Shown here piece after piece: positions 1 to 64,000 of a stretch of 64,000 nt of DNA. Both the position numbers and the translations under genes were made by a program. The notes beneath the pieces are model-generated. The model saw nothing but the letters and a program-made list of their open reading frames with translations, made no database searches and was not told where the DNA came from. Source of the stretch: Hyphomicrobiales bacterium (GTDB lineage Bacteria > Pseudomonadota > Alphaproteobacteria > Rhizobiales > Rhizobiaceae); contig UBXV01000005.1 in the NCBI GenBank assembly GCA_900469625.1, positions 45,844-109,843 of the forward strand, in the 5' to 3' direction. Every line of letters begins with the position of its first letter. Position 1 is the first letter of the stretch.

Positions 1-1455
1 GCGCAACTGGCTGCCGCGGCGGTGTTCGAGCAGCACGTCGAGCGTGGCGCGGAAGCGATCGCGATCGTCCGGGTGCAGCCGCGGCAGCCAGTTGCGCAAC
101 GGCCCATGCATGGATCCCATGGAGAGCCCGAGCTGCAGCGAGATGTCGGGAATGGTGACGACCCGGTCGCGCGCCACGTCCCAGTCCCAGACCGTGTCCC
201 CCGAACCCGTCAGCGCCAGGGACTGGCGTTCGAGATCGGAAAACAGCCCCTGCTGATAGGCGCCACCGGCAAAGGCATGCTGCATGACGGTGAAACCGAT
301 CAGCAGCACGATGAGAACGAGGCCGCCGCCAAGCGCCGGCTGGACGATATCATTGGCCAGCTGTCCGGTGACGGTCAGCCACGCGCCGAACAGCCACACC
401 AGAATGAGCAGCCAGGCGGGCACAAGCAGGATCGCGCGGTCGTAGCGGTTGAAGCCGAGATAGGCGATCAGCACGATGCCGACGGTCGCCGTCAGCGCGA
501 AGGAGAGGCGGGCGATGCCCGACGCAATCGCCGGATCGTAGACGGCCACGCCGAAGAGAAGGCCGAGGCCGAGGATCCAGGCGAGCGTCGCATAGCCCAG
601 ATGCTGGTGCCAGCGATTGAGGTTGAGATAGGTGAAGAGAAAGATCACCAGGCCCGCCGCCAGGAAGACTTCCGTGCCCGCGCGCCATATTCGCTCGTCG
701 CCTGCCGTCACGCTGATGAGCTTGGACAGAAAGCCGAAATCGACGCAGATATAGGCAAGGACCGCCCAGGCAAGTGCGGCCGTCGCCGGCAGCATTGACG
801 TTCCCTTAACCACGAACAGGATGGTCAGGAACACTGCGAGAAGGCCGGCGATGCCGAGCACGATGCCGCGGTAGAGCGTGAACGCGTTGACCGTGTCCTT
901 GTAGGCGTCCGGTTGCCAGAGATAGATCTGCGGCAGTTCGGGCGTCGCCAGTTCGGCGACGAAGGTGATGACGGCGCCCGGGTTGAGCGTGATCTGGAAC
1001 ACGTCGGAATCGTCGCTCGGCAGCCGTTCGAGCGCAAAGCCCTCGCTCGGCGTGATCGACAGGATGCGCTGCGAACCAAGGTCGGGCCAGAAGAGCTTGG
1101 AGTTCACCAGGCGGAAATGCGGTGCGACGATCACGCGGTCGAGCTGCTCACCCGAGACGTTGGCCAGCGCGAAGACCGCCCAGTCGCCCTGGTGGTTTTC
1201 GGTACTGGAGCGCACTTCGATACGCCGCACGATGCCATCGGCGCCCGGCGCCGTCGAAACCTGGAAGGCTTCGCTGCGGCCGCTGTAGATCTCGGTCGTT
1301 GCCGTCAGGTCGAGTGCGGTGTCTTCGCGCGAGATCTTGACCGGCTCTAGCGCGTGGGCAATGCCTCCGAAGGCGCAGAAAAGCGTGGTGAGCGCGATCA
1401 GGAACGCTGCCAGCTTCGAAACTGACCATGCGAAGGGCGAGCGGGCGAGAGGCAT
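1..1455 (-). CDS. 7TM-DISM/PAS signalling membrane protein (C-terminus outside window)
   Basis: The reading frame starts at ATG 1455 and stays open to the left edge, giving about 485 residues without a stop. Residues 1-36 look like a signal peptide. They are followed by an extracytoplasmic domain (about 37-190), a series of seven or so hydrophobic helices (about 195-400) and the start of a PAS domain (from about 410, with the WDWD and HPDDRDRF motifs of the PAS_3 fold). This is the 7TMR-DISM layout; in rhizobia such proteins usually end in GGDEF/EAL or histidine kinase domains, but the output domain lies outside the window. Its start codon overlaps the stop of the upstream acetyltransferase (TGATG), so the two are probably translationally coupled. 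The domain reading is mine from sequence alone. Confidence 0.75.
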   Translation of the reverse strand, partial: MPLARSPFAWSVSKLAAFLIALTTLFCAFGGIAHALEPVKISREDTALDLTATTEIYSGRSEAFQVSTAPGADGIVRRIEVRSSTENHQGDWAVFALANVSGEQLDRVIVAPHFRLVNSKLFWPDLGSQRILSITPSEGFALERLPSDDSDVFQITLNPGAVITFVAELATPELPQIYLWQPDAYKDTVNAFTLYRGIVLGIAGLLAVFLTILFVVKGTSMLPATAALAWAVLAYICVDFGFLSKLISVTAGDERIWRAGTEVFLAAGLVIFLFTYLNLNRWHQHLGYATLAWILGLGLLFGVAVYDPAIASGIARLSFALTATVGIVLIAYLGFNRYDRAILLVPAWLLILVWLFGAWLTVTGQLANDIVQPALGGGLVLIVLLIGFTVMQHAFAGGAYQQGLFSDLERQSLALTGSGDTVWDWDVARDRVVTIPDISLQLGLSMGSMHGPLRNWLPRLHPDDRDRFRATLDVLLEHRRGSQLR

Positions 1456-2066
1456 CAAAGGGGCAATTTCCTGTTCGGTACGGCATCGTCGGACAGGAGG
1501 GAGAAAAGCACATGGTCTCGCCATTGCCCGTTTATCCTCAAGTACTGTCTCAAGTAGCCTTCACGCTCAAAACCGGCCTTTTCAAGGAGCCGGATGCTTC
1601 TTGAGTTCTCCGGAATACAGGCTGCTTCAATACGGTGCAACTCAAGGCTCGAAAAGATATAGGGAATAGCCAGCTTGAGGGCGGCGAACATGTGGCCGTG
1701 GCCGGCATGGCATGCGCCCATCCAATAGCCGATCATGCAGTTTTGCCCGGCACCGCGGCGGATATGGCCGATGGTCAGCCCGCCGAGCAGGATCTCGGCA
1801 GGCTTGTGGAAAAGAAACAGCGGTACGGCCTGACCGGAGGCGAATTCCTGCTCGTTACGGATGACGCGGCCGCGAAAGGCGCTTTCGGTCATCTCGTCCG
1901 CCCGCCAGCTCGGTTCCCACGGCTCAAGAAAACTGCGGCTTTCGCTGCGCAGCTGATACCATTGGCGGTAATCGGCATAGCGGGGGAGGCGGAGGAGGTA
2001 ATCCTGATTGGCAATCTCGACCGTCTCGGGCTGCCGCGACAGGAACCGAAAAACCGATCGTGTCAT
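1455..2066 (-). CDS. GNAT family N-acetyltransferase, RimJ/RimL type
   Basis: The product has 203 residues and is predicted to transfer an acetyl group from acetyl-CoA to an amino group, as RimJ/RimL do on ribosomal-protein N-termini. Supporting features are the GNAT beta-4/5 core (GYWMGACHAGHGHM, an acetyl-CoA loop variant) and the conserved C-terminal run LHRIEAACIPENSRSIRLLEKAGFEREGY. The frame extends further upstream, but ATG 2066 is preferred because a GGAGG-like site lies just upstream and the protein family begins here. It lies downstream of the M16 peptidase in the thrC run, after a gap of about 190 bases. The real substrate cannot be read from sequence. Confidence 0.88.
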   Translation of the reverse strand: MTRSVFRFLSRQPETVEIANQDYLLRLPRYADYRQWYQLRSESRSFLEPWEPSWRADEMTESAFRGRVIRNEQEFASGQAVPLFLFHKPAEILLGGLTIGHIRRGAGQNCMIGYWMGACHAGHGHMFAALKLAIPYIFSSLELHRIEAACIPENSRSIRLLEKAGFEREGYLRQYLRINGQWRDHVLFSLLSDDAVPNRKLPL

Positions 2067-2258
2067 GTGTGCCTCCGAGGCCTTCCGGTTGAACGCGCGG
2101 AAGAGCCTTAACCGCCCGGCGCACAGTGCCCCTCGCGCTGCCGCAACTCCAAGCGTTGCACAAGTTTGCGCACAAATCGAATCCGATTTTACGAAAAGTC
2201 GCAAACACTTCGCCGACCGGGCGCAAACAATTGGCCCGGTCGAAAGCCTGCGGCCGTA

Positions 2259-3560
2259 TTAGCTCGCGACGGCGTGGGGGACGCTGGTTTTTCCTGTCAG
2301 TGTCGACAGGATGTCGCTCATCGGCGCCAACTGCTCAAGCGGGCCGATTGCCGACAGCGTCGGCGTGGTGTCGAAGAACAGGCGACCGGCGAGATCCGTC
2401 AGGCGCTCGATGGTGATGCCGGACAGGCGCTCCATCAGCTCCTCGTTCGGGATCGGGCGGCCGTAAAGCATCATCTGCCGGGCGATCTGTCCGGCGCGCG
2501 CCGCCGGGCTTTCCTGGCCCATCAGCAATTGCGCACGGATCTGGGCACGGGCGCGCTCGATTTCCTGCTGTTCGATGTTCATCGACGACTTGCGCAGTTC
2601 GTCGACGATCACGGGCATCAGTTCCGGCAGGTTTTCGCCGCCGGTTGCCGCGTGCACACCGAAGATGCCGGTGTCGGAAAAGCCCCAATGGAAGGCATAG
2701 ACCGAATAACACAGGCCGCGATGCTCGCGCACTTCCTGGAACAGGCGCGAAGACATGCCGCCACCCAGAATGTTGGCGAGGATCTGCGAACAGTAGAAAT
2801 CGCGGGCGTGGTAGGCCTTGCCCTCGAAGCCGAGCAGGATCTGCGCGTCCATCAGGTCGCGGGTTTCGCGGCTCTCGCCACCGGTGTAGATCGCGGTCTC
2901 GAGAACCGGCGTTGCCAGCGGCGTGCGCGGCAGCGTCGCGAAGCGTTCCTCGACCTGGCGCACGAAAGCCTCGTGCTCGACGGCGCCGGCGGCCACGACG
3001 AACATGCGGTCGGTGGTGTAGTTGCGTCCGAGATACTGGCGGATCTGGTCGGCGGAAAACGACATCACCGTGTCCGGTGTACCGAGGATCGGGCGTCCGA
3101 CTGTCTGGTTGCGATAGGCGGTTTCGGCGAAGCGGTCGAAAACGACGTCGTCAGGCGTGTCGTCGGCAGCGCCGATCTCCTGCAGGATCACCTGCTTTTC
3201 GCGACGCAGTTCTTCCTCGTCGAAGCTCGACTCGGTGAGGATATCGGCCAGGATGTCGACCGCCAGCGGCACGTGATCCTTGAGGACGCGTGCGTAATAG
3301 GAGGTTGTTTCGGTCGAGGTCGCGGCGTTGACTTCGCCGCCGACATTCTCGATTTCCTCGGCGATCTGGCGGGCGGTGCGCCGGCCGGTGCCTTTGAAAG
3401 CCATGTGCTCAAGCAAATGGGCGATACCATGCTCGCCCACGGTTTCGTTGCGTGAACCCGATTTGATCCACACGCCGAGCGCCACGCTTTCGAGATGCGG
3501 CATCTGCTCGGTCACCACCGTCAACCCGGAAGGGAGCCGGGTGCACTCAACTTTCATCAT
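2259..3560 (-). CDS. M16 family zinc peptidase (mitochondrial processing peptidase-like)
   Basis: The 433-residue protein has the inverted zinc motif HxxEH (H48-L-L-E-H52) near the N-terminus and the M16 C-terminal half with the glycine-rich stretch NILGGGMSSRLFQEVREHRGLCYSVYAF (given here only as a landmark near residue 265-290; key residues GGGMSSRLF and R-GL-Y). This matches the active beta-type subunit of the M16B family, cytosolic or periplasmic-side peptidases related to mitochondrial processing peptidase. No signal peptide is seen. It follows thrC by 16 bases, and this thrC-M16-acetyltransferase order is familiar in rhizobia. The physiological substrate is unknown. Confidence 0.93.
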   Translation of the reverse strand: MMKVECTRLPSGLTVVTEQMPHLESVALGVWIKSGSRNETVGEHGIAHLLEHMAFKGTGRRTARQIAEEIENVGGEVNAATSTETTSYYARVLKDHVPLAVDILADILTESSFDEEELRREKQVILQEIGAADDTPDDVVFDRFAETAYRNQTVGRPILGTPDTVMSFSADQIRQYLGRNYTTDRMFVVAAGAVEHEAFVRQVEERFATLPRTPLATPVLETAIYTGGESRETRDLMDAQILLGFEGKAYHARDFYCSQILANILGGGMSSRLFQEVREHRGLCYSVYAFHWGFSDTGIFGVHAATGGENLPELMPVIVDELRKSSMNIEQQEIERARAQIRAQLLMGQESPAARAGQIARQMMLYGRPIPNEELMERLSGITIERLTDLAGRLFFDTTPTLSAIGPLEQLAPMSDILSTLTGKTSVPHAVAS

Positions 3561-3576
3561 ACGTTTCTTCTCGTTC

Positions 3577-4977
3577 TTACCCCTGGAGACGGGTGCGCTC
3601 GCCGATAAAGGTCTCGACGCTCTTCAGATCCGCATCCAGGATATCGAAACGCTCCTCCCTGTTCATCAGGTCAGCAAGCCACGTCGGAAGCGCCGGGTCA
3701 ATACCACTGGCCGATTTTACGGCGGCAGGGAATTTCGCCGGGTGAGCCGTTGCAAGCGTCACCATCGGGGCCGACGGCTTCTCGTGCTTGGCCGCCACGA
3801 AGACGCCGATGGCGCTGTGCGGGTCGAGCAGGTAGCCGGTTTCCTGAAGGGTGCTGGCAATGGTTTTGGCGACCTCCTTCTCCGACGCGCGGCCGGAGCG
3901 GAACTCCTTGCGGATCGCCTTCAGTGCACTTTCGCGGATGGCAAACGAGCCCGATTGCTTGAGGCTGTCCATCGCCGAGCGCACTTCGGCCGGGTCGCGG
4001 TCGTTCGCCTCGAACAGCAGCCGTTCGAAATTCGACGAGATCTGGATGTCCATCGACGGCGAGGTGGTCGCCTTGACCTCGCGCATTTCGTAGCGGCCGG
4101 TCTTCAGCGTGCGGGCCAGAATGTCGTTTTCGTTGGTGGCGACAACGAGCTTGTCGATCGGCAGGCCCATGCGCTTGGCGACGTAGCCGGCGAAGATGTC
4201 GCCGAAATTGCCCGTCGGCACCGTGAAGGAGATCTTGCGGTCCGGGCCGCCGAGCGCGATCGCGGTCGTGAAGTAGTAGACGATCTGGGCCATGATCCGC
4301 GCCCAGTTGATCGAGTTGACGCCCGAAAGCTTGACGCGATCGCGGAAGGCCGCGTCGTTGAACATGCCTTTGACGAGGTTCTGGCAATCGTCGAAATTGC
4401 CCTTGACGGCGATCGCATGCACGTTGCTGGCCTTCGACGTCGTCATCTGCCGCTGCTGCACCGGCGAAACCTTGCCGTGCGGGAAGAGGATGAAGATGTC
4501 GGTGCGCTCGCGTCCGGCAAAGGCGTCGATGGCCGCGCCACCGGTATCGCCCGATGTCGCCCCGACGATGGTCGCCCGCTGGCCGCGCTCGGCAAGCACA
4601 TAGTCCATCAGCCGCGCGAGCAGTTGCATCGCCACGTCCTTGAAGGCGAGCGTCGAACCATGGAACAGTTCCATGACGAAGGCATTGGGACCGGTCTGGA
4701 CGAGAGGCGCGATCGCCGGATGGCGGAACGTGGCATAGGCTTCGTCGATCATCTCGCGAAATTTCGCTGGCGGGATCTCACCTTGGATGAAGGGCTCGAG
4801 GACGGCAAACGCGATATCCTGGTAGGACTTGCCGCGCAGTGCCCGGATCTCTTTCTTCGACAGCGTCGGCCATTCCTCGGGGAGGTAGAGACCGCCGTCG
4901 CGCGCAAGGCCGGCAAGCAGCGCGTCGCAGAAGCCGAGGGGAGCGGCCTCGCCGCGCGTCGAGATATACTTCACCAT
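3577..4977 (-). CDS. thrC: threonine synthase
   Basis: The enzyme converts O-phosphohomoserine to threonine with pyridoxal phosphate, the last step of threonine synthesis in the cytoplasm. The 466-residue length fits the long (fungal/alphaproteobacterial) type II threonine synthase. The PLP lysine is K113 in the motif HGSTLAFKDVAM. An SGDTGGAA phosphate-binding motif and PTGNFGDIFAG follow at the expected spacing. It opens the minus-strand gene run; the divergent lipoprotein gene starts about 280 bases away, so both promoters must lie between 4978 and 5256. Confidence 0.97.
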   Translation of the reverse strand: MVKYISTRGEAAPLGFCDALLAGLARDGGLYLPEEWPTLSKKEIRALRGKSYQDIAFAVLEPFIQGEIPPAKFREMIDEAYATFRHPAIAPLVQTGPNAFVMELFHGSTLAFKDVAMQLLARLMDYVLAERGQRATIVGATSGDTGGAAIDAFAGRERTDIFILFPHGKVSPVQQRQMTTSKASNVHAIAVKGNFDDCQNLVKGMFNDAAFRDRVKLSGVNSINWARIMAQIVYYFTTAIALGGPDRKISFTVPTGNFGDIFAGYVAKRMGLPIDKLVVATNENDILARTLKTGRYEMREVKATTSPSMDIQISSNFERLLFEANDRDPAEVRSAMDSLKQSGSFAIRESALKAIRKEFRSGRASEKEVAKTIASTLQETGYLLDPHSAIGVFVAAKHEKPSAPMVTLATAHPAKFPAAVKSASGIDPALPTWLADLMNREERFDILDADLKSVETFIGERTRLQG

Positions 4978-5256
4978 CCTAATCCTTCGTCCTGCCTTCG
5001 GATCGCGGCGACCCTATGCCAGCCGGCCGCGGTGCGTCTGTCTTATTGCGTCAGTCCTTGACAAAGTCCCCACGCATTCTTGTCACCAGTGCAATTTCCG
5101 ATCCGAGCATCATCTCGGAAAAATCCGATCGAGGCGGCCGACCCAATCGATTTTTCAATTCGCCGCTGCTATAGACGATGCCCGAAGGCCACGAAAGGCC
5201 TTCCGGCCGAGATTTCGGTCAAGGAGTCTCAACCGGTTCAGCAGAGGTTGTTCAAC

Positions 5257-5805
5257 GTGTTTGGCAAAGTATCCCGGCCTGTCCTCGCAATATCCTTACT
5301 CGCGGTCCTCGCCGGCTGTAACAAGACGCAATCCGGCGGAGCGATCGAAACTGGTGGCAGCGCTGCCGCCCCGACGCCCGCAGTCGTCCAGGCCTCTTGC
5401 CCGCAGGTGGTCTTGAGAGACGGAACGTCCTCGTTCCGCACCTATGCCAAGGGCGGCAAGGACGATCCCACCAAGGTCATCTATCAGGTGTCGCTTGCCG
5501 ACACGACGCGGCAATGCGTGCTGAGCGAGACGGCGATGACCGTGACCGTCGTGGTGCAGGGCCGTGTCGTCAGCGGGCCGGCGGGCGGCCCTGGAAAGGT
5601 CACCATGCCGATCCGCGTGGCGGCAACCGACGAAGACAAGACGCTCTATTCCGAACTGGTCCAGCACACGGTCGAAGTACCGGCAACAGGCTCGACCCAG
5701 TTCGTCTTCACCAAGGCTGATGTCACGCTGCCGGCCGGCGCCGGTTCGACCGTCAAGGTCTTCGTCGGCTTCGACGAAGGTCCCCCGGCCAAGCGCAAGA
5801 AGTAA
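5257..5805 (+). CDS. putative lipoprotein, function unknown
   Basis: The product has 182 residues and begins at GTG 5257, nine bases after an AGAGG ribosome-binding site at 5243-5247; an upstream extension in frame exists but has no hydrophobic start. The N-terminus is a short lipoprotein signal ending in the lipobox L-A-G-C with the lipidated Cys at residue 21. The mature part is a beta-rich domain with a Cys pair and the sequence VLSETAMTVTVVVQGRVV. I do not recognise a named domain. It ends 26 bases before a strong bidirectional hairpin shared with the convergent livK-type gene. It is probably membrane-anchored on the periplasmic side. Confidence 0.8.
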   Translation: MFGKVSRPVLAISLLAVLAGCNKTQSGGAIETGGSAAAPTPAVVQASCPQVVLRDGTSSFRTYAKGGKDDPTKVIYQVSLADTTRQCVLSETAMTVTVVVQGRVVSGPAGGPGKVTMPIRVAATDEDKTLYSELVQHTVEVPATGSTQFVFTKADVTLPAGAGSTVKVFVGFDEGPPAKRKK

Positions 5806-5831
5806 GCGGCCGTAGCGACTGCCTGAAACGA

Positions 5832-5859
5832 AAAACGCCGGGGCTAGCCCCGGCGTTTT
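5832..5859. terminator. bidirectional rho-independent terminator
   Basis: A perfect 28-base palindrome with a GC-rich core (CGCCGGGGC / GCCCCGGCG) is flanked by A-tracts on the left and T-tracts on the right. It therefore works on both strands and separates the convergent lipoprotein and LivK-type genes. Confidence 0.9.
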
Positions 5860-5880
5860 CATTTGCAGCTTGCTGCGCGA

Positions 5881-6987
5881 TTATTCGGCCGGAACGCTCT
5901 TGCCGCCTTCCCACTTGTAGAGCGAGAAAGCCTGCGAGGTCAGGTCGCCCGCTTCGCCGTAGGTGACCTTGCCGAGCACGGTGTCGATGGCCTCGCCCGA
6001 CTTGATGGCGGTCGCAACCGCTGTCGCATCCTCGGCGGAGCCGGCTTTCTCGATGCCGGCCTTCAATACCTGCATGGCGGCATAGGCGTTGAGGGTGAAG
6101 GCTTCAGCCGGAATGTTCTTTGCCTTCAGCGCTTCGACCGCCGGTGCCGACGCCGGGTTGCGGGTCGCGTCGCTGGCGTTGGTGTAGATCGTGCCCGCAG
6201 CCGCTTCCCCGCCGATTGCCCAGAATTCGGTGTTCGACAGGCCGTCGCCGCCGAAGATCTGTGCGGTCACGCCCTGATCGCGCATCTGGCGTGCGAGCAG
6301 GCCGCCTTCCGGATGGTAGCCGCCGAAGTAGACGACATCGACCTTTTCGGCCTTCAGGCGGGTGACGATGGCGCTGAAGTCCTTGTCACCAGGGTTGAGG
6401 CCTTCATAGACGACTTCAGTGATGCCGCCGGCGTTGATGCCCTTCTTGAAGCCGTCGGCGAGACCCTTGCCGTAAGGCGCCTTGTCGTGCAGGACCGCGA
6501 TCTTCTTGTCCTTGAGGTTCTTGACCACATAGGCGGCAGCAACTTCGGCCTGCTGGTCGTCACGACCGCAGGTGCGAAGCACGTTCCAGAGGCCACGCGT
6601 CGTCAGGTCAGGCGTGGTCGCCGTCGGCGTCACCATCAGGATGCCGTTTTCGGCCAGAACGTCGGATGCTGCCATCGAGGTGCCCGAGAGCACAGGACCG
6701 ACGACGAAGCGGATGCCTTCGCCGGCTGCCTGGTTTGCCACAGACACGGCCTGCTTCGGGTCGCCGGCATCGTCCATCATCTTCAGGACGATCTTCTCGC
6801 CGTTGATGCCGCCGGCCTTGTTGATCTCGTCGGCGGCCGCTTCGGCGCCGTTCTTGACCTGCTCGCCATAGGCCGCGACCGGGCCGGTCAGCGGCGTGAT
6901 GACGCCAACGGTGATATCGGCAAAGGCGAGCGGGCCGAAGGCGACGCTCGCCGCCAGGGTCAGGCCCGTCAACATTGAAAGACGCAT
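5881..6987 (-). CDS. branched-chain amino acid ABC transporter substrate-binding protein (LivK/LivJ-like)
   Basis: The 368-residue periplasmic binding protein starts at ATG 6987, behind a strong AGGAGGAAA site. Residues 1-23 are a signal peptide ending AFA-DITVG. The mature chain shows family landmarks: [45 protein letters not shown], and [12 protein letters not shown]. It belongs to the type I periplasmic binding fold (Leu/Ile/Val-binding) and would hand ligand to a Liv permease that is not encoded nearby, so it is an orphan binding protein here. In rhizobia such proteins often serve the broad-specificity Bra system; the actual ligand is inference. A small CCCC-TTGT-GGGG hairpin lies in its leader at about 7006-7017. 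Confidence 0.94.
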
Positions 6988-7115
6988 GGTGTTTCCTCCT
7001 AGAAATACCCCTTGTGGGGCTTGGCTGATATGGCCCTCGTGCGCGGTGCGAAAACCGGGGAGATCTTCGGAGCGACAGCGACGACACATCAATGTGACAT
7101 CGTGTCCCTCGGCGC

Positions 7116-7910
7116 CTAATCGGACGCCCGCCGTGATGGCCGAGAGCTTTTTCCCGCCCCGGCATGATCCGGGGCGAAAGGGGTTGCGGGCAGTCCGCGC
7201 CCGGGCCTTGCCGATGAGGCCGTCATCGATTCCGACCACTCGGAAAGAGCGGCGATCACGCCCGGCAGCGCCGACATCCGCGAAATCACCGTTTCGGCGC
7301 CCGCCTCTGTCAGCTGGTCGGCATGCGAGGGATGGGTGTGCGAGCCGCCGGTAAAGCCGACGACGCGCATGCCGGCCGCGCGCGCACCATGAATGCCGTG
7401 CACCGAATCCTCGATGACGAGGACGCGGGAAGGGGCGACGCCCATCTGCTTGGCGCCGTGCAGGAAGATGTCAGGCTTCGGCTTGACGCGGTCGGCGCCG
7501 AGGTCGCGGGCGGAGTAGATGTGGCGGCCGAAATGGTCCTTGATACCGACCTTGCCGAGCATCATGGCAAGCCTGGCCGAGGTCGAGTTGGAGCAGATGC
7601 AATGCGGCAGCGTCAGCTGCGCCAGCATCGGCTTGACGCCGTCGATGATGTTGAGGTCGCGCGCGAGGCGCTCGTCGAGGATGGCATCGACCTTGCTGAT
7701 GAGCTGGGCCGAAAGCGGGACGCTCGCTTCCTTTTCGATCTGCAGCAGCGTGTTCTGCCAGGTCATGCCGGCGAAGCGCTCTGCCATTTCCTCGACGCTG
7801 ATCGGATAGCCGGCTTCGGTCAAAAGGGCCGCTTCGACTTCCGAGGCGATGATTTCTGAATCGACGAGAACGCCGTCGCAATCGAAGATGATGAGATCGA
7901 TACCGTTCAT
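7116..7910 (-). CDS. HAD-IA family phosphatase (beta-phosphoglucomutase/GPH-like)
   Basis: The 264-residue cytosolic protein carries the four HAD motifs: [11 protein letters not shown] with nucleophile D10 and acid/base D12, CSNS (motif II), K in DRVKPKPD (motif III) and VIEDSVHG (motif IV). The cap is of the C1 type. Enzymes of this group hydrolyse or transfer phosphate on sugars or phosphoglycolate. The last 35 or so residues (after ALSEW) are Pro/Arg/Ser-rich, unlike the rest, and a GC-rich hairpin lies within their DNA (7155-7176). The normal C-terminus probably lies near residue 225-230, and the tail looks like read-out into former intergenic sequence. Confidence 0.9.
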
Positions 7911-8089
7911 TTAAGTCAGTTCCCTGGGAGAAGGAGGCGCCGCAGGCAGGGGGAGGGTCTCTTTCGCGGCGCGTGCTTTTGTACGCGTGAGGTTTATACG
8001 ATGGCGGTCGAAATCTCAACCTTTGGAAATCGTCGAAAGGCCGCTGTCGCTTGCTCGACAGGCCTTGCCGGCCCCTCTAGATGTAGCCG

Positions 8090-8758
8090 ATGGACAAGCA
8101 ACGGGACGATACGATCGCAAGCCGCATCAGCCGGGCACTGGCCGAGAGGATCATCTCGGGCGTGCTTTCGCCGGGAGAGCGCCTGCGCCAGGATCATATC
8201 GCCGAGGAATTCGGCGCCAGTCACGTGCCGGTGCGCGAAGCGTTCAGGCTGCTCGAAGCCCAGGGGCTTGCCGTCAGCGAGCCGCGCCGCGGCTTTCGCG
8301 TGGCGGCGTTCGACCTCAAGGAGGTCCGTGAGGTTGCCGAAATGCGGGCGGTTCTCGAAGTGCTGGCGCTGCGTCACGCTATCCCGCATCTGACCGCTGC
8401 CATCCTCGAGCGTGCCGAGGCTGCCACGGTCGCCGCCGATACGTCACGCGACGTCCGGTCCTGGGAGGCCGCCAATCGCGCCTTCCATCGGTTGCTCCTC
8501 GAGCCCTGCGGCATGCCGCGGCTGCTGGCCTCGATCGACGATCTGCATGCGGCGAGCGCCCGCTTTCTGTTCTCGGCCTGGCGAACCAGTTGGGAAGCGC
8601 GCACCGACCACGATCACCGCGCCATCCTTGCCGCCTTGCGCGAAGGGCGCGGCGACGAGGCGGCAAAGATCCTCGAGCGTCATGTCGGCTGGATCGGCAA
8701 GACACCGGCGCGGACCGCCGCAGGCGAGACGCGTGAGGCGTTTTCGATCGTCGGATAG
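8090..8758 (+). CDS. bioR: GntR-family biotin regulator BioR
   Basis: The 222-residue product has an N-terminal GntR winged helix (about 8-75, with the recognition region EEFGASHVPVREAFRLLEAQG) and an FCD-type C-terminal effector domain. Alphaproteobacterial BioR represses biotin genes by binding TTATMKATAA-type palindromes. Exactly such boxes lie between this gene and bioY directly downstream, which is the main reason for the name. No such box is visible upstream of the gene itself (7911-8089), so autoregulation through a BioR box is not supported here. The ATG at 8090 is the only good N-terminus for the HTH. Confidence 0.9.
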   Translation: MDKQRDDTIASRISRALAERIISGVLSPGERLRQDHIAEEFGASHVPVREAFRLLEAQGLAVSEPRRGFRVAAFDLKEVREVAEMRAVLEVLALRHAIPHLTAAILERAEAATVAADTSRDVRSWEAANRAFHRLLLEPCGMPRLLASIDDLHAASARFLFSAWRTSWEARTDHDHRAILAALREGRGDEAAKILERHVGWIGKTPARTAAGETREAFSIVG

Positions 8759-8805
8759 GCGTTCGACCACAATCGCGGCCTTCGTGCCAGCGTCCAGGCG
8801 TAAAA

Positions 8806-8815
8806 TTATCTATAG
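8806..8815. promoter_or_regulatory. BioR box 1 (TTATCTATAG)
   Basis: This matches the published BioR consensus TTATMKATAA at nine of ten positions. It lies 48 bases after the bioR stop and 166 bases before bioY. Confidence 0.7.
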
Positions 8816-8926
8816 TTTTATTTCGTTGTTTCGCAGGAGGTTGCGGGCATCCGTGCGCGATCGCCTGTGACTTATCAGTGTTGTTCCGGATTGACCGGGC
8901 GGTAGTGGAGCGGTATCGGGTCGTTA

Positions 8927-8936
8927 TTATAGATAG
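8927..8936. promoter_or_regulatory. BioR box 2 (TTATAGATAG)
   Basis: Nine of ten positions match the BioR consensus, with M=A and K=G. The box directly abuts a GAATC (GANTC) site at 8936-8940 and is 10 bases from the perfect box 3, so the two could be bound together. Confidence 0.65.
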
Positions 8937-8945
8937 AATCAAAAA

Positions 8946-8955
8946 TTATCTATAA
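8946..8955. promoter_or_regulatory. BioR box 3 (TTATCTATAA), bioY operator
   Basis: This is a perfect match to the BioR consensus, 25 bases before the bioY start codon, a position where binding would block transcription start or early elongation. Confidence 0.88.
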
Positions 8956-8980
8956 TTTGAAAACAACCACGGAGACCCAG

Positions 8981-9574
8981 ATGTCCAGTCTTGCTTCCGC
9001 CCATGCGCCTCTCTTAGATCCGCTCCGCCTTGACGGTAAAACCTGGCCGGTGAAGGCCTTGTTCGTGCTGCTTGGAACCGGCTTCCTTGCTCTTTCCTCG
9101 CAGATCAGCGTGCCGATGATCCCGGTGCCGGTAACCATGCAGACCTTCGCCGTCACGATGATCGGCGTCGTCTATGGCTGGCGGCTCGGCGTCGCCACCA
9201 TCCTTGCCTGGCTGGCCGAAGGCATGGCCGGCTTGCCCGTCCTGGCCAATGGCGCCGGCGGTCTTGCCCATTTTGCCGGGCCGACGGCCGGTTATCTCGC
9301 GGCCTTCCCGCTGGTCGCAGGTCTTGCCGGCTGGCTGGCGCAGCGTGGCTGGACCGGCGATCGGCTTGCGCTGAGCTTCTGCGCCCATTTCGCCGCTAAC
9401 ATGCTGTGCCTTGCCGTCGGCGCTGCCTGGCTCGCCACGCTGATCGGTTTCGAGCAGGCGATCGCGCTCGGTGCCGCACCCTTCGTGCTCGGTGCTGCGC
9501 TGAAGTCCGCACTCGCCGCAGCCGTGTTGAAGGCCATCAAGCGCTATGCGCAAAAGCCGACGGACCTCGTTTGA
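8981..9574 (+). CDS. bioY: biotin transporter S component BioY
   Basis: The 197-residue integral membrane protein has five to six hydrophobic helices and the BioY landmarks VPMIPVPVTMQTFAV, GLPVLANGAGGLAHFAGPTAGYL and a later Asn/Ala-rich helix. BioY is the biotin-binding S unit of ECF transporters and in some alphaproteobacteria works with or without BioMN; no bioM/bioN is seen next to it. The start is ATG 8981 with GGAG at 8971-8974; a TTG further upstream would overlap box 3 and is rejected. Expression is probably controlled by the three BioR boxes just upstream. The stop overlaps the start of the next gene. Confidence 0.96.
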   Translation: MSSLASAHAPLLDPLRLDGKTWPVKALFVLLGTGFLALSSQISVPMIPVPVTMQTFAVTMIGVVYGWRLGVATILAWLAEGMAGLPVLANGAGGLAHFAGPTAGYLAAFPLVAGLAGWLAQRGWTGDRLALSFCAHFAANMLCLAVGAAWLATLIGFEQAIALGAAPFVLGAALKSALAAAVLKAIKRYAQKPTDLV

Positions 9575-10026
9575 CCGTCCGGCTGCGCGGGCATCACCTG
9601 TTGTGCCTGCTGACCTTCGTGGGCGAGGGCTATACGCCCTCGTTCACCCGCAACTATAGGCGGATCGCGGAGCGCCTTTCCGCCGGTGAAGCCGTCACTG
9701 TGGTCGATGGCCCGGACGATATCTGCGGGCCCATGCTGTGCGAAGCCGGCGCCCATTGCCATGACGAGAGCATCTCACGGCGCGACAGCCTCGCACTTGC
9801 GGCGGTTTCGGATAGTCTCGAGCGGCAGGTGACAGCAGGATCGGTGCTGGTGCTCGATGCCGACAGATTGGAGCGGCTGCGTTCGGCTTTCGCCACGGGC
9901 AGGGCGATGGCCGCCTGCGCCGAATGCGAATGGGCTGGCCTCTGCAGCCGCGTAGCTGGAGGTGGTTTCCGAGCTGTGCTCGTGCGCGCCGCCGATGATC
10001 CCTGCCTATTGCGGGAAAAGGTTTGA
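9571..10026 (+). CDS. DUF1284 cysteine-rich protein, coupled to bioY
   Basis: The reading frame begins at TTG 9571, whose last bases form the bioY stop (TTGA), giving a 151-residue protein starting (M)TVRLRGHHLLCLL, the typical N-terminus of DUF1284. It has many cysteines in pairs: HHLLC, DDICGPMLC, AHC and ACAECEWAGLC, suggesting metal or iron-sulfur binding. No signal peptide is seen. The family has no firmly assigned function that I know of. Its coupling to bioY under BioR boxes suggests a link to biotin supply. Its 3-prime end overlaps the convergent ArsR-type gene by 21 bases. Confidence 0.85.
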   Translation: MTVRLRGHHLLCLLTFVGEGYTPSFTRNYRRIAERLSAGEAVTVVDGPDDICGPMLCEAGAHCHDESISRRDSLALAAVSDSLERQVTAGSVLVLDADRLERLRSAFATGRAMAACAECEWAGLCSRVAGGGFRAVLVRAADDPCLLREKV

Positions 10027-10686
10027 GAAGGCTTTCTCGCCGCTATCGGTGAAGCGGATGATGCGGCTGTCGTTTTCGCGCTTTGCCCAGCCCTTGTCGA
10101 TGAACAGCGCCAGCAACGCCTCGCCGAGCGTGCCTGCGAGATGCGATCGGCGCTCGCTCCAGTCGAGGCAGGTCCGGCAGATCGGCCGCCGGGATTTCTT
10201 CAGGGACGAATAGTTGATGCCGAGCGCCTCGATGCGGACCTGGCCGGCATCGGTCAATGCAAGATCGTCGCCGGCGACCTCGATCTGCTTGGCGGCGATC
10301 AGGCTGTCGAGCATGCGCACGCCGTAGTCGCCGGCAAGGTGGTTGTAGCAGACGCGGGCCTTGCGCAGCGCCGGGTCCTTCGGGCCGGGACGATGCCGGT
10401 TCATGCCGCGGCTGGCGGCAAAGCCCATGAGGTTTTCAAGCATCAGCCCGACCTCGTCTTCGGCGAGCTGATAGTAGCGGTGCCGGCCCTGTTTTCGCTG
10501 GCTCAAAAGACCACCGGCCTCCAGCTTGGCAAGATGGGAACTGGCCGTCTGCAGCGTGATGCCGGCATGGCCGGCAAGCTCGGTCGGCGTCAGCGCCCTG
10601 CCGCCCATCAATGCGGTCAGCATGTTGGCGCGAGCCGGGTCGCCGATCAGCGAACCGATGAGAGCGATGTCTGGACCTTCTTTCAT
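10006..10686 (-). CDS. ArsR-type winged-helix transcriptional regulator
   Basis: The 226-residue protein starts with an ArsR/HTH_20 winged helix (about 10-85: ARANMLTALMGGRALTPTELA, then TLQTASSHLAKLEAGGLLS and the wing RKQGRHRYYQL). A longer C-terminal domain of unknown fold follows, with the Cys-containing RRPICRTCLDWSERR. ArsR proteins of this longer type often respond to small molecules instead of metals. The gene is divergent from a NIPSNAP/ABM pair and an inverted repeat lies right before its start codon, so it probably represses both itself and that pair. The start at ATG 10686 is chosen because the upstream extension has no family similarity. Confidence 0.88.
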   Translation of the reverse strand: MKEGPDIALIGSLIGDPARANMLTALMGGRALTPTELAGHAGITLQTASSHLAKLEAGGLLSQRKQGRHRYYQLAEDEVGLMLENLMGFAASRGMNRHRPGPKDPALRKARVCYNHLAGDYGVRMLDSLIAAKQIEVAGDDLALTDAGQVRIEALGINYSSLKKSRRPICRTCLDWSERRSHLAGTLGEALLALFIDKGWAKRENDSRIIRFTDSGEKAFSNLFPQ

Positions 10687-10687
10687 A

Positions 10688-10705
10688 CTTCGATGGTAAT
10701 CGAAG
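10688..10705. promoter_or_regulatory. inverted repeat CTTCGAT-N4-ATCGAAG, likely ArsR operator
   Basis: Two perfect 7-base arms separated by four bases start one base upstream of the regulator start codon. A second palindrome CATCGATG (10706-10713) follows directly. The location in the divergent region between regulator and NIPSNAP gene (10767) fits an autoregulatory operator. Confidence 0.6.
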
Positions 10706-10766
10706 CATCGATGCCCGGCAAGCGGGCATAGTGGGCTCATCGAAAGACACCGACGAGGAGCCCAAA

Positions 10767-11087
10767 ATGATCACCTGCTTCATCCGCTATGAGATCGATC
10801 CCTTCAAAAAAGAGGAATTCGCCACCTATTCTCGCACCTGGGGCGAGGTGATCCCGCGTTGCGGCGCCGATCTCATCGGTTACTTCGGGCCGCACGAAGG
10901 CTCGGCGACGACGGCCTATGGCGTCTACAACATCGAGAGCCTTGCCGCCTATGAGGCCTATCGCACCCGGCTCCTTGCCGACCCGCTCGGCCGTGAAAAC
11001 TATGCGTTCGCCCGAAAGGAACGGTTTATCCTCAACGAGAACCGGATTTTCCTGAAGAACGTTTCGTCACCAACTGGAAGGGATTGA
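10767..11087 (+). CDS. NIPSNAP family protein
   Basis: The 106-residue protein is a small dimeric alpha-beta barrel (ferredoxin-like) of the NIPSNAP family, recognised from MITCFIRYEIDPFKKEEFATYSRTW at the start, GYFGPHEGS, and the closing F-L-K-N-V run. The start is ATG 10767 with a GAGGAG site six bases upstream. The next gene begins five bases after its stop, so the two form an operon divergent from the ArsR regulator. Family members are often linked to metabolism of toxic small molecules, but no reaction can be assigned. Confidence 0.85.
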   Translation: MITCFIRYEIDPFKKEEFATYSRTWGEVIPRCGADLIGYFGPHEGSATTAYGVYNIESLAAYEAYRTRLLADPLGRENYAFARKERFILNENRIFLKNVSSPTGRD

Positions 11088-11091
11088 ACTC

Positions 11092-11439
11092 ATGATCGCC
11101 GTCATCTTCGAAGTCCTGCCTGCCGAAGGCTGTCGTGAGGCCTATCTCGGCATCGCCGCCGACCTGCGCCCGCTGCTCGACGGCATCGACGGCTTCATCT
11201 CGATCGAACGCTTCCAGAGCCTTGCCAACCCCGACAAGGTTCTGTCGCTGTCGTTCTGGCGCGACGAGGCCGCCGTTAAGGAATGGCGCAACGGCGCAGA
11301 GCATCGCGCCGCCCAGGATGCCGGCCGAAATGGCGTCTTTGCCGACTACCGTCTGCGCATCGCCTCGGTCGTGCGCGATTATGGCCTGAACGAGCGCCAT
11401 CAGGCGCCGCCCGATAGCCGCGCCTTCCACGCGGCGTGA
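11092..11439 (+). CDS. antibiotic biosynthesis monooxygenase (ABM) domain protein
   Basis: This 115-residue protein has the ABM dimeric alpha-beta-barrel pattern: MIAVIFEVLPAEGCREAYL, GFISIERFQSL, LSLSFWRDEAAVKEWRNGAEHRAAQ and DYRLRIASVVRDYG. ABM proteins include quinone-forming oxygenases and haem-degrading enzymes, but most of this class are uncharacterised. It sits five bases after the NIPSNAP gene and is presumably co-regulated by the ArsR-type repressor. Confidence 0.85.
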   Translation: MIAVIFEVLPAEGCREAYLGIAADLRPLLDGIDGFISIERFQSLANPDKVLSLSFWRDEAAVKEWRNGAEHRAAQDAGRNGVFADYRLRIASVVRDYGLNERHQAPPDSRAFHAA

Positions 11440-11511
11440 CGACGATTGGCAGGCGAAGCGACTGGCCCGGCATCGCAATTTCGAATTTTTTCCGGATGGC
11501 CTTCAGGCTTT

Positions 11512-11533
11512 GGTAACCATCTTCGGTAACCAT
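11512..11533 (+). promoter_or_regulatory. tandem GGTAACCAT repeats upstream of ccrM (CtrA-like half sites)
   Basis: The nonamer GGTAACCAT occurs twice, at 11512-11520 and 11525-11533, a repeat distance of 13 bases, and ends 44 bases before the ccrM start. It resembles the alphaproteobacterial CtrA half site TTAACCAT, and ccrM is a known CtrA target in Caulobacter. The match is incomplete (GGTAACC instead of TTAACC). Confidence 0.45.
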
Positions 11534-11544
11534 AAGCTCCATAG

Positions 11545-12708
<1,164 letters not shown>

Positions 12709-12785
12709 TCAACCAGTTCCGTCAGGTCCTTCGAAGAGCGCTCCGACCGGTTTTTGTACCTTCAGTCCCGCAAGGAACGCTTTAA

Positions 12786-12819
12786 AAACGCCCGGAAACC
12801 GCAAGGTTTCCGGGCGTTT
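12786..12819 (+). terminator. rho-independent terminator after ccrM
   Basis: A 15-base perfect stem (AAACGCCCGGAAACC / GGTTTCCGGGCGTTT) encloses a GCAA loop, with T-rich sequence on both strands. It can terminate ccrM and the convergent gene at 12830. Confidence 0.9.
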
Positions 12820-12829
12820 GTATTTGGTA

Positions 12830-13762
12830 TCAGCGGCTGGGTGACGTTTCGTCTCGTGGTCGCAAATGGAAGAGCGTGCGCGGCCCCTTGTCTTCAAACC
12901 CGCACGCGGCGAGCACTGGTTCGAGGCGTGCTCTTTCGTCCTCCTGCAATTCCACCGTGGCGATACCGATCCCAGGATAGGCCGCAGGAATGCGCTGAAG
13001 CAGGGCGGCAACCATGGCAACCAGCCCGGAAGCAGGAGCCTGATGCTCGCTGATGTTGATCATCATTTCATCGTTCCAGACAAAAGCATAGGTCTCGGCG
13101 ACGACGAGGTTCCGGTGTTCCAGTATCTGCATGAGCAGACCGCCCGCATCTCTGTCTGAGAAGCTCTGGGCGACCTCGTCCACAGTCCAGCTCGTGGTGC
13201 AGGTCTCTCCACTGCAGTTCGATATGCCCGCGCGTTTCAGGTAGTCCAAGAACTTTGCAAGCAGATCTTCGGAAAGGGGCGCGTGGACTGAGTGGACGAT
13301 GGCTTCGCCCGTCGCGGTTGCTGTCTGCCAGCGTTTGCGCGGGGCTTGCCAAGTCCTAAACAGGTCCCGGATCACCACCGCACCCGTCATGTTGACGACC
13401 TGCCGATTGAGGGCGGTTGTGCGGGAATGCCATATGATGCCCTCCGGACCTGCCTCGATCGCTGCAAGCCGAAAGAGCGGCGCCAGAATGTCAGGATCGT
13501 TGAGATCGTGCTGCGGCATGGCCAGCATGCCGGGATCAGCAGCTTGCTCGTCGCCATGCGTGGTGCACGCTCGAAGGGTGATCCAGCCCGCCAGTTCCTT
13601 ATCGCGTCTGGCGACAATGAAGCAGGCACCATCGAAACGTTCCGCGAACTCTTCCGGCGGAACCTCGTCCCGAAAGCTGGCATCGGCCTTTGCGTAGAAA
13701 TCGTTGACCAGCGCATCCTTGGCGGCATCGTCACGGATCACGGAAAATGCTAAATCATTCAT
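12830..13762 (-). CDS. hypothetical cytosolic protein, possible GNAT-like fold
   Basis: The 310-residue product starts at ATG 13762 with an AGGAG site eight bases upstream; two more codons-rich residues upstream are possible but have no RBS. It has no signal peptide or membrane helix. The N-terminal half (ACFIVARRDKELAGWITLRACTTHG and IIWHSRTTALNRQVVNMTGAVVIRDLFRTW) is reminiscent of an acetyltransferase fold, and the C-terminal part EDERARLEPVLAACGFEDKG resembles the end of a GNAT domain. I cannot name the family. It stands alone, convergent with ccrM. Confidence 0.72.
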   Translation of the reverse strand: MNDLAFSVIRDDAAKDALVNDFYAKADASFRDEVPPEEFAERFDGACFIVARRDKELAGWITLRACTTHGDEQAADPGMLAMPQHDLNDPDILAPLFRLAAIEAGPEGIIWHSRTTALNRQVVNMTGAVVIRDLFRTWQAPRKRWQTATATGEAIVHSVHAPLSEDLLAKFLDYLKRAGISNCSGETCTTSWTVDEVAQSFSDRDAGGLLMQILEHRNLVVAETYAFVWNDEMMINISEHQAPASGLVAMVAALLQRIPAAYPGIGIATVELQEDERARLEPVLAACGFEDKGPRTLFHLRPRDETSPSR

Positions 13763-13868
13763 ATAGTACTCCTGCGATACTGCAATCACAGGTGGTTACA
13801 GCGATTCGTGGCAAAATCGTGCCGCCGGACGCAGCGCGGCAACCGGCGACTGGCTTTTCCGCCTGACC

Positions 13869-13974
13869 TACAGCGCGTCGCGATCCTTCAGATTCGCGCG
13901 CTGTGCTTTAAGCTCTTGTTTTTAAGCATGTCGTTACTGCAAAGCGCGCGGCGCACTTTTACGCGACATGCTTT
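13869..13974. repeat. rhizobial interspersed mosaic element (two linked palindromes)
   Basis: The stretch consists of a first palindrome (CAGCGCG at 13871-13877 with CGCGCTG at 13897-13903) and a second, longer one (AAGCATGTCG at 13924-13933 with CGACATGCTT at 13963-13972), joined by an A/T-rich linker. The wording of these palindromes is that of a dispersed intergenic repeat I know from Sinorhizobium and Rhizobium genomes. It touches the 3-prime end of the HAD gene and could stabilise or end its transcript. Confidence 0.65.
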
Positions 13975-14590
13975 ACCGCTGGATGCCATAGGCGGAAAGA
14001 TCGGCCTTCAGCTTCTCCGGATCGGTGAAGTGTACCGCGTGCCAGCCGGCGAGACGTGCGCCCTCGACGTTGGGCATGCTGTCATCGATGAACAATGTGG
14101 CCGACGGGTCGAGGTCGAAGGTGCGGGCATGGGTTTCGTAGATCGCCACGTCCGGCTTGATCAGGCCGACGTCGCCCGACACGGTGACGCCGCGCGGCAT
14201 CGTCAGGAACGGATAGAGCTGCTGTGCCTCGCGGAAGGTGTCGGAGGCGAAATTGGTCAGCATCGTCACGTCGCGGCCCTCGGCAATCAGGTTCTCCATC
14301 AGCGAGACCGTTTCGACATAGGCATGCGGCACCATTTCCTGCCAATGCTTGCGGAAGGCGCGGATCTGTTCTTCGCGATCGGGGTAATCCTTGATCAGCA
14401 GCGCTTCTGCCTCTTCCCAGGAGCGGCCGCGATCCTGCTCGATGTTCCAGTCATGGGTGCAGACATTGGCGAAGAACCACTGGCGCTCGGCCTCGTCGGG
14501 GATGATGCGGCTGAAAGGCAGGTTCGGGTCATAATGGATCAGCACCTTGCCGATGTCGAAGACGATGTGGCGGATTTCGCTGCTGCTCAT
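13973..14590 (-). CDS. HAD-IA hydrolase (YihX/haloacid dehalogenase-like)
   Basis: The 205-residue protein has the HAD signature with a nonstandard first motif: FDIGKVLIHYDP (nucleophile D; the usual second Asp is replaced by G-K-V). Motif II is LTNFASD, motif III K in GLIKPDVAIY and motif IV LFIDDSMPNVEGA. That first motif is typical of the YihX/EPH-N group, which includes alpha-glucose-1-phosphatase. ATG 14590 is chosen for its AGAGGA site; an earlier ATG at 14635 lies within the end of mutY. The gene overlaps or closely follows mutY and is probably co-transcribed. Confidence 0.88.
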   Translation of the reverse strand: MSSSEIRHIVFDIGKVLIHYDPNLPFSRIIPDEAERQWFFANVCTHDWNIEQDRGRSWEEAEALLIKDYPDREEQIRAFRKHWQEMVPHAYVETVSLMENLIAEGRDVTMLTNFASDTFREAQQLYPFLTMPRGVTVSGDVGLIKPDVAIYETHARTFDLDPSATLFIDDSMPNVEGARLAGWHAVHFTDPEKLKADLSAYGIQR

Positions 14591-14612
14591 GACCTGTTCC
14601 TCTTTGACCTTC

Positions 14613-15701
14613 TCAGCGCTCGGCCTTGAAGGCATCCGGGATCGCCTGCGCGATCGCTTTTTTCATAACTGTCGGCAATGCCTGCGCTTTCAGCGACGAG
14701 ACCGGCTCCCACCAGCCGTCGTTTCCGGTTTCGGCGCGCGCGACATTGGCGCGATAAACCGACAGGCGCAACTCGAAATGCGTGAAGACATGGCTGATCG
14801 TGCCGCAGTCTTCCCAGGCAGCTTCAAAGGGTTGCGCTGCGAGCGACGTGTCGCCATCCTGCCGCGCCGTCCAGGCGGTGCCGGGGACTTCGGTCATGCC
14901 GCCGAGCAGGCCGGTTTCGCCACGCTTGCGCAGGTAGACGGTATCGCGGGCATCGATCGCCACGAAGGCGGCGCCGAGCCGGAGCGGCCTGTCCTTCTTC
15001 TTCGCCTTGCGCGGAAAGGTCTCGGGATCGGCGACGGAAAGGGCCCGACAGTGCGGCCGATAGGGACAAAGCGAACAGGCCGGCCGTTTCGGTGTGCAGA
15101 TCGTCGCACCGAGATCCATCATCGCCTGTGCAAAATCACCGGGTCTGTCGGCCGGCGTGAGCGCTGCGACGAGGCCGCGCATTTCCGGCTTTGCCGCCGG
15201 CAGCGGCGTTTCGATCGCATAGAGCCTCGAAATCACCCGTTCGACGTTGCCGTCGAGCACGGCGCTCTTTCGATTGAAGGCGATGGCGGCAACGGCTGCG
15301 GCCGTATAGTCGCCGATGCCGGGCAGGGCCTTCAGCCCTTCCTCCGTGTCGGGGAAGCGGCCGCCATGGTCGCGCGCAACGGCCTCGGCGCATTTCTTCA
15401 GGTTGCGGGCCCGCGCGTAATAGCCGAGCCCCGCCCAGGCCTTCATCACGTCCTCGTTGTCGGCCGCGGCCAGATCCTCGACCTCGGGCCAAAGCGCCAG
15501 GAACTTCTCGAAATAGGCCTTCACCGCCTGCACGGTCGTCTGCTGCAGCATGACTTCCGACATCCAGATATGGTAGGGATTGGCGACCACGCCGTGTCGC
15601 GCCATCGACGGCGAGACCCGCCACGGAAGCTCGCGGTGGTGCCGGTCGTACCATTCAAGAATGAGCGGGGCGGCCTTCGCCGCCGTGATCGTATTGTCCA
15701 T
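14613..15701 (-). CDS. mutY: A/G-specific adenine DNA glycosylase MutY
   Basis: The 362-residue repair enzyme removes adenine mispaired with 8-oxoguanine. The catalytic Glu lies in SEVMLQQTTV, the helix-hairpin-helix in LKALPGIGDYTAAAV and the catalytic Asp in VLDGNVERVISRL. The [4Fe-4S] cluster motif C-x6-C-x2-C-x5-C is complete (CTPKRPAC-SLC-PYRPHC). The C-terminal third is the Nudix-like 8-oxoG recognition domain (LGAAFVAIDARDTVYLRKRGETGLLGGM). It is divergent from the DUF721/DciA gene, a neighbourhood (mutY-DUF721-dsbA-smc) conserved in rhizobia. Confidence 0.97.
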   Translation of the reverse strand: MDNTITAAKAAPLILEWYDRHHRELPWRVSPSMARHGVVANPYHIWMSEVMLQQTTVQAVKAYFEKFLALWPEVEDLAAADNEDVMKAWAGLGYYARARNLKKCAEAVARDHGGRFPDTEEGLKALPGIGDYTAAAVAAIAFNRKSAVLDGNVERVISRLYAIETPLPAAKPEMRGLVAALTPADRPGDFAQAMMDLGATICTPKRPACSLCPYRPHCRALSVADPETFPRKAKKKDRPLRLGAAFVAIDARDTVYLRKRGETGLLGGMTEVPGTAWTARQDGDTSLAAQPFEAAWEDCGTISHVFTHFELRLSVYRANVARAETGNDGWWEPVSSLKAQALPTVMKKAIAQAIPDAFKAER

Positions 15702-15794
15702 GATTTGCCGGAGGTTCCTTTTCAGGCTTATACTTGGCGAAGGCGAGCCGGCGCATCAAGGCTCAATCGACATTGCATACAGAAAGTCGCGTTC

Positions 15795-16301
15795 GTGAGT
15801 GAACAGAAGTCCCGCAGGGGTGTCATCCAGATCGCCGAAGTCGCCAACGGCCTCATCGATCCGGTGCTTGCCAAGCGCGCCGGCATCAACACCATGCTGC
15901 TCGGCTCCTGGGATGAAATCGCCGGCGCCGATTTTGCCGATTGCACCCGGCCGGAAAAGATCGCCTGGCCGCGACGCGCCTCGGAAATCGCCGGCGAAGG
16001 CGGCCACCAGCCGGGTGTGCTCACCGTCGCCTGCGAGGGCGCGCGCGCCCTGTTTCTCACCCATGCCCAGGGCGAATTGATCCAGCGCATCAACGGCTTC
16101 TTCGGCTTTTATGCGATCGGGCAGCTGCGCATCGTGCAAAAGCCCGTCTCACCGCCGCCCAAACGCAATCGCACCCCGCGTCCACTCACCGGCGAACCTG
16201 CCCGCAGGCTCGAAACCATGGTCGAGGGCATCGAGAGCGAAGAGTTGAAGGCCGCGCTGCGGCGGCTCGGGACCGCCGTCATGTCGCCGCGCCGGCGCTG
16301 A
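15795..16301 (+). CDS. DUF721/DciA-like protein (replicative helicase loader family)
   Basis: The 168-residue product starts at GTG 15795; no ATG is available before the conserved region. It contains the DUF721 domain, recognised from VLAKRAGINTMLLGSWDEIAG, ADFADCTRPEKIAW, and GVLTVACEGARALFLTHAQGELIQRINGFFG (landmarks only). DUF721 is the core of DciA, which loads the DnaB helicase in bacteria without DnaC. The tail is basic and Pro-rich and likely disordered. It is divergent from mutY and upstream of the dsbA-like and smc genes. Confidence 0.82.
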   Translation: MSEQKSRRGVIQIAEVANGLIDPVLAKRAGINTMLLGSWDEIAGADFADCTRPEKIAWPRRASEIAGEGGHQPGVLTVACEGARALFLTHAQGELIQRINGFFGFYAIGQLRIVQKPVSPPPKRNRTPRPLTGEPARRLETMVEGIESEELKAALRRLGTAVMSPRRR

Positions 16302-16522
16302 TCCCCGCGATCTCAACGCTTCGTTTCCTCCGGGCATGTTCGTGCACGTACGGCTGTGATTATACCCGGACCGTCTCACGCCTTGGCGCGACATGCCTTC
16401 AAGGGCGCACCATCAGTCGGTCACAATTCTTTGAATTCTGTTGAGAAGCTGCCCCTTGCCGCCCTGCGCGCGGCAAGATATCGAATCCGCACTGCAATTC
16501 CCTCCGAACACGGGTAAAATTC

Positions 16523-17371
16523 ATGTCCGCTTCTGCAATGAACCTTTCCAAGCGCCTGCTCAGCGGCGTTGCCATCGCGACTGTCGCTCTCGTGCTTGCT
16601 GCCTGCAGCGACGAGAAGAAGGAGCAGGCTGCGGCGACCCCGACCGAAACCACGGAAACGGCTGCCAAGACCGATGCCAAGCCTGCTGATGCCAAGCCTG
16701 CCGATACCATGACCACCGCGTCGACGACTGCGCCGGCGACGACCGAAGCCAAGCCTGCCGGCACCGAAGTCGCCCAGACGACGGCCGCTCCGGCCGCCAA
16801 GGTCGAGCTTCCGACGTCGGAAGGGTCGGTCGACGCCGCCAAGCTGATGGAGCCGGGCGCACTGCCGGAAATGGCCATCGGCGATGCCAACGCGCCGGTC
16901 ACGATCGTCGAGTACATGTCGATGACCTGCCCGCATTGCGCTGCCTTCCACAACAACACCTTCGAAGCGATCAAGACGAAGTATGTCGACAGCGGCAAGG
17001 TTCGGTTCGTTCTGCGCGAATTCCCGTTCGATCCGCGCGCGGCTGCCGCTTTCATGCTGGCGCGTTGTGCACCTGAGGGCCAGTATTTCCCGATGATCTC
17101 GATGCTGTTCAAGCAGCAGCAGCAGTGGGCTGCCGCCCAGAATGGTCGCGATGCATTGCTGCAGATGTCCAAGCTTGCCGGTTTTACACAGGAGAGCTTC
17201 GAGTCCTGCTTGACGAACCAGAAACTTCTGGATGATGTGAACGCAGTTATGCAGAAGGGCGCAAAGGACTTTGGCGTACAATCGACGCCGACCTTCTTCG
17301 TCAATGGAGAGCACTATTCTGGGGATATGTCGGTTGACGTCATGTCGGCCCTCATCGACAGCAAGCTCTGA
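16523..17371 (+). CDS. lipoprotein-type DsbA thiol:disulfide oxidoreductase
   Basis: The 282-residue protein has a signal peptide ending in the lipobox L-A-A-C (Cys28), then a low-complexity Ala/Thr/Lys/Pro linker (about 30-95) and a DsbA thioredoxin-like domain. The active site is C136-P-H-C139 in MSMTCPHCAAFH, and the cis-Pro loop is STPTFFVNGEHYSG. This fits periplasmic, membrane-tethered disulfide formation of the DsbA/ScsC type, with the linker giving reach from the membrane. An alternative start is the second Met (16538). It sits upstream of smc, from which it is separated by a terminator. Confidence 0.92.
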   Translation: MSASAMNLSKRLLSGVAIATVALVLAACSDEKKEQAAATPTETTETAAKTDAKPADAKPADTMTTASTTAPATTEAKPAGTEVAQTTAAPAAKVELPTSEGSVDAAKLMEPGALPEMAIGDANAPVTIVEYMSMTCPHCAAFHNNTFEAIKTKYVDSGKVRFVLREFPFDPRAAAAFMLARCAPEGQYFPMISMLFKQQQQWAAAQNGRDALLQMSKLAGFTQESFESCLTNQKLLDDVNAVMQKGAKDFGVQSTPTFFVNGEHYSGDMSVDVMSALIDSKL

Positions 17372-17387
17372 TCCTTCGCTTTTCCTG

Positions 17388-17424
17388 AAAACGGGCGACG
17401 GCGGTAGCCGCTCGCCCGTTTTTT
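17388..17424 (+). terminator. rho-independent terminator after the DsbA-like gene
   Basis: An AAAACGGGCGA / TCGCCCGTTTT stem with an inner CGGC-GGTA-GCCG hairpin is followed by a T-tract (TTTTTT). It lies 17 bases after the gene stop and separates it from smc. Confidence 0.9.
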
Positions 17425-17473
17425 ATGCCCGCAGGTTGGATGACAAGGGGCGTTCTGCGCCAGCGTCTACCGC

Positions 17474-20400
17474 ATGAAGTTCAACAAGCTTCGCCTGCTC
17501 GGCTTCAAGTCTTTCGTCGAACCCAGCGAATTCATCATCGAGCGCGGCTTGACCGGCATCGTCGGTCCGAATGGCTGCGGCAAGTCGAACCTTGTCGAAG
17601 CATTGCGCTGGGTGATGGGGGAAAACTCCTACAAGAACATGCGCGCGTCCGGCATGGACGACGTGATCTTTTCCGGCTCGGGCAATCGTCCGGCGCGCAA
17701 CACCGCCGAAGTCGGCCTCTATCTCGACAACAGCGATCGCACGGCACCTGCCGCCTTTAACGACAGCGACGAAATCCAGGTGACGCGCCGCATCGAGCGC
17801 GAACAGGGGTCGGTCTATAGGATCAACGGCAAGGAAGCGCGCGCAAAGGATGTGCAGCTCTTGTTTGCCGACGCCTCCACCGGCGCCCGTTCGCCGTCGA
17901 TGGTCGGCCAGGGGCGCATCGGCGAACTGATTTCGGCAAAGCCGCAGGCGCGCCGCCAGCTGCTGGAAGAAGCGGCCGGCATTTCCGGTCTGCATTCGCG
18001 CCGGCACGAGGCCGAGCTGCGGCTGAAGGCTGCCGAGACCAATCTCGAGCGCCTCGATGATGTGACCTCACAGCTCGAAAGCCAGATCGAGAGCCTGAAG
18101 CGCCAGGCCCGTCAGGCAAATCGCTTCAAGATGCTGTCGGCCGATATCCGCAAGCATGAGGCGATCCTGTTCCACATCCGCTGGGTCCAGGCCAAGGAGG
18201 CCGAGGCCGAGGCGACCAGCCAGCTCAACCAGGTGACGGCGCTGGTTGCGGAAAAGGCGCAGGCGCAGATGCAGGCGGCCAAGGATCAGGCGATTTCCAG
18301 CCTGAAACTGCCGGAGTTGCGCGAGAACGAGGCGAAGCTCGCCGCCGCCCTGCAGCGCCTGCAGATTGCCCGCTCGCAGCTCGAAGAAGATGCCGGCCGT
18401 ATCCTGCGCCGCCGCGACGAGCTGCAGCGCCGACTGGCGCAGCTGGCCGAGGATATCGCCCGCGAGGAACGCCTGGTTGCCGACAATGCCGGCATCATCG
18501 CCCGCCTCGACGAAGAGGACGAGGAACTGCGCGAGGCGCTTGGCGAGGCTGATGATCGAGCGAGCGAAGCCCGGGAGCGGCTCGAAGAGGCTAACGAGAA
18601 GTTGTCCGCAAGCGAAGCGGATCTGAGCCGGCTGACGGCCGAGCGTGCCGAGGCGCAGGCCGGCCGCAACCAGCTCGAGCGCGCATTGCGCGATCTGTCG
18701 GAACGCCAGGCGCGGCTGGCGCGCCAGTTGTCCGACCAGGCCCGCGATCTCGACGAACTCGACCGACAGATGGCATCGTTGCCCGACCCGCACGAAAAGC
18801 AGGGGCAGGTGGAGGTGGCCGAGGCGGCGCTTGAAGAGGCCGAAGCGAACGTCGCCGATATCGAGGAGGCGCTCGCCGAAACCCGCCGCGCCGAGGCAGA
18901 CGCCCGCCCACCGGTCGATCGGGCGCGGGCCGTGCTCAATGGCATCGAGACCGAGGCGCGCACGATCCGCCGGATGCTCGAAGCGGCAGGCGGCGGCGAC
19001 TATCCTGGTGTCGTCGAGGAGATGAAGGTCGATCGCGGCTTCGAGACGGCACTTGGAGCCGCGCTCGGCGACGATCTCGATTCGCCGCTCGACAATGCGG
19101 CTCCCGCCCACTGGCGCGCACCGGGCGACCATTCCGGCGATGCCCCTTTGCCGCCGGGCGTGCGCTCCTTGATCGAGCACGTTCGCGCGCCGCAGGCGCT
19201 TGCCCGTGCCTTGAGCCAGATCGGCATCGTCGACAGCGAAGCGGAGGCCGAGCGGCTGATGCCGGCGCTGAAGCCCGGCCAGAGCCTGGTGACGAAACAG
19301 GGTTCCGTCTGGCGCTGGGACGGCCATGTGACCGGCTCCGAAGCGCCGAGCGCTGCTGCGCTCAGGCTCGCCCAGAAAAACCGCCTTGCCGAACTGGATA
19401 CCGAAGCGGACGAAGCCGGCGAGGCGCTGCGCCGTGCCGAGGCCGATCTTGCTGCAGCCGGATCACGCATTCGCGCCGAAGACGAGCGGCTCAGGCTTGC
19501 GCGCGACGCGCAGCGCATGATCACGCGCCAGCTGGGCGAGGCCCGCGATGCGCTGGCTGCCGCCGAGCGCGCCTCCGGCGATCTCTCGCGCCGCCGTGCT
19601 GTTGTTGCCGAGACCAAGAGCCAGCTTGAAAGCCAGCTGGAGGAAGTCGCCGAGCAGATAGAGACCGCCAACGATGCGCTTGCCGATGCGCCCGACCTTT
19701 CCGAGCTAGAGCTGAAACTGCGCACGCAGACGGCGGATGTCGCAGCCGACCGCGCCGCGGTTGCCGAACGGCGCGCCGCCTATGATGGCCTGGCGCGCGA
19801 GAACGAGGCGCGGCAGCGTCGCATTGCGGCAATATCGGGCGAACGCCAGACCTGGAAGGCGCGGGCCGCGAGCGCAGACGAGCACATCGCCACCCTCAGG
19901 GACCGCGAGGCGGAAGCCCGCGAAGAGGTCGAAGACCTGATGGATGCGCCCGACGAGTTCGACGACAAGCGGCGCGCGCTGATGAACGAATTGCAGAAGG
20001 CTGAAGCGTCACGCCGCGAGGCCGCCGATATCCTCGCCGAGGCCGAAGGGCGCCAGCGCGAGGCTGACCGCATGGCCGCGACGGCGCTGTCTGAGCTGGC
20101 GGAATCGCGCGAAAAGCGCGGCCGCGCCGAGGAGCGGCTGGTGTCTGGCCGCGAGCGGCGCGTCGAGATCGAGGCCCGGATCCAGGAGGCGCTGTCCTGC
20201 GCTCCGCACGAAGTGATGCGGTTGACCGGGCTTGCCGTCGACGAAGCGTTGCCCGACATGCGCAATGTCGAGCGCGAGCTGGAACGGCTGAAGATCGAAC
20301 GCGAACGTCTTGGCGCCGTCAATCTGCGCGCCGAAGAGGAACAGAAGGAGCTGTCGGAGCGTCTCGCCCTGCTCCTGAAGGAGCGCGACGACGTCATCGA

Positions 20401-20935
20401 GGCGATCCGCAAGCTGCGCAGCGCCATCCAGAACCTCAACCGCGAGGGGCGCGAGCGGCTGATCGTCGCTTTCGACGTGGTCAACGCCCAGTTCCAGCGG
20501 CTCTTTACCCATCTCTTCGGCGGCGGCACGGCTGAACTGCAATTGATCGAGAGCGACGACCCGCTTGAAGCGGGCCTCGAGATCCTCGCTCGCCCACCGG
20601 GCAAGAAGCCGCAGACGATGACGCTGCTGTCGGGCGGCGAGCAGGCGCTGACGGCGATGGCGCTGATCTTTGCCGTCTTCCTCACCAATCCGGCGCCGAT
20701 CTGCGTGCTCGACGAAGTCGATGCCCCGCTCGACGACCACAATGTCGAGCGCTATTGCAACCTGATGGACGAGATGGCGGCGTCGACCGAGACCCGCTTC
20801 GTCATCATCACTCATAACCCGATCACCATGGCCCGCATGAACCGTCTGTTCGGCGTGACGATGGCAGAGCAGGGCGTGTCCCAGCTCGTTTCCGTCGATC
20901 TGCAGACCGCGGAGCGGCTGAGGGAAGTGGTCTAG
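17474..20935 (+). CDS. smc: chromosome segregation protein SMC
   Basis: The 1153-residue ATPase organises and segregates the chromosome. The Walker A motif GPNGCGKS is at residues 31-38. Two long coiled coils (rich in E, A, R, L) flank a hinge near residues 510-640 (YPGVVEEMKVDRGFETALGAALGDD and onward). The signature LLSGGEQAL and Walker B PICVLDEVDAPLDD lie in the C-terminal head. The expected partners ScpA and ScpB are not in the window. Its stop is four bases from the stop of the convergent caspase/lectin gene, with no visible terminator between them. Confidence 0.98.
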   Translation: MKFNKLRLLGFKSFVEPSEFIIERGLTGIVGPNGCGKSNLVEALRWVMGENSYKNMRASGMDDVIFSGSGNRPARNTAEVGLYLDNSDRTAPAAFNDSDEIQVTRRIEREQGSVYRINGKEARAKDVQLLFADASTGARSPSMVGQGRIGELISAKPQARRQLLEEAAGISGLHSRRHEAELRLKAAETNLERLDDVTSQLESQIESLKRQARQANRFKMLSADIRKHEAILFHIRWVQAKEAEAEATSQLNQVTALVAEKAQAQMQAAKDQAISSLKLPELRENEAKLAAALQRLQIARSQLEEDAGRILRRRDELQRRLAQLAEDIAREERLVADNAGIIARLDEEDEELREALGEADDRASEARERLEEANEKLSASEADLSRLTAERAEAQAGRNQLERALRDLSERQARLARQLSDQARDLDELDRQMASLPDPHEKQGQVEVAEAALEEAEANVADIEEALAETRRAEADARPPVDRARAVLNGIETEARTIRRMLEAAGGGDYPGVVEEMKVDRGFETALGAALGDDLDSPLDNAAPAHWRAPGDHSGDAPLPPGVRSLIEHVRAPQALARALSQIGIVDSEAEAERLMPALKPGQSLVTKQGSVWRWDGHVTGSEAPSAAALRLAQKNRLAELDTEADEAGEALRRAEADLAAAGSRIRAEDERLRLARDAQRMITRQLGEARDALAAAERASGDLSRRRAVVAETKSQLESQLEEVAEQIETANDALADAPDLSELELKLRTQTADVAADRAAVAERRAAYDGLARENEARQRRIAAISGERQTWKARAASADEHIATLRDREAEAREEVEDLMDAPDEFDDKRRALMNELQKAEASRREAADILAEAEGRQREADRMAATALSELAESREKRGRAEERLVSGRERRVEIEARIQEALSCAPHEVMRLTGLAVDEALPDMRNVERELERLKIERERLGAVNLRAEEEQKELSERLALLLKERDDVIEAIRKLRSAIQNLNREGRERLIVAFDVVNAQFQRLFTHLFGGGTAELQLIESDDPLEAGLEILARPPGKKPQTMTLLSGGEQALTAMALIFAVFLTNPAPICVLDEVDAPLDDHNVERYCNLMDEMAASTETRFVIITHNPITMARMNRLFGVTMAEQGVSQLVSVDLQTAERLREVV

Positions 20936-20939
20936 GCGG

Positions 20940-22757
20940 TCACTCGAATTCGAGAATGAGACCGCCGGTTCCGTCGGTTGGCCCCATGTCATCCCAGGTG
21001 TCGACATAGACGGACTTCGTGTCGACCTTTCCGCGGCGATGCGCGTAGTACATGCCGATATCGTCGCCCTTCTTGTCTTCGTTCGGCATGTCGGCGAACC
21101 ACTTCGTGTAGGTCATGCCGGAGCCGTTATCCCACCGCCAGCCGCCCTTCGGCTCCTTGCCCTGGGGGTCCTGCGTGAGGCCGATCCAGGGCCCCATCTT
21201 GTAGCTGACGTTTCCCCTTGGGTCGTAGCCCACCTGAAAGAAGCTCTGATCGGCGTTGAACAGCGACGCCACGAAGGCGTTCTCCTCCTCGGAGGAAATC
21301 GCCGCCAGATGCGCCCCGCAGCCGCTGGCGATCCCGCGCGCATAAACCGCCAGGATCGTGCCGGTTCTGACTGCCACATAGAGATGCCCGCCGAACACGC
21401 CATAGACGGTATCGAAATGACGCAGGCAGGTGAGGGCCTCCAGAACACGCTTGTCCGGTTCGAGGCCCTCGAGGTTGGCAACGTCGTAGCGCCGGGCTTT
21501 CGGCGCGCTATAGAGGCCCTCCGCGCTGTCATTGACGGCAATGCCGAGGGATTCTGCCGTGCGTTCGGTGATGAAACCACTCGCCGGCTGCCTTTCGGTG
21601 CTCTGGAAGAGTTTGATCGCCTCCCGTGTCAGTCCGCCGAAAACGCCGTCGGCCGTGCCGACGGTAAAGCCCTTGGCGACGAGTGCCAGCTGCACGTTCC
21701 GTCGCCGGTCCTTGTCGGGCAGAAGTCGCGCTTCGACCGATTGCGGCAGATGCGACTGGTTGCGGACCGCCGCGGGCTCGATCTGCGCCAGCGTCTGGCG
21801 TCCGAGGTCGGCATATTCGCCGCTGCGATGCTTTTCGACAAAGAAGTGCCAGATCCGTGGCGTCCCAACCCGGAGCGCCTTCTTGAAATCCCTTTCCGCT
21901 TCGAGTGCATCGGGATCTTCTGCCGGAACCGGTAGCGCCGGTGCGGCTGCCTCGATCCGTGGGGCCGCTTGCTCTTGCCCGAAGTAGAATTCGAGCGACA
22001 GCGAGGAGAGGATCTGCGGTGACTGTTTGCCGCCGGTATCCTTGCGCACATCGCGCACCACGCGCTTGAAGGCAGTGCCGACCTCGAGCCCGGCGCCGGA
22101 CAGATTGGCAATCAGGGCGCGGGTGAAAGGTGAATGGCCGTCGGTGCCGTCGGCGGCCACCTGTCCCGGCGCTGCTGCAAACGCAACGAGAGTGCCGGAA
22201 CCTTGCGTTTCGATCGGTGCGAGACCGCGGGTGGCAATGCCGCGCGTGGCGCCGTCGACATCGACGTTGAGTTTGTTGGCCAGCGGATTGTTGCGGCAGG
22301 CGTCGAGAAAGACGAGCGATATCCGCGCACGCTTTTCGAGCGCATTGATGATCTCTGTGAGAGCCACGGTTTCCGCCGGAACGTCGAACTCGCTTTCGAG
22401 CCTGGCGTCGGTGCCGATCAGGAAATTCTCGCCGCGAAGCTGCATGCCATGCCCGGCAAAATAGAACAGCGCTGTGTCCTCTGGCCCGATGTTGCGGGAG
22501 AAACGCGACAGCGCCTCGGCAAAATGACGGCGATCGGCATTGACCACCAGTTCCGCTTCAAAACCCTGGCTCTTGAGAAAGTCGCTGAAGGCTTCGGCGT
22601 CGCGCGCCGCGTTCGGTAGCGTGCCGGCAACGGCGTAGTCGCTCATGCCCACGACCAGCGCCATCCGTTTGCCGGCGTTTTCAGCCAAGGCGAAGCCCGG
22701 GGCAAGCAGCAGCAGGAGAGAAAGCACCGAAAAGCCAAGCTTCGCACGACATTCCAT
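20940..22757 (-). CDS. secreted caspase-like protein with peptidoglycan-binding and C-type lectin domains
   Basis: The 605-residue product starts at ATG 22757 behind GGAGG, with a signal peptide (1-25, ending FALA). Residues about 31-258 form a caspase/metacaspase (C14) domain with the dyad H103 (FAGHGMQ) and C154 (LDACRNNP). Residues about 350-405 form a PG_binding_1-like domain (GTADGVFGGLTREAIKLFQ). Residues about 447-605 look like a C-type lectin fold: GAHLAAISSEEENAFV, WIGL, GGWRWDNGSGMTY.KWF, WDDM and a terminal ILEFE. The dyad is complete, so it is likely an active cysteine protease exported to the periplasm or outside. Its targets are unknown. It is convergent with smc and stands alone. 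Confidence 0.85.
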   Translation of the reverse strand: MECRAKLGFSVLSLLLLLAPGFALAENAGKRMALVVGMSDYAVAGTLPNAARDAEAFSDFLKSQGFEAELVVNADRRHFAEALSRFSRNIGPEDTALFYFAGHGMQLRGENFLIGTDARLESEFDVPAETVALTEIINALEKRARISLVFLDACRNNPLANKLNVDVDGATRGIATRGLAPIETQGSGTLVAFAAAPGQVAADGTDGHSPFTRALIANLSGAGLEVGTAFKRVVRDVRKDTGGKQSPQILSSLSLEFYFGQEQAAPRIEAAAPALPVPAEDPDALEAERDFKKALRVGTPRIWHFFVEKHRSGEYADLGRQTLAQIEPAAVRNQSHLPQSVEARLLPDKDRRRNVQLALVAKGFTVGTADGVFGGLTREAIKLFQSTERQPASGFITERTAESLGIAVNDSAEGLYSAPKARRYDVANLEGLEPDKRVLEALTCLRHFDTVYGVFGGHLYVAVRTGTILAVYARGIASGCGAHLAAISSEEENAFVASLFNADQSFFQVGYDPRGNVSYKMGPWIGLTQDPQGKEPKGGWRWDNGSGMTYTKWFADMPNEDKKGDDIGMYYAHRRGKVDTKSVYVDTWDDMGPTDGTGGLILEFE

Positions 22758-23121
22758 GACATGCCTCCAAGCCTTCAGGATTGAAACGAGCCGGTACCGT
22801 GGGATGTTCGCCGATGTCGCCCGCATCGTCTCATTATATTAGATGTTGATCATTGAAGCGGCAACGGGCTGCTGGCGATCTGTGCTGCCCTTCGTTGAGA
22901 TCCGACGGAGGAAAGTGGTTTTCAGATGCGGGCGCGGCGGCCGATGAGATCGCCCGCAATCGGGCATGCTGCCGCTCTGCCGAACGTTACGTTTTTTGCC
23001 GCGTTGCAGTCGCCGGCTGATAAAATGATGCGCTGCAGCATAAATCTTCGGCGAGTGCATTTCCAGGCTGAAGCATATACTGTAAATCGTCATAAAAGAC
23101 TGTTTTGGGTGGAGAGCAGGC
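22758..23121. other. 364-base intergenic region with divergent promoters
   Basis: No gene is supported here. The region must carry promoters for the caspase/lectin gene (left) and ppdK (right). Next to ppdK, a -10-like TATACT occurs near 23076 and a GGAGAG site lies just before the start codon. No clear operator palindrome is seen. Confidence 0.5.
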
Positions 23122-25788
23122 ATGACGAAATGGGTTTACACCTTCGGTGGGGGCAAGGCCGAAGGTCGGGCGGGCGATCGTGACCGGCTGGGTGGCAAGG
23201 GCGCGAACCTTGCGGAAATGTGCAGCCTCGGCCTGCCGGTGCCGCCGGGACTGACGATCATCACAGATGCCTGCAACAGCTATTTCGACAATGGCCGCGA
23301 AATACCCGCCGGGTTGCACGATCAGGTCCGCGAAGGCATTCGCCGGATGGAGGAAATCACCGGCCGGGTCTTTGGTGACATCAACCGTCCGCTGCTGCTT
23401 TCCGTGCGTTCCGGTGCCCGTGCGTCGATGCCGGGCATGATGGACACGGTCCTCAATCTCGGCCTCAACGATCAGTCCGTACATGCGCTCGGTCACGATG
23501 CCGGCGATGCGCGCTTTGCCTGGGACAGCTATCGGCGTTTCATCCAGATGTATGGCGACGTCGTCATGGGCGTCGATCATGACGTGTTCGAAGAGATCCT
23601 CGAGGACGAGAAGGCCCGCCTCGGCCACGAGCAGGATACAGAGCTTTCCGCGGTCGAGTGGCAGCATGTCATTTCCCGTTACAAGGAAGCGATCGAGGAA
23701 GCGCTCGGCGAGCCCTTTCCCCAGGACCCGGAAATCCAGCTCTGGGGCGCGATCGGCGCCGTGTTTTCAAGCTGGATGAACCCGCGCGCCATCACCTACC
23801 GCCACCTGCATTCCATCCCGGCGGCATGGGGCACGGCGGTCAACGTCCAGGCGATGGTGTTCGGCAATCTCGGCAATTCGTCGGCAACCGGCGTTGCCTT
23901 TACCCGTAACCCATCGACGGGAGAGAACGAGCTTTACGGCGAGTTCCTCGTCAATGCCCAGGGTGAGGACGTGGTCGCCGGCATCCGCACGCCGCAAAAC
24001 ATCACCGAGGCCGCTCGTATCGCGTCGGGCTCCGACAAGCCGTCGCTTGAAAAGCTGATGCCGGAAGCCTTTGCCGAGTTTCGCGCCATCTGCGACAAGC
24101 TCGAGCGGCACTATCGCGACATGCAGGATCTCGAATTCACCATCGAACGCGGCACGCTCTGGATGCTGCAGACCCGCTCCGGCAAGCGCACGGCCAAGGC
24201 CGCGCTCAAGATCGCCGTCGACATGGCGGACGAGGGACTGATCTCGACGAACGAAGCGGTCGCCCGCATCGATCCGGCTTCGCTCGACCAGTTGCTGCAC
24301 CCGACGATCGATCCGCATGCACGCCGCGATATCATCGGCTCCGGCCTTCCGGCGTCGCCGGGGGCGGCAACAGGAGAAATGGTCTTCACCTCCGAGGAGG
24401 CAGTCCAGGCCGACAAGGAAGGCCGCAAGGTCATTCTCGTGCGCATCGAAACCAGCCCTGAAGACATTCACGGGATGCATGCCGCCGAGGGAATTCTGAC
24501 GACGCGCGGCGGCATGACCAGCCACGCCGCGGTGGTCGCGCGCGGGATGGGCACGCCATGCGTTTCCGGCGCGGGCAGCATTCGCGTCGATCTGCGCAAC
24601 GAATTGCTGATCACCCCGAGCGTGACGCTGAAGAAGGGTGACGTCATCACCATCGACGGCTCTTCAGGTCAGGTGCTGAAGGGGGCGATCGCCATGCTCC
24701 AGCCGGAACTCTCCGGCGATTTCGGGAAGATCATGGCCTGGGCGGATGCGAGCCGCCGCATGACCGTGCGCACCAACGCCGAAACGCCGGCCGACGCGCG
24801 TGCTGCGCGCTCCTTCGGCGCCGAAGGCATCGGTCTTTGCCGCACCGAGCACATGTTCTTCGAGGACGGGCGCATCAATGTCATGCGCGAGATGATCCTT
24901 GCGGAAGACGAGGCAGGCCGGCGCATGGCGCTTGCCAAGCTGTTGCCGATGCAGCGCTCGGACTTCGTCGAACTCTTCTCGATCATGCACGGCCTGCCGG
25001 TTACCATTCGCCTGCTCGACCCGCCTCTGCACGAATTCCTGCCGAAGACCGACGAGGAAATCGCCGATGTCGCCGGCGTGCTTTCACTCGATCCGTCAGC
25101 CCTGCGCCAGCGCGTCGATCAGCTGCACGAGTTCAATCCCATGCTCGGCCATCGTGGTTGCCGGCTCGCCATCTCCTATCCGGAGATCGCCGAGATGCAG
25201 GCTCGCGCCATCTTCGAGGCGGCCGTCGAGGCCGCGCGCGAAACCGGTGCTCCCGTCGTGCCTGAAATCATGGTGCCGCTCGTCGGCCTGCGCGCCGAGC
25301 TCGACTACGTCAAGGAACGCATCGATGCGGTGGCAAAGGCCGTGATCGGCGAGGCCGGCATCGAGATCGACTATCTCGTCGGCACGATGATCGAGCTGCC
25401 GCGCGCAGCCCTTCGCGCCCATGTGATTGCCGAGGCCGCCGACTTCTTCTCCTTCGGCACCAACGACCTGACCCAGACGACCTTCGGCATTTCGCGCGAC
25501 GATGCCTCGCAGTTCCTGGCGACCTATCAGCAGAAGGGCATCATCGAGCAGGATCCTTTCGTCTCGCTCGATTTCGACGGGGTCGGCGAGTTGATCCAGA
25601 TTGCTGCCGAACGTGGACGCCGCACCAAGAACGGGCTGAAGCTCGGCATCTGCGGCGAGCACGGCGGTGATCCCGCCTCGATCCGCTTCTGCGAGGATGC
25701 CGGCCTCGACTACGTCTCCTGTTCGCCGTTCCGCGTGCCGATCGCCCGGCTGGCAGCCGCACAGGCGGCCATCAACGGCAAGGCGTGA
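23122..25788 (+). CDS. ppdK: pyruvate phosphate dikinase
   Basis: The 888-residue enzyme interconverts pyruvate + ATP + Pi with PEP + AMP + PPi, supporting gluconeogenesis or anaplerotic flux. The N-terminal ATP-grasp domain (LGGKGANLAEM, SVRSGARASMPGMMDTVLN), the phosphohistidine domain with the catalytic His in GGMTSHAAVVARGMGTPCVSG (landmark only) and the C-terminal PEP/pyruvate barrel (GICGEHGGDP) are all complete, in the usual order and length. The start is ATG 23122. It is monocistronic between a divergent promoter and a hairpin at 25816. Confidence 0.98.
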   Translation: MTKWVYTFGGGKAEGRAGDRDRLGGKGANLAEMCSLGLPVPPGLTIITDACNSYFDNGREIPAGLHDQVREGIRRMEEITGRVFGDINRPLLLSVRSGARASMPGMMDTVLNLGLNDQSVHALGHDAGDARFAWDSYRRFIQMYGDVVMGVDHDVFEEILEDEKARLGHEQDTELSAVEWQHVISRYKEAIEEALGEPFPQDPEIQLWGAIGAVFSSWMNPRAITYRHLHSIPAAWGTAVNVQAMVFGNLGNSSATGVAFTRNPSTGENELYGEFLVNAQGEDVVAGIRTPQNITEAARIASGSDKPSLEKLMPEAFAEFRAICDKLERHYRDMQDLEFTIERGTLWMLQTRSGKRTAKAALKIAVDMADEGLISTNEAVARIDPASLDQLLHPTIDPHARRDIIGSGLPASPGAATGEMVFTSEEAVQADKEGRKVILVRIETSPEDIHGMHAAEGILTTRGGMTSHAAVVARGMGTPCVSGAGSIRVDLRNELLITPSVTLKKGDVITIDGSSGQVLKGAIAMLQPELSGDFGKIMAWADASRRMTVRTNAETPADARAARSFGAEGIGLCRTEHMFFEDGRINVMREMILAEDEAGRRMALAKLLPMQRSDFVELFSIMHGLPVTIRLLDPPLHEFLPKTDEEIADVAGVLSLDPSALRQRVDQLHEFNPMLGHRGCRLAISYPEIAEMQARAIFEAAVEAARETGAPVVPEIMVPLVGLRAELDYVKERIDAVAKAVIGEAGIEIDYLVGTMIELPRAALRAHVIAEAADFFSFGTNDLTQTTFGISRDDASQFLATYQQKGIIEQDPFVSLDFDGVGELIQIAAERGRRTKNGLKLGICGEHGGDPASIRFCEDAGLDYVSCSPFRVPIARLAAAQAAINGKA

Positions 25789-25815
25789 AGCGACAACGAC
25801 GCCCTTGAACGATCA

Positions 25816-25845
25816 GCGCCCCGGAACCGTGATGTTCCGGGGCGC
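25816..25845 (+). terminator. hairpin after ppdK (no T-tract)
   Basis: A 12-base perfect stem (GCGCCCCGGAAC / GTTCCGGGGCGC) with a six-base loop lies 28 bases after the ppdK stop. It lacks a T-run, so it may be a transcript-stabilising structure or a weak terminator. Confidence 0.6.
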
Positions 25846-25925
25846 CCTCGGATCTGGAAACGGCTGCATCGTTTTCTCCCTGAACCCGGTCCGGTCCAAC
25901 GAGCAAAGCAGTCTGGTATCGGCCG

Positions 25926-26198
25926 TCAATTGCCCTGCACGATAACAGGGCGCGTTACCACGACCGGGCGGCTCCAGCCCCATATCATCACATCGTTGTC
26001 ATAGCGAAAGGCGCGCGACTCGGCGCGGCGGTCGAGTTCGATACGCTGCAGGCAGGTGGCAAAGGCGTCGGTGCCGCGCCGAAAGCCGTAGGAGGCGCAG
26101 GTGTTGCCATCAGCGGCGCGTCGTTCTTCCGGTGTCATCGTCTGGCAAGCCGCGAGCATCAGCCCGGCGGCGGCAAGGATCAGCAGTTTGGTCTTCAT
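25926..26198 (-). CDS. small lipoprotein, function unknown
   Basis: The product has 90 residues and is a lipoprotein: the signal is MKTKLLILAAAGLMLAAC with the lipidated Cys at residue 18. It then has TCASYGFRRGTDAFATCLQ, with two cysteines spaced 15 apart, and an Arg/Pro/Val-rich tail. I know the Cys-containing motif from small rhizobial lipoproteins of unknown function. ATG 26198 is ten bases after AGGAGG; the ATG at 26207 is only one base from it and is less suitable. It lies convergent to ppdK. Confidence 0.78.
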   Translation of the reverse strand: MKTKLLILAAAGLMLAACQTMTPEERRAADGNTCASYGFRRGTDAFATCLQRIELDRRAESRAFRYDNDVMIWGWSRPVVVTRPVIVQGN

Positions 26199-26564
26199 CG
26201 TCTTCATGCCTCCTGAGCGGACGCAGATCGGATCGGCGAAAGCGCTTCGTTGCGTGTGCCCGTACCTCACAATGGCAAGGTCGTCGGGCACGCCGCGTCG
26301 CTCGGCACTTCGCCACCGGCTGCGGGACAGAGCTCTGCCGCATGGTGAGCCGTCATGTCCACCCTGATTATTTCGGGGATCTGCACAAAGACCCGCGTGG
26401 CGGCTCTTGCAATCGGCGGTCGAGGCTTGGCAAGGGCCAGAAACCCAAGCCGGGGTTTCGGGCAGAAAGACACCACACGGATATTGCGGTCACGATTCAA
26501 TTGCATACGGGCATGATGAGCCCGCCCGCAGCCCGCCGTCAATCCGTTTCCTTACGGTGAAGGA

Positions 26565-26954
26565 TCAGATGCGCTCGAGCACGCCGACGAAGGATTCGGC
26601 AAAGCTTTTCAGGTCCTGGGTGTTTTCACCGGGGGGCTCGAGCCGGATTGTCGAGCCTTCCTCTTCGAGGCAGACGAACAGGATCGGCGATGTCTCACCG
26701 TCGGCTTCGCCGATGCGAAGCACCGCGATGCTCAAGCAATTCTCGATCAGGCCAGAGGCTGGAAGCGCGAAGAGGAATTCGCCGCCGACATTGTCGGCAA
26801 CGGTGCGGATGAAAGCGGTGAAATCGTCCTTGCTTCCGGAGAAACCGTCGAGGGAAAGCTCCAACTCCAACAGCGCCATCGGTATGCCGCTGTCGGCTGG
26901 CGAGGGCGGTGCGGCATGGGTGGCGGGTGCCACGGCTACCTGCGATGCGACCAT
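26565..26954 (-). CDS. hypothetical protein, 129 aa
   Basis: The small acidic cytosolic protein starts at ATG 26954. After an Ala/Pro-rich, probably disordered start (1-25), it has an alternating alpha/beta pattern (GSKDDFTAFIRTVADNVGG, IENCLSIAVLRIGEADGETSPILFVCLEEEGSTIRLEP as landmarks). Codon use is normal for the window. No domain is recognised. It lies in its own transcription unit between a small lipoprotein and the DUF1499 gene. Confidence 0.65.
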   Translation of the reverse strand: MVASQVAVAPATHAAPPSPADSGIPMALLELELSLDGFSGSKDDFTAFIRTVADNVGGEFLFALPASGLIENCLSIAVLRIGEADGETSPILFVCLEEEGSTIRLEPPGENTQDLKSFAESFVGVLERI

Positions 26955-27213
26955 GATGTCTCTCCGTCTTGCCGTGCCGGATCTGTTCCCGGTCGTCGGC
27001 CGTTGCCTCCGATTGACGTTGCACGACAGATTTGCCGCCGTGCGAGCATATTCCTGATGTCTGATAGGTGGTTAACGAGAATGGCGATTTTGCGGCAGGG
27101 GGGCCCGGGGGTCCACCCCCTGCCGCGCGCCGGTGTCTATTGCCTGTTTTCACGGCCCCGGCCATGGTCTAAGAATGCAGGTCTGTTTTGATGCAGGGGA
27201 TTGATTCCGTTAC

Positions 27214-28122
27214 ATGATGGTCCGGTACGAGCGCCCCTATTCCCATGCCGCCCATTGGGCGCGCCGCTTTGCCCGCATCGCCTTTGCGATCTTCGCCCTG
27301 TCCCTGGCTGCGCACCGGTTCGGTCCGTTGACCACGCCGCATTTCCTCGGCCTTGTCGGGCTGTCGGGCGCCTTCGCGCTGCTTGGCGTCCTGTTGGCGC
27401 TGGTCGGGCTCGCGCGTCTCTGGCAGGTCGCTGCGATCGGCGGCCTCGCTTCGGCATCGGCGCTCGTCTATGCGGCGCCCACGCTCGCCTTCATCGGCTA
27501 TGGTGCCACCCAATATCTGACACGGCCGAAGATCTACGATGTCAGCACCGACACCGTGACGCCGCCGCCCTGGCTAAAGGTGCCGCTGACGGAGGAAAGC
27601 TGGCTGAAACGCAATCCAGCCGTCACGCCTGAAGACCGCGAAGCACAGATCGTCGCCTTTCCCGGCCTGACCGGGAGACGGTATGACGGCGCGCTCGACC
27701 GGGTGTTCCAGGGCGTGCGTAACGTCGTGGAGAAGACGCGCGTTGGCGTGACCCAGGAACTCGGCGTCGAGAATGCCCGCGCCGACCTGGAGGATCTGGC
27801 CGTTCGGCCGAATGCCGGGGCGGATGCTTCTGCCGAACCGGAGAATATCCCCGTGCCGGAATCCCGGCCGGAGGTCGCACTCGAAGGTGCAATTCCCGGG
27901 CGGCGCGCGAGCGATGTCGTGCTCCAGGGCGAGTGGCGCACGCTGATTGCCGGTTTTCGCTTCGACGTGCTGATCCGCCTGCGCGAAGAGGCGGAGACGA
28001 CCTTCGTCGATCTGCGCGTCGCCTCGCGCTACGGCCAGCACGACCTCGGCATCGGTGCCGCCTTTGCCGACCAGTTCCTGCGGGCGCTCGATGCCGAGTT
28101 GCTCGGCATTGCCGGCGACTGA
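27214..28122 (+). CDS. DUF1499 membrane protein
   Basis: The 302-residue protein has about three hydrophobic segments in its first 110 residues (about 20-40, 50-75, 75-100), then the DUF1499 domain: KIYDVSTDTVTPPPWL, YDGALDRVFQGVRNVVEKTR, DVLIRLREEAETTFVDLRVASRYGQHDLG (landmarks). A divergence from many family members is the added N-terminal membrane region. DUF1499 function is not known. ATG 27214 gives MMVRYERPYSHAAHW; the second Met is equally possible. It is convergent with the DUF4166 gene. Confidence 0.82.
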   Translation: MMVRYERPYSHAAHWARRFARIAFAIFALSLAAHRFGPLTTPHFLGLVGLSGAFALLGVLLALVGLARLWQVAAIGGLASASALVYAAPTLAFIGYGATQYLTRPKIYDVSTDTVTPPPWLKVPLTEESWLKRNPAVTPEDREAQIVAFPGLTGRRYDGALDRVFQGVRNVVEKTRVGVTQELGVENARADLEDLAVRPNAGADASAEPENIPVPESRPEVALEGAIPGRRASDVVLQGEWRTLIAGFRFDVLIRLREEAETTFVDLRVASRYGQHDLGIGAAFADQFLRALDAELLGIAGD

Positions 28123-28146
28123 CCGGAAGAGAATTGCCTGGACGCC

Positions 28147-28779
28147 TCAGTCTTGGGTGAGGGCTCCGGCACTGTCGGATCTTGCCGGCATGTTCGTCTT
28201 GATCGGCGCTGCCGGCTTGAGCCAGCCGCGATAGCGCACGACCAAGCCGGTCAAGGGGCTTTCGACTTCGACATGGAAGTGAAACACACCGTCGCGATCC
28301 TCCTCGAAAGTCCGGCCACCCGGCGCGAGAAATAGCGGAAGCGGAAGGCCGAGAACGGACCAGCCACGAACCTTGAAGTGCAGGCGGTCTGCTTCGGGCG
28401 CCAGGCTGCAGAGAATGCGAAACGGCCCCAAATCCTCTGCGAGCAATCGTTCTTTTCGTTTCTCGACTTTTTGCAGGGAACTGCGCAGAACCTTGTCGCC
28501 GAAGCGCCGGTTCCAGGTTTCGCGGCAACTGGAGCAGGCGAAGTGGACCTCGACGGGCACATCTTTCCCGGCGGCGGGAAAGCCGGCGATGAAGGCTGCA
28601 AGGCGGGCCAGTGGCGCCTGACCGCGCTCGACGGTCGCACGCCCCCTGAAGGCGACATGCCCCTCCGACGTCTCATGCACGGCACGGATCGCCGTGGGCA
28701 GGCGGTCCCAATCCCGGCCGAGAACCTGTCGGTAGAGGCTCTGCCGATGGATTGAACATTCGGCTTGCGGATGCGTCAT
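28147..28779 (-). CDS. DUF4166 domain protein
   Basis: The 210-residue protein matches the DUF4166 family: LYRQVLGRDWDRLPTAIRAVH, GRATVERGQAPLARLAAFIAGFPAAGKDVPVEV, ETWNRRFGDKVLRSSL, LGLPLPLFLAPGGRTFEED and LTGLVVRYRGWLKP are landmarks along its length. DUF4166 is often fused to saccharopine dehydrogenase-like or short-chain dehydrogenase domains but is alone here. The start is ATG 28779, whose ATGA overlaps the stop of the DUF393 gene, so it is the last gene of a tightly coupled four-gene operon. Confidence 0.85.
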   Translation of the reverse strand: MTHPQAECSIHRQSLYRQVLGRDWDRLPTAIRAVHETSEGHVAFRGRATVERGQAPLARLAAFIAGFPAAGKDVPVEVHFACSSCRETWNRRFGDKVLRSSLQKVEKRKERLLAEDLGPFRILCSLAPEADRLHFKVRGWSVLGLPLPLFLAPGGRTFEEDRDGVFHFHVEVESPLTGLVVRYRGWLKPAAPIKTNMPARSDSAGALTQD

Positions 28780-29234
28780 GCGATGAAGCGCCCGCGTTCT
28801 TCCACAGTCGGCACCATGCAACTCTGCCGGCGCCCGGCGATCCGGTAACGGTTACGTGCAACCAGATCATAAATCGGATCGCGAAGCGCTGCAGGCAGGA
28901 TGCGGCAGATGTTGACCAACGACCACGGCAGGCCAAGGCCCGCAAGCGTGCGGATCGACCCATCGGACTTGAAGCGTGCGATGCCGTCCTCGATCAGCAT
29001 GTTGCTCTCATAGTCCTCGTCATCGAGGCCGTAGTGCCGGTAGAGCGCCCGACCGAGCGGCGATTGTGCCGTCAGGTAGCGATAACGCGCCTTGCGATCA
29101 TGGCGCAGCATGAAGCGTACCCAGCCCGAGCAGAAGATGCATTCACCGTCAAAGACGATCACAGGCCGATCGTCGGGAAAGGATGGGACCGCCGGGTCGT
29201 TGCGGTAGCTGTGGGCTTGCCGGCGGGTGCTCAT
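28776..29234 (-). CDS. DUF393 (DCC family) thiol-disulfide oxidoreductase-like protein
   Basis: The 152-residue protein carries the DCC signature DGECIFCSGWVRFMLRHD near residue 30 (a CxxC variant, C-I-F-C) and the family pattern YLTAQSPLGRALYRHYG. DUF393 proteins are thioredoxin-fold, predicted redox enzymes. The start at ATG 29234 overlaps the stop of the metallo-beta-lactamase gene (ATGA) and its own stop overlaps the start of DUF4166. No signal peptide is seen. Confidence 0.88.
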   Translation of the reverse strand: MSTRRQAHSYRNDPAVPSFPDDRPVIVFDGECIFCSGWVRFMLRHDRKARYRYLTAQSPLGRALYRHYGLDDEDYESNMLIEDGIARFKSDGSIRTLAGLGLPWSLVNICRILPAALRDPIYDLVARNRYRIAGRRQSCMVPTVEERGRFIA

Positions 29235-30175
29235 CCGGCCCCGCCCGGCGCCAGGCGGTAGTCGCCGAGAAGGGAAGGCGGGCCGTCGGTCACGACACGC
29301 CCCTGCTCGACCAGATCTTCCAGATGCGCCAGCACCGAAAGGGCGGCCGCGCCATGCAGGCGCACGTCGGTCGAGGCATAGATCACCTTGACCATGTCGG
29401 GGATGTTGCCGTCGCCGGCGCGCACGCGTTCGAGCACTGCGCGCTCGCGCATGCGGCGGTGGGCGCGCAGGCCGCGCAGGAACGCCGCCGGCTCGATGAC
29501 CGGGCCGCCGTGACCGGGCAGATAGAGCCGATCGTCGCGTGCAAGCAGTGTCTCCAGCGAGGCCATGTAATCCGCCATGGCGCCATCTGGCGGCGCGACG
29601 ATCGTCGTCGCCCAGGCCATGACGTGATCGGCGGAAAAGACCGTACCGGTGCCCTCGAGCGCAAACGCCATGTGGTTGGCGGTGTGACCGGGGGTGGCGA
29701 GCCCCGTCAGCACCCAGCCGTCGCCCTCGATCCGTCCACCGTCGGTGAGGCTGACATCCGGCGAGAATTCAATATCGGAACTCTCGGCAAAGGGGTTGAT
29801 CTCGCCGACATGCAAGGGGCGCGCGGCGCGGTGCGGCCCTTCGCCGACGATCGTTGCACCGGTTGCGGCCTTCAGCCGGCGCGCCAGCGGCGAGTGATCG
29901 CGGTGCGTGTGGCTGACGGCGATGTGCGTGACCTCCCGGCCCGCAAGTGCCGCCATCAGCGCCTGAAAATGCGCTTCATCGTCCGGCCCCGGATCAATGA
30001 CCGCTACCGATCGTCCGCCAACGATATAGCTGTTGGTGCCGTGGAAGGTGAAAGGCCCGGGATTGTTGACGGTGATGCGCTGAATGCCGTCGGCAACGAT
30101 CACGGCTTCCCCGTGCGCCGGCTTGAAATCGAGATCGAAGGCCGGCCCCTGCATGCGCCTCTTCCTGGCCTTCAC
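29231..30175 (-). CDS. metallo-beta-lactamase fold hydrolase (LACTB2-like)
   Basis: The 314-residue protein has the zinc motif HTHRDHSPLARRL (H-x-H-x-D-H) and further metal ligands in GLATPGHTANHM, SADHVM and LPGHGGP. This set matches the LACTB2/GloB-like MBL group, enzymes that cut RNA or thioesters. The C-terminal 80 residues hold a winged-helix-like tail. The start is GTG 30175, overlapping the cupin stop (GTGA); an internal ATG (30154) is the alternative. Substrate unknown; the operon context suggests a redox or detoxification role. Confidence 0.9.
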   Translation of the reverse strand: MKARKRRMQGPAFDLDFKPAHGEAVIVADGIQRITVNNPGPFTFHGTNSYIVGGRSVAVIDPGPDDEAHFQALMAALAGREVTHIAVSHTHRDHSPLARRLKAATGATIVGEGPHRAARPLHVGEINPFAESSDIEFSPDVSLTDGGRIEGDGWVLTGLATPGHTANHMAFALEGTGTVFSADHVMAWATTIVAPPDGAMADYMASLETLLARDDRLYLPGHGGPVIEPAAFLRGLRAHRRMRERAVLERVRAGDGNIPDMVKVIYASTDVRLHGAAALSVLAHLEDLVEQGRVVTDGPPSLLGDYRLAPGGAG

Positions 30176-30468
30176 TTGTATTCGATCTCGATGAAGGCCA
30201 TCGGTTCGCTGCCGGCATTGACGACGTTGTGGGCCATGCCTGCCTCACGCCGGTAAGCGGCCCCCTTGGCGATATCCACGCGCCGGCTGCCGCCTTCTTC
30301 CTCCAGCAGGAACTGACAATCGGTCATCGGCACGACGACATAACCAAGGCCATGGACATGATGGCCGGTGTCGGCGCCGGGCTCGAAATCCCAACGTGTA
30401 ATGCGCACCACCGCGTCGTCGACAAGGATCGTAGGCATGGCTGGCGGGCGGGCGCGAAACTGGCTCAT
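30172..30468 (-). CDS. cupin domain protein
   Basis: The 98-residue protein is a single cupin beta barrel: the first motif reads GADTGHHVHGLGYVVVPMTD and the second AAYRREAGMAHNVVNAG, with the His residues H-H-H of motif 1 and H of motif 2 present. Cupins of this size bind a metal or act as isomerase/sensor. ATG 30468 is chosen because a GGAG site lies six bases upstream. It heads the overlapping MBL-DUF393-DUF4166 operon. Confidence 0.85.
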   Translation of the reverse strand: MSQFRARPPAMPTILVDDAVVRITRWDFEPGADTGHHVHGLGYVVVPMTDCQFLLEEEGGSRRVDIAKGAAYRREAGMAHNVVNAGSEPMAFIEIEYK

Positions 30469-30682
30469 GAAGGTCTCCATTCGCGTCGCAGAATAGGGGG
30501 TGACAGTGGGGAAGGGAAGGGCGCCGCCGCGCTGCGCGCCGGTCTTTCACTGTAGGTGGAGAGGATGTGCGCGGACAAAGCCGAACAAAACCGTTCAAAC
30601 GGCAAACTTAATCATTGTGACGCGGCACGAGCTTTGATAATCAGGCGCTCGGTTTGACGAGTTTATGTTTCGTCAACTCCGT

Positions 30683-30757
30683 TGGGGCGTCGCCAAGCGG
30701 TAAGGCACCGGTTTTTGGTACCGGCATTCCCAGGTTCGAATCCTGGCGCCCCAGCCA
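30683..30757 (+). tRNA. tRNA-Gln (TTG anticodon)
   Basis: The 75-base gene has an acceptor stem TGGGGCG/CGCCCCA, anticodon stem CCGGT/ACCGG, loop TTTTGGT giving anticodon TTG (reads CAA), the TTCGAAT T-loop and an encoded CCA end. All stems pair perfectly. Confidence 0.97.
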
Positions 30758-30942
30758 TCTCTTCATCGCAGACATCGCACCTGTCGCTCGCTTCCGCTGT
30801 AGCGTCCCGCTGACGTTTGGGGTCCTTCAATTTTCCTGGCCCGCACTTCGTTCGTGCGTGTCGCAGCGCTACACGGCTGCCCGGATGGCCCCAACAACGG
30901 TTGCGCTCGGTTTCGGCGCGGCCGGGTCCCTTGGGGTGCAGA

Positions 30943-30970
30943 AAACCCGCCGACTGACGTCGACGGGTTT
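30943..30970 (-). terminator. rho-independent terminator of the 31001 lipoprotein gene
   Basis: An imperfect stem AAACCCGCCGAC / GTCGACGGGTTT flanks a four-base loop. On the minus strand it ends in GGGTTTTC, giving a short U-run 30 bases after the lipoprotein stop. Confidence 0.75.
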
Positions 30971-31000
30971 GCAAAAGTCTGGCGTTTGTCGCTTCGGCGA

Positions 31001-31435
31001 TCAGCTTGCCGGTGTGGCCGGCTTGTCCTGCTTGGCGCCGCCGAGGAATTCCTCGCACCAGCTCGGGCCGTCGGCGCGCTTGTGGTCGCCGACGAGGCGG
31101 ATCGAGCGGATGACATAGTCCGAAGAAACGGTCAGCTGCACCGAGCAGCTCAGGTATTCCGTGCGGGCCGAAGAGATCCGCTTGCCGCGCTTGCCGTCCT
31201 TGCCGGTTTCGTACTGGGCCGCGACCTTGCGGGTCTTGTAGCCGCCCTTCCAGTTGTAGACGGTGGAGCTGCCGCTTTCGACATCGGAGAGCGGTGGGCC
31301 GTAGAGGGCGAAGAAGCCGCCGGCCGGCTGGCCGAGCCAGCGCGATTCCACCGCGTTTCTGGAGATCCCCGTCGTGGTGGTGCAGCCTGCGAGCGCAAGC
31401 GCGAGGCCTGCCACCGTGATCATGCGGAAGTTCAT
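31001..31435 (-). CDS. lipoprotein, function unknown
   Basis: The 144-residue protein has a lipoprotein signal MNFRMITVAGLALALAGC (lipobox L-A-G-C, Cys18), then a conserved-looking domain with FFALYGPPLSDVESGSSTVYNWKGGYK and, later, SRTEYLSCSVQL (landmarks) and a Lys-rich C-terminus. The WLGQPAGGF...YGPP pattern resembles small envelope proteins of rhizobia but I cannot name the family. It is monocistronic, ending at a terminator. Confidence 0.8.
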   Translation of the reverse strand: MNFRMITVAGLALALAGCTTTTGISRNAVESRWLGQPAGGFFALYGPPLSDVESGSSTVYNWKGGYKTRKVAAQYETGKDGKRGKRISSARTEYLSCSVQLTVSSDYVIRSIRLVGDHKRADGPSWCEEFLGGAKQDKPATPAS

Positions 31436-31786
31436 GTCTTCGTCCCTTTGGCTCTCGTTCGGAAATTGGTGTGCCGCGCAAGCTCAATCCCCTGAGTTTG
31501 CGCGCTTTCCGCTGAGCCTCTAGCGCCAAAAGCCGGCAAAGAAAATCCGCCGTCCGCATTCTGTTTAAGGAAATTGCGAAGCGTTGCAGAAAGTCCCTAT
31601 CTGGCCCGGCAACCTCACGGCAACGTGATGGATTACGGCTGCTTTTCGGTGAGCAAGACCAGGGCACGGGGCATGCGACGCCATGCCCGAAGAACAAGGC
31701 GAATCACCTTGCGATGGGCGGGCGCGGGCGAAGGACGGGTTTACGCGACCGCGGGCTGAGCCGGGCGACCCGCCTTCGCTTTACAC
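31436..31786. other. 351-base intergenic region, no gene supported
   Basis: The region holds the promoter of the minus-strand lipoprotein (31001-31435) on its left part. A plus-strand frame at 31574-31759 is Arg-rich, lacks an RBS and is not supported. No palindrome stands out apart from a GC-rich GCGGG/CCCGC pair near 31752-31774 that could end the gene at 31787. Confidence 0.4.
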
Positions 31787-32260
31787 CTACTCGCCAATCA
31801 GCTTGCAGCCGATTTTGGTGGCGTTGCCGGCGATCGCCTTCAGCGGGCCGTCATAGACGTCGCAGTCGAGCAGGTTGTCCGGACCGCTGCGGCGGGCCGA
31901 ATAGACGTTGATGTTGACGAGGGGCTCGCCATCCTTGACCCAATGCAGGCGGGTCTCGATGTCGCCCTTGCCTGGGATCGCCACCACGGCGGGCTCGCCG
32001 TCACGCTCGGCTCTGTCTTCGCCAAGGTTGATCATGCCGATCTGGTCGGCATGTTCTTCGGCGCCGGTTGCCGGCTCGCCGGAATAGTAGGCCGCGATCA
32101 CGACCCCCTCTTTGAGCGCCTGGAGTTTGCTCGCTGCCGCCTGCGAGAAGGTCAGGTCAACCTGGAAGCCCCATGGGCCGGCGATATCGGCATCGGCCGG
32201 CCCGGACAGAAGGCCGATCAGGATCATGGCTGCAAGCGGCACGGGACGGATGGTCGACAC
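31787..32260 (-). CDS. exported protein, function unknown
   Basis: The 157-residue protein starts at GTG 32260, seven bases after AAAGGAG; the frame upstream of it is Arg-rich and lacks signal features. Residues 1-24 form a signal peptide ending SGPADA-DIAGPWGF. The mature part has one Cys pair and the run LDCDVYDGPLKAIAG. Probably periplasmic. No recognised domain. It stands upstream of tRNA-Pro on the opposite strand. Confidence 0.75.
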   Translation of the reverse strand: MSTIRPVPLAAMILIGLLSGPADADIAGPWGFQVDLTFSQAAASKLQALKEGVVIAAYYSGEPATGAEEHADQIGMINLGEDRAERDGEPAVVAIPGKGDIETRLHWVKDGEPLVNINVYSARRSGPDNLLDCDVYDGPLKAIAGNATKIGCKLIGE

Positions 32261-32502
32261 GGTTGCACTCCTTTGGGGCAGCAGGCAAAACCTGAGACGG
32301 ACGCGACAGACAACCAATCTGTACGTCACGCGTCAATAGCTCGGGCGTTTGCCTTTTCTGGGGCCGTGCATCCGGTGCTGTGTGCAGGAAGGGTTGTGCT
32401 CGGGTTATCCACCGGCTCAGCTTTTTTTCGAGGACCGGACGGTTTTTCGAATTAGGCGCTTGTACAATCCAAATGCCTGTTCTATAGAGGCGCCGCTGGT
32501 CA

Positions 32503-32579
32503 CGGAGTGTAGCGCAGTCTGGTAGCGCACCACGTTCGGGACGTGGGGGTCGCAAGTTCGAATCTTGCCACTCCGACCA
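32503..32579 (+). tRNA. tRNA-Pro (CGG anticodon)
   Basis: The 77-base gene has acceptor stem CGGAGTG/CACTCCG, anticodon stem CCACG/CGTGG and loop TTCGGGA with anticodon CGG (reads CCG). The T-arm TTCGAAT is intact and the CCA end is encoded. Confidence 0.97.
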
Positions 32580-32868
32580 GCTAAATCAATCCCTTATTGT
32601 CATTCAGCCCGATACTGCATCTTGATGCGGCATGTCAGGTGCGTGTGGATAGATCCGCTGTCAATCGCATCAGCGACACCCGATCGGCTTTCTCAATCAG
32701 ACCTCCGCTCAGCCGCAGTGCTGCCTTCCGGCCGGCTTGCGGCGCTTTGCCCTCCGAGTTGCGCATCCTTGCGAAAAGGCTGCATGACCGGATGTTCGGC
32801 TTGCACGACTGCAACTTGTGAATGTAGTCTGTATCCCTCAATTGTCGTCTCTGTCTGGGGGTAGGGGA

Positions 32869-33288
32869 ATGTTTATCAGGCGGGTGATCGTCGCATCGGC
32901 GCTGGTTCTTGCGAGCCATGGTCTGGCGCAGGCACAGAGCTGCGAGAAGAACTTCAAGGTATCCGGCGTGCCGCTGGTTACGGCCATCAGTTACAAGACC
33001 TGGCAGGAGTTCGCCAAGCTGAAGCCCGAAGCTGCGTTGCAGCGTTTGGCCCAGGGTGTCGCTGCCGAGGGATTTTCGGGCATCAAGGTCGACAGGTCGC
33101 TCGGCACAGTCGACGCCTATCAGGAGACGACCGGTTCCGGCCGCATCCAGACCTTGCGTGTCGTCGCCCGCAAGCGCGGTGCCGGCACGCGCGTCGATGC
33201 CATCTTCGATATCCAGGCAGGGCAGGTGACCTCCAAGGACATCGTGCGCGACGGTCTCTGCAACATCATCCGGTCGGCAACGCAGTAG
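32869..33288 (+). CDS. small exported protein, function unknown
   Basis: The 139-residue protein starts at ATG 32869 (GTAGGGGA upstream) with a signal peptide of about 22 residues ending AQA-QSCEKN. The mature part, with a Cys near each end (SCEKNF and GLCNII), probably forms a disulfide. It has the pattern GVAAEGFSGIKVDRSLGTVDAYQ. I do not recognise it. It follows tRNA-Pro by about 290 bases. Confidence 0.75.
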   Translation: MFIRRVIVASALVLASHGLAQAQSCEKNFKVSGVPLVTAISYKTWQEFAKLKPEAALQRLAQGVAAEGFSGIKVDRSLGTVDAYQETTGSGRIQTLRVVARKRGAGTRVDAIFDIQAGQVTSKDIVRDGLCNIIRSATQ

Positions 33289-33645
33289 TTTCGGGCGACC
33301 TGGCAGAACGCGACCTTGGTTGACGTCCACAGAAAAAACGTGGTCCTGCGCAGAGCTTCCTTGACACCACGACAAAGTATGCGAATGCGTTGTAACAAAG
33401 AAGAATGCATCGATTCAGTATCTTTATTCAAGGTAATAAATGTCTGATTAATATACGTAATCTTTCCTTTGAGCATTGCCCGTAGATAACGCGTCTGGCT
33501 GCGCCGTAACCGGGCCAATGATCTTCCAATTCATGGCGAACAAAAAGGCTGCGGGCGTTGCCCCGTTCAGTCGCGACCTTGCCTGTCACTGAAAGTTGCA
33601 TGCTGCCGTTTCGGCAGGGCATTGCGTTGTTGGAAATGAAATCGA
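33289..33645. other. 357-base intergenic region with A/T-rich core
   Basis: No gene is supported. Bases about 33370-33470 are markedly A/T-rich compared with the rest of the window (runs such as TCTTTATTCAAGGTAATAAA), which is typical of a promoter or binding region. It ends at the start of the GT8 gene. No inverted repeat long enough to call was found. Confidence 0.45.
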
Positions 33646-34506
33646 ATGATTGTCGCCTGCTCGATCGATCGGCACTTCGCGGAACTCGCCGGGGTGATGC
33701 TTTATTCCCTTGAAAAGAATGGCGGCGTCCCCGATGCCGAAATCTATATTCTGAGCGACGGGCTGCGGCCCTCCGACAAGGCGATGTTGCAGGAATGTAC
33801 CAAACGACCGCTGCGCTTTGTTGATGTCGAAGGCGACATTCTCTCCAGAATTTCCAAGCTGAAGACGACCAGCTATTGGAGCCGGGCAACCTATGCGCGG
33901 CTATACCTGCCGGAACTGCTCGCCGGGCAGCATCGTCGCATGCTGTATCTGGATGCCGACACGCTGGTCAAAAAAAGCCTGGCGCCGTTGTTTGAAATGG
34001 CGCTGCAAGGAAAAGCCGTCGCGGCCGTTCCTTACGATGACCCGACCCGATTCAACCTGTCGCTGTCCCGGGGGCTCGCCATGCCCTATTTCAATGCCGG
34101 GGTACTGCTTGTCGACATCGATGCCTGGAACGCGCGCGACTATACCGGTCGCATCACTGCGATGCTGAAGGACCGTTCGTTCAAGTTTCTGGACCAGGAT
34201 GTGCTGAACGTCGCTGCGGAAGGCGACTTTGTCTTGCTTGCCGACCATTGGAATGCGCGCAAGGGATGGGACGATTACTCCGATGCCTCGATCGTGCACT
34301 TCATCCACGCCAAGCCGAACACCGAAGAATGCGTGCACCCGGAAAAGGCGACTTTCCTGGCCTATAGAAGGCATACGCCCTGGCGCAAGGTCCGGCTGAG
34401 GACCAAGCACGACCGGCGGATCCGCACGCTGCTGCTTTCCGTCCGGAAAAAATGGCAACGGTTCTCCGCCGCTTTCCGGCCGAGCATCTTCAGCAAAGCC
34501 GACTAG
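33646..34506 (+). CDS. glycosyltransferase family 8 protein
   Basis: The 286-residue enzyme is a retaining GT8 (GT-A fold) transferase: MIVACSIDRHFAELAGVMLYSLEKN (start), the metal-binding DxD in RMLYLDADTLVKKSL, YFNAGVLLVDIDAWN and LDQDVLNVAAEGDF (acceptor/donor loop). Members such as WaaJ or glycogenin-like enzymes add glucose or galactose to lipopolysaccharide or polysaccharide. The basic, Arg/Lys-rich last 45 residues suggest membrane attachment. No signal peptide. It has its own A/T-rich promoter region; no polysaccharide genes lie nearby. Confidence 0.9.
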   Translation: MIVACSIDRHFAELAGVMLYSLEKNGGVPDAEIYILSDGLRPSDKAMLQECTKRPLRFVDVEGDILSRISKLKTTSYWSRATYARLYLPELLAGQHRRMLYLDADTLVKKSLAPLFEMALQGKAVAAVPYDDPTRFNLSLSRGLAMPYFNAGVLLVDIDAWNARDYTGRITAMLKDRSFKFLDQDVLNVAAEGDFVLLADHWNARKGWDDYSDASIVHFIHAKPNTEECVHPEKATFLAYRRHTPWRKVRLRTKHDRRIRTLLLSVRKKWQRFSAAFRPSIFSKAD

Positions 34507-34557
34507 CGGCGCTCGGGTGGACCGGCAGGGCGCTGCCGGTCATCGCCGACAACCTGC

Positions 34558-34737
34558 TCAGCCCCGCTTTTCCAGCGCCTTCAGAACCGACTGGCCAACC
34601 GCCTGTGCCTGCAGCATAGAGGAAAAGTTGCCCTCCGCAGGATGGGTGACGCCGCGGTATCTGACGACGAAGCACCATTTGCCGTTTGCTCGCTTTTCCA
34701 CGGTCACGGTCGTTTCTGGCTTTTTCTCCGTGGTCAT
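34558..34737 (-). CDS. small conserved-looking protein, 59 aa
   Basis: The product starts MTTEKKPETTVTVEKRANGKW, seven bases after a GAGGAG site, and contains CFVVRYRGVTHPAEGNFSSML. It is highly charged with a beta-rich pattern in the middle. The longer upstream frame is not needed. I cannot name a family; the RBS and codon use make it a likely real small gene. Confidence 0.62.
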   Translation of the reverse strand: MTTEKKPETTVTVEKRANGKWCFVVRYRGVTHPAEGNFSSMLQAQAVGQSVLKALEKRG

Positions 34738-34943
34738 CTTTTTCTCCTCGATTTCGGGGCGTCGTCGCTTGAAAGCTGGATATCCCCATGATGCCATGGA
34801 TGTCCAGATGTGTGCCGCTCGTGTCGGCAGTCATGGCGAAGGCGACACAAAATTGCGATGTCAGCGCGTTTTTTGTTCGAATTGTGTTGAGGTGGCCGCC
34901 CGCCGCGCCTAGACAGCCTTTCATTACGCCAAGGAGTAGAGTT

Positions 34944-35903
34944 TTGAAGGCAGTCGCATCGTTTTCCCAGTTTGTCGGACGCACATTCGCGCTGTGGGTC
35001 ATAGTTTTCGCCGTTCTCGGGTTCGTCCTTCCCGATATTTTCAAGCAGGTAACGCCCTATATCGTCACTCTGCTCGGCATCATTATGTTCGGAATGGGCC
35101 TCACGATTTCGCTCGATGATTTCAAGGAGGTCGCCAGGCGCCCCCTTGAGGTCGGCATCGGCGTCATCTCGCAGTTTCTGATCATGCCGCTGCTTGCGGT
35201 CCTGTTGACGGCGATCATTCCGATGTCGCCGGAAGTGGCAGCCGGTGTCATTCTCGTCGGCTGCTGCCCGGGTGGCACGTCGAGCAACGTGATGACCTAT
35301 CTCTCGAAGGGGGATGTCGCGCTATCGGTCGCCTGCACCAGCGTCACCACGCTGCTGGCGCCAATCGTCACGCCCTTCCTCGTCTGGACGTTTGCCAGCC
35401 AGTACCTGCCGGTCGATGCGGCGGCGATGTTCATGAGCATCGTCAAGGTCGTGCTCCTGCCGTTGGCGCTCGGCTTTCTGCTGCAGAAACTGCTTCCCGG
35501 CGTGGTCAAGGCGGCGGTTCCGGCCCTGCCGCTCGTCAGCGTCGCTGGCATTGTCCTTATCGTCGCAGCCGTTGTCGGCGCCAGCAAGGGTGCGATCGCC
35601 AGCTCCGGCCTGCTGATCTTCGCCGTTGTCGTCCTGCACAATGGCCTCGGCTATCTCCTCGGCTTCTTCGCCGCCAAGGCAGCCGGTCTTTCGCTTGCCA
35701 AGCGCAAGGCGATCGCCATCGAAGTCGGCATGCAGAACAGCGGCCTCGGGGCAGCCCTGGCCAATACCTACTTCTCGCCGGTGGCAGCGGTTCCAAGCGC
35801 AATCTTCAGCGTCTGGCACAACATTTCAGGTGCGCTGCTTGCCAATTACTTTGCAAGCCGCACCGAAGACGACAGCGCTGAACCGGCGATCAGCACGCGC
35901 TGA
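34944..35903 (+). CDS. bile acid:sodium symporter family transporter (BASS/PanS-like)
   Basis: The 319-residue protein has about ten hydrophobic segments and the family motifs [27 protein letters not shown] and [17 protein letters not shown] (landmarks). BASS proteins import organic acids, pantothenate or related anions with sodium. The TTG start 34944 lies seven bases after AAGGAG; the frame upstream of it is not hydrophobic. It is monocistronic with a terminator 30 bases after its stop. The substrate cannot be read. Confidence 0.9.
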
Positions 35904-35932
35904 TAGTCGGCAGTTCGATGAAAGATTGGAGA

Positions 35933-35953
35933 GGGCTCGCAAGAGCCCTTTTT
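35933..35953 (+). terminator. rho-independent terminator after the BASS transporter
   Basis: A short stem GGGCTC-GCAA-GAGCCC is followed by TTTTTCTT. It lies 30 bases after the transporter stop. Confidence 0.9.
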
Positions 35954-36377
35954 CTTGCGCCGGGGCCGCGCAAGAGCCGCGCAGGCGCGGGTTGGGCGGA
36001 CTGTTTCACGGCGTCAGGAAACGGTGAAACAGCCCTATCGATCATCATGATCGACGCGCCAACTTACAAATGCGCCGACACATTTGAACCCCGGAATTTT
36101 ACGGGCCGTGCAGATGGTGAAGCAATTGCCAGGCGTGCGCCATTTCCACGCAACATGGGCCATGCAGACAGTCGTTGCAGTCCGCTGGCCGGCGGCGTGC
36201 GCAGACAGACACTGCGGTCGCAGACTGCCCGTAACGCTTAGAGGACATGCGCGCTTGATCCGTCTCTACCTCCATTATTGTCCAATTGGAGACGGCCTGT
36301 TCACGAATAGGCGTCTTATCGGAGTGAACAATAAAAGCGATATTGTTCTCAACAATCGTTCTCCCCGTGAGGCTCAA
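35954..36377. other. 424-base region without a convincing gene; two tandem inverted repeats
   Basis: The region holds a 9-base inverted repeat (CTGTTTCAC at 36001-36009 with GTGAAACAG at 36024-36032) and next to it a 17-base palindrome (TCGATCAT-C-ATGATCGA, 36038-36054). Frames over this stretch are Arg/Pro-rich or lack an RBS. It could hold a small RNA or regulatory site for the small membrane protein at 36378. Confidence 0.45.
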
Positions 36378-36521
36378 ATGTTGAAGGAACGGATATTCAC
36401 ATTTCGCGAAATCGCCATATGGACCGCCATCCTCGGCAGCGTGGTCGGCTATCAGCTTTGGCAGCGCGCAGATCCGGCTCCGTTGACGATGGCGCTGCCA
36501 GGCATCGAGCAACGGTCGTAA
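36378..36521 (+). CDS. small single-span membrane protein, 47 aa
   Basis: The frame begins at ATG 36378, five bases after GTGAGG, and has a short basic-acidic start (MLKERIFTFRE), one hydrophobic helix (IAIWTAILGSVVGYQLW) and a short tail. Such single-helix proteins are common and rarely annotated. The size and lack of comparison make it tentative. Confidence 0.45.
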   Translation: MLKERIFTFREIAIWTAILGSVVGYQLWQRADPAPLTMALPGIEQRS

Positions 36522-36553
36522 CTTTCGCAAGCGCGCCGAAGTGGATTGCGGCG

Positions 36554-36748
36554 CTATTCCTCGGGCATCCCGTTGCGGCGTGCTGCCTGGAGCAACTCGA
36601 TCTCCCTGGCCGCCAGGCCAAATTGGCCCTGAAGCCGCTTGGCTTCGTCTGCATCGAGCCGATACTTTCGCGCAAAGGCCTCGATGGTCACCGCCCGTCC
36701 AAGAAAATCTCGGCGCGGCGCGTCCTCCCGTTCCTGGTCCAGCATCAT
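36554..36748 (-). CDS. small helical protein, 64 aa
   Basis: The protein starts at ATG 36748, behind AGGAGGAG; MMLDQERED is followed by two amphipathic helices (AFARKYRLDADEAKRLQGQF and REIELLQAARR). It is soluble and probably all-alpha. The strong Shine-Dalgarno and codon use support it as real. Function unknown. It is convergent with the small membrane ORF at 36378-36521; cysN also reads on the minus strand downstream, beyond a terminator. Confidence 0.6.
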   Translation of the reverse strand: MMLDQEREDAPRRDFLGRAVTIEAFARKYRLDADEAKRLQGQFGLAAREIELLQAARRNGMPEE

Positions 36749-36852
36749 GGCTGCTCCTCCTTCCCGGTCCCTCGGATGTAGTGCGGCAAGGTGTTTCGGA
36801 AAGAGTGGCGGCAACAATTCGATGGATACCGCCGAGGCCGACAGCGATAAAC

Positions 36853-36876
36853 AAAAGGGCCCTCGCGGGCCCTTTT
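36853..36876. terminator. bidirectional terminator after cysN
   Basis: A perfect ten-base stem AAAAGGGCCC / GGGCCCTTTT with loop TCGC lies 22 bases beyond the cysN stop. Both sides end in A/T runs. Confidence 0.88.
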
Positions 36877-36897
36877 CCTTGATGTTGGTGATCGGCG

Positions 36898-38403
36898 TCA
36901 GCCGTCGATCGTGTCGATGATCTCGCTGGCCCTGCCAGCGCTGACGCGGCGCACTTCAGCATCTTCACGACGGCTGACGAACAGCTCGGTCGCCATCAAC
37001 TGATCGGCGAGATCGGCCGGCAGCGACAGGATCACGCGGGCGTCTTCGGTATGGATACCGCCGAGCGCCGAGCGCTTCGCCGTGATCATGCCGCCGGCCA
37101 CCGTGTTGTTGGTGTCCGGATCGATCAGGATGAACGCACCCGTCGTGCGGTTCTGCTCGTAGGGGTCGAAGACGGCCTGTTCGTCGAAGGCAAGATGAAC
37201 CTTGCCGATCGCGTTCATCGGCAACTGCTCCGCCTGTTCCCACTTGCCCGTCTTCAGGTCCAGCTGGCTTGCCGGCTGCACCTGGACGCGCTGGCGGCGG
37301 CTGCCGCTCTTCAGCCAGTAGCGTTTTCCCGGCTGGACGCCTTCCGGCTGCAGCGCCACGATGTGCGCGTCGAAGGAAAGCCCCGTCAGCGGCTGGCTGT
37401 CGATGGCGACGATCATGTCGCCGCGCGAAACGTCGACCTGGCGGTCGAGAACCAGCGTGATCGCGTCACCGGCCACGGCCGCGTTGCGCACGAGGTCGAA
37501 CGTGACGATCTTGGTGACGTTGGCGACCATGCCCGAGGGCAGAATGACGACGCTGTCGCCCGGCTTCACCGAGCCGCCGGCAACCGTTCCCTGATAGCCG
37601 CGGAAGCTTTCGCCGGGGCGGGAGACGCGCTGGACCGGCAGGCGGAAGCCAACGGTCTGCGAGGAGCGTGTCGTTGCCAGCTCCAGCACTTCGATCAGGG
37701 TCGGCCCATCGTACCAGGGCATCGAGGCGCGACCGTCATAGACGACGTTCTCACCCTTCAATGCCGAAAGCGGGATTGCCGTGACCTGACGGACGCCGAG
37801 CGACAGGGCCAGCTCGCGAAACTCGTGGCTGATCTGGTCGAACCGGGCGCGGTCATAATCCGTCAGGTCGATCTTGTTGACCGCCAGCACGAACTGCTTG
37901 ATGCCCATGAGCGTCGCGATCGTCGCGTGGCGCCGGGTCTGCTCGAGCAGGCCGACGCGAGCATCGACGAGCAATATCGCAAGGTCCGCCGTCGAGGCAC
38001 CGGTTGCCATGTTGCGCGTATATTGCTCGTGGCCGGGCGTGTCGGCGACGATGAACGAGCGTCGGTCGGTCGAGAAATAGCGATAGGCGACGTCGATGGT
38101 AATGCCCTGTTCGCGCTCGGCCTGAAGACCGTCGAGCAGCAAAGCGAAGTCGGGCAGGCCGAGATCGTTCTGCTTGCCGTTGGAATCGCGCCTGAGCGTG
38201 GCAGCCTGGTCTTCCTTGACCGCCTTGGTGTCCCAGAGCAGGCGGCCGATCAGCGTCGATTTTCCATCGTCGACAGAGCCGCAGGTGATGAGACGAAGGG
38301 GACGGCTGTCGCGTGCGGCGCGCGCCGTTTCTGTGGCCGGAAACGTCACGACGTGGCCGGCTGCGTCTTCCTGAACGGCATTCGCGGTTGCTGGTGCGGT
38401 CAT
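36898..38403 (-). CDS. cysN: sulfate adenylyltransferase large subunit CysN
   Basis: The 501-residue GTPase powers the CysD-catalysed formation of adenosine 5-prime-phosphosulfate (APS). Its GTP-binding motifs are all present: GSVDDGKST, DTPGHEQY and NKIDLTD. The chain stops after the elongation-factor-like barrel domains with no APS kinase domain, so it is CysN, not a CysNC (NodQ) fusion. The start codon overlaps the cysD stop (TGATG). It is the last gene of cysHDN. Confidence 0.97.
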   Translation of the reverse strand: MTAPATANAVQEDAAGHVVTFPATETARAARDSRPLRLITCGSVDDGKSTLIGRLLWDTKAVKEDQAATLRRDSNGKQNDLGLPDFALLLDGLQAEREQGITIDVAYRYFSTDRRSFIVADTPGHEQYTRNMATGASTADLAILLVDARVGLLEQTRRHATIATLMGIKQFVLAVNKIDLTDYDRARFDQISHEFRELALSLGVRQVTAIPLSALKGENVVYDGRASMPWYDGPTLIEVLELATTRSSQTVGFRLPVQRVSRPGESFRGYQGTVAGGSVKPGDSVVILPSGMVANVTKIVTFDLVRNAAVAGDAITLVLDRQVDVSRGDMIVAIDSQPLTGLSFDAHIVALQPEGVQPGKRYWLKSGSRRQRVQVQPASQLDLKTGKWEQAEQLPMNAIGKVHLAFDEQAVFDPYEQNRTTGAFILIDPDTNNTVAGGMITAKRSALGGIHTEDARVILSLPADLADQLMATELFVSRREDAEVRRVSAGRASEIIDTIDG

Positions 38404-39356
38404 CAGAAATATCCTTCGCGTTTCTTCTTTTCCATCGAACCGGATTGGTCACGGTCGATGGCGCGGCCCTGGCGTTCGGATACGGTCGCGGTTTCGAGTT
38501 CGGTGATGATGTCGTCGAGCGAGGTTGCCTCGGAGCGGATGGCGCCGGTCAGCGGGAAGCAGCCGAGCGTGCGGAAGCGGATGACCTCCTCGCGCTTGGT
38601 TTCACCCGGCAGCAGTTCGAGGCGCGGGTCTTCAGCAAGGATCATCATGCCGTCGCGTTCGACAACAGGGCGCTTCTTGGCGAAGTAAAGCGGCACGATC
38701 GGGATGTCTTCGGCCTGGATGTAGCGCCAGATATCCACCTCGGTCCAGTTCGACAGCGGGAAGGCGCGCACGCTCTCGCCCTTGCGCACCATGCCGTTGT
38801 AGACGTTCCAGAGCTCGGGACGCTGGTTGCGCGGATCCCAGCGATGGTCCGGGGTTCGGAACGAGTAGATCCGTTCCTTGGCACGCGAAGCCTCCTCGTC
38901 GCGGCGCGCGCCGCCGAAGGCGGCATCGTACTGGCCGGCGTCGAGCGCCTGGCGCAGCGCTTCGGTCTTCATGATGTCGGTATAGAGCGCCGAACCGTGG
39001 CTGAACGGCGTGACGTTCTCGGCAGCGCCACGCGGATTGACGTGCTCGATCAGGTCGAGGTCGTAGCGCTTCACGATCTCGTTTCGAAACGCGATCATCT
39101 CGGCGAACTTCCAGCCGGTGTTGACATGCAGCAGCGGGAAGGGAACGCGGCCGGGATAGAAGGCCTTGCGCGCCAGGTGCAGGAGCACCGAGGAATCCTT
39201 GCCGATCGAATAGAGCATGACAGGGCGCTCGAACTCGGCGGCCACTTCACGGAAGATGTGGATCGCTTCGTTTTCCAGCGCCTTCAGATGCGGATCAAGC
39301 GGCGGCTTGGTGCTCTGCGGGTTGTGCAGTTCCGTTTCCGGATGGGTCAGGGGCAT
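38403..39356 (-). CDS. cysD: sulfate adenylyltransferase small subunit CysD
   Basis: The 317-residue subunit makes APS from ATP and sulfate. It belongs to the PAPS-reductase/ATP-pyrophosphatase fold, with the PP-loop [14 protein letters not shown] and [11 protein letters not shown]. Its start ATG 39356 lies six bases after GGAG; a longer frame upstream runs into the cysH end and is rejected. It is between cysH and cysN in an operon (gap of 44 bases to cysH). Confidence 0.97.
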
Positions 39357-39400
39357 TTCAGTCTCCGGGAGGATTTTGTCTTTGATGCGCGCGCCTGCCC

Positions 39401-40156
39401 TCAGGCGGCGCTGCTCGTGTTCGGGATGGTCGAGGCGGCTGCCTCCGGGACGTGAAGGCCGCATTCGCGCTTCTCGTCGTTTTCCCACCACCATCGGCCG
39501 GCCCGTTCGGGCTCGCCCGGCTTGATGGCGCGGGTACAGGGCTCGCAGCCGATGGAAGGATAGCCGCGGGCATGCAACGGATTGACGGGAACGGCGTGGG
39601 CGGCGACGTAGGCACGGATGGTTTCGATGTCCCAATCGGCCAGCGGATTGATCTTGATCAGGCCGCGCTCGGTATCGGCTTCGGCAAAGGGCGTTGCCGC
39701 CCTGTTGCCGGACTGCCCGCGGCGCAGTCCGGTGATCCAGTAGCTGGCGCCTTCGAGCGCGCGCGCAAGCGGTTTAAGCTTGCGTGCGTCGCAACAGGCG
39801 TGCCTTGCTTCGACGCTGTCGTAAAAGCCATTGGCGCCGTACTGCGCCGCATAGGCGTCGACATCGGCTTGCTCCGGGTGAAAGCGCTTGATCAGGATGC
39901 CATAGGCCTCTTCCGTCTTGTCGATCAGCGCCACCGTCTCGTTGAAGAGGCGACCGGTCTGCAAGGTCGAGACGTCGATAGAAAGGGCGTTGCTGCCGAT
40001 GGCGGCGGTGATCACCTGATCTTCGATGCCGAGCGACGTCGTAAAGACCGCGCGTCCTTCAAGACCGGCAACGAATACCAGCCGGCCGGCGAGATCCAGG
40101 CCCTCGAGCGTTTCGTTCAGGGCTTTCGCGGTGGCATTGAGGGGTGACGTGGTCAT
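39401..40156 (-). CDS. cysH: assimilatory APS reductase CysH ([4Fe-4S] type)
   Basis: The 251-residue enzyme reduces APS to sulfite. It has the PP-loop-derived core ([13 protein letters not shown]), the cluster-binding cysteines (HACCDARK and IGCEPCTR) that distinguish APS reductase from PAPS reductase, and the catalytic Cys in KRECGLH near the C-terminus. ATG 40156 is used; the first six residues of the longer frame add nothing. It heads the cysHDN operon. A 15-base palindrome lies about 130 bases upstream. Confidence 0.95.
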
Positions 40157-40291
40157 GGCTGCGTCCTGTTCCAACTTGGTCGGAATATCGCAGGCGGGTG
40201 CGCCAAGGGACAGAAATAGCGGTTTCTAATGCTGCGCGTTTGGAGCAAATCTGCCTCTCAGATCGAAAAGCAGCGAAAAACACAAGATAAG

Positions 40292-40306
40292 CTAGTAAAT
40301 TACTAG
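40292..40306. promoter_or_regulatory. palindrome CTAGTAAATTACTAG upstream of cysH
   Basis: The 15-base element is perfectly symmetric around a central A and lies 136 bases before the cysH start, within A/T-rich sequence next to a possible TTTATA promoter element. Its place suggests an operator for the sulfur-assimilation operon or the chemoreceptor gene on the left. Confidence 0.5.
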
Positions 40307-40352
40307 ACTTTATACTTCCGCTGGCGTCTCCGGTTTGGTCATTACATGAGAA

Positions 40353-40378
40353 AAGCGCGGGCCTTTCGGTCCGCGCTT
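40353..40378 (-). terminator. terminator of the chemoreceptor gene
   Basis: A near-perfect 11-base stem (AAGCGCGGGCC / GGTCCGCGCTT, one G-T pair) with a TTTC loop lies 29 bases past the stop of the chemoreceptor on the minus strand. Confidence 0.75.
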
Positions 40379-40406
40379 CCATTCATCACCTGCCGATGCG
40401 TATCGA

Positions 40407-42320
40407 TCAGAACTCTGCCCAGCCCTTCTCCTGCTCGGCAGCAGGGCTGCGATAGGCGGCGGCAAGCCGGCGGCCAAGCGCGCGCGCCGGGGAGGGGGGC
40501 GCAGGCGCGGCCGAAGCGGTCGCTACGCGAGCCACCGGATGTCCCTGAGGATTGCCGGTCCTGAAGCGCGTCAGCAGCTCGCTGAGCGCGCCCGCCTCGC
40601 GCGCAAGGCTGTGGCTTGCAGCCGTCGACTGTTCCACCATCGCGGCATTCTGTTGCGTGCCCTGATCGATGGAGTTGACCGCGGTGTTGATCTGCTGGAT
40701 GCCGGCCGACTGCTCGCGGGCGCTCTCGACGATCGCCGTCACATGCACGCTGATTTCCTGCACTTCGGCAATGATGCCTTCGAGCGCGGTTCCCGTCTCG
40801 CGCACCAGGCTGACACCGGACTTGACCTGGGCGCCGGAGGTGGCAATCAGAACCTTGATCTCCTTTGCGGCCTGGGCCGAGCGCTGTGCCAGCTCGCGCA
40901 CTTCCTGGGCAACGACGGCAAAGCCCTTGCCGGCTTCACCGGCGCGTGCGGCCTCGACGCCGGCGTTGAGCGCCAGGAGATTGGTCTGGAAGGCGATATC
41001 GTCGATGACGCCGATGATGCTGGAGATCTCACGGGAGGAAGCCTCGATGCCGCTCATGGCGGTAATGGCATTGCCGACGATCTCTCCGGATTTTTCCGCC
41101 GCCCCCCGGGTCCGGGTCACCAGGCTGCCTGCCTCCTCAGCGCGCCGACTTGCATCCGCAACCGTTGTTGCGATCTGGTCGAGTGCTGCCGCCGTCTCCT
41201 CGACGGAGGCTGCCTGCTGTTCGGTTCGTTTCGACAGGTCGCCTGCCGCCGCGCGAATTTCGCTGGCGCCGGCATTGATGCTGCGGGCATTGTCGCCGAC
41301 AGAGCGCAGGGCATCCTCAAGGTTGTCGACCGAACTGTTGAAGTTGGTGCGAAGCGCGTCCAGCCGTTCGGCAAGTTCAGTGCCGATGCGATAGGTCAGG
41401 TCGCCTTCGGCCAGGCGCTGAAGCCCGAAGGCGAGCGATTCTACCGCCGCCTGGACTTCGGCCGTTTCCCTGGCCTTCTGCGCCTCCCGTTGCTCGCGCT
41501 CGCGTTCAGAAAGCGAGCGGTTTGCCTCGGCCTGCTGCTCCAGCCGCTGCCGTTCAAGCGCATTGTCGCGGAAGACGGCGACGGCGCCTGCCATCTGGCC
41601 GATTTCGTCCCGGCGGCCTTCGCCGGATATGGCCGCCTTGAGGTTGCCGGCGGCGAGCTGGCGCATGGCTTCGCGCAGTCGCGTCAGCGGCCGGAAGAGA
41701 CCGGAGACGACGAACCACACGGTCGCTGCGAGGATTGCAAGGGCGAAGCCGGCAATCACCGTCTGCCAGAGCGTCAGCGTGTCCTTCTCTGCCTTGGCCG
41801 CCTTGAGTTCGCTGTTGGCTTCGGAGAGCTGCAGCTTGATCAATTCGCCGATCGGCGCGGCGAGAGGATCGACGGATGCGTATAGCCGGGTGTCGACGAA
41901 TTTTGCCAGCTCCGCCTTGTCCTGCCGCTCCATGATCGCCATCAGGTCCCGGATCGAGGCGTCGCTTGCTACGCGTGCGCCGTCGAAGATTTCGGTCAGC
42001 TTCTTTTCCTCCGTCGTCAGCTTTGTCGCTTCATACGTGCGCCATTGCGTATCGATGCTTGAAAGCGCGGTCGCAATGGCGTCCTTGCCGGCGTTCCAGC
42101 CGAGCGCGCCGCTCCTGACCTTGTGCGTGGTGTCGACGATTTCGACGGCATACATGTCGGAGACGGTTTTCAGCTGATCGACCGGCAGGAGCCGATCGGC
42201 AACGATGGATTCGGTGCGGTTTGAGATCGAGGTCATCGCGTTGAATGCCGTGACGATCATGACCAGCATGGCCACGGCGAGCAGCGACAAACAAATGAGC
42301 AGGCGTGCTTTGATTGTCAT
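40407..42320 (-). CDS. methyl-accepting chemotaxis protein (4HB/HAMP type)
   Basis: The 637-residue receptor has a TM helix at the start (8-30), a periplasmic four-helix-bundle-type sensor (about 35-190), a second TM (about 193-215), a HAMP domain ([19 protein letters not shown]) and a long signalling coiled coil with the MCP tip [17 protein letters not shown] and [23 protein letters not shown]. The C-terminus ends EKGWAEF, a WxxF-type pentapeptide that recruits CheR in other receptors, after a flexible Ala/Pro linker. No che genes are in the window, so it is an orphan receptor. The start at ATG 42320 fits the first TM. Confidence 0.95.
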
Positions 42321-42681
42321 GGGAACGCTCTTCGGTTGCCCGCAAGGCAAATTCGTCCTCGTCCGATGACTGCGGACGCGCCGCATAGCCATCAGGTGGC
42401 GTGCTTGCCTTGGCAAGGGAGATGACGATGGTCCGATGGAGCACGCAGATCGTTGCAGCCGATTGCCGTCATGGCACATCCGCCAAGCGTTCACTCCGTC
42501 TAATATACACATAACAACCGGAGATTAAGAATCGCTAAATTGTAAGCTGTCGAGCAATTTCAGTGCAACCGCCAGTTCGCGATTGCGACGTCTCTTCAAG
42601 AAGTGTTGAACGACGGGCACTTTCCCATCTGCCACTTCGGGTCCAATCTTTCGGCCTTCAAGGCAAATGAGGGAGTGGCAG
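42321..42681. other. 361-base divergent intergenic region
   Basis: The region carries promoters for the chemoreceptor (left) and the DUF6152/membrane pair (right). On the minus strand a TATATTA-like element lies near 42500. No gene or clear palindrome is seen. Confidence 0.45.
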
Positions 42682-43071
42682 ATGTTCGCATCCTTTCCCC
42701 GTCGCGCGGTTGTCGCAAGCATGGCCGGCATGCTGCTGGCGGGCGCCGCCTATGCCCATCACGGCTGGTCCTGGGCCGAGGCCGACCAGATCGAGCTTTC
42801 GGGCACGATCCGCGAAATCTCGATGGCACCCCCGCATCCGACGCTGCACGTCGAAACCGGAACGGATGGGCTCTGGCGGATAGAGCTCGGCAATCCCCGG
42901 CAGACGGAACGGTCCGGCTTCGTCGAAGGTGTTGCCAATGTCGGCGATCAGATCGTCGTACTCGGCAATCGTTCGCTCGACCCGGGCGAAAAACGCCTGA
43001 AGGCGGTCCGCGTCAGCGTTGGCGGCAAGACCTTCGATATCTACCCGGATCGCATCCGGACCGGTGGATGA
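42682..43071 (+). CDS. small exported protein, DUF6152-like
   Basis: The 129-residue protein starts at ATG 42682 (GGGAG six bases upstream) with a signal peptide ending AYA-HHGWSW. The mature sequence HHGWSWAEADQIELSGTIREISMAPPHPTLHVET and the closing VGGKTFDIYPDRI match the DUF6152 family as I know it (HHG-W start; landmarks). Probably a periplasmic, possibly metal-binding protein. The next gene begins at the ATGA overlap. Confidence 0.8.
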   Translation: MFASFPRRAVVASMAGMLLAGAAYAHHGWSWAEADQIELSGTIREISMAPPHPTLHVETGTDGLWRIELGNPRQTERSGFVEGVANVGDQIVVLGNRSLDPGEKRLKAVRVSVGGKTFDIYPDRIRTGG

Positions 43072-43547
43072 GCGCGGCCGAGCTGCTGGAAGGGATCGCA
43101 GCTTTTCCGCTGGCGACGGCAATGCGTCGCTCGGCGATCCTCTATCTTGTCGTCAATGCCACCCACATCCTCGCGGTTGCGCTTCTGGTCGGCGCGATCG
43201 TGCCGCTCGATCTGCGGCTGCTCGGCTTTTTCGGCCACGCCTCGCTTGGTGTGCTTGGGCCGTTTCTGTCGCGCGCGGCGGCGGTCGGGCTGGCGCTGGC
43301 GATCGTGACCGGCTTCTGTCTCTTCAGCGTGCGGCCGTCGGCCTATGCCGGTAATCCGGCATTCCTCACAAAGCTCGCCCTGCTCGCGGTCGGCGCAGTC
43401 AACGCCATGATCCTGCAGTCGAGCAGCGTTTGGCGGGCAGCCGTCGATGGCGACCGTGCTGTCGGCGCCGTCCGCCTCTCAGCCGGTATTTCGCTCATCG
43501 TCTGGCCGGGCGCCTTGCTCGCCGGCCGCTGGATCGGCTTCCTCTGA
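43068..43547 (+). CDS. integral membrane protein (DUF6644/DUF2214-like)
   Basis: The 159-residue protein has four hydrophobic segments (about 25-48, 66-85, 98-115, 138-156). The ATHILAVALLVGAIVPLDLRLLG motif with its central His resembles small cytochrome-like DUF2214 proteins. It is translationally coupled to the DUF6152 gene (ATGA). Together they look like an exported protein plus membrane partner, possibly metal or redox related; that is inference. Confidence 0.75.
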   Translation: MSAAELLEGIAAFPLATAMRRSAILYLVVNATHILAVALLVGAIVPLDLRLLGFFGHASLGVLGPFLSRAAAVGLALAIVTGFCLFSVRPSAYAGNPAFLTKLALLAVGAVNAMILQSSSVWRAAVDGDRAVGAVRLSAGISLIVWPGALLAGRWIGFL

Positions 43548-43582
43548 GGTCACCGCTCCAAGCCAGCCGCCTTCGACCGATC

Positions 43583-45232
43583 CTACCTGTCGCTGACTGC
43601 CCAGCGTGGATTGATCCATGGCTCCTGGTTGGACCTGGCAAGCGGCTGCCTGCCGAGGATATGATCGGCGGCCTTTTCGCCGGTCATGATCGAGGGGCTG
43701 TTGAGGTTGCCATAGGTGACGTGCGGGAAGATCGAACTGTCGGCGACGCGCAAACCGTCGACGCCGATGACCCGGGTCTCCGGGTCGACCACGGCCATCG
43801 GGTCATCCTTGGCGCCCATCCGGCAGGTGCCGCAGGGGTGATAGGCGCTTTCCAGATGCTCGCGCAGGAAGGCGTCGATCTCGTCGTCCGTCTGCACCTT
43901 CCCGCCCGGCTGGATCTCCGGCCCGCGATACTGGTCAAAGGCCTGCTGGCCGAAGATCTCGCGGGTGAGGCGCACGCAATGGCGGAATTTCTCCCAGTCT
44001 TCCGGGTGGCTCATATAGTTGAAGCGGATCACCGGATCGGCCATCGGATCGGAGGAACGCAGGGTCACGTTGCCGCGCGACTTCGACAGGTTGTAGCCGA
44101 CATGCACCTGGAAGCCATGGCTCTTGGCGGCTGCCTTGCCGTCATAGCTGATGGCGACCGGCAGGAAATGGTACTGGATGTCGGGTTGCCTGACACCCGG
44201 CGCCGAGCGCAGGAAGGCGCAGGCCTCGAACTGGTTGGAAGCGCCAAGCCCACCTTTCGACAACAGCCACTGGGCGCCCGCGACTCCCTGCCAGAACCAG
44301 GGGAGCCAGGAGTAGAGCGACACCGGCTTGGTAGATACCTGCTGGAAATAGAACTCCATATGGTCCTGGAGATTGGCGCCGACGCCGGGTCGATCGACGT
44401 TGACCTCGATGCCCATGTCCTTCAGGTGCTGCGCCGGGCCGATGCCTGAGAGCATCAGGAGTTTCGGCGAGTTGAAGGAAGAGGCCGAGACGATCACCTC
44501 GCGGTTCGCCTTGACGATCTCGATCTTGCCGCCGCGCTCGATCTCGACGCCGGTCGCCCGGCCGTTTTCGATCACCACCTTGCGGGCAAAGCAGCGCAAC
44601 AGCGAAACGTTCGGCCGCTTCATCGCCGGCCGGAGATAGGCATTGGCCGCCGACCAGCGACGGCCCTGCCAGACGGTCTGCTCCATCAGGCCGAAGCCTT
44701 CCTGCTTGGAGCCGTTATAGTCGTCGGTGAGCTCGAAGCCCGCCTGCTTGCCCGCCTCGATGAAGGCGTGAAACAGCGGGTTCTTCACCGGCCCGCGCTT
44801 GACGTGCAGCGGCCCGTCGGTGCCGCGCCAGCCGGCCTCGCCGCCATGCGAGTGCTCCATGCGCTTGAAGTAGGGAAGCACGTCGGCATAGGCCCAGCCG
44901 CGTGCGCCCAGATCCTCCCAACGGTTGAAATCCTCGGCATGGCCGCGCACATAGACCAGCCCATTGATCGACGAGGAGCCGCCGATGACCTTGCCGCGCG
45001 GCGCGGTTATACGCCGGTTGTTGAGGTTCGGTTCGGGCTCGGAGTGATAGCCCCAGTTGTAGCGGTCCATGCTCATCGGCCAGGCAAGCGCTGCCGGCAT
45101 CTGGATGAACGGCCCGATATCGGAGCCGCCATATTCGAGCACGAGCACGGAATTCTTGCCGTCTTCCGACAGGCGGTAGGCGAGCGCCGATCCGGCCGAG
45201 CCAGAACCGATGATGACGTAATCTGCCTGCAT
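43583..45232 (-). CDS. betA: choline dehydrogenase
   Basis: The 549-residue GMC-family flavoprotein oxidises choline to betaine aldehyde at the membrane. It shows the FAD-binding GSGSAGS near residue 9, the GMC signature [20 protein letters not shown], and the C-terminal active-site block with HPCGTCRMG and [20 protein letters not shown] 45232 matches other BetA N-termini ([11 protein letters not shown]). It is the last bet gene, separated from betB by a repeat element. Confidence 0.97.
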
Positions 45233-45286
45233 AGTGGTGCTCTTTCTCTTGCGTCTCTTTAAGAGCCGGCCAGTCTCGCGCGGCCC

Positions 45287-45418
45287 CCCCCTCCTCATTC
45301 CTGTGCTCGTCACAGGAATCCAGCCAAGCGGCGTCTGTCGCTTGAAGGAGTTATGCGCCACCGACGTGGCGCAGCTGGATCCCCGGAACTCGCTACGCTC
45401 GCCCGAGGATGAGGGGCG
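45287..45418. repeat. rhizobial interspersed repeat (RIME-like) between betB and betA
   Basis: The 132-base stretch starts CCCCTCCTCATTCCTG and ends with the complementary GGATGAGGGG, giving outer inverted repeats. Inside are CCTGTG-CTCGT-CACAGG (45300-45316), TGCGCCAC-N3-GTGGCGCA (about 45354-45373) and an inverted GGAATCCAG/CTGGATCCC pair. I recognise the CCTGTG...CACAGGAATCCAG block as a dispersed rhizobial repeat. Its place inside the operon could shift the relative amounts of betA and betB mRNA. Confidence 0.7.
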
Positions 45419-45454
45419 ACTTTAGCCACCTTCCAGTAGGAAGGAGGCTATTCC

Positions 45455-46918
45455 TCAATACGGCGCCTGCACCGGCCCCATGCCGACATAGACGGTCTTC
45501 AACTCGCTGTAGTGGTTGAGGGCGGCAACCGAATTCTCGCGGCCGAAGCCGGATTGCTTGGAGCCGCCGAACGGGATCTCGACCGGGCAGAGATTGTAGG
45601 TGTTGATCCAGAGCGTGCCGGCCTCGAGCTGGTCGACCACCCGGTGGGCGCGGGTGATGTCGGCGGTGAAGACGCCGGCCGAAAGACCGAATTCGGTGGC
45701 ATTGGCGCGCGCGACGACCTCCGCCTCGTCGTCGAAGTCGAGCACGCACATCACCGGCCCGAAGATTTCCTCGCGCGCGATCGTCATCTCGTCGGTGACG
45801 TCGGCAAAGACGGTCGGCTGGATATAGGTGCCGTCGGCGCTGACGGCATTCGGGATGCCACCGCCGGTGACGAGGCGCGCGCCTTCCGACTTGCCCTTTT
45901 CGATGTAGGAAAAGACCTTGTCGCGCTGCGCGCCGGACACCATCGGTCCGAGCTGGGTCGCCTCGTCCATCGGGTCTCCGATGACGATCGCCTCGGTGCG
46001 GGCCTTCAGGCGATCGAGGAACGCGTCCTTGATGCCCTTCTGCACGAAGACGCGGGTGCCGTTCGAGCAGACCTGGCCGGTCGAATAGAAGTTGCCCAGC
46101 ATGGCGCCGCCGATGGCGCTTTCCAGATCAGCGTCTTCGAAGACGATCAGCGGCGACTTGCCGCCGAGTTCCATCGTCACGTGCTTGAGTTCGGCGGCGG
46201 CTGCACCCGCTACCTTCTTGCCCGTCGGCACCGAGCCGGTCAGCGAAACCTTGGCGACGTCCGGATGGTTGACGAGCAGCGCGCCGGTGGTGCGATCGCC
46301 CTGGATGACGTTGTAGAGGCCTTTCGGCAGGCCTGCCTCGATCAGGATCTCGGCGATCTTCAGCGCGCCGAGCGGGGTGTTTTCCGATGGCTTGAAGACC
46401 ATGGCGTTGCCGGCGGCAAGTGCCGGCGCGCCCTTCCAACAGGCGATCTGCTGCGGATAGTTCCAGGCGCCGATACCGACGCAGACGCCAAGGGGCACGC
46501 GCTTGGTATAGGCGAAGTCGCCGCCGAGCGGGATGTAGTCGCCGTTGAGAGCTGTGGCGATGACGCCGCCGAAGAACTCGAAACTGTCGGCACCCGATGT
46601 CGGGTCCGCGACGATCGTCTCCTGGATCGGCTTGCCGGTGTCGAGCGTTTCGAGCTCGGAAAGTTCGCGGTTGCGCTCGCGCATGATCTCGGCGGCGCGC
46701 TTGAGGATGCGGCCGCGGGCGGTCGGGCTCATGGCCGCCCATTCCGGCTGGGCGCGCTTGGCAGCGGCGATCGCTTTCTCGACGATGCCAGGCGTTGCCG
46801 CATGCAGCCGGGCAATCACTTCGCCGGTCGCCGGATAGATGCTCTCGATAACGGTGCCTGAGATATCCTCGACATATTCGCCGTCGATGAAGTGCGAGGC
46901 TTGCGGTTGGGCTCTCAT
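45455..46918 (-). CDS. betB: betaine aldehyde dehydrogenase
   Basis: The 487-residue NAD(P)-dependent enzyme makes glycine betaine. The catalytic Glu lies in MELGGKSP and the catalytic Cys in GQVCSNGTR; the cofactor motif [12 protein letters not shown] is present. The overall length is normal for BetB. It starts one base after the betC stop, with its own ribosome-binding site inside the betC end. Confidence 0.97.
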
Positions 46919-46919
46919 G

Positions 46920-48455
46920 TCATTCTCCTCGCGGATAGCGTTTGGATTCCTCGAGATTGTCGAGGTTCATATGGTTGCGCATGTAGCGCTCGGATGCCTT
47001 CTGCAGCGGCTGGTGATCCCATGGATAGTAGGCGCCATTCCGCAGCGCTTCGTAGACCACCCAACGACGGGCCTGGCTTTCACGCACGGCCGCGTCGAAG
47101 GCTTCCATGTCCCAGTGGGCGGCGCACATGTCCTGGAACGCCTGCAGCGTTGCCGCCTGCACCGGCGTTTCGGGATTGGCGGCCAGGTTCTTCAGCTCCA
47201 GCGGATCGGCTTCGAGATCGTAAAGCTGATCCGGGTCGAGCGCGCAGTGGATGTATTTCCACTTGCCCTCGCGAATGGCGACCAGCGGTGCGTAGGAGGC
47301 TTCGGCCGCATATTCCATCAGTACCGGCTCGGTCCGTTCCTCGCCGTTGATGAGGGGCACCAGGCTGACGCCGTCCGTCCACGGCTTCACCGCGTCCATG
47401 GAGATGCCGGCGAGGTCGCAAAGCGTCGGCGTCACGTCGAGGTTCGACGTCGGTGCCAGGTGCAGGCCGGGTGCCACGCCCGGACCGGCCACCATCAGCG
47501 GCACGCGGGCCGAGCCCTCGAAGAAGTTCATCTTGAACCACAGGCCGCGCTCGCCCAGCATGTCGCCATGGTCCGAGCAGAACAGGATCAGCGTGTTGTC
47601 GAGCATCCGGGTGCGCGTCAGCGTGTCCAGGAGCTCGCCGACCTTCTCGTCGAGATACGAAATATTGGCGAAATAGGCGCGACGCGGGCGGCGGATATTG
47701 TCTTCTGTGAGGTCGAAGTTGCCGTAGTCGCAGGAGTGCATGATACGCTTGGAATGCGGGTCCTGCTCTTCCTCCGCCAGCATGCCGATTTCGGGCAGAA
47801 GATGGGCGCAGTCCTCGTAGAGATCCCAGAATTTTTTGCGCGCGACATAGGGGTCGTGCGGATGGGTGAAGGATACGGTGAGGCACCACGGGCGGCGGCC
47901 GGCATCGTCGTTTTCGCGCGACAGCTGGTAGAGCTTCTGGTTGGCGAGGAAGGCGACTTCGTCGTCATATTCCATCTGGTTGGTGATCTCGGCGGTGCCC
48001 GCTCCGGTGACCGAGCCGAGATTGTGATACCACCAGTCTATGCGTTCGCCCGGCTTGCGATAGTCCGGCGTCCAGCCGAAGTCGGCGGGATAGATGTCGG
48101 TCGTCAGTCGCTCCTCGAAGCCGTGCAACTGGTCCGGTCCGACGAAATGCATCTTGCCCGACAATGCGGTGTAGTAGCCGGCGCGGCGCAGGTGATGGGC
48201 ATAGGTCGGGATCGAAGACTGGTATTCGGCGGCATTGTCGTAGACGCGGGTGCGGCTCGGCAATTGCCCGGCCATGAACGAGGCGCGGGCCGGCGCGCAG
48301 AGCGGCGACGACGTGTAGTTGTTGCGAAAGCGGGCGGAGCGCGCGGCAAGCGCCTTCATGTTCGGTGCATGCAGGAATTCCGCCGGGCCGTCGGGAAAGA
48401 ACTTCCCGTTCAGCTGGTCGACCATGATGATCAGGATATTCGGTCTGGCGGTCAT
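46920..48455 (-). CDS. betC: choline sulfatase
   Basis: The 511-residue enzyme hydrolyses choline-O-sulfate to choline and sulfate. It is a type I sulfatase with the formylglycine motif C53-A-P-A-R ([11 protein letters not shown]), metal ligands in [10 protein letters not shown] and [10 protein letters not shown]. Its C-terminus (SKRYPRGE) overlaps no other domain. Its start codon overlaps the betI stop (ATGA). The order betI-betC-betB-betA is that of Sinorhizobium meliloti. Confidence 0.97.
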
Positions 48456-49054
48456 AGGGCCCGTCCTTGGCGGTGGAGCTGGTCGAGGTGCGAGGTGACG
48501 TAGTCTTCCGTCAGCGCGATCGAGGCTTCGATGCCGATCGGGGCGGAGCGCAGACTCTGGCGGATGTAAAGCCCGTCGATCATCGCAGCAGCGCCTTCGG
48601 CAATGCGTTCCGCGTCATCCGTGGGGCAAAGGACTTTCAGGCTCGCCATCAGATTTGAGCGCAACCGCCGGGCATAGACGACGAGGAAGCGGCGCACGTC
48701 CTCCGAGCGCTGCGCTTCGGAATAGAAGGCGAGCCAGGCGGCGATGGTGTCGGGCGCAAACTGGTTTGCCTGGAACGACACCCTGATCAGTGCACTCAGT
48801 TTTTCGCGCGGCGTTGCCGCCGCATTGAGCGCCGTCACCGTATCGTCGCGCAGCTGCCTTAGAAGGCTGCGCACGGTCTCGATCAGCAATTGCTCCTTGC
48901 TGCCGAAATAGTGATGGGCAAGGGCAGGGGAGACGCCGGCACGGCGGGCAATGTCGGACATGGTGACGGCAAGCGTGCCCTGATCGCCGATCACGCGCAG
49001 CGCCGCATCCACCAGCGCCTTGCGGCGCACCGGTTCCATTCCGACCTTGGGCAT
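48452..49054 (-). CDS. betI: choline-responsive TetR repressor BetI
   Basis: The 200-residue repressor starts at ATG 49054 behind a GGGAG site. Its TetR HTH is IARRAGVSPALAHHYFGSKEQLL, and the ligand domain follows. BetI binds choline and releases the operon in response. A 20-base palindrome matching a BetI operator lies 32 bases upstream of the start codon, supporting autoregulation of betICBA. Confidence 0.95.
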   Translation of the reverse strand: MPKVGMEPVRRKALVDAALRVIGDQGTLAVTMSDIARRAGVSPALAHHYFGSKEQLLIETVRSLLRQLRDDTVTALNAAATPREKLSALIRVSFQANQFAPDTIAAWLAFYSEAQRSEDVRRFLVVYARRLRSNLMASLKVLCPTDDAERIAEGAAAMIDGLYIRQSLRSAPIGIEASIALTEDYVTSHLDQLHRQGRAL

Positions 49055-49086
49055 CCGTCTCTCCCTTGACGATTGCAAGTTTATTT

Positions 49087-49106
49087 TTGATTGACTCATC
49101 AATCAA
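49087..49106. promoter_or_regulatory. BetI operator: TTGATTGA-CTCA-TCAATCAA
   Basis: Two perfect 8-base arms flank a four-base spacer. The position between betI (divergent) and the HdeD gene fits the operator. A GACTC (GANTC, CcrM site) at 49093-49097 overlaps the end of the left arm and the spacer. Confidence 0.85.
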
Positions 49107-49199
49107 TATAAATCTGCGATGTTTTTCCTTTCTTTTTGCCGAGAAATCCGGCTCAATCTGGTGGTGGCGTTCAGGATAATCGAAGGACTGGAGGTTGAA

Positions 49200-49748
49200 A
49201 TGACCTATGCATTCGATCCGGCTGGCAAGGCGGCGGTTGCCGGAAAATGGGGATGGTTCGTCGCACTCGGCGTGCTCTTGATCATGTGCGGCGGTCTTGC
49301 CTTCGGCAACCTGCTGATGGCGACGGTGGCCTCGGTCTATTATGTCGGGCTGATCATGCTGATCGGCGGCCTGTTCAATCTCGCCCATGCTTTCCAGGTC
49401 AAGGGCTGGGACAGCGTGCTCTATTGGGTCTTGAGCGGTTCCTGCTACGCGATTGCCGGGCTCTTCGCCTTCATCAATCCGGTGCTGGCCTCGTCCGTGC
49501 TAACCTTCCTGATGGCGATCGCGCTCGTTGTCGCCGGGTGCTTCCGCATCTGGGTCAGCTTCAAGCTGAGGCCGATCCAGGGCTGGGGATGGGTCGCGCT
49601 CGGTGGTCTGGTGACGCTGGTCGCCGGACTGATCATCGCCGCCGGCTGGCCGGTCAACAGCCTTTGGATCCTCGGCCTGTTCCTGGCGGTCGACCTGGTG
49701 ATGCAGGGCCTGTCGCTGATTGCCTTCGGGGTTCTGGCAAAAGGCTAG
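49200..49748 (+). CDS. HdeD family membrane protein
   Basis: The 182-residue protein has six hydrophobic helices in three repeated pairs, the DUF308/HdeD pattern (GWFVALGVLLIMCGGLAFG, IMLIGGLFNLAHAF, LNPVLASSVLTFLMAIALVVAGCFRIW as landmarks). HdeD proteins help acid resistance in E. coli. The start is ATG 49200 with GGAGG. It is divergent from betI, and the BetI operator could also influence it. Its 3-prime end overlaps the convergent TetR gene by four bases. Confidence 0.88.
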   Translation: MTYAFDPAGKAAVAGKWGWFVALGVLLIMCGGLAFGNLLMATVASVYYVGLIMLIGGLFNLAHAFQVKGWDSVLYWVLSGSCYAIAGLFAFINPVLASSVLTFLMAIALVVAGCFRIWVSFKLRPIQGWGWVALGGLVTLVAGLIIAAGWPVNSLWILGLFLAVDLVMQGLSLIAFGVLAKG

Positions 49749-50326
49749 ACGCCCCGCCGGCTCTCGCCCTCAAGAAGCGCCGAAAGCAGCGCATGCATTT
49801 CGGCGCGCAGATCGACAAGCTCGCCGGAGGCAAGCGCCTCCAGGCCGATCAGGCCGCCGTAAAGAATATTGGCGCCGCTTCGGCTTGATGCGGGGGAGTG
49901 GCCGCACCGCGCAAGCAGTAAGGCGACATAGGCGAGCCGCCGCTCGTCCACCGCCTTCAGCACCTCTGCGGCAGCGCCGTCGTAGCGCGCCCACTCGCGG
50001 ATTGCGCCTTCCGCCGGCACGCCGCCATAGGCGAGATTGCGGTCCCCGGTCGCCTCGTCGACCAGCCGTCTCAAGCGTTCCTGTCCCGAGCCGCCCGCGT
50101 CCTCGACGTCGGCGATGATCGCGTCCGTGGCCTGTCCGGCCCAATGGGCGAGCATCTGTGCCTTCAGATCTGGCACGTCCTTGAAATGCCAGTAGAAGGA
50201 ACCCTTGCTGACCTTGAGGTCGCGGGCGATCGCTTCGGCGCGGATCGCCTGCACACCGCCTGAAGACAGTGCGCGGAAGGCGGCCTTGATCCAGTCGTCA
50301 CTCGAAAGCGTTGCCTTTGTCATCAT
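49745..50326 (-). CDS. TetR family transcriptional regulator
   Basis: The 193-residue repressor has the HTH RAEAIARDLKVSKGSFYWHFKDVPDLKA. Its ligand domain is Ala/Arg-rich and unclassified. Two similar inverted repeats (50335-50349 and 50374-50389) lie in the divergent region to the membrane-protein pair, so it probably represses that pair and itself. ATG 50326 or 50323 are both possible. The 3-prime end overlaps the HdeD gene. Confidence 0.9.
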   Translation of the reverse strand: MMTKATLSSDDWIKAAFRALSSGGVQAIRAEAIARDLKVSKGSFYWHFKDVPDLKAQMLAHWAGQATDAIIADVEDAGGSGQERLRRLVDEATGDRNLAYGGVPAEGAIREWARYDGAAAEVLKAVDERRLAYVALLLARCGHSPASSRSGANILYGGLIGLEALASGELVDLRAEMHALLSALLEGESRRGV

Positions 50327-50334
50327 GTCGCACC

Positions 50335-50349
50335 CATACGCCACCGTAT
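50335..50349. promoter_or_regulatory. TetR operator copy 1: CATACG-CCAC-CGTAT
   Basis: The arms CATACG and CGTAT(T) match copy 2 except for the last base. It lies nine bases before the regulator start codon, as expected for autorepression. Confidence 0.65.
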
Positions 50350-50373
50350 TGACTGGCGCAAGCCGCGTCGGTA

Positions 50374-50389
50374 CATACGCTGACGTATG
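50374..50389. promoter_or_regulatory. TetR operator copy 2: CATACG-CTGA-CGTATG
   Basis: The inverted repeat has perfect six-base arms and a four-base spacer, 23 bases before the start of the divergent membrane protein. It shares arms with copy 1, 39 bases away. Confidence 0.75.
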
Positions 50390-50411
50390 GTGGATTTTGG
50401 GAGACGACATC

Positions 50412-50813
50412 ATGAATCTCTGGCTTCTTTCGGCCGCCGCCCTTTCGTTGGTGACAACAGGCGTTCACGTCGTGGCGGGCGGGCCCGACGTGCACGATCC
50501 CTTGCTGGCGCTCGATATGCCGCCGATACTCAAGGTCTATGTCTCGTTGCTCTGGCACGCGTCATCCGCGGTTCTTGCCGTCAACAGCATCGCATTGCTG
50601 TGGGCGTCGATCCGCCGCCGCCACCGCGAGGCGCTCGCCGCGGCCGTCATGGCGCAATATCTCGCCTATGCCGGTCTCTTCATGGGTTACGGGCTTGCCT
50701 ATGTCGGCAGCCTTTGGCAGGCGCCGCAATGGGTGGTCTTTCTGTTGATTTCGGCGCTCGCGCTTCTCGGCCTGCGTCCGGCGCATTCACGGCCCGACAC
50801 CTCGGCCGCCTGA
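50412..50813 (+). CDS. integral membrane protein, function unknown
   Basis: The 133-residue protein begins at ATG 50412, behind GGGAG, with four hydrophobic segments (about 2-20, 40-65, 75-100, 105-122) and a conserved-looking G-VHVVAGGPDVHDPLLALD between the first two. The family is not recognised. Together with the following DUF3995 gene it forms a pair under the TetR operators. Confidence 0.78.
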   Translation: MNLWLLSAAALSLVTTGVHVVAGGPDVHDPLLALDMPPILKVYVSLLWHASSAVLAVNSIALLWASIRRRHREALAAAVMAQYLAYAGLFMGYGLAYVGSLWQAPQWVVFLLISALALLGLRPAHSRPDTSAA

Positions 50814-50847
50814 ACATGGCCGCCCAAACCTTTGATGGAGCATGACA

Positions 50848-51285
50848 ATGGCGACGCTTGCGCTGGCATGGGCAATCTGCCTTGTTCTCACGGGCGTTGC
50901 AGCCCTTCACGCCTATTGGGCCCGGGGCGGGCTCTGGCCGGGTCGCGATGAAGCGTCCCTGTCAAGAGCCGTCATCGGCGCGCGCGGACTGGAGGTGATG
51001 CCGCCGGCCGGGTTGACGGTAGCAGTCGCGATCCTGATCTTCGTTGCAGGCCTGTTTCCGTTGATGTTCGTTTTCGGCCCACCCCTGGGTTTGCCGACGA
51101 ACCTCATCAGGATCGGGATGGCGACGCTCGCCTTCATCTTCCTCGCGCGTGGCGTCTTGCCCTTCACCCGTCTCTTCCGCAGCCGCCACCCGCAAGAGCC
51201 ATTCGCCACGCTCGACCGCCGCCTTTACGGGCCGCTGTGCCTGCTGATCGGTGCCGCCTATGTCGTCGTTCTCGCGACGGCCTGA
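50848..51285 (+). CDS. DUF3995 membrane protein
   Basis: The 145-residue protein has four hydrophobic helices and the DUF3995 start ALHAYWARGGLWPG, a motif I know from the family. ATG 50848 is seven bases from GGAG; the ATG at 50842 is too close. It follows the membrane protein by 34 bases and is likely in the same TetR-controlled operon. Function unknown; DUF3995 proteins often lie in stress-related loci. Confidence 0.85.
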   Translation: MATLALAWAICLVLTGVAALHAYWARGGLWPGRDEASLSRAVIGARGLEVMPPAGLTVAVAILIFVAGLFPLMFVFGPPLGLPTNLIRIGMATLAFIFLARGVLPFTRLFRSRHPQEPFATLDRRLYGPLCLLIGAAYVVVLATA

Positions 51286-51486
51286 ACTCGCCGTCCGCGC
51301 GTTCTCCGCAAGTTCGCAAAGCCTGATGAAATTGCTGATTTCATTAGGGAGTTCGACAATGCTCAGTGCTGGCGACGATGTCATGTAGCTTTCATCAAAG
51401 CTTCATATTGGGGAAAGACTTCGTTGACCGTTGGCCACCATTCTGCGGCCGTCCGATCGTTCGTTCTCAAGTCTTTGGAGCCCGGC

Positions 51487-53283
51487 ATGTCCGCCGCCCC
51501 CGCCGAATTTCTCTCGCTTCGCCGGTTCGGCGACGACCAGATCGTAACGCTTGCAAAGCTTGTGATCGAAAGCGCCTTCCAGCCGATCGTCGAAGCGGCG
51601 ACTGGCGCCGTCTTCGGCTACGAATCGCTGATGCGCGGCTTTCAGAAGCTCGGCTTTGCTTCGCCGTTGGAACTGCTCGACAAGGCGGAAGAGGCGGGGC
51701 AGCTGCTGGCGCTCGAACACATGGTCAGCAGCCGGGCTGTCGCCGCCTTCGCGACCTTGCCGGAATTTTCTACCCGCACCCTGTTCCTGAATTTCGATTC
51801 CCGCCTGGTCGGCGGTGAAAACGCCATCGTCGAGCGCCTCGTCAATCACCTGAAGCGCGCCAACATCGCGCCTTCGTCCTTGTGCTTCGAGCTGTCGGAG
51901 CGTTTCGACAGCGGCAAGATGCCGGATTTCTCGGCGCTCGTGCGAGAGCTCCGCCTTGCCGGCTTCAAGCTCGCCATCGACGATTTCGGCGCCGGCTTCA
52001 ATGGCCTCAAACTGCTCTGCGACCAGCCCGTCGACTACGTGAAGATCGACCGGTACTTCGTTTCCGGTATCGATGCCGATGCCCGCAAACGCCATCTCGT
52101 GCGCCACACCGTCAACACCGCCCATGTGCTCGGCACCCGCGTGATTGCCGAAGGCGTGGAAACCGAAGCGGAGTTCCAGACCTGCCGCGATCTCGGCTGC
52201 GACCTCGTCCAGGGCTATTTCATCGCCCGGCCGACGACGCACCTGAGCGAATTGCAACCGGCCTATCCGCATCTCGCCTTGAACGGCGGCGGTCACCGCT
52301 CGTCGGCCACGCTCGACAGCATTCTCATCCGCAAGCAGATCGAGCAGTTGCCGGCGGTACGCGAAAGCGACGAACTCGAATCCGCCTTCGATCTCTTCCG
52401 GCTCAATCCGCGCCAGGCGTTCTTTCCGGTGCTCAACGCCAATGGCGAGCCGCGCGGCATTCTGCACGAGTATCACGTCAAGGAGCTGATCTATCACCCG
52501 TTCGGCCGCGATCTCCTGAAGAACCGGCTCTACCAGCGCCGCATCTCGCATTTTGCAAGCCCGGCGCCGATCGCCGATCTCGATACGCCCGCCGACGAGA
52601 TGTTGAAGATCTTTGCCGGCATGGACGGCAGTGACTGCGTGATCCTGACCGAGAACATGCGCTATTCCGGCATCCTGTCGGCATCCTCACTGTTGAAGAT
52701 CATCAACGAGAAACAGTTGAAGACGGCGCAGGAACAGAACCCGCTGACCGGGTTGCCGGGCAATCGCGCCATCCGCGATTACGTCCAGGATGCGATCCTC
52801 GACGGCGACCAGCCGCGCTACTTCTGCTACTGCGACTTCGACAATTTCAAGCCGTTCAATGACACCTACGGCTTTCAGAAGGGCGACCTGGCGATCTCTC
52901 TGTTTGCGGCCTTGCTCAGGCGGCACTTCATCGGCGAGGAAAAATTCCTCGGCCATGTCGGCGGCGACGATTTCTTCATTGGCATCAGCGGTTGTTCCGT
53001 CGACGATCTGCAGCTCGTCCTCCAGCGCCTGCTTGACGATTTCGCCTCCGACGTGCGCCAGCTCTACCTGCCGGAACACCAGGCGGCGGGACAGATCCAC
53101 GGCCATGGTCGCGACGGCACGGCGAGGGATTTTCCGCTGATGCGCTGTTCGATTGCCGTGCTCGGATTGCCGGAAGGTTTCGTCTACTCGGACGGCCAGG
53201 CCGTCAGCGCCCGCATCGCCGAAATCAAGTCGCGCGCCAAGGCCAGCCCCGACGGTCTGGTTCTGGAGGCGCTGGGCGTCTGA
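51487..53283 (+). CDS. c-di-GMP signalling protein, EAL-CBS-GGDEF
   Basis: The 598-residue cytosolic protein has an EAL phosphodiesterase domain at the N-terminus (about 20-260; ESLMR in place of EALLR, then LFLNF, FELSE, IDDFGAG, VKID, AEGVET, QGYF, so the catalytic set looks complete), a CBS pair (about 285-420) and a GGDEF domain (about 440-590) whose signature is the nonstandard GGDDF. The first domain can cleave c-di-GMP; the cyclase half may be degenerate and act as a GTP sensor. No transmembrane helix. ATG 51487 follows GGAG by six bases. Confidence 0.93.
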
Positions 53284-53396
53284 CGGCAGATGGTCCGTCG
53301 CTGATTGGCGCGGCGGCGCGGCCGGATCAATATCTGTCTTTTCGGAGCCGACGTCCGGCGCTAGGTATGGGGCTTAAGACATCTCGAGGTTTAGCC

Positions 53397-54395
53397 ATGC
53401 CCATGCCGACTGAAATGACCTACGTCGACCTTGCCTCCCCCGGTGGCCCGGAAAACATGGCGCTCGCGAAGGGGCAGCTGCCGACGCTCAAACCCGGCGA
53501 CATTCTGCTGCGCGTCGAAGCCGCCGGCATCAACCGGCCCGACGTGCTCCAGCGCAAGGGCGATTATCCGCCGCCGCCCGGCGCAAGCCCCGTTCTAGGG
53601 CTGGAAGTTGCCGGCGAGATCGTGGCGGTCAGTGAGGGTACGCAAGGTTTTGCCGTCGGCGACAAGGTCTGCGCACTCGCCAATGGTGGTGGTTATGCCG
53701 AATATGCGGCGGTACCGGCAACGCAGGCGCTGGCCTGGCCGAAAGGCTATGACGCGGTGAGGGCGGCGGCGCTGCCGGAAACCTTCTTCACCGTCTGGGC
53801 CAATGTCTTCGACATGGCGGGGCTGAAGGCTGGGGAGACGATCCTCATCCACGGCGGATCGAGCGGCATCGGCACGACGGCGATCCAGCTGGCCAACGCA
53901 TTGGGCGCAGAGGTCTTCGTCACCGCCGGAAGCGCCGAGAAGTGCCAGGCTTGCGAAGCGCTCGGCGCAAAACGCGCGATCAACTACCGCGATGAGGACT
54001 TCAAGTCCGTCGTGCTCGAGCAAACCGGCGGTCGCGGCGTCGACGTCATTCTTGACATGGTCGGCGGCCGCTATTTCGATCGCAACATCGGATCGCTTGC
54101 CAAGGATGGCCGGCTGTCGATCATTGCGTTCCTGGGCGGCGCAAAGGTCGAGGCGGCGAACATCGCGCCGATCCTGACGAAGCGCCTGCATGTCATGGGC
54201 TCGGCGCTCCGCCCGCGCACGGGCGCAGAGAAACAGGCGATCCGCGACGGATTGGTGGCGAAGGTCTGGCCGTTGCTGGAGGCGGGCAAGGTCGCGCCGG
54301 TCATCCATGCGGTGCTGCCGCTCGAAAAGGTCGCGGACGGACATCGGATGATGGAAGAGGGCGACCATATCGGCAAGATCATCATGACCATGTGA
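53397..54395 (+). CDS. NAD(P)H:quinone oxidoreductase (PIG3/zeta-crystallin-like)
   Basis: The 332-residue protein is an MDR-superfamily reductase: [30 protein letters not shown], the nucleotide loop [18 protein letters not shown] and [20 protein letters not shown] are landmarks of the p53-inducible quinone reductase (PIG3) branch. No structural zinc cysteines are seen. It starts at ATG 53397 or at the second Met (53403). It is probably monocistronic and would reduce quinones by one electron in the cytoplasm. Confidence 0.92.
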
Positions 54396-54480
54396 TGCGG
54401 TCGTAACCCTGCCGCCATGACCTCCCTCGTCAGAACGGCCTTTGCATTACGACCTTCGTCGACCTTGCAATCCCGCAGAA

Positions 54481-54526
54481 ATCACCTACCTTGAATTTAT
54501 CGGTAACGAACAGAAAGGAAGGTGAT
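54481..54526 (+). promoter_or_regulatory. anti-SD/SD inverted repeat upstream of a short ORF
   Basis: ATCACCTACC (54481-54490) is complementary, with one mismatch, to GGAAGGTGAT (54517-54526), which contains the ribosome-binding site of the short ORF at 54530. If both are in one transcript, the hairpin would hide the ribosome-binding site. Confidence 0.4.
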
Positions 54527-54529
54527 CCA

Positions 54530-54601
54530 ATGTCTAATGAGATTTCGGTCGTCGTGACAGGCATGGGAGAGGTGAACACGTCGAGGCAACCTTCGACCTG
54601 A
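54530..54601 (+). CDS. 23-aa leader-like ORF
   Basis: ATG 54530 is followed by a 23-codon frame (MSNEISVVVTGMGEVNTSRQ, then PST) with a near-ideal AAGGAAGGTGAT site. It is too short to judge by codon use and has no signal peptide. It could be a leader peptide or regulatory ORF; no structural gene follows on the plus strand (the downstream genes read the other way). Confidence 0.3.
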   Translation: MSNEISVVVTGMGEVNTSRQPST

Positions 54602-54711
54602 TCCCCGCCTTCCTTCGGGTCCCAAACCCGGGCCAGCCACTTGGCCAAAACTCATGGAAGGGTCGCCTCGCGCGGCCCTTTTCCATTTTCAGCGCGCCGC
54701 ATCTTGTCCCC

Positions 54712-55191
54712 TCAGCGTTCGGCGGTGGCGGCCTCTCGGATCAGCAGCCAGGCGCTCGGTTCGTTGTCGACGAACTCCTCACGAATGTGCTTCAGGACCT
54801 TGCGTTGCCCGGCAAAGGGCACCATTCGGATTGCATCCTCAAACGTCAGCCATTTGAATTCGCTGTGTTCCGCATTGAGCGTTACGGTCGCGCCCGGTGA
54901 TACGTAACCGACAAAGACTGGCAACAGGCTGATGGCGTCGCGGTCGGCCTCGTAGAATTGTTCGCAGATATCGGCGGAATAGAAGCGACTGGGCTTGAGC
55001 CCGGTTTCTTCCTCAACCTCGCGCAGCGCCGCCTGCCAGGCGGTCTCGCCCGCCTCGATCGCGCCGGCGATCTGGCACCATTCTCCGGCCAGCGATCCGT
55101 TGCGGCGCAGGAGAAGAACCTCGTGCGTGCCGCCGGCTTCGCGCAGGATGACGACGGAGACGGCGAAGCTCCGGATCGGGATTTCATGCAT
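54712..55191 (-). CDS. Nudix hydrolase
   Basis: The 159-residue protein carries a complete Nudix box GAIEAGETAWQAALREVEEETGL (the G-x5-E-x7-REUxEExGU pattern, shown in landmark form). The N-terminal SVVILREAGGTHEVLLLRRNGSLAGEWCQIAG fits dNTP/dihydroneopterin-triphosphate pyrophosphatase (NudB/DatP) members. The start is ATG 55191 (MHEIPIRSF). It is probably monocistronic. Confidence 0.9.
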   Translation of the reverse strand: MHEIPIRSFAVSVVILREAGGTHEVLLLRRNGSLAGEWCQIAGAIEAGETAWQAALREVEEETGLKPSRFYSADICEQFYEADRDAISLLPVFVGYVSPGATVTLNAEHSEFKWLTFEDAIRMVPFAGQRKVLKHIREEFVDNEPSAWLLIREAATAER

Positions 55192-55287
55192 GGGGCGGTC
55201 CTCGTCGCAATGGCGGCGGGACCATGCATTGTCTCCTTGCGAACTTCAAATGCATTGTGGACCGGTGCGGCCCCGCGCTGTGGCCGG

Positions 55288-56025
55288 TCAGATGCCGAAA
55301 CGCCCGAGCGCCGGGATCTTGATGCCCGGATTGGCGATGTCGATGCCGGCGACAAGACCGAAGAAATGCAGCTCAAGCCCACTGCGCATGCCCGCCGAAA
55401 TGCCCGCGATCCCGTAAAGGGTCGCATGCAGGTCACGCCCGTCGGCGTCGATCTGGAACAGCTTTCCCTCCGGCAGATAGTCGCGCCCGACCGCATCCGG
55501 CGGCAGGACCGCATTCAGTTCCGGCACCGAACGCAGCACATGGGCAACGAAGGTGTTGGAGTTCGGCCCCGGCCAGATCCTGTAGCCGCCGGCCGACGAA
55601 TAGGGGTAGGCGGCGATCGCCGCTTCGATCTTCGGGATCAGCCTGTCCGCTTCGGCACCCTTCGCGGTCGCGACCAGCCTCGGCTCGTTCGAATACCAGC
55701 GGGCATCCGCCGGATAGCCGTTCCTGCGGATCGGCTTGCCCCACCCGACCTTGTCGTAGCGGTTGTAGGCTGCGGCCCCCTGTTCCTTGGTGACGATCCA
55801 GGCGTGGCTGGCGACCGCACCTTTCAGTCCGCCGGTGGTGGCGGAGAAGATGTAGACGGCCGCATCCGGGCTTTGCGCCGGCTTCGGCAGGATGCCTGCC
55901 GACGACCAGTCTGCGTCGCGCCAGCTCTGCGGGCGTTCCTTCATGTACCACCATCCGGCCGATGCAAGTGCCGGCAGAAGGTAGATCACCAGAAAGGCGG
56001 CAACGAGCCTGCGGACGAATTTCAT
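55288..56025 (-). CDS. DUF3750 membrane-anchored protein
   Basis: The 245-residue protein starts at ATG 56025 with one N-terminal hydrophobic helix (VRRLVAAFLVIYLLPALASAGWWY), which may be a signal anchor, and then the DUF3750 domain: SHAWIVTKEQGAAAYNRYDKVGWG and RRNGYPADARWYSNEPR, ending near NTFVAHVL. The frame extends upstream for hundreds of codons as a shadow of the divergent asparaginase gene, which is not used. The family function is not known. Confidence 0.87.
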   Translation of the reverse strand: MKFVRRLVAAFLVIYLLPALASAGWWYMKERPQSWRDADWSSAGILPKPAQSPDAAVYIFSATTGGLKGAVASHAWIVTKEQGAAAYNRYDKVGWGKPIRRNGYPADARWYSNEPRLVATAKGAEADRLIPKIEAAIAAYPYSSAGGYRIWPGPNSNTFVAHVLRSVPELNAVLPPDAVGRDYLPEGKLFQIDADGRDLHATLYGIAGISAGMRSGLELHFFGLVAGIDIANPGIKIPALGRFGI

Positions 56026-56097
56026 GGATGCCCCGGTTTCCTGTCGTTCGATTCCTGCTAAATGCATGCACCAATCTAGGAAATTTGAGGGCAAGGC

Positions 56098-57105
56098 ATG
56101 TCGAATCCCGTTCTCGTCGAAGTCACGCGCGGAAATCTGGTCGAAAGCCGCCACCGCGGCCTGGTTATTGCCGTCGACGCCGACGGCCGGACGATCTTTT
56201 CGCTGGGGGATACCGAGAGCGGCGTGTTCCCGCGCTCGGCCTGCAAGGCGATGCAGGCGCTGCCGTTGATGGAAAGCGGCGCGGCCGACGCCTACGGCTT
56301 CGGCAACAAGGAGCTGGCGCTTGCCTGCTCCTCTCACTCGGGCGAGCCGGAGCACGTGGCGCTTGCCACGAAGATGCTGGCCGCTGCCGGCCGCGACCTC
56401 TCTGCGCTCGAATGCGGCGCCCACTGGTCGTCCGACCAGAAGACGCTGATCGGCCAGGCACGCTCGATGGAGGCGCCGACAGCGCTTCACAACAATTGCT
56501 CCGGCAAACATTCCGGCTTCATCTGTGCTTGCTGCCACTCCGGCACGGAGGTCAAGGGCTATGTCGGCTATGAGCATCCGCTGCAGCAGGAAATCCGCGG
56601 TGTTATGGAAAGCCTGACCGGTGGTGTCCTCGGCCGCGACAATTGCGGCGTCGACGGCTGCTCGATCCCGACTTATGCGGTGCCGCTGAAGGGGCTTGCG
56701 CATGGCTTCGCCAAGATGGCGACCGGCGTCGGCCTTGCGCCGGAGCGTGCCCGCGCATCGAAGCGGTTGATCGAGGCCTGCATGGCCGAGCCCTTCTATG
56801 TCGCCGGTACCAAGCGCGGCTGCACGCGGCTGATGGAAACGGCGCCCGGTCGGATCTTTGCCAAGACCGGAGCGGAAGGCGTGTTCTGCGCCGCGATCCC
56901 GGAAAAAGGCATCGCCATATCGGTCAAATGCGAAGACGGCGCCACCCGCGCGGCCGAGGCGATGGTGACGGCCACGCTTGCCCGCTTTTTCCGCGACGAG
57001 CCAGAGGTGCAGGCGGCGCTGATGGCGCAGGCCAACCACACCATGAAGAACTGGAACGGCATCTCGGTCGGCGACGTCAGGGTGACGGACGCTTTCGCAG
57101 CCTGA
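56098..57105 (+). CDS. class 3 L-asparaginase (ReAV-like)
   Basis: The 335-residue enzyme hydrolyses L-asparagine to aspartate and ammonia. It belongs to the Rhizobium etli ReAV type, unrelated to the E. coli enzymes. The serine-lysine dyad is S47-x2-K50 (SACK), a second Ser is in ACSSHSGEPE (S79), and the zinc-site residues C134, K137 and C188 are all present, matching the ReAV residues one position earlier. ATG 56098 is used. It is divergent from DUF3750 and about 70 bases from the DeoR regulator end. Confidence 0.93.
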   Translation: MSNPVLVEVTRGNLVESRHRGLVIAVDADGRTIFSLGDTESGVFPRSACKAMQALPLMESGAADAYGFGNKELALACSSHSGEPEHVALATKMLAAAGRDLSALECGAHWSSDQKTLIGQARSMEAPTALHNNCSGKHSGFICACCHSGTEVKGYVGYEHPLQQEIRGVMESLTGGVLGRDNCGVDGCSIPTYAVPLKGLAHGFAKMATGVGLAPERARASKRLIEACMAEPFYVAGTKRGCTRLMETAPGRIFAKTGAEGVFCAAIPEKGIAISVKCEDGATRAAEAMVTATLARFFRDEPEVQAALMAQANHTMKNWNGISVGDVRVTDAFAA

Positions 57106-57174
57106 AACCTGCAGGTCTGGCAACATGCGGGCAGGACATTGCTTGCGCGTTGCGCAGCCAATGCTGTTCCACCC

Positions 57175-57927
57175 TCAGGCGGGCAGCAGCGTGACGCCCT
57201 TGTCACGGTAGGGTTCGAGCGCGCCGTCGTCCATGTCTGCCTCCACGATCAGGCCGGCAATATCCTGCGGGCTCGCCACGCGATGCGGCGAAGCCGCGCC
57301 GAATTTCGATGCCGTCGCAATGACGAAGGTCTCGGCTGACTGGGCGAGGATGGTGCGCTTGACGGTTGCCTCCTCGTAGTCTCCGGTCGACAAGCCGTGG
57401 GCCGGATGGATCGCGGTAACGCCGAGAAAGAAGACGTCGATGCGAATGGCCGCAATCGCCGCCACTGTGGCCGCCCCCGTCGCCACCATCGAGTGCTTGT
57501 AAAGCCGGCCGCCGATCACGATTACCTCGGCCTCATGTCTCTCCAGTTCGGCGGCGATCGTCGGGCTGTGGGTGACGACGGTCAGCCGCATGTCGCGCGG
57601 CAGCGCCCGGGCGATCTCGGCGTTGCTGGTGCCGCCGTCGAGAAAGATCGTTTGCCCCGATGACACGAGCCCGGCCGCCTTCTGGCCCAGACGTCGCTTG
57701 ACGTCGCCCCCGATCGCCAGTCGTTCGGCAAAGTCCGGCAGGGGCGGGACCAGCGGCAGTGCGCCGCCATGGACCCGCTGCAGCAATCCCTCTGCCGCCA
57801 TCTCGCGGAGGTCGCGGCGGATCGTATCTTCGGAAAGCTGCAGCTCATCGGCCAGTCGCTTGGCGACGATTTCACCATCACGGTTCAGTCGCGCCGAAAT
57901 CAGAGCCCGTCTCTGCGTGGTCAGCAT
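57175..57927 (-). CDS. DeoR family transcriptional regulator
   Basis: The 250-residue repressor has the DeoR HTH (ADELQLSEDTIRRDLREMAAEGLLQRVHGGAL) and a sugar-isomerase-like effector domain (TIFLDGGTSNAEIARALP, VIVIGGRLYKHSMVATG). DeoR proteins sense phosphorylated sugars. It is divergent from the DUF4406 gene, with nested inverted repeats between them, so DUF4406 is a likely target. Confidence 0.92.
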   Translation of the reverse strand: MLTTQRRALISARLNRDGEIVAKRLADELQLSEDTIRRDLREMAAEGLLQRVHGGALPLVPPLPDFAERLAIGGDVKRRLGQKAAGLVSSGQTIFLDGGTSNAEIARALPRDMRLTVVTHSPTIAAELERHEAEVIVIGGRLYKHSMVATGAATVAAIAAIRIDVFFLGVTAIHPAHGLSTGDYEEATVKRTILAQSAETFVIATASKFGAASPHRVASPQDIAGLIVEADMDDGALEPYRDKGVTLLPA

Positions 57928-57947
57928 TCTTTCACTCCTTGACTCTT

Positions 57948-58001
57948 CACGATATTACACGAATTATCATGAATATTCCAGAAATATCTGGATGTATCGT
58001 G
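57948..58001. promoter_or_regulatory. nested inverted repeats between deoR-type gene and DUF4406
   Basis: Outer arms CACGATA (57948-57954) and TATCGTG (57995-58001) enclose an inner pair TCCAG-AAATAT-CTGGA (57977-57992). The whole lies in the 93-base divergent gap, a fitting DeoR operator region. Confidence 0.5.
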
Positions 58002-58020
58002 CAATAATGAGGAGAAAATC

Positions 58021-58392
58021 ATGCTGATTTTGATCGCGGGGCCATACCGCTCCGGTACGGGCGACGATCCGGCCAAGATGGCGGACAATCTGAAACGGCT
58101 GGAAGAGCCATCCTACGCTCTGTTCAGGGCAGGGCACGTGCCGATGATCGGGGAGTGGGTGGCGTTGCCGGTCTGGCGCGCGGCCGGCGGTGCGAGGATC
58201 GGCGACGACCTTTACGAAGAGATCTTCCATCCCGTCGCAGGACGGCTGCTGTCGCTCTGCGACGCCGTGCTGCGTCTGCCGGGCGAAAGCAAGGGGGCGG
58301 ACAACGATGTACGCATCGCCAACGAGCGCGGCATCTCGGTCTATTACAGCCTGCAGGATGTTCCCGGCTGCGGCGAGGCACGGGTCGCCTGA
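58021..58392 (+). CDS. DUF4406 protein (nucleoside 2-deoxyribosyltransferase-like)
   Basis: The 123-residue protein has the DUF4406 start MLILIAGPYRSGTGDDPAKMADNL and an ending CDAVLRLPGESKGADNDVRIANERGI, features shared with nucleoside 2-deoxyribosyltransferase folds. The start is ATG 58021 after GAGGAG. Its expression is probably under the divergent DeoR regulator. Substrate not known. Confidence 0.87.
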   Translation: MLILIAGPYRSGTGDDPAKMADNLKRLEEPSYALFRAGHVPMIGEWVALPVWRAAGGARIGDDLYEEIFHPVAGRLLSLCDAVLRLPGESKGADNDVRIANERGISVYYSLQDVPGCGEARVA

Positions 58393-58397
58393 ATGGA

Positions 58398-58431
58398 GAC
58401 GGTCCCGGCGGGCAAAGCCGCCGGGACCGTC
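58398..58431. terminator. large GC-rich hairpin between convergent genes
   Basis: A 14-base perfect stem (GACGGTCCCGGCGG / CCGCCGGGACCGTC) with a six-base loop lies five bases after the DUF4406 stop. It has no T-tract, so it may stop transcription weakly or protect mRNA ends. Confidence 0.6.
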
Positions 58432-58479
58432 GCTTGTCGTCGCGCGCGCCGAGGGGCGACGCCAGCGCGGAGGCTAAGA

Positions 58480-59211
58480 TTATTCGTGCACGTGCGGCTC
58501 GGCGACGAAGGTCAGCGTCGCAGTCAGACCCTTCTTGTCGGCGGCGGTATCCCCTTCCAGGGGAATGGCATGGCTGACGGCAAGAATATTCACGCCGGCA
58601 TTGCGCAGCGCCACTTCGGTTTCGCCTTTCGCGTCCGTTTTTTCGGTAACGAGCTCCGGCAGTCCGGCGTAGTCGATGGTGATTTCCTTGCCTTCGAGCG
58701 GCTTGCCGTCAAGCAGCAGGCGGACGCGAAATTTCTCGCCCGGCTTCAGGCCGATCGGGTTGTCGAGCGGCACGATCTGCAGTGGCTGGGCCGGGAAGGC
58801 GGGCATGTCGCCATGCACGTGCACGAGCGCGATGCTGTATTTCACCGAGTGGCTGGCCTGCTTGGCGCCGGGAACCTCGCTCTTCGGCTTGTTGACCCAT
58901 TTGCCGTCGGAGCCCTCGCTCCAGTAGCCGTTGTCGAATTCGAGCGCGAGCAGGGCCGGTTCGCCGTCGAGCTTCAAAAGCGCATGGCTGCCGGCCGGCT
59001 CGATCGTGACCGGCAGGGCCTTGCCGTCTTCGCCGAGCGCAGAAACGGATTTCACTTTGGATGGGTCATAGGCTTCGTCGGCGGGGCCATGGCCGTAGAT
59101 AACGGCCAGATCGCCCCAGCGCTCGCCGATCCAGGCGCCGTGGGCAAATGCCGGCGTGGTTGCGGTGGCCACCAGGCCGGCGGCAAGCAGGGAGGAAATG
59201 AAGGCTTTCAT
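58480..59211 (-). CDS. DUF4198 exported protein
   Basis: The 243-residue protein has a signal peptide (MKAFISSLLAAGLVATATTPAFA) and a mature DUF4198 domain: HGAWIGERWGDLAVIYGHGPADEAYDPSKV and the C-terminal KDGKETE.A...HVHE-type run (His-rich ends). DUF4198 proteins are periplasmic and often tied to uptake of cobalt, nickel or zinc. ATG 59211 has GGAG six bases upstream. A Zur-like AT-rich element lies right before it. Confidence 0.85.
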   Translation of the reverse strand: MKAFISSLLAAGLVATATTPAFAHGAWIGERWGDLAVIYGHGPADEAYDPSKVKSVSALGEDGKALPVTIEPAGSHALLKLDGEPALLALEFDNGYWSEGSDGKWVNKPKSEVPGAKQASHSVKYSIALVHVHGDMPAFPAQPLQIVPLDNPIGLKPGEKFRVRLLLDGKPLEGKEITIDYAGLPELVTEKTDAKGETEVALRNAGVNILAVSHAIPLEGDTAADKKGLTATLTFVAEPHVHE

Positions 59212-59227
59212 GAGCAACTCCGAAATA

Positions 59228-59245
59228 ATGTTATAACGTAACGTT
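59228..59245. promoter_or_regulatory. Zur-like element ATGTTATAACGTAACGTT
   Basis: The sequence contains GTTATAAC and AACGTAACGTT, resembling the AT-rich Zur boxes of rhizobia (core GTTATAAC-TAAC). It lies 17 bases before the DUF4198 start codon. The match is partial. Confidence 0.45.
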
Positions 59246-59351
59246 CACGTTGTATTGAAGTCGGATTTGGCTTGTCAACCGGGGCGACTTCATTTCTTCT
59301 GCGGCGCGAAAGACGGCCTCACGGCCGAGGTTGAATGGCAAGGAGAGTAAC

Positions 59352-59972
59352 GTGCTGAAATTGTTCTATACCCCGGGAACCTGCTCGCTGGCCTCGCACA
59401 TCGCGCTGGAGGAGACGGGCGTCGATTACACGGCCGTGCCAATCGATTTTTCCAAGGCCGAGCAGACCAAGCCCGATTATCTCGCCGTCAACCCGAAGGG
59501 CCGCGTGCCGGCGCTCGTCACCGATCGGGGCACGATTACCGAGACGCCGGCGATCCTGACCTATATTGCCCAGAGCATGCCGCAGGCGAAGCTGGCGCCG
59601 CTTGACGATCCCTACGAATTCGCACGGATCCAGTCGTTCCTGAGCTATCTCTGCTCGACCGTGCATGTCGCCCATGCCCACGGCCGGCGCGGTTCGCGCT
59701 GGGCCGACGACCCGGCGGCCCACGAGGCGATGAGAGCCAAGGTTGCCTCCAACATGACGGATTGTTTCCAGCTGATCGAAATGTCCATGCTCACCGGTCC
59801 GTTCGTTGCCGGCGACAGCTACTCGATCGCCGACCCCTATCTGTTCACGATTGCCGGCTGGCTCGAGCCGGATGGCGTCGACCCGGCCCGTTTCCCGAAA
59901 ATCCTCGATCATCGCAATCGCATGACGCAGCGGCCAGCGGTCGCCCGGGTTCTCGAGGTGCTGAAGGGCTAG
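59352..59972 (+). CDS. glutathione S-transferase family protein
   Basis: The 206-residue cytosolic protein begins at GTG 59352, six bases after AGGAG, with the GST N-terminus (M)LKLFYTPGTCSLASHIALEETG and a Ser/Cys-rich active region (CSLASH). The C-terminal all-helical domain includes FVAGDSYSIADPYLFTIAGWL. It belongs to the beta-like bacterial GSTs. Substrate unknown. It is divergent from DUF4198 (141 bases). Confidence 0.9.
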   Translation: MLKLFYTPGTCSLASHIALEETGVDYTAVPIDFSKAEQTKPDYLAVNPKGRVPALVTDRGTITETPAILTYIAQSMPQAKLAPLDDPYEFARIQSFLSYLCSTVHVAHAHGRRGSRWADDPAAHEAMRAKVASNMTDCFQLIEMSMLTGPFVAGDSYSIADPYLFTIAGWLEPDGVDPARFPKILDHRNRMTQRPAVARVLEVLKG

Positions 59973-60118
59973 GTGCGCGGCCGCCGTCCGGCCAGTCTCT
60001 CCGGCAGGTCGAGCGGAGGTTCGTCCGCCCAGACGACGAACTCCTCGTAGCTGATCTAGTCGTCGATGATGGCGCGGACGAACAGCCAGCAATAGGCTGC
60101 CGGAACTAGGCCTGCACG
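59969..60118 (-). pseudogene. amber-interrupted coding remnant after the bestrophin gene
   Basis: Continuing in the bestrophin frame past its TAG stop, codons read RAGLVPAAYCWLFVRAIIDD, then TAG, then ISYEEFVVWADEPPLDLPER and on to a final TAG. The GC-rich third positions on both sides of the amber codon look like coding sequence. No start codon or RBS is seen. It may be the decayed end of a former gene or a lost fusion. Confidence 0.4.
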
Positions 60119-61045
60119 CTACATCAGCATGTAATCCTTCGGCTTCGGCAGTGGAGGCAGGTCCGTCTCCCCCAGCGCTTCGCGCAGGTTGATCTCGATC
60201 GTATCGGCAAGCGCGACGATGGGCAGGTCGTTCGGCAGGGTGCCGAACGGTTCTTCAAGTTCGTCGCCGAGCGCATCGAGACCGAAGAAGGTGTAGGCGA
60301 CGAGTGCCGTGACGAATGGTGTCGCCCATCCGAGCGCGTCGGCGAAGCCAAAGGGCAGCAGGAAGCAGAAGAGATAGGCGGTGCGGTGCAGAAGCAGCGT
60401 GTAACCGAAGGGAACCGGCGTGTTGCGAATGCCCTCGCAAGCGGCAAGCACCGCCGACATGCGCCCGACCGTGGCATCCAGCATCATAAATTGGATATCG
60501 CTGATCCTGTCGGTGGCGCGAAGCTCGGCGAGAATGGCGCCCATTTCGCGCAGCAGCAGGTCGGGAGCGTTGCGGCTGGTCCCGTAAGCGGGCAACAGGT
60601 CTGGCGGCAATCTCTGCAGCGCCTTGTCCGTCGGGCTGCCTGGCCTGAGGTGGCAGACCAGCGTCTGCGCAAAGGCGATCGCCAGATTGAGCAGCTGCGA
60701 ACGCGCGTTGTCGCCGCCATCCCGTCCCCTTTCGTCGAGGATCAACGTCTGGCGGGCGAGATCGCGGGAGACGAAGATCAACTGTCCCCAGTCCTTGCGG
60801 GCCTCCCACCAGCGGTCGTAGCAGGCATTGTTGCGAAAGCCGAGAAACACGGAAAGGGCAATGCCGAGAAGCGCGAAGGGGCCGCTGTTGACGCTAGGAA
60901 CCGCATCGGGGAAGGCCTGGTGCGACCAGACGACGGCAGCCGACAGCGCAAAGACGAACAGCACCTGCGGGAAGATCCGCTGGATCACCGAACCGCGCAG
61001 GATGAAAAACAGCTTGAGAAGACTGGGGCGGTCGCGAACGATCAT
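60119..61045 (-). CDS. bestrophin-like anion channel family protein (YneE/RFP-TM type)
   Basis: The 308-residue membrane protein has four or so hydrophobic segments and the family motifs FALLGIALSVFLGFRNNACYDRWWEARKDWG (landmark: FRN-CYDRWWEAR) and PFVTALVAYTFFGLDALGDELEEPFG. These match bacterial bestrophin homologues. ATG 61045 is the most likely start, although a TTG at 61066 is possible and neither has a good RBS. It stands alone. It ends where the amber-interrupted remnant begins. Confidence 0.9.
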   Translation of the reverse strand: MIVRDRPSLLKLFFILRGSVIQRIFPQVLFVFALSAAVVWSHQAFPDAVPSVNSGPFALLGIALSVFLGFRNNACYDRWWEARKDWGQLIFVSRDLARQTLILDERGRDGGDNARSQLLNLAIAFAQTLVCHLRPGSPTDKALQRLPPDLLPAYGTSRNAPDLLLREMGAILAELRATDRISDIQFMMLDATVGRMSAVLAACEGIRNTPVPFGYTLLLHRTAYLFCFLLPFGFADALGWATPFVTALVAYTFFGLDALGDELEEPFGTLPNDLPIVALADTIEINLREALGETDLPPLPKPKDYMLM

Positions 61046-61220
61046 CGGTGAATACCCGTACGGCAAGGATCAGGCATCGGTATAGGCGGGCGGCGAAAAT
61101 TGGAAGAGTGCGCGATGTCGCGCCGCTTCGGATGATCGGACTCCGATATTATTTCAGGTACCGTGTCGGCGTGCCGGCGTCCCGCTCGTCCTTGCCATGA
61201 GGATGGTAGAGGAGACGACG

Positions 61221-61799
61221 ATGCGCAAGGTTGTTGCCGGCATGCAGATGTCCATCGACGGCAAGATCGATGGTCCCGATGGTTATGCCGATTGGGTGGA
61301 ATCCTGGTCGGACACGTTTGATCTCCTGCCCGAGATCGATGCCTGTGTGCTGGGAAGGGGCATGTACCAGGGCTACGAGCAGTACTGGACGGCCATCAAG
61401 GCCGACCCGCTGAGCCCGCTCGAACTCAGCGGCCAACTGCCGACGGCGGAGGAAATCGAATACGCCGATTTTGCCCTGAGCACGCCGCACTATGTGCTGT
61501 CCGGGACGCTCGACGGCGTCCGTTGGGCAAACACGACGGTGTTGCGCGATGCGGGCGACGTCGATGCCCTGCGGCGGAAGCCCGGCAGGATCATCTATGT
61601 CGTCGGCGGCGCGCAGACGGTGTCCGGCCTGCTCGACCGTGGACTGATCGACGAATTGCGCCTGACCATTCATCCCTTGGTGGCGGGCGAGGGCAAGGCG
61701 CTGTTTGCAACGATCGCCGGGCGTCATCGGCTGAAGCTGACGGATGCGCAGTCGCGTGCCGACGGCACCATCAGCCTCGTCTACGCCGTCGGCAGTTGA
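61221..61799 (+). CDS. RibD C-terminal/dihydrofolate-reductase-fold reductase
   Basis: The 192-residue protein starts at ATG 61221 with GGAG upstream: MRKVVAGMQMSIDGKIDGPDGY is the RibD_C/DHFR-like N-terminus, followed by VLGRGMYQGYEQYW and IYVVGGAQTVSGLLDRGLIDELRLTIHPLVAGEGKALF (landmarks). Proteins of this group reduce pteridine-like substrates; most stand-alone members are uncharacterised. Start choice excludes an Arg-Met-Val leader. Confidence 0.9.
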   Translation: MRKVVAGMQMSIDGKIDGPDGYADWVESWSDTFDLLPEIDACVLGRGMYQGYEQYWTAIKADPLSPLELSGQLPTAEEIEYADFALSTPHYVLSGTLDGVRWANTTVLRDAGDVDALRRKPGRIIYVVGGAQTVSGLLDRGLIDELRLTIHPLVAGEGKALFATIAGRHRLKLTDAQSRADGTISLVYAVGS

Positions 61800-61833
61800 C
61801 CTCTGCCATGGCGGTTCCCGACGCTGGCTTCCT

Positions 61834-62220
61834 CTAGCCGGGGAAGCCAGCCGACAGTTTGCGCGGCGCTTTCTCGCGCCAGGCGGCAATCAGCCTTTGC
61901 GTCAGGCTGGCGTCGTCGATCGCCTGCAGGCGCACCAGCATGGCCGGCCAACCCTTGTAGTGATCGGTTTGGAAGAACAGCGCCGGATCGAGCTCCAGCA
62001 ACATGTCCTTTTCCTCCAGCGCGCACATGACCACGAGGGTTTCGGCATCCTTCATGCGCGCGAAACTCTTACCCTTCACGAGCAGTGCGGGTGTGCCGTA
62101 GGAGGTGCCGAGCGACACCTCCGGCAGGCCCGCGGCTTCAGCCAGCTTCGCCACCCGGGTGAAGGGGCCTTCGAGGTCTGCGACCATGCCGGCACCGGGC
62201 GCTGCGGGCGGATGGCTCAT
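61834..62220 (-). CDS. MmcQ/YjbR family protein
   Basis: The 128-residue protein has the MmcQ/YjbR (DUF419) CyaY-like fold: SLGTSYGTPALLVKGKSFARMKDAETLVV and QTDHYKGWPAMLVRLQAI are landmarks. The start is ATG 62220, overlapping the stop of the upstream 67-residue gene (ATGA), which confirms it. Function unknown, possibly DNA-binding. Confidence 0.87.
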   Translation of the reverse strand: MSHPPAAPGAGMVADLEGPFTRVAKLAEAAGLPEVSLGTSYGTPALLVKGKSFARMKDAETLVVMCALEEKDMLLELDPALFFQTDHYKGWPAMLVRLQAIDDASLTQRLIAAWREKAPRKLSAGFPG

Positions 62221-62420
62221 CGTCCACCTGCCGGCGTTCCGTCGCAGTCGGCGGCCTTGGGCCAGGGCCAGCCGGGGAAGGGCAAGTCGCCCAATTCGCG
62301 ACCGTCCATCCGTTCGAGGTCGGGATGTCGCAACGGGTCGCGCGCCCAGAAGAGCAAGGTGTCCTGTCGGCTTTCGCTCAGAAATCGGGTCGGTTTCAGC
62401 AGGGAGAAGATATTCAGCAT
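62217..62420 (-). CDS. small protein coupled to the MmcQ/YjbR gene
   Basis: The 67-residue frame starts at ATG 62420 and ends in the ATGA overlap with the MmcQ gene, which supports it as real. The sequence is MLNIFSLLKPTRFLSESRQD followed by a Pro/Trp-rich region (GDLPFPGWPWPK). An AAAGGA site is ten bases upstream of the start. No domain is recognised. Confidence 0.55.
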   Translation of the reverse strand: MLNIFSLLKPTRFLSESRQDTLLFWARDPLRHPDLERMDGRELGDLPFPGWPWPKAADCDGTPAGGR

Positions 62421-62510
62421 GGCGGACCGTCCTTTCCATGGCTGAGAGCATCTGCCTGTCCGGCCAATCTTTCAATTGAGATTGCCGAAGATCAGGTTTA
62501 GAAAAACTAA

Positions 62511-63452
62511 ATGAGAGAACTGAACGTCATCCACTTGAACGGCTTGCGTGCGGTCGAGGCGGCGGGGCGTCTCGGCTCGCTGGCTTCAGCTGCCGACGAG
62601 CTGGGAGTGACGCCGGGCGCCGTCAGCCAGCAGATCGCCAAGACCGAGGCCCAGCTCGGGCGTATCCTGTTCGAGCGCACGGCGCGCGGGCTGGTGCCGA
62701 CGGATTTCGGGCGGCTGTTCCTGCCGCGCCTCAGCGGCGCTTTCGGCGAGCTGGCCGAGGCGGTCTCATCGGCGCGTCGACGGGATGAATCGGTGCTGAC
62801 GATATCGGTGGCCCCGGTCTTTGCCGCCCGCTGGCTCGTCTATCGGCTCAACCGTTTCGCCGAGCGCCACCCGGACATCCGCCTGCGCATCGACGCGACC
62901 ACCAGATTGGTCAATCTCGACACGTCGGATGTCGATGTCGGCATTCGCGTCGGCGACGGGCGCTGGCCCGGAGTCAGGTCGGAGTTGCTGTTGGAGCAGG
63001 AGGTGTTTCCCGTCTGCTCGCCGGCGATGGCGGAAAGCCTGCGTGAGCCTGCAGATATTCTAAAGATCCCAGCCGTCATCGACGGTCATTCGATGTTTAC
63101 GTGGGAGATCTGGCTTCGCGAGGTCGGGCTTTCCGGCGCCGAACTCGGGGTCCGCCATATCTTCAACGAGGCTTCGCTCGTGCTCGACGCGGCGATCGCC
63201 GGCCAGGGCGTGATGCTCGCCTGGCAGACGCTAGCCGGCTTTGCGGTGACCGAGGGCCGCCTCGTCGTTCCCTTCGGCATTCGCGCCAGTACCGGCTTTG
63301 GCCACTATTTCGTCAGCTCGCCCGCAAGGCGGGAGAGCAGGGCGGCCGCGGCCTTCAAGCGCTGGGTGCGCGACGAGGTCGAAGAGGGCATGCGGTTGCT
63401 CGACTTGAAGGCGCCACGCGCCAGTTTTGTGCGACCCCCGGCGGACCGCTGA
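62511..63452 (+). CDS. LysR family transcriptional regulator (GcvA-like)
   Basis: The 313-residue protein has the LysR HTH at the N-terminus (HLNGLRAVEAAGRLGSLASAADELGVTPGAVSQQIAKTE) and the substrate-binding domain LTISVAPVFAARWLVYRLNRFAERHPDIRLRI of the GcvA group. It is divergent from the small/MmcQ pair with 90 bases between and may control it. No operator was assigned. Confidence 0.93.
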   Translation: MRELNVIHLNGLRAVEAAGRLGSLASAADELGVTPGAVSQQIAKTEAQLGRILFERTARGLVPTDFGRLFLPRLSGAFGELAEAVSSARRRDESVLTISVAPVFAARWLVYRLNRFAERHPDIRLRIDATTRLVNLDTSDVDVGIRVGDGRWPGVRSELLLEQEVFPVCSPAMAESLREPADILKIPAVIDGHSMFTWEIWLREVGLSGAELGVRHIFNEASLVLDAAIAGQGVMLAWQTLAGFAVTEGRLVVPFGIRASTGFGHYFVSSPARRESRAAAAFKRWVRDEVEEGMRLLDLKAPRASFVRPPADR

Positions 63453-63474
63453 TGTCGCTCTGATCGCCGTAGAC

Positions 63475-64000
63475 CTATGCGGCCTCGTGTGACCGGGCGT
63501 CCATCATCGCCTTGAAGGCCGGGCGGGACTGGCAGCGCTCGAGCCACGCCTTGACCCTGGGGTGCTGGTCGAACAACACGATCTGGCTCATGGCATAGCG
63601 GAAGACTTCCGCCAGGTTGAGGTCGGCGACGGTGAAACGCTCGCCGACGACATGGTCGCGGCCATCGAGGTGGTTTTCGAGAAAGGCGAAGGCCTTGCCC
63701 AGGGCGGCGACGGCCGTCGTGATCTTGGCCCTGCCTTCGTCGGAGTTTTGGGTGCCGGCGTCATGGGTCAGGATGATGCGAACGGCGTGCGGCTCGACCT
63801 CGGTGGCCGCCCACATGGTCCAATTGCCCATCAACCCTTCTTCGCGCAGATCGGCCGGTGCCAGCGGTCCGCCATACTTGCGGGCGAGGTAGAGATTATT
63901 GGCAAGCGATTCCGTCAGCACTAGGCCGTCGTCTTCGATCGCCGGGATCAGGCCCATCGGGTTGATGGCGAGAAAGCTTGCCGACCGGGTGTTGACGGGC
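63475..64000 (-). CDS. glutathione S-transferase, 5-prime end outside window
   Basis: The frame is open to the right edge. The visible part (about 175 residues) begins within the thioredoxin-like domain ([20 protein letters not shown], then [11 protein letters not shown]) and includes the C-terminal helical domain with [19 protein letters not shown]. This fits a typical GST family enzyme. The first ATG seen in the window (63957) is internal. Confidence 0.9.

What the first reader, a model, noticed from the sequence alone, without database searches (positions are those of the whole stretch)
20940..22757. Exported protein joining a caspase domain, a peptidoglycan-binding domain and a C-type lectin domain
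The product has a signal peptide, a caspase-like domain with an intact His-Cys dyad (H103/C154), a PG_binding_1-like module and a C-terminal region with the C-type lectin pattern (GAHLAAISSEEEN, WIGL, GGWRWDNG, WDDM, closing ILEFE). Caspase plus PGBD is known from some rhizobial proteins; the lectin end is unusual and suggests a secreted protease that binds cell wall on one side and glycans on the other. A role in self-lysis, defence or host contact is inference.
Basis: partly seen in the sequence, partly recalled or inferred. Interest (0 to 1): 0.78.

Follow-up and report, generated by a model that had tools for sequence, protein, structure and literature searches.

The report
Caspase with exchangeable lectin end
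A soil bacterium makes an exported caspase-like protease joined to a cell-wall-binding part and an animal-style sugar-binding fold; related strains keep the protease half alike while swapping the recognition half, or lose the gene altogether, as one might expect of a recognition system rather than a housekeeping enzyme.

Summary

The gene occupies a fixed slot between smc and ppdK. Across 16 Ensifer genomes the slot is intact in 10, decayed in 4 and empty in 2, although SMC is 91-98% identical to the window's. At least five lectin types exist. In 3 of 8 same-genome pairs the caspase half is 97% identical (dS about 0.1) while the lectin half is 63-69% identical (dS above 1 or saturated); identity breaks at codons 259-270, the end of the caspase domain. 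Caspase and lectin trees conflict (AU p at most 6e-7, groups named after inspection).

Best reading: a wall-anchored periplasmic protease under a lectin sensor, with a homogenised effector and exchangeable recognition cassettes. Ligand, substrate and biological role are inferred, not shown.

The parts
20940..22757 (-). caspase - PG_binding_1 - C-type lectin gene (605 aa), lectin type I
22683..22757 (-). putative Sec signal peptide, residues 1-25 (ALA|EN)
   Evidence: sequence by eye; no program run
21984..22670 (-). caspase (C14) domain, residues 30-258
22449..22451 (-). catalytic His103
   Evidence: invariant 34 of 34
22296..22298 (-). catalytic Cys154
   Evidence: invariant 34 of 34
21948..21983 (-). 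codons 259-270: where the shared tract of alike copies ends in relatives (module boundary, carried over by codon number of the relatives, whose numbering differs from the window's by a few residues)
21723..21914 (-). helical linker, residues 282-345
   Evidence: AlphaFold2 secondary structure
21546..21710 (-). PG_binding_1 domain, residues 350-404
20943..21416 (-). C-type lectin fold, residues 448-605
21426..21428 (-). Cys444, predicted partner of Cys480
   Evidence: both or neither Cys in 34 of 34 rows, 26 with both
21318..21320 (-). Cys480, predicted partner of Cys444
21078..21089 (-). MPNE, residues 557-560, at the place of the EPN calcium/sugar motif
   Evidence: alignment; motif name recalled
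20988..20996 (-). WDD, residues 588-590, at the place of the WND motif; W588 invariant in 34 of 34
   Evidence: motif name recalled
17474..20935 (+). smc, left wall of the slot (convergent, ends 4 bp before the lectin gene's stop)
   Evidence: product name recalled from the sequence, no profile run
23122..25788 (+). ppdK (pyruvate phosphate dikinase), right wall of the slot
   Evidence: product name recalled from the sequence, no profile run

Best explanation
The protein is a periplasmic, peptidoglycan-anchored paracaspase-like protease under a C-type lectin sensor. Shown: the architecture, the intact dyad, the predicted fold of both end domains, and an evolutionary pattern in which the caspase half is held alike (homogenised between copies in one genome, in some genomes) while the linker, wall-binding and lectin half exists in discrete, internally conserved types that are exchanged, duplicated and lost at a fixed chromosomal slot. 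Inferred: the lectin binds a glycan or other envelope ligand that differs between strains or opponents; binding (or loss of binding) frees or clusters the caspase, which then cleaves, probably after Arg/Lys, envelope or periplasmic targets and stops or kills the cell or a partner. The gene would then be a recognition/conflict device with one effector and several recognition cassettes, not a housekeeping protease.
For: Domains and fold. Dyad invariant 34/34. C444/C480 both or neither in 34/34, fitting an exported oxidised domain (rows are related, so these are not 34 independent cases). Fixed slot smc|ppdK in Ensifer and in Rhizobium relatives L059-L061. Slot states in 16 Ensifer genomes: 10 intact, 4 decayed, 2 empty. 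Same-genome pairs G007, G001, G005: caspase DNA 97%, dS 0.09-0.11; lectin DNA 63-69%, dS saturated, 1.18, 1.14; four-fold sites p 5e-13, 4e-10, 5e-7, against 0.20, 0.46 and 1.0 for three same-type between-species control pairs. Tract ends at codons 270, 259, 269, and 263 for the G013/G014 slot pair. Conflicting trees: copies group by genome for caspase, by type for lectin. Purifying selection within lectin type I, median dN/dS 0.088 over 28 pairs.
Against: No ligand, substrate or phenotype is known. Homogenisation is strong in only 3 of 8 Ensifer same-genome pairs. G008 a/c and the two tested G027 pairs show none (p 0.83, 0.6, 1.0); the window's own two copies show only a weak contrast (p 1.6e-3, caspase dS 0.98); G009's tandem pair shows a tract only over codons 38-113. 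Type IV lectins keep the fold's tryptophans but not the calcium-site residues. No conserved partner gene besides smc and ppdK stood out in the loci compared. PADLOC gives only its generic caspase model.
Confidence: 0.45

Rival explanations
1. Self-glycan matching: the lectin recognises the strain's own surface polysaccharide (LPS, capsule, exopolysaccharide) and localises or gates a protease that matures envelope proteins. Lectin types change because serotypes change.
For: Wall-binding module and likely export; discrete conserved types under purifying selection fit a small set of self-glycans; this genome's second copy lies next to a glycosyltransferase gene.
Against: Decay or absence of the slot gene in 6 of 16 genomes is odd for a needed maturation enzyme; one genome can hold two or three lectin types.
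Confidence: 0.27
2. Neutral modular drift: the lectin half has relaxed constraint or came in with divergent imported alleles; gene conversion keeps only the still-similar caspase half alike, without selection for recognition diversity.
For: Conversion needs similarity, so a diverged half escapes passively; type IV has lost calcium-site residues and has the highest within-type lectin dN/dS of the three types computed (0.177).
Against: Type I lectin dN/dS 0.088, close to that of its caspase (0.067); lectin residues W542, P558 and W588 are kept in 34 of 34.
Confidence: 0.15
3. Predation or contact-lysis factor: the protein leaves the cell and attacks other bacteria. E. adhaerens Casida A, of a species described as a bacterial predator, has three intact copies.
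For: G009, which by replicon length is Casida A, carries two slot copies and one on plasmid pCasidaAB; the species was first described as a predatory bacterium (passages of PMC4051167).
Against: Same architecture in marine Roseobacter-group and in Rhizobium species, for which I know of no predation (recall); intact copies are also in 9 other Ensifer genomes whose habits I could not check.
Confidence: 0.1
4. Diversity-generating retroelement target.
For: C-type lectin folds are common DGR targets and cyanobacterial DGR targets can carry orthocaspase-like domains (passages of PMC7517822).
Against: No RVT_1 match in the genome (3 of 14 control genomes ring); the whole C-terminal half, not a short stretch, differs; purifying selection within types.
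Confidence: 0.01

Closest known systems
Prokaryotic caspase homologues (metacaspase/orthocaspase, Pfam PF00656) with a peptidoglycan-binding domain
   Same: C14 p20 fold with His-Cys dyad plus PG_binding_1; the 2012 survey lists 11 of 671 bacterial sequences with a putative peptidoglycan-binding domain (PMC3501461, passages)
   Different: C-terminal C-type lectin domain (the word lectin was not found in that survey's main text), fixed slot, exchange of the C-terminal half
EACC1-caspase 'System 4' (PMC7159879, one section and passages seen)
   Same: constant N-terminal caspase with exchangeable C-terminal domains
   Different: no adjacent EACC1-type partner (neighbours are smc and ppdK), NF047832 below cut-off (64.4 of 140 bits); likely exported and wall-anchored; the variation lies within one lectin fold rather than in swapped effector domains
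Cyanobacterial DGR variable proteins with orthocaspase-like N-terminus and C-type-lectin-like C-terminus (PMC7517822, passages)
   Same: caspase-like N-terminus, C-type-lectin-like C-terminus, C-terminal variation
   Different: no reverse transcriptase in this genome, whole-half exchange instead of short mutated stretches, Lectin_C profile match, likely exported
Animal C-type lectin receptors (CD23, mannose receptor, collectins)
   Different: one predicted disulfide (C444-C480) instead of the canonical pairs (recalled); calcium-site residues only partly kept; fused to a protease

Membership tests
Peptidase C14 (prokaryotic caspase homologue) | p20 caspase domain above curated cut-off | tested here: met
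Peptidase C14 (prokaryotic caspase homologue) | His-Cys catalytic dyad | tested here: met
   H103, C154 in 34 of 34
Peptidase C14 (prokaryotic caspase homologue) | cleavage after Arg/Lys | not testable with these tools
   basic P1 preference described for the non-caspase C14 members characterised (PMC5756287 passages); D53 and D152 invariant, their pocket role recalled from MALT1
PG_binding_1 | domain above curated cut-off | tested here: met
   37.5 bits against 23; 34 of 34 members match at E <= 0.01
PG_binding_1 | binds peptidoglycan | not testable with these tools
   no binding assay possible
C-type lectin domain | CTLD fold and Lectin_C profile | tested here: met
C-type lectin domain | calcium-site motifs EPN/QPD and WND (recalled) | tested here: inconclusive
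   window has MPN and WDD; L070 and L071 have PNN and WND; type IV lacks them
C-type lectin domain | two conserved disulfides of the canonical animal domain (recalled) | tested here: not met
   C154, C444 and C480 are the only Cys beyond residue 30 of the window protein; filed as member of the fold only
EACC1-caspase System 4 | NF047832 caspase above cut-off and adjacent EACC1 gene | tested here: not met
   64.4 of 140 bits; neighbours are smc and ppdK
DGR variable protein | reverse transcriptase in the genome | tested here: not met
   0 RVT_1 matches in G000; 3 of 14 control genomes ring
Known anti-phage defence system | match to a specific PADLOC system | tested here: not met
   only the model PDLC02987 'caspase', 48.1 bits

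The most novel reading that the evidence does not exclude
A bacterial pattern-recognition protease: an animal-style C-type lectin directly fused to a caspase in the periplasm, kept as a polymorphic locus in which one effector half is homogenised by recombination and several recognition halves are swapped, so that closely related strains carry different specificities (allorecognition, phage sensing or partner sensing).
Probability: 0.3. Interest if true: 0.86.

Novelty: new variant of a known kind. Interest (0 to 1): 0.67.

Why it matters
Functions of bacterial caspase homologues are mostly unknown, largely because inputs and outputs are unknown. Here the recognition part is a well-understood fold that can be cloned alone and put on glycan arrays, natural alleles give ready-made specificity swaps, and natural loss strains give null backgrounds. 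It would also be a case of a lectin-plus-caspase recognition device, an association familiar from animal immunity, in free-living bacteria, with an evolution pattern (constant effector, exchangeable sensor) typical of conflict systems.

Tried and rejected
Diversity-generating retroelement: rejected. Phage origin of the lectin: no match at E <= 1e-4 in 50,697 phage records by tblastn. Known defence system: only the PADLOC model named 'caspase'. Positive selection within lectin types: not seen in the three types computed. Solved structures with the single sequence P0001: none at E <= 0.001; the lectin profile finds animal CTLDs, but the best whole-chain E-values add up many weak repeats, while single-domain chains give about 2e-10. 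Promoter, terminator and tandem-repeat scans near the gene gave nothing above chance. Neighbours of the off-slot copies (M20 peptidase, cation efflux, DNA polymerase; amidase, Mrp-type antiporter; transketolase-like, glycosyltransferase) show no shared theme (10 proteins scanned of those predicted). The full-length model's PDB list was filled by caspases, so the lectin was folded alone.

Results that weaken my reading: no homogenisation in G008 a/c, nor in the two of three G027 pairs tested; a weak contrast only in the window's own two copies; only 3 of 8 Ensifer same-genome pairs are strong. The groups in the AU tests were named after I had seen the alignment, so those p-values are post hoc, and the tool warned of a long, oddly composed row in the lectin tree (G000:C35, type IV). 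A recent duplication followed by replacement of the C-terminal half would give the same picture as gene conversion; both are module exchange and I cannot separate them. The slot gene of G010 and G008's middle copy look broken but could hold sequencing errors. The wide genome searches scored at most 9 candidates a genome, so their counts are lower bounds.

Full report

Chemistry kept. H103 and C154 are invariant in 34 of 34 aligned full-length or nearly full-length relatives. D53 and D152 are invariant too; from memory these correspond to acidic S1-pocket residues of MALT1, which would favour Arg/Lys at P1. C444 and C480 are both present in 26 rows and both absent in 8, never mixed, which predicts one disulfide in an exported domain. 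At the calcium site the window has MPN and WDD, two relatives (L070, L071) have PNN with WND, and the type IV group (including the second copy of this genome, G000:C35) has lost the residues.

Where it occurs. The genome has six C14 matches and two Lectin_C matches, both caspase fusions. By replicon length and record title, G009 is E. adhaerens Casida A, G014 E. canadensis T173 and G007 probably E. adhaerens W2-B9; this naming is by length match only. A lectin-only profile (A3, 29 rows) finds matches in 13 of 16 Ensifer genomes (scraps included), 20 of 394 of the family, 5 of 397 of the order and 6 of 385 of the class; the window's genome is in each count, the draws overlap, and in the last three at most 9 candidates a genome were scored. 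Of the nine further genomes fetched for a look outside Ensifer, six carry the full caspase-PGB-lectin protein (G931, G441, G322, G245, G182, and G096 with a frameshift), while three carry the lectin on other proteins: a cyclase (G068), a large protein (G036) and an RTX-repeat protein (G310). The weak matches below these (such as G019, G104, G162, G230, G416, G470, G581, G913, G921, G932, G1073) were not looked at. G931 has three such genes within 24 kb.

The slot. In the Ensifer loci examined at this site and in Rhizobium-type loci L059-L061 the gene sits between smc and ppdK, antisense to smc. States in the 16 genomes: intact in 10 (one copy in G000, G002, G006, G007, G013, G014; two in G001, G005, G009; G008 two intact with a broken one between them); decayed in 4 (G003, G004, G010, G015); no trace at E 1e-3 in 2 (G011, G012). 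G003, G004 and G015 have SMC 98% identical to the window's. Their scraps differ (G003 nearest to a type II lectin at 43%, G004 and G015 nearest to the window's), and G010 is a decayed type II, so the gene was lost more than once.

Two halves, two histories. For the same-genome pairs G007 (chromosome slot and plasmid), G001 and G005 (tandem), the caspase half is 97% identical in DNA with dS 0.09-0.11, while the lectin half is 63-69% identical with dS saturated, 1.18 and 1.14. Between 11 Ensifer genomes smc and ppdK have dS 0.22-1.0, so the caspase halves are closer than any species pair compared. Counting only four-fold degenerate sites, differences are 12/142 against 28/44, 9/145 against 22/44 and 14/143 against 20/43 (p 5e-13, 4e-10, 5e-7); the three same-type Ensifer control pairs between species show no contrast (p 0.20, 0.46, 1.0), nor do a Rhizobium-type pair and a Mesorhizobium pair of like lectins (p 0.21, 0.69). 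The shared tract ends at codons 270, 259 and 269, the end of the caspase domain. The caspase tree groups these copies by genome (100/98 or better); the lectin tree groups them by type across genomes (types I, II and III each 100/99); holding either pattern on the other half's data is rejected (p from 6e-7 to 7e-73, groups named after inspection). In the slot itself, G014 (E. canadensis) and G013 share 98-100% DNA just downstream and 84-92% in the caspase half but 49-76% in the C-terminal half (four-fold p 2e-6), and the loci L060 and L061 show the same contrast (p 1e-4). Other pairs do not: G008 a/c p 0.83; G009 a/b p 0.09, with a tract over codons 38-113 only; two G027 pairs p 0.6 and 1.0; the window's slot copy against G000:C35 is intermediate (54/122 against 25/33, p 1.6e-3, both halves old).

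Selection. Type I lectins (8 genomes, 28 pairs) have median dN/dS 0.088, like their caspases (0.067). So lectins of a type are not hypervariable; they come as a few conserved alternatives that are exchanged whole.

How it probably works. Shown: architecture, predicted folds, intact dyad, slot turnover and module exchange. Inferred from these: export, wall anchoring through PG_binding_1, ligand reading by the lectin, and gating of the caspase. The pattern of constant effector plus exchangeable sensor, with repeated loss, resembles conflict or recognition loci more than housekeeping genes; I put the conflict/recognition reading at 0.45 and list self-glycan matching, neutral drift and predation as rivals.

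Against the literature. The 2012 survey of bacterial metacaspases reports 11 of 671 sequences with a peptidoglycan-binding domain, and the word lectin was not found in its main text (PMC3501461, passages). Kaur et al. describe a constant caspase with up to 50 alternative C-terminal domains beside EACC1 (PMC7159879, passages and one section); this gene fails that membership. Cyanobacterial DGR targets can pair orthocaspase-like and lectin-like domains (PMC7517822, passages). Four searches of the open-access library (1 paper listed of 1, 11 of 11, 3 of 3, 10 of 519) listed no paper on this three-part protein or its exchange, judged by titles and abstract beginnings apart from the papers named; most subscription papers and preprints are not in that library.

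Noticed in passing
L153 and L154 (G931:C1:970000-1003000): Three caspase-PGB-lectin genes and three further caspase genes within about 25 kb; the caspase domains attached to the lectins look like at least two subtypes (own-profile scores 217-220 against 343).
   Followed up: partly
L160:4814-6007: A related lectin fused to an adenylate/guanylate cyclase domain (Guanylate_cyc 48 bits; lectin by own profile 106 bits); a Rhizobium beringeri plasmid has a match in a gene annotated as cyclase.
   Followed up: no
L162:2020-4662: RTX calcium-binding repeat protein with a C-terminal Lectin_C domain.
   Followed up: no
L039:5600-7760 and matching stretches of L046, L055, L169, L170, L172: A 2-kb segment (AraC-type regulator plus a protein without Pfam match) lies between the slot gene's place and ppdK in six close relatives but is missing from the window, where only short ends remain.
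   Followed up: partly
G000:C52 (L005, L006): Two adjacent caspase genes of another kind (506 and 517 aa) in the window's genome.
   Followed up: no
L157:4538-6444: Caspase-lectin gene of another Rhizobiaceae genome split into two overlapping frames, another decayed copy.
   Followed up: no
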